Below, piece by piece: positions 1-11,874 of a DNA stretch of 11,874 nucleotides; position 1 is the stretch's first letter; each line of letters begins with the position of its first letter. Made by a program: the position numbers and the translations under genes. The DNA is taken from contig URKR01000044.1 in NCBI GenBank assembly GCA_900548355.1, positions 1-11,874 of the forward strand, written 5' to 3'. The notes under the pieces are model-generated. The model was not told where the DNA came from. It worked only from the letters and a program-made list of their open reading frames with translations, and made no database searches. The DNA is from an uncultured Oscillospiraceae bacterium. GTDB lineage: Bacteria > Bacillota > Clostridia > Oscillospirales > Ruminococcaceae.

Positions 1-3000
1 GCGCCGCAAACGGCCCGGCCTGTGCAGCAGCCCGCGGCCCCCGCACAGGCCGCTCAGCCGGCCCCGCGCCCGGCCGAACAGCCTGCGCCGCCGGCTGCCA
101 CAAGTTCGCTGACAGGGGATACCACCCGTACCTCCATCATCAAAAACTTCCTGCTCAAGATGGCGCCGGGGTCCGGCGCTGCCGGCACCCAGCAGCTCAA
201 TGAAGGCAAGGAACAATTTCAGCAGTTCTTTGGCAAATCGGCGGCCGTTTTGCCGGATGAAAACGGGAAACTGCGCGACCCTTCGCAAAAACGACGCGGC
301 ATCTTCGGCCTGGGTAAGGCGGAAGATACCGGGGAGTTTGTGCCGATCAACGTCTCGCTCGGCGGCCGCCGCGCCGCCGAACCGGCCCCGGAACCCCAAC
401 CCGCGCCGGCGCCCCAGCCCGACCCGGTGCAGGCAGATCCCTTTGCCGATGAGCTGGGAGAAACCCGCACCACCCCGATCCTGACGGATACCCTGGATGG
501 GATCGACGCCACCGGCCCTGCGCGCAAAAAGCCCGGCCTGTTTGGCGGGCTGTTCGGCCGCCGTGCCGCTGCGCCGGCCGCGATGGAGGACGAAGCCGGG
601 GACGATACCTACGCAAGTTTCCACCTGGAAGAAGCGGACACCGGCACGATGCCGCAGATCCCGTTGGAACCCGCGCAGGAAGAACAGGCAAGCAAAACAG
701 TGTACCACTCCAAATACAGCGCGGCCCGCGCCGGCGTGGAGCCGCCCGCGGTTACTTCGCCCAGCATCACGCTGACGGGGCTGCGCGAGGCGCTGCGCGG
801 CAGCCGCCCGGCGCGGGAAGGCGTAACCGGAACGATCTACCGCAAAAAGCGCAATACCGTTGAATTCACGCCCGGTCAGCACAAAAAGCGCAGCCAGGCC
901 CCGGCCGAAGCGGAAAACCGGGCGCCGGAAGTGACCGGGCCGGTGGGGGAACCGGTTATGACCCCCGACGCTTCGGTGCAGCCGCAGACAACCGGATTTA
1001 CGACCGCGTTGGACGGCGCAGCGCAGCCGGCAGCGGAGAACACCCAGGATTTTCTGGCGGCCGCGGCGGAAGCCGCCCGGCCGGCGCCGCAGCCGGAACC
1101 CGAGGAGCCTCCCCGCACCGCCCGCGCGGATACCTTTGAAGAGCTGGATGTGGATAGTGCGGCTTCCCTGACCGGCGAGCTGCATCTGGCCGATCTGGCC
1201 GCCGGCGCAGCGGACCGGGAAACCCCGGCGCACAGCGGCTTTTCGGCCCAGCTGACCCCCGTGCAGGAGGAAGCGGAGGCTGCGCGGCCGGAAACCCCGG
1301 CGCACAGCGGTTTTTCAGCCCAGCTGACCCCGGTGGAACCGGAGGAGGAAACCCCGGCGGAACCGGAACAGCCAAGCGGCTTTGGGGCGGATCTGCCGCT
1401 GAACAACCGCCCGGCGGCCCGGCCGGATACCAGCGATTTTGTGCGAGGCATTGCCGAATCGATCAATGAAGGCACAGCCGATGAACCCGCTCAGGTGGAA
1501 GAACGCTTTGCCAAAGCGGCGGCGGTGCTGACCGAAGAGGAAGCCGAGCCTGCGCAAACCGCACGCCTGCCGCGCGCCAAAAAGCCCCGCCGCCCCGGCA
1601 TCCGGCTCGACGGAGAACCGGCAGATGAAACGGCCGACGGCGCCGAGCCCCCGTTTGAGGAAGACGAAACCCCGGCCCGCCGCCATGAATATGAGCATAC
1701 GGAAGACGCCCCTGCCGTTCGCCGCGAACTGGATACCCAGGTCCTGCTGCTGACGGTGGCTGCGATTGTTTGTGGCGTCGCCGCCCTTGTCATGATCTAC
1801 CTTGGTACCGCCGCCACCGGCGCAGGCCTGCCCATGCCCGCTCCGCTTGACCCGGCGGTGGGGGCCACCCCGCTGCTGGCCACGCTGCTCGTGCTGCTGC
1901 TTGCCAGCGCAGGGTTGTGCTGGCGCACCATGCTGGCCGGCCTGCGCGGCCTTGTCAAGGGCGCCACGGCGGACAGCCTGCCCGCCCTTGCTGCCGTCGG
2001 CGCAGCGGTGCAGCTTATCATGATGCTCATCAACCCCAGCTGGTACCGGGCCGATGAACTTTGCCTGCTGGCCGGCCCGGCGGCGCTGCTGCTGTGCTTC
2101 AATGCGGTCGGCAAACGGCTGGATGCCGTAACCACGCGGGAAAATTTCCGCCTGGTCAGCGCCGGCAACGACCATGCGGTCGCCTACCGGCTCAAGGACG
2201 CCGGCATTCTGCGCGCTGTGACCAAAGGCCTGACGGAATCTCACCCGAACGTACTGGTCAACCGCCCCACCCAGTTGATCAAAGATTTCTTGGGTTCCAG
2301 CGCATCCCGCCGCACATCGGATAAAAACCAGCAGCAGTTTGCACGGCTGGTCGGCGGCGTGGGTCTGGCGGCGCTGCTCTATACCCTGGTCGCCCGCCGG
2401 GACCCCGGCATGGCATTTACGGCGCTGGCTGCCGTGCTCTGCATCGGGGCGCCGCTGGCCGGCACGCTGCTTTCGGCGCTACCTGCGCGGTTCATGCAGC
2501 GCAGCGCAGCCCAGGTCGGCGCGGTCATCCCCGGCTGGCGGGATATTCGCCAGCTCGGCCGCATCAATGTGATCCAGGTCTCTTCACAGGATCTCTTCCC
2601 GAAAGGCTGTGTCAAGCTCTGCGGAATTCGCCCGGTGCAGAAAGAGCATATCGACCTTGCCATTGTCTATGCCGCTTCGCTGTTCAGCCAGGGGGCGCCG
2701 ACCATGCGGGAAGTTTTCCTGAGCATGATCGGTGACAACCGCAAGCTGCTGCGTCAGGTGGATGATTTCCAGACTATCTACGGCAAAGGGTATGTCGGCT
2801 GGATCGGCGGCGAGCGGGTGCTGGCCGGCAACCGCCAGCTTATGCAGCAGTTTGAAATTGAACTGCCCAGCCTGGAATATGAAAAACGGCACACCGTCAA
2901 CCAGCGCCGGGTGATCTACCTGGCGGTGTCCGGCAAGCTGTACAGTATGTTCCTTGTCGCCTATCAGGCGGACCCGGATACGGCCGTCGTGCTGGAAAGC

Positions 3001-3411
3001 CTGCGCCGCACTGGCATGTCGCTGCTGGTGGACGCCGATGATTTTAACTGTGACGAAACCCTGCTGGAAGCCGCTTACAACCTGCCCACCGGCAGCGTGC
3101 GGGTTCTCGATGACAAGGCCCGCCAGGCGCTGGAGCCTGCAGTTGCCTGGCTGCCCGAAAGCGAAGGCAATATGCTGCATCTGGGCAGCTTTGCAAGCTT
3201 TGTCGGCGGGCTGGAAGCCGCGGCCGGCGCGGCCGAAGGCGAGCGCAAAGCCGCAATGGTGCTTTCAGCCTCGGTGCTGCTGTCCTGCGTACTGGCTGTG
3301 GTGATGGTGCTGGCCGGCGGCATTGCGGCGCTGCCGCTGCCCGCCCTTGTGCTGTACCAGGGCGCCTGGGCTGTGCTGGCGCTGATCTTCCCCATGCTGC
3401 AGCGGTATTAA
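1..3411 (+). CDS. Degenerate P1B-type ATPase-like membrane protein with long disordered N-terminus (5' end outside window)
   Basis: The frame is open from the first base, so the true start probably lies upstream; a GTG at 22 is only a possible start. Bases 1 to about 1735 encode Pro/Ala/Glu-rich, probably disordered, sequence with short basic patches. Eight hydrophobic segments follow: four at about 1741-2120, two at about 2347-2495 and two at about 3250-3400. This is the MA, MB, M1-M6 plan of P1B metal ATPases. The soluble loops also align: GERVLAGN (2809-2832) resembles the nucleotide-domain GxxVLVGN motif. Catalytic motifs are lost. The phosphorylation loop DKTGTLT is SSQDLFP (2581-2601), so the acceptor Asp is Ser. 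TGDN reads DADDF (about 3031-3045). The GDGxNDAPAL hinge reads PESEGNMLHLG (3154-3186), and the CPC helix motif is CIGAPL (2440-2457). The fold assignment is by motif alignment. I infer a non-pumping scaffold or sensor; the function is unknown. Confidence 0.85.
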   Translation, partial: APQTARPVQQPAAPAQAAQPAPRPAEQPAPPAATSSLTGDTTRTSIIKNFLLKMAPGSGAAGTQQLNEGKEQFQQFFGKSAAVLPDENGKLRDPSQKRRGIFGLGKAEDTGEFVPINVSLGGRRAAEPAPEPQPAPAPQPDPVQADPFADELGETRTTPILTDTLDGIDATGPARKKPGLFGGLFGRRAAAPAAMEDEAGDDTYASFHLEEADTGTMPQIPLEPAQEEQASKTVYHSKYSAARAGVEPPAVTSPSITLTGLREALRGSRPAREGVTGTIYRKKRNTVEFTPGQHKKRSQAPAEAENRAPEVTGPVGEPVMTPDASVQPQTTGFTTALDGAAQPAAENTQDFLAAAAEAARPAPQPEPEEPPRTARADTFEELDVDSAASLTGELHLADLAAGAADRETPAHSGFSAQLTPVQEEAEAARPETPAHSGFSAQLTPVEPEEETPAEPEQPSGFGADLPLNNRPAARPDTSDFVRGIAESINEGTADEPAQVEERFAKAAAVLTEEEAEPAQTARLPRAKKPRRPGIRLDGEPADETADGAEPPFEEDETPARRHEYEHTEDAPAVRRELDTQVLLLTVAAIVCGVAALVMIYLGTAATGAGLPMPAPLDPAVGATPLLATLLVLLLASAGLCWRTMLAGLRGLVKGATADSLPALAAVGAAVQLIMMLINPSWYRADELCLLAGPAALLLCFNAVGKRLDAVTTRENFRLVSAGNDHAVAYRLKDAGILRAVTKGLTESHPNVLVNRPTQLIKDFLGSSASRRTSDKNQQQFARLVGGVGLAALLYTLVARRDPGMAFTALAAVLCIGAPLAGTLLSALPARFMQRSAAQVGAVIPGWRDIRQLGRINVIQVSSQDLFPKGCVKLCGIRPVQKEHIDLAIVYAASLFSQGAPTMREVFLSMIGDNRKLLRQVDDFQTIYGKGYVGWIGGERVLAGNRQLMQQFEIELPSLEYEKRHTVNQRRVIYLAVSGKLYSMFLVAYQADPDTAVVLESLRRTGMSLLVDADDFNCDETLLEAAYNLPTGSVRVLDDKARQALEPAVAWLPESEGNMLHLGSFASFVGGLEAAAGAAEGERKAAMVLSASVLLSCVLAVVMVLAGGIAALPLPALVLYQGAWAVLALIFPMLQRY
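1219..1335 (+). repeat. Two near-identical 45-bp coding repeats in the disordered region
   Basis: The 15-residue module ETPAHSGFSAQLTPV is encoded at 1219-1263 and again at 1291-1335, a period of 72 bases. The two DNA copies differ only at a few third-codon positions, so the peptide is preserved. A looser third copy (QPSGFGADLPL) follows at about 1369-1401. The repeats could be a linear binding motif used in tandem, or a recent duplication. Confidence 0.85.
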
Positions 3412-3451
3412 CCCGGGGCTGTACGGCGGGGAAGGGGAATTCAAAAAGAAA

Positions 3452-3468
3452 AGGGGAAATCAGGATTG
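3452..3468 (+). promoter_or_regulatory. Ribosome binding site and TTG start of the transposase fragment
   Basis: AGGGG at 3452-3456 lies nine bases before the TTG at 3466-3468. This is the only plausible start that keeps the conserved first residues (YRTSEHQLSIYDYLP). Confidence 0.5.
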
Positions 3469-3930
3469 TACCGCACCAGCGAACACCAGTTGAGCATCTA
3501 TGACTATCTGCCCCCCTACCATGGGGAACTGGCCGGGCAGAACCGTTGGGTACGCCTGGCGGATGCGATCGATTGGGACGCCTTTGAACAGGAATACAGC
3601 GGCCATTTTGGCCGGGCGGGCAAGGTGGCCTTGCCGGCCCGGATGGCGTTCGGCTGCCTGATTATCCGGGCGGCCCTCGGTGTGACCGACCGTGAAACCG
3701 TTGCGCTGATCCGCGAAAGCCCCTACCTGCAATATTTCCTCGGGTTCCAGACCTTTGAAAACGCGGTGCCTTTTTCCCCGCGCAGCATGGAGCGGTTCCG
3801 TGCGCGCATCCCGGCGGCCCGTGTCAAGGAGGCTGTCAAACTGCTGCGCCAGTTTGAATCAGAAGCCGAAGCGTATGGCCGGCAGGCCCGCCGGGTTGGC
3901 CCGCTGGCCGCAGCCGAAACAACCGAATGA
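3466..3930 (+). CDS. Truncated IS1182/IS5-like transposase, N-terminal DUF772-type domain only
   Basis: The 154-residue product matches the N-terminal domain of IS1182/IS5-type transposases. Recognisable stretches are IDWDAFEQEYSGHF (about residues 40-53), a basic helix region ALPARMAFGCLIIRAALGVTDRETV, and the closing signature SPYLQYFLGFQ...PFSPRSMERFRARI. Full-length members are usually about 450 residues or more and carry a DDE nuclease domain. Here the frame stops cleanly soon after the N-terminal domain, and no nuclease remnant is visible in any forward frame downstream. The start is TTG at 3466, chosen because AAGGGG (3451-3456) is suitably placed and no ATG gives the conserved beginning. 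The gene lies 54 bases after the ATPase-like gene with no terminator between. It is either a decayed insertion-sequence fragment or a retained DNA-binding domain; it cannot transpose on its own. Confidence 0.8.
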   Translation: MYRTSEHQLSIYDYLPPYHGELAGQNRWVRLADAIDWDAFEQEYSGHFGRAGKVALPARMAFGCLIIRAALGVTDRETVALIRESPYLQYFLGFQTFENAVPFSPRSMERFRARIPAARVKEAVKLLRQFESEAEAYGRQARRVGPLAAAETTE

Positions 3931-3934
3931 CGCC

Positions 3935-3951
3935 GTTTGCCGGGGGTAAAC
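3935..3951 (+). other. Small stem-loop just after the transposase-fragment stop
   Basis: GTTTGCC (3935-3941) can pair with GGTAAAC (3945-3951) across a GGG loop, with one G-U pair, starting five bases after the TGA. No T-run follows, so it is not a convincing intrinsic terminator. Confidence 0.35.
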
Positions 3952-3987
3952 CCTGGGTGTTTCTGAAAGGATGCTCGACATCGTCCA

Positions 3988-4000
3988 ATTTTGCCAAAAT
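3988..4000. promoter_or_regulatory. Perfect 13-base palindrome, candidate operator
   Basis: ATTTTG and CAAAAT flank a central C. A symmetric AT-rich site upstream of a metal exporter gene could be an operator for a metal-responsive repressor. It is 139 bases from the start codon with no clear promoter beside it, so this is a guess. Confidence 0.25.
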
Positions 4001-4069
4001 GCAGTGCCTGCCCGTGTTAAGGCCTTGGATCCGCTGCTTTTTCGGCGAATTGTCCAGCGTGCTTGAGAG

Positions 4070-4086
4070 GCCAGAAACACTCTGGC
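4070..4086 (+). other. Hairpin in the exporter leader
   Basis: GCCAGA (4070-4075) pairs perfectly with TCTGGC (4081-4086) around an AACAC loop, about 50 bases before the exporter start codon. A short T-run (TTTT at 4097-4100) lies eleven bases away, too far for a typical terminator. Confidence 0.3.
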
Positions 4087-4138
4087 AGCCCCCGGCTTTT
4101 CCGGTCGTCATATTCCACATTTTTCCAAAGGAGCGGAT

Positions 4139-5023
4139 ATGCTGCATCTTGTCGTCCATTCACTTGAACACGCCGTGGAGGACAGCCTTCCCATGCTGCC
4201 CTTCCTTTTTCTTGCATATTTGTTGATCGAATGGCTTGAACGCCACCATGGCGCCCGGATTGAACGGGCGCTGGCCGGGGGCGGGCGCTGGGGCTTTGTG
4301 CCCGGTGCTCTGTTGGGCTGTGTGCCGCAGTGCGGTTTTTCGGCGCTGGCCGCGAACCTTTACGCAAGCCGGGTCATTACGCCGGGAACGCTGCTGGCCG
4401 TTTTTCTGGCTACCAGCGATGAGGCTGTCCCGCTGCTGGCCGCTGCGCCGAAATTCTGGGGCGTGATCCCGGCGCTGCTCATCGGCAAGGTGGCGGCCGG
4501 AATTTTGGGCGGGCTTTTGCTTGATGTACCGCTGCGCAAGGTGCTGCCTGCCGGCCTGTATGGCGGCTACGCCGGCCATGCCGAAGATATCGACTGCCAT
4601 GAGGAACACGAAGAGCACAGCGGGGTGATCGGCGCTGCGCTGCGCCACACGGTTGAAATCTTTTTGTTTATCCTTTTGTTCAGCTTTTTGATCGGTTTTG
4701 TGTTTGAACTGATCGGCGAGGACGCCATCACCGGCTTCCTGCTGGGCATGGGGCCGCTGCAGCCGATGGCGGCTGCGCTGGTTGGGCTGATCCCGAACTG
4801 CGCGTCCAGCGTGCTGCTTGCCCAACTGTATCTGGAGGGCGCGCTCAGCTTCGGCAGCCTGTTCGCCGGCCTCTGTGCCGGGGCGGGCATCGGCCTGGCC
4901 GTTCTCTGGCGGGTAAACCCGAGTTGGAAGCAGAACCTTTTTTTGACCGGCGTGCTCTGGGCAGGCGGGTCGGCCTGCGGCGTGCTGCTGCAGCTCTTGC
5001 CGATCGGCGCCGCGGCCGTGTAA
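4139..5023 (+). CDS. Putative heavy-metal/manganese exporter, ArsP_2-like ten-helix permease
   Basis: This 294-residue integral membrane protein fits the putative 10TM heavy-metal exporter family (ArsP_2, often named putative manganese transporter or arsenic efflux protein). It has two related halves. GCVPQCGFSALAANLYASR (60-78) mirrors GLIPNCASSVLLAQLYLEG (216-234), each with a Pro-x-Cys helix break, as expected for an inverted-repeat transporter. ATSDEAVP (91-98) is a polar helix motif. Between the halves lies a His/Glu-rich loop (residues 147-160, ending CHEEHEEH), a likely metal-binding segment. The ATG is fixed by AAAGGAG at 4127-4133, five bases upstream. A strong hairpin follows the stop. 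The substrate cannot be read from sequence; family annotation points to manganese or other divalent metals, less surely to arsenic compounds. The protein should sit in the cytoplasmic membrane. Confidence 0.85.
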   Translation: MLHLVVHSLEHAVEDSLPMLPFLFLAYLLIEWLERHHGARIERALAGGGRWGFVPGALLGCVPQCGFSALAANLYASRVITPGTLLAVFLATSDEAVPLLAAAPKFWGVIPALLIGKVAAGILGGLLLDVPLRKVLPAGLYGGYAGHAEDIDCHEEHEEHSGVIGAALRHTVEIFLFILLFSFLIGFVFELIGEDAITGFLLGMGPLQPMAAALVGLIPNCASSVLLAQLYLEGALSFGSLFAGLCAGAGIGLAVLWRVNPSWKQNLFLTGVLWAGGSACGVLLQLLPIGAAAV

Positions 5024-5033
5024 AAGCAACGCA

Positions 5034-5081
5034 TACAAAACGAAACAGGGCAGCCCAAGGGCTGCCCTGTTTCGTTTTGTA
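5034..5081. terminator. Perfect 23-bp hairpin, bidirectional terminator
   Basis: Bases 5034-5056 are the exact reverse complement of 5059-5081, with only AA between them. The GC-rich core (AGGGCAGCCC) is flanked by A-rich sequence on the left and T-rich sequence on the right (GTTTCGTTTTGT), so each strand ends its stem with a U-rich tract. It sits 10 bases after the exporter stop and 17 bases after the proA stop on the other strand, as expected for a shared terminator between convergent genes. Confidence 0.92.
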
Positions 5082-5098
5082 CACCTCCAAAGGTGGGG

Positions 5099-6358
5099 TT
5101 AGCGTCGTATCTGCCCGTTGCCGTGCACAATGTATTTGTAACTGCACAGTTCGGCCAGGCCCATGGGGCCGCGGGCATGCAGTTTCTGGGTAGAAATCCC
5201 CATTTCGCAGCCAAGGCCAAACTCTCCGCCGTCGGTAAAACGGGTGGAAGCGTTCACATACACAGCCGCGCTGTCCACACAGGCGGTAAAACGGGCGGCG
5301 GCTGCGCCGTCCTGGGTCAAAATCGCTTCGCTGTGATGGGTCGAATGGGCCGCAATATGGGCCACCGCGGCATCCAGGCTGTCCACCACCGCTACAGCCA
5401 GGGTGTAATCCAAAAACTCGGTATCAAAATCATCCGGCCCAGCGGCTTTGCCCGGAATGATCATGGCGGCGGCTGCGTCCAACCGCAGTTCCACCGGGGT
5501 CAGACCCTCCGCCAGGCGGTCGATGACAAGCGTTTTGTAGAGCAGCGGCAGAAAATCGCCCGCGATATCCCGGTGAACCAGGCAAACCTCGGCAGCGTTG
5601 CAGACACTCGGCCGGCTGGCCTTGGCATTTTCAATGATGTTGGCCGCCATGGCGAGGTCGGCTTCCTTATCCACATAGATATGGCAGATGCCGGTGCCGG
5701 TCTGGATGCAGGGGACTGTTGCATTTTCCACACAGGCGCGAATCAGCCCCGCCCCGCCGCGCGGGATCAGCAGATCCACCAGGCCGTCCGCTGTCATCAG
5801 CTCGTTGGCCGAAGCATGGGTGGTATCCTCCACCAGCGCTACGGCATCGGCCGGCAGGCCCACGGTGGCAAGGCCCTGGCGCAGCGCGGCCACAATGGCG
5901 TGGCAGCTGGCCCAGGCCTCCTTGCCGCAGCGCAGCACGCAGGCGCTGCCGGCCTTCAATGCCAACGCGGCCGCGTCGGAGGTTACGTTCGGGCGGCTTT
6001 CGTAGATAATGGCGATAACCCCCATCGGCACCGTCGTTTTTTCAATCAAAAGACCGTTTGGGCGCACAATTTTGCGCTGTACCTGGCCCACCGGGTCAGG
6101 CAGGGCGGCTACCTCCCGCATGCCTTTTGCCATATCGGCCAGGCGGGTGGGGGTCAGGGCCAGCCGGTCCAGCATTACAGGGCCGATCGTGGCGCGCGCG
6201 GCGTCAAGATCCCGGCGGTTGGCCGCCAGAATTTCCTCCTGCGCAGCCACCAGCGCTTTGGCCATCGCCTCCAGCGCGGCATCCTTGGTATCGCTGTCGG
6301 CCAGCGCCAATGCCAGCCGCGCTGCGCGGGAACGGCACAAAATCTCGTGGGTGGTCAT
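5099..6358 (-). CDS. proA: Gamma-glutamyl phosphate reductase (glutamate-5-semialdehyde dehydrogenase)
   Basis: This 419-residue protein is full length for ProA, the cytoplasmic enzyme that reduces gamma-glutamyl phosphate with NADPH to glutamate-5-semialdehyde in proline synthesis. Family signatures are clear. They include [16 protein letters not shown] (111-126), LIPRGG (198-203), [12 protein letters not shown] (219-230), the catalytic-cysteine segment [10 protein letters not shown] (249-258, Cys253) and the C-terminal [15 protein letters not shown] (387-401). The ATG is supported by AGGAGG at 6365-6370 (complement strand), six bases upstream, behind a TTGACA promoter. The usual partner proB (glutamate 5-kinase) is not in the window: the gene is transcribed alone, divergent from the lipoprotein operon and convergent with the exporter. 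No frameshift or missing active-site residue was seen. Confidence 0.97.
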
Positions 6359-6371
6359 GGTTTACCTCCTG

Positions 6372-6384
6372 CGGGGCGGCCCCG
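6372..6384 (-). other. Small GC hairpin in the proA leader
   Basis: CGGGG and CCCCG flank a three-base loop directly upstream of the proA ribosome site (6365-6370). It may tune translation, but with a 5-bp stem it could be chance in GC-rich DNA. Confidence 0.3.
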
Positions 6385-6400
6385 ACTATACTTTATTAAA

Positions 6401-6429
6401 AGAATACAGCAAGCGGTGCTTTTTGTCAA
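6401..6429 (-). promoter_or_regulatory. Sigma-A promoter of proA
   Basis: On the complement strand, TTGACA (6424-6429) and TATTCT (6401-6406) are separated by 17 bases, a near-consensus housekeeping promoter. Transcription should begin near 6394, giving a leader of roughly 36 bases before the proA ATG. Confidence 0.85.
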
Positions 6430-6459
6430 CCGCAGAACCGTCTTTTCGATACCTTCGGC

Positions 6460-6488
6460 TTGCAATGAAAAGCAAAACAAGGTATAAT
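6460..6488 (+). promoter_or_regulatory. Sigma-A promoter of the lipoprotein operon
   Basis: TTGCAA (6460-6465) and a perfect TATAAT (6483-6488) are separated by 17 bases. The predicted start is near 6495, about 55 bases before the first gene. The -35 boxes of this promoter and the divergent proA promoter are only 30 bases apart, so the two could influence each other. Confidence 0.85.
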
Positions 6489-6532
6489 ATCCCATATATG
6501 CGCCGTGCGGTCGTCCCGGGCGGTGAATACCC

Positions 6533-6553
6533 AAAAGGAGCGTTTGTTTGATG
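6533..6553 (+). promoter_or_regulatory. Ribosome binding site of the lipoprotein gene, two adjacent starts
   Basis: AAAAGGAG (6533-6540) precedes TTG at 6548 (gap of seven) and ATG at 6551 (gap of ten). The spacing slightly favours TTG, the codon favours ATG. The choice changes the product by one residue and does not affect the signal peptide. Confidence 0.6.
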
Positions 6554-7687
6554 AAATCCTTACGAGCTAAATTTCTCAGCCTGGGTATGGCGATGCTGCT
6601 GCTTCTCGCCGCTTCGGGCTGTACGATCACAACCCCCTCGTCTGTTGGCAGCATCGGCGATGTGGAAATCCCGGCCGGTATTTATCTTCTGGCCCAATAC
6701 AACGCGTACAACACAGCTTCCAGCGATGCCGACCTGGCCACCGGTGAAAGCGCCCGCGATGTCAAAGCCGTGCTGCGCGCGGAATGCACCGGCACCATCG
6801 GCGATGAGGAAGTGACCACCGACGGCGCCGACTATATCGCCCAGCTGACGCTGCGCAGCCTTGAATACTATGCCGCCGTGGAAACAATGTTCGACGAACT
6901 GGGCGGCGTGCTGGATGACGCCGCCACCAGCGAAGCGGCCGACACCGCGGCCAGCGTCTGGGAATCGAACGGCGACCTCTACGCAGCCAACGGCATCAGC
7001 CAGGCCACGATTGAGCAGTACCTGCTCAACAACCAGAAGGCCCAGGCCTGCCTCGAACTCCTCTATGGCGAGAACGGCCAGACCCCGGTTACCGAGGCGG
7101 AGTACACCGATTACCTGCAAAATGAGTGCCTGTATATTGACGAGGTACAGCTGCCGTTGTTTGACGCCAACACCTATGCCTTTGCGGATGAGGAGCAGGC
7201 GGCTGAAATCCAGGCTTTGGCCGAGGAATGCGCCGCCACGCTCAATGAATGGGCCACGGCGGAACAGGGCCGTTCAGAGCGCCAGGTGTCGATGATCGAA
7301 GCCGCGAGCGAATACATCCCCCGCACGGGCGAAATCCTCGGCGCGACAATGGAAAGCGCCCAGGCGCTGCAGTATATCAGCAGCCAGCTCATGACGCCGG
7401 ATACCCTGACCTCTTACGGCGATTCGCTGACCGAAGCGGCGGATGCAGCCGGTGAAAATACCTGGTTTACCTATGACACCGGCATGAGCGTTGCGGTTAT
7501 GTGCAGTGTTGACCCGCTGGAAGCCTACAGCCTGCAGGAACTTATTGAAGGGTACGACCTGCTGCGCACGATGAAGGGCACCGAGATGGACAACCAATTC
7601 TACGCCGAAGGCGCCGCGCTTGCCCATAATCTGGACCAAAGCGCGATGAACACCTATAAGCCGGGCAATATCAAGACCGAAGTGTAA
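6551..7687 (+). CDS. Secreted lipoprotein, SurA/PrsA N-terminal-like, no isomerase domain seen
   Basis: The 378-residue product starts with a lipoprotein signal: a basic tip (KSLRAK), a hydrophobic stretch (residues 9-20) and the lipobox AASGC with Cys24, so it should be lipid-anchored outside the membrane. The mature part is acidic and mostly alpha-helical. Features such as IPAGIYLLAQYNAYNTA (about 37-53), a run of helices with DLYAANGISQATIEQYL, and YGENGQTPVTEAEYTDYL resemble the N-terminal chaperone domain of SurA/PrsA foldases. I see no parvulin (PPIC) motif, so it is probably a chaperone-like or surface protein, not an active prolyl isomerase. It is the first gene of a three-gene operon behind a strong promoter; the next gene, also exported, starts 44 bases later and could be a client. 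The SurA link is a moderate-confidence resemblance; an uncharacterised lipoprotein is the alternative. Confidence 0.8.
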   Translation: MKSLRAKFLSLGMAMLLLLAASGCTITTPSSVGSIGDVEIPAGIYLLAQYNAYNTASSDADLATGESARDVKAVLRAECTGTIGDEEVTTDGADYIAQLTLRSLEYYAAVETMFDELGGVLDDAATSEAADTAASVWESNGDLYAANGISQATIEQYLLNNQKAQACLELLYGENGQTPVTEAEYTDYLQNECLYIDEVQLPLFDANTYAFADEEQAAEIQALAEECAATLNEWATAEQGRSERQVSMIEAASEYIPRTGEILGATMESAQALQYISSQLMTPDTLTSYGDSLTEAADAAGENTWFTYDTGMSVAVMCSVDPLEAYSLQELIEGYDLLRTMKGTEMDNQFYAEGAALAHNLDQSAMNTYKPGNIKTEV

Positions 7688-7692
7688 GCTTT

Positions 7693-7708
7693 TGCGGCAT
7701 CCGCCGCA
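7693..7708 (+). other. Small hairpin between first and second operon genes
   Basis: TGCGGC (7693-7698) pairs with GCCGCA (7703-7708) around an ATCC loop, six bases after the lipoprotein stop and just before the next ribosome site. There is no T-run, so read-through is expected. It may protect the upstream message or set relative expression. Confidence 0.45.
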
Positions 7709-7731
7709 GGAAGTGTAAAGGAGGGGTTCGC

Positions 7732-9582
7732 ATGAACTGGAAACTCCGTTTGACATCGCTGGCGCTGGCCGCCGGCCTGTTCTGCGCCGCACCGGCCCCC
7801 GCCCTGGCCGCAGCCACGGCCGGCGGGCAGAGCTGGGTGGAAGAATTGATGGAGCTGCCGGTGGTGGGGGATCTGCTGCGGTTGTTCAGTGGCAAAGCAA
7901 CCGATGAAACGGCCACAGCGGAAACTGCGACCGATGAAACCGCAACAGACGAAACCGCAGCGACCCCGGCGCCGACACAAACCCCGGCGCCTACCCAGGC
8001 GCCGGCCAGCGAGCCGCAGCCCTGGGCGGCTGCCTGGATGGCGGGGGCGGTGCAGCCCGGCGTTCAGATGCCGCAGGGCAGCACCGAAGCGGGCGACCCG
8101 GCTTTGAGCGCCCAGCAGTGGGGCAGCTTGGAACTTTCAAGCGGCGCGGTGCTGCAGCTGACCAGCCGTGAGGAGACAAACCTTGGCAGCCTGGCGGCGG
8201 ATGCCGCCGCCCAGGCGGCCGCGGCCTGGCTGTGGACCGATGCCAACCAGGACGAAACCCTGTGCAGCCAGCCTGTTATTGCGATGCTGCCGGGTGCGGC
8301 GTTCACCGGCAATGCGCCGGCAGGTACCGCTCTTTCGGCCCTGACCGCCAACCTTGCCGACCCGGACGCGGCGCTTTCGATGGTGGCCGTGACGCCGCGC
8401 AAGCTGACCGAAATCCTCAACCTGAGTTTTGTCGGAATGCTGGAAGCCGACACCGCCGATTCGGGTTACGGCAATTTCCCGCAGCTCAGCGGCCTGCGGG
8501 TACTTTACCGCACAACCGATGAAGCCCGCCAGGTAGAATCGCTCTGGCTGCCCAGCACAACCGAACCCGAAGGGCAGCCGCTGGATCAGAATGATGAGCA
8601 GACAACCCTGCTGCTTGTGCTGCCGGCTTCCCAGCGAACCCTGTATGGGCTGGACGATGCGGCCGGCTACACCGACCTGCTTGCGGAAGCCGGCCTGACG
8701 ATGGGGGGCGCCCTGACTGCGCTGCCCCGGAACCTGGACGCGGCTACGCTGGCAACGCTGCTGGCGCGCAGCGGCAGTACCGGGCGGATCCTGCCGGCTA
8801 CGGCGGTTTCGTTTACGGGGGTTGTCCAGCTCGGGGCGGAATACGCCAACCAGCAGGTCAGCTATTTGATCGACGGCGCCGCCGCTACGGGTGTGACCGA
8901 TGCCTCCGGCGCGCTGGCGCTGCCCGGCCTGGCGGCCGGCAGCCACAGCTTCCAGATGGCGGCAGGCGAGCCGGTCTATTACCTCAGCAATCTGACCTTT
9001 ATCGGCACGGATGACGCGGCCTCAACCCCGGTGCAGATTGCCAATGTGCCGGCAGAGTGCCTGCTTGGCCCGGCGCCGACTGCAACCCCGGCGCCTTCGG
9101 CCACGCCCACCGCAACGCCGGCGCCTTCGGCCACCCCTGCCGCAACGGCGACGTCAACCCCGGTCACCGTCACCAATGAGGGCCACCCCGATATCGCGGA
9201 TGCCATTGCGGACGGTACCTGGGGCGCAGCCCCCACGGCCACCCCGGCCCCCGAGGCGCCGGCCCCCACCGCTGCGCCGACCCCGACACAGGCAAGCCGC
9301 AGCACCCCGGCCCCGGTGCATGACCCCACGGCCGGTTTGCTGACCACCACCCCGGCCCCCACCCTGGAACCGACCCCGAGCCCGACAGCGAGCCCGGAAC
9401 CCACTGTGAGCCCGGAAGAGGAAGCCCGGCGCGAAGAAACCCAGAAAACCTCCAGCCAGCTGCCGCTGTACATCGGGCTGTTTGTGGCGGCTGTCTGCAT
9501 CGCCGCGGTGGTGGCGGTGCTTGTGCGCCGCAAGATGGGCATGGGCGGTGAAAACGGCACTACCTATCGCCGCCGCAAATAA
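7732..9582 (+). CDS. Membrane-anchored surface protein with an orphan 5'-nucleotidase C-terminal domain
   Basis: This 616-residue protein begins at an ATG behind AAAGGAGG (7717-7724). A signal peptide spans residues 1-26, with a cleavage site after ALA. A TDETA/TPAPTQ linker covers 58-92. Residues about 137-300 match the 5'-nucleotidase C-terminal domain: REETNLGSLAADA (146-158), APAGTALSALTANL (195-208) and GYGNFPQLSGLRVLY (245-259) follow the usual order. The metallophosphoesterase half that normally precedes it is absent, and no metal-binding motifs were found. Residues about 358-430 look like a small beta-sandwich with a DASGALALPGLAAGSH signature. A Pro/Thr/Ala stalk (446-562) leads to one transmembrane helix (579-598) and a basic tail. 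No LPxTG motif is present, so it is held in the membrane, not sortase-linked. I infer ligand binding or adhesion; nucleotide hydrolysis is unlikely. Confidence 0.85.
   Translation: MNWKLRLTSLALAAGLFCAAPAPALAAATAGGQSWVEELMELPVVGDLLRLFSGKATDETATAETATDETATDETAATPAPTQTPAPTQAPASEPQPWAAAWMAGAVQPGVQMPQGSTEAGDPALSAQQWGSLELSSGAVLQLTSREETNLGSLAADAAAQAAAAWLWTDANQDETLCSQPVIAMLPGAAFTGNAPAGTALSALTANLADPDAALSMVAVTPRKLTEILNLSFVGMLEADTADSGYGNFPQLSGLRVLYRTTDEARQVESLWLPSTTEPEGQPLDQNDEQTTLLLVLPASQRTLYGLDDAAGYTDLLAEAGLTMGGALTALPRNLDAATLATLLARSGSTGRILPATAVSFTGVVQLGAEYANQQVSYLIDGAAATGVTDASGALALPGLAAGSHSFQMAAGEPVYYLSNLTFIGTDDAASTPVQIANVPAECLLGPAPTATPAPSATPTATPAPSATPAATATSTPVTVTNEGHPDIADAIADGTWGAAPTATPAPEAPAPTAAPTPTQASRSTPAPVHDPTAGLLTTTPAPTLEPTPSPTASPEPTVSPEEEARREETQKTSSQLPLYIGLFVAAVCIAAVVAVLVRRKMGMGGENGTTYRRRK
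9082..9141 (+). repeat. Two tandem 30-bp repeats in the stalk region
   Basis: Two adjacent 30-bp units (9082-9111 and 9112-9141) encode ATPAPSATPT and ATPAPSATPA. They differ at only a few bases and are likely to vary in number by slippage. The rest of the stalk is a looser version of the same Pro/Thr/Ala pattern. Confidence 0.85.
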
Positions 9583-9600
9583 CCAAACCGTTGCACCCTG

Positions 9601-9614
9601 AAAGGAGACCCATG
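9601..9614 (+). promoter_or_regulatory. Ribosome binding site fixing the yitT-like start
   Basis: AAAGGAG (9601-9607) lies four bases before the ATG at 9612. It supports this start over an upstream in-frame TTG at 9591, which would add seven residues unlike the family and has no ribosome site. Confidence 0.8.
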
Positions 9615-10481
9615 ACCGACAATCGCCTGAAAAATCTTGCCCTGGAAGTGTTGGGCTGCTTTATCTCTGCCCTGGGTACCTACAGCTTTGCGGTGGTGGC
9701 CCAGGTACCGGTTACCGGTGTGGCCGGCATCGGCGCGATCCTGTATCACCTGTGGGGGCTGCCGATCGGTATGACCAACATCCTGCTCAACATCCCGATT
9801 GTGCTGGTTTGCTTCCGGCTGCTTGGGCGGGGGTTCTTCCTGCGCAGTGTACGCTGCATGGTACTGTTCGCCTTCTTTACCGACTTCGTGCTCCCGGCCC
9901 TGCCGGTGTACAGCGGCGACCGGCTGTTGGCGGCTGTCTGCGGCGGCGTAGTGATGGGAATCGGCGATGCGCTGATTTATATGCAGAATTCCAGCACCGG
10001 CGGCCTGGACTTTGTTACCATGGCGATCAAGGTCAAGCACCCACACATGCCGTTCGGCAATCTGACCTTCGGCGCCGCCATGGCGGTAATCATTGCCAAC
10101 GGGCTGGTTTTCCGGGATGTGGATGCGATTATCTACGGCATTCTGCTCAACTTCCTGGCTTCTACCGTCATCAACAAAATGATGTTTGGCTTCAATTCCT
10201 GTATGCTGGCCATGATTGTGACCGAAGATGGCCCGGCTGTCTGTGCAGCGATTGACGAAGCGGTTGACCGCGGGTCTACCATCCTCAAGGCTTACGGCGG
10301 CTACAAACAGGAACGCCGGGATGTGGTGCTCTGCGCCTGCAGCAGCAAACAACTCTATGAGATCGAAAAGCTGGTCAAACGGATGGACCCGGCGAGCTTT
10401 ACGATTATGCTGCAAGCCAATGAGGTACAGGGCGAAGGATTCCGCCGGCTTGTACTGGGTAAGGGCGAGGAGAAAAAATAG
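9612..10481 (+). CDS. YitT family membrane protein (UPF0750; DUF161 plus DUF2179)
   Basis: The 289-residue product has the two-part architecture of the YitT family. About five hydrophobic segments occupy residues 10-200 and contain the family signature around NSSTGGLDFVTMAIK (126-140). A cytoplasmic DUF2179 domain follows (about 205-282), with GSTILKAYGGY (221-231) and MLQANEVQGEGF (266-277). YitT-like proteins are common in Firmicutes; their transport substrate or role is not established. It starts 29 bases after the surface-protein stop and is very likely co-transcribed as the last operon gene. A hairpin begins nine bases after its stop. The usual DUF2179 pattern is intact, with no sign of decay. 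A link to the two exported proteins upstream is suggested only by operon position. Confidence 0.93.
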   Translation: MTDNRLKNLALEVLGCFISALGTYSFAVVAQVPVTGVAGIGAILYHLWGLPIGMTNILLNIPIVLVCFRLLGRGFFLRSVRCMVLFAFFTDFVLPALPVYSGDRLLAAVCGGVVMGIGDALIYMQNSSTGGLDFVTMAIKVKHPHMPFGNLTFGAAMAVIIANGLVFRDVDAIIYGILLNFLASTVINKMMFGFNSCMLAMIVTEDGPAVCAAIDEAVDRGSTILKAYGGYKQERRDVVLCACSSKQLYEIEKLVKRMDPASFTIMLQANEVQGEGFRRLVLGKGEEKK

Positions 10482-10489
10482 AAAAAGCG

Positions 10490-10531
10490 CAGCGCCTGCG
10501 GCAAAAGGGGACCCCCCGGCCGCAGGCGCTG
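10490..10531. terminator. GC-rich hairpin between convergent genes
   Basis: The arms at 10490-10502 and 10519-10531 pair perfectly over 13 bp (core GCGCCTGCGGC), with a 16-base loop whose GGGG and CCCC can also pair. Reading leftward, the stem is followed by CTTTTTC and then a second T-run, a good terminator for the glycosyltransferase gene, which stops five bases away. Reading rightward, the tail (GTTGCTTATT) is weaker but may still end the yitT-like transcript. Confidence 0.85.
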
Positions 10532-10535
10532 TTGC

Positions 10536-11525
10536 TTATTGGATTTTCAGCGCGCGCTGCACACGGTAGACGGCGTACTGGAACAGCCCCGCCACCAGGC
10601 TTGCTTCCACCCAGATATAGTTGGGCAGGTTGCGCAGGTAGAATTTGGGTTTGCGGATCTTGGGCAGCGCCGCGCATGCTTCGGCAAAACCTTTGGCATA
10701 GTCACTGCCAAAGCCGCGCAGCCGGAACATCACAACCTTCAGCAAATATCCGGCAAGGAGCGGCAGAAAATTCAAAACCAGCATGGCAAGCGGCATATTT
10801 TTATACGGCAGCAGAATGCTGTTGCGCCCGCTCTGGATGCTTTTGAAAGGGTTGTAGCGCACGGCGCCGGTTGTGGCGCCGCAGATATGGCGGCAGCGCG
10901 CGGTGGGGCAGTAGACATTTTTATACCCGTAACTGTTGGCCCGCCAGCTTAGGTCAACATCCTCATAATAGGCGAAAAACAGTTCATCAAACACGCCGAT
11001 CTCATCCAGGATGCTTTTGCGGTAAAGCGCCGCCCCGCCGCAGGCCGAAAAAACCCGGCAGGGCTTCTGGTAGCGGCTGGCCTTGAGCCCATCGCCCCGC
11101 TTGCAGGCGAAGCCGAGCAGCGTGACATAGTCGCCGGCGTCGTCGGCCAGTTCGGGTTCGTAATAGCGCAGCATCAGGCTGCTCACCGCAAAAATGCGCG
11201 GGTCCGCTTCGGCTGTGCGCAGCAGTTCGGCCAGCCAGGTGGGTTCGGCAAACGCATCGTTGTTAAACAGCGCCATATATTCGCCCTTGGCGATCGCGAT
11301 GCCCTGGTTGACCGCGTGGGAAAAGCCGGTGTTGCAGTCGTTTTCAATCAGGGTGTAGCGCGCACGGCCAATATAGCTGCGCGCGATGGCAAGGCTTTCG
11401 TCGGTGGAGCCGTTGTCTATGACGATGAGTTCAAAATCCTGCTCAGTCTGCGCCCAGATCGATTCAATCGAATCCCGCAGCCAGCCGGCCCCGTTCAGAT
11501 TCGGGATAATCACGCTCGCTTTCAT
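10536..11525 (-). CDS. Family 2 glycosyltransferase, WbbL/rhamnosyltransferase type
   Basis: This 329-residue protein has a GT-A fold N-terminal domain. It starts with KASVIIPNLNGAGWLRDSI (2-20), then VIDNGSTDES (35-44) at the nucleotide-sugar site, and FNNDAF (87-92) where the DxD-type metal site lies. CGGAALYRKSIL (162-173) and FAYYEDVDLSWR (184-195) are typical of WbbL-like rhamnosyltransferases, the latter carrying the likely catalytic acidic residues. The C-terminal part (about 240-268 and 305-320) is hydrophobic and basic, suggesting membrane association. The ATG at 11525 is supported by GGGGAGG (11532-11538, complement), six bases upstream; reading further upstream gives no glycosyltransferase sequence. 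It overlaps the preceding gene by ATGA. It probably adds a sugar to a cell-wall or surface polysaccharide; donor and acceptor are unknown. Confidence 0.93.
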   Translation of the reverse strand: MKASVIIPNLNGAGWLRDSIESIWAQTEQDFELIVIDNGSTDESLAIARSYIGRARYTLIENDCNTGFSHAVNQGIAIAKGEYMALFNNDAFAEPTWLAELLRTAEADPRIFAVSSLMLRYYEPELADDAGDYVTLLGFACKRGDGLKASRYQKPCRVFSACGGAALYRKSILDEIGVFDELFFAYYEDVDLSWRANSYGYKNVYCPTARCRHICGATTGAVRYNPFKSIQSGRNSILLPYKNMPLAMLVLNFLPLLAGYLLKVVMFRLRGFGSDYAKGFAEACAALPKIRKPKFYLRNLPNYIWVEASLVAGLFQYAVYRVQRALKIQ

Positions 11526-11874
11526 AAAAAACCTCCCCACCGGTCTGACAGCAGCGGCAAAATGCCGGTTAGCTGCCAGAACGGCAACACAGTCAAACCC
11601 AGCGCCAACACAAGCAACAGCGCCGACAGGATCACCTGCCGCAGCAAATACGCCCGGGCCAGCCGGCGCCGCGCCGGGTTTTTGGCGCTGCAGCTCCAAA
11701 CCAGCATGGCGATCAGCCCTGCGACCGGCACAAAGAACAGGCAGAGCACCGCAAAATACCCCGCCGTTGAAAGCCCGCCCGGTTCCTGCGGCTGTGCGGC
11801 ATAGCGCGGGGGCGGCGGGGCGGCGCTGTGCGGCGCGGCCTGGCTGCGGGAAGCGGCTGGCGCCGGGGCCGGCG
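11522..11874 (-). CDS. Small membrane protein with Pro/Ala-rich N-terminus and two helices (5' end outside window)
   Basis: The frame is open to the window end on the complement strand, so the N-terminus is missing. The visible 117 residues begin with a Pro/Ala/Ser-rich stretch (PAPAPAASRSQAAPHAA...), followed by two transmembrane segments. The first is AGYFAVLCLFFVPVAGLIAMLVW. A basic linker (KNPARRRLARAYLLRQ) and a second helix (VILSALLLVLALGLTVLPFW) follow, then a short tail. The pattern matches a common Firmicutes group of small proteins with an N-terminal zinc ribbon or disordered linker and the GYF...VPVAGLI helix plus RRxLARA linker; whether a zinc ribbon exists here lies outside the window. 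An internal GTG at 11749 is a less likely start because the Pro-rich part upstream is coding-like. The stop overlaps the glycosyltransferase ATG (ATGA), indicating translational coupling. Its function is unknown. Confidence 0.8.
   Translation of the reverse strand, partial: PAPAPAASRSQAAPHSAAPPPPRYAAQPQEPGGLSTAGYFAVLCLFFVPVAGLIAMLVWSCSAKNPARRRLARAYLLRQVILSALLLVLALGLTVLPFWQLTGILPLLSDRWGGFL

Follow-up and report, generated by a model that had tools for sequence, protein, structure and literature searches.

What does a protein do that has kept the fold of a metal pump and lost the residues that drive one, and is the gene that encodes it simply in decay? The question is raised by the first gene in a window of 11,874 nucleotides from an uncultured Oscillospiraceae bacterium, the window being the whole stretch of DNA that was analysed. 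An ORF of 1136 codons runs over positions 1..3411 of the forward (+) strand, on which all features described below lie, and is open at the 5′ edge of the window. Because the database entry P0001 (1273 aa) shows no difference across the region searched, residues 560-1136 of the ORF, and is nearly identical before it, the complete protein is likely to have a length of about 1273 aa, as in P0001, and the window probably lacks its first ~137 codons. The N-terminal region (1..1698), a putative tether, is rich in Pro, Ala and Glu, and the matching region of the distant member P0287 is predicted to be disordered. It is followed by a 570-residue membrane domain of P1B-ATPase fold (1699..3408; AlphaFold2 pLDDT 92, pTM 0.84; Foldseek and VIA matches), whose start lies nearer to 1699 than to position 1735, where the initial annotation had placed it. 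Residue numbers such as Ser295 refer to this domain, counted from nucleotide 1699.

Fold and lost pump features

By sequence comparison, the homology of the domain to P1B pumps is beyond chance. Its best match, in sequence as in fold, is CopA, representing the P1B-1 copper exporters (Legionella CopA, PDB 3rfu/4bbj), with 3rfu found at E 3.6e-11 by the single sequence and at 2.8e-26 by the family profile. ZntA-type zinc/cadmium pumps (P1B-2; PDB 4umv, 7qbz) match more weakly than CopA (E 1.7e-5 and 5.5e-6), and the same catalytic losses separate the domain from them; KdpB, MgtA and other P-type ATPases are clearly weaker matches, and the catalytic motifs that they share are missing. The NCBIfam CopA model (E 2.6e-9) and TIGR01525 (E 1.8e-8) both score far below their curated cut-offs, and no Pfam family passes threshold for the window's protein or the other members scanned, an N-terminal metal-binding domain included. 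Matches to NF050099 and NF050101 (SepX/GlpR; E 0.014 and 0.063) were put down to low sequence complexity.

The predicted structure superposes on P1B copper pumps and contains P, N and A domains together with eight membrane helices, reproducing the layout first proposed from the sequence; a fold unlike that of a P-type ATPase was not obtained. In the AlphaFold model, TM1 (model helix 4-39) spans 1708..1815 and a kinked TM2 (model 56-84) 1864..1950; TM3 (1975..2031) starts just past Asp92 (nt 1972), a residue common to 20/23 pumps, and TM4 (2071..2157) carries Gly138, common to 23/23. The remnant of the actuator (A) domain (2158..2313) leads to TM5 (2314..2394) and TM6 (2404..2514), and TM7 (3190..3315) and TM8 (3337..3399) close the domain. 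Gly81 and Pro252 are further P1B membrane positions that are kept.

An alignment with 23 intact P1B ATPases served as the reference for the losses, which comprise the phosphorylation, dephosphorylation, hinge, metal-binding and ATP-phosphate-binding residues as well as half of the actuator domain. The phosphorylated Asp, present in 23/23 pumps, is Ser295 in the window's protein, where SSQDLFP (2581..2601) replaces DKTGTLT as originally reported, and the Gly and Thr columns of DKTGT hold Asp298 and Leu299. Of the 83 rows aligned, 10 do carry an Asp in the phosphorylation column, though not the remainder of the motif. DKTGT is absent from all 86 locus members that cover the site (these being the best family match in each of 87 loci, of which L027 does not cover it), and neither DKTG nor GDGxxD was found in the matched domain of 334 database homologues. 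The initial annotation had TGD, GDGxND and CPC all gone, which holds for GDGxND, replaced by Ser-Glu-Gly-Asn-Met-Leu (3160..3177), and for CPC, which has become Gly-Ala-Pro in TM6 (nt 2446-2454); in place of TGD the hinge reads Ala-Asp-Asp (3034..3042) and retains its Asp. This residue, Asp448, is kept in 40/42 members, and Thr-Gly is lost with the exception of L052, where TGD is intact in place and a DKTG occurs elsewhere in the domain by chance. At the CPx site in TM6, Pro is kept in 81/83 rows, with Cys directly before it in 3/83 and directly after it in 0/83.

In the N-domain (2641..2970), the Glu and the His that are invariant in the pumps (23/23 each) correspond to Phe329 and Pro334, and across the family the Glu column is mostly Leu/Val/Ile and the His column mostly Ser/Gly/Asp. 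The stretch between TM4 and TM5, measured on the family-level set, which does not include L068-L087, is 63 residues long in the window and 63-64 in 42/42 members vs 128-129 in 23/23 pumps; the TGE of 22/23 pump rows falls in the resulting gap, that of the remaining row (1/23) on unrelated letters. By this alignment, the deletion removes about half of the actuator domain, the TGE loop included. The halved actuator domain and the lost His-Pro motif had both been missed in the initial annotation.

The domain thus shares with CopA the eight membrane helices, the P- and N-domain folds, Asp92, Gly138 and the Gly-x-Gly and Gly-Asn of the N-domain, whereas it lacks the phosphorylated Asp, TGE, the Thr-Gly of TGD, GDGxND, CPC, Glu and His-Pro, has a halved actuator domain, and is preceded by an N-terminal helix and tether instead of a metal-binding domain. 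Judged from these sequence features, descent and predicted fold place the protein in the P-type superfamily, but the features that define the function of a P1B pump are missing. Since neither a phosphoenzyme nor its dephosphorylation is to be expected and the metal site is gone, the protein would, given what is known of P-type ATPases, be unable to run the pump cycle and would work as a non-enzymatic membrane protein. The reading that we favour, with somewhat better than even confidence, is that of a non-pumping, non-enzymatic membrane protein of P1B fold that has a partner- or ligand-binding N-domain and an N-terminal helix and acts as a scaffold or sensor.

The conserved N-domain and the tethered helix

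The N-domain is the best conserved part of the protein, with 28/110 positions at 80% identity or more; the corresponding figures are 8/41 and 6/73 for the two halves of the P-domain, 4/48 for the actuator remnant and 4/90, 9/65, 3/70 and 2/73 for the membrane segments. Four residues, Trp368, Arg373, Pro390 and Glu395, are conserved among the members but not among the 23 pumps, and Tyr422, found in 35/42 members, replaces an Asp that is invariant in the pumps. The near-intact nucleotide-domain motif GERVLAGN, an early observation that stands, lies at 2809-2832 and includes the kept Gly377-Asn378 (2827-2832); together with Gly362/Gly364 (2782-2790), these form the GxG and GN of the N-domain, of which Gly364 and Gly377 are invariant (83/83) and Gly362 and Asn378 are found in 63/83 and 66/83 rows.

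These glycines are the main argument for a nucleotide sensor, in which the N-domain would bind ATP, ADP or another nucleotide and signal through the membrane domain without hydrolysis. In HMA6, the nucleotide pocket is lined by three conserved glycines that are spaced in the same way, a Glu contacts the adenine and a His contacts the phosphates (PMC5089723); mapping these roles onto the pseudo-ATPases by alignment position is our inference. Weak nucleotide binding through the kept glycines is possible, but the adenine-contacting Glu and the phosphate-contacting His are both replaced in the family, and such glycines can be structural. A nucleotide sensor, which is partly compatible with the reading that we favour, is the most credible of the alternatives and still unlikely. 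More doubtful is a de-energised transporter or channel, whose eight-helix domain would pass an ion or small molecule without ATP. All eight helices are retained together with Gly81, Asp92, Gly138 and Pro252, and the polar residues Gln105 in TM3 and Asn135 in TM4 are specific to the family; the CPC metal site is lost, however, and conservation is lower in the membrane segments than in the N-domain, unlike what would be expected for a selective pore.

On the favoured reading of a scaffold or sensor, the conserved face of the N-domain would bind a ligand or protein partner, and a second contact may be provided by the N-terminus. In most of the distant members the protein begins with a helix, YNVDDILxEIKxKK, carried by a disordered tether, and the helix is predicted with pLDDT blocks of 67 and 85. 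Among the 114 proteins with a Met start and more than 700 aa (6 of 120 being omitted), VDDILxE[ILVF] occurs within the first 45 residues in 100 and a relaxed form in 107, compared with 0/114 in each of two controls. A search of the DNA of eight genomes for the motif returned seven matches in six genomes, six of them in the pseudo-ATPase gene by position, and one match for a reversed control pattern. The seventh match, a second copy of the N-terminal motif in genome G008, adjoins a run of N and has the look of a duplicate created by the assembly. Gemmiger-type proteins carry a looser form twice near the start, in 111/117 and 113/117 by counts made without a shuffle control. In the window's own gene, the position of the motif falls upstream of the window edge. 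Because the ORFs of one clade (L075, L076 and L085) are only 544-548 aa long and have no N-terminal extension, the tether is not essential everywhere; where present, the helix on its long disordered tether would recruit a cytosolic partner, the whole protein acting as a membrane scaffold or sensor.

Gene neighbourhood

In 80/82 loci (24/24, 39/40 and 17/18), the gene for the 23S rRNA methyltransferase RlmB precedes the pseudo-ATPase gene on the same strand at a distance of no more than 400 bp, counting loci with enough sequence under this 400-bp rule and including L048, where the adjacent rlmB was counted from an ORF whose reading crosses a run of N. The gaps between rlmB and the gene are mostly below 70 bp, and one rlmB copy was identified as a SpoU methylase by Pfam (E 5.5e-34). 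The two exceptions likewise have rlmB immediately upstream, with a called gene start that is off: in L032, 637 bp separate the end of rlmB from that start, and in L087 the called start is over-long, rlmB reaching 201 bp into it and being counted on the wrong side. The window begins inside the gene, so that its own rlmB is outside view.

Downstream genes vary among loci, which excludes a fixed downstream partner: an EF-G-like gene is present in 20/40 family and 4/19 order loci, and elsewhere other genes take its place, among them ORFs that are presumably DnaX-, YebC- and Lon-like, as named from sequence. A small ORF of ~94 aa, present in 14 loci by clustering and in 4/40 by direct search, is too sporadic to be informative. 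Upstream, spoIIE lies on the same strand in 7/40 family loci. A role in sporulation only was rejected, since Gemmiger and Faecalibacterium, which are not known to sporulate, have the gene as well.

The neighbourhood also bears on the idea that the protein regulates an active P1B pump in its own cell, for instance by pairing with it as an inactive hetero-partner. An intact heavy-metal ATPase scores above the TIGR01525 cut-off in 28/30 genomes (of the other two, probably drafts, G394 has only P-type matches below the cut-off and G327 only fragments), and in L045 an intact pump adjoins the gene. However, 13/14 control genomes pass the same cut-off, so that pumps are common and co-occurrence is uninformative, and an intact pump is found in only 3/67 loci scanned as against the adjacency of rlmB in nearly all. 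We consider a pump regulator improbable, slightly more so than a channel. Returning to the scaffold or sensor, putative co-expression with rlmB would speak for a housekeeping function close to ribosome maturation or translation and not for metal export, and the linkage may reflect such a function, although a shared operon is no proof of shared function.

A single family, near-universal in one bacterial order

The pseudo-ATPases form a single family that is near-universal in one bacterial order. In the family set, which we take to be Ruminococcaceae, 283/297 genomes have a match at E 1e-12 or better, and intact pumps in four test genomes scored 7.8e-8 or worse. The gene is single in most genomes by the matches scored (269/283 with one match, at most four candidates per genome being scored). 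In the order set, assumed to be Oscillospirales, a profile search found 108/117 genomes, all scoring E 1.4e-46 or better and the majority matching across the entire domain, and one more with a fragmented match; pump-type partial matches start near 1e-30, and 20 of the 108 were read for motifs, most others resting on score. Wider samples returned full matches only from genomes that are also in the order set: seven in a class sample of 196 genomes, in which three more had pump-type partial matches only and 186 none at E 1e-30, and two in a phylum sample of 199, in which three had pump-type partial matches and 194 none at E 1e-35. Both samples contain few genomes of the order, and the non-matching genomes may include members of it. 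Database entries named to genus include Faecalibacterium, Gemmiger, Anaerotruncus and Ruthenibacterium. In a tree of 54 pseudo-ATPase and 23 intact rows, from which 10 of 64 pseudo-ATPase rows were left out, a single branch parts the two groups with an SH-aLRT of 100, the only support measure used.

Nei-Gojobori dN/dS, in which dS may be understated because the genes are GC-rich, was computed for the 25 pairs of smallest dS, of which 18 gave 0.086-0.25 and 7 gave 0.30-0.60; pairs with the window gave 0.18-0.39. These values indicate purifying selection on the gene. That a recent mutant or decaying gene is at hand, for which nothing speaks beyond the missing motifs, can be dismissed as next to impossible in view of the family-wide spread, the frame that stays open, the dN/dS, below 0.26 in those 18 closest pairs, and the failure of every homologue examined, close or distant, to keep DKTGT. 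The initial proposal of a stable pseudo-ATPase, with an open frame of more than 1,100 codons as its argument against decay, is accordingly borne out by the frame kept across the order, by the fold superposition and by the absence of DKTGT among homologues. The role suggested there, that of a scaffold, sensor or partner of another membrane system, would fit these results, which do not single out one of the three.

Kinases and other enzyme classes are well known to include pseudoenzymes. No description of a conserved P-type pseudo-ATPase family was found in the accessible part of the open-access literature. Where sources name these proteins, they are mostly 'hypothetical protein'; for P0226 and P0251, one source gives 'cation-translocating P-type ATPase' and 'cation transport ATPase', labels that are misleading. 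More tentatively, and at well below even odds, the order-wide pseudo-ATPases may use the N-domain as a ligand- or partner-sensing centre and the tethered helix to join a cytosolic machine, with the rlmB pairing tying them to ribosome maturation in Oscillospirales. A near-universal pseudo-ATPase is present in an order of gut bacteria, and its fixed neighbour rlmB and its N-terminal helix provide two handles on its function.

Small reading frame upstream of rlmB and a variant family member

A small open reading frame of about 87-94 aa is found 5′ of rlmB, the 23S rRNA methyltransferase gene that precedes the pseudo-ATPase gene, and on the same strand (L058:5856-6137 and L040:6726-6986, among other fetched loci). 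It was recovered near rlmB in 14 loci by clustering and in 4 of 40 by direct search; its product matched no significant family in a Pfam search and likely contains a membrane segment. Within the pseudo-ATPase family itself, the member at L052:8301-10313 retains the hinge TGD, the remaining catalytic motifs being gone.

Membrane and putative secreted proteins in the window

On the + strand, positions 4139-5023 encode an arsenic-efflux-like membrane protein of the ArsP_2 family (NF037962; PF11449 in Pfam). The product of 7732-9582 (+), which carries a long Thr/Pro/Ala-rich stretch and a weak 5′-nucleotidase C-terminal match under the Pfam cut-off, is probably secreted, with a likely C-terminal membrane anchor.

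DUF772 gene adjoining the pseudo-ATPase

A stand-alone gene (window 3466-3930, +), whose product of about 130-170 aa represents, by its Pfam match, just the DUF772 portion at the N terminus of an IS5-type transposase, adjoins the 3′ side of the pseudo-ATPase gene in all 27 Gemmiger-type loci (L001-L027), at a distance of 7-78 bp or overlapping it (L020 and L024). In the window, the next gene begins after just 208 bp, leaving insufficient room for a catalytic domain. Its dN/dS is 0.00-0.30 in the twelve closest pairs; across 283 pairs the median is 0.34. The gene looks like a domesticated transposase fragment.
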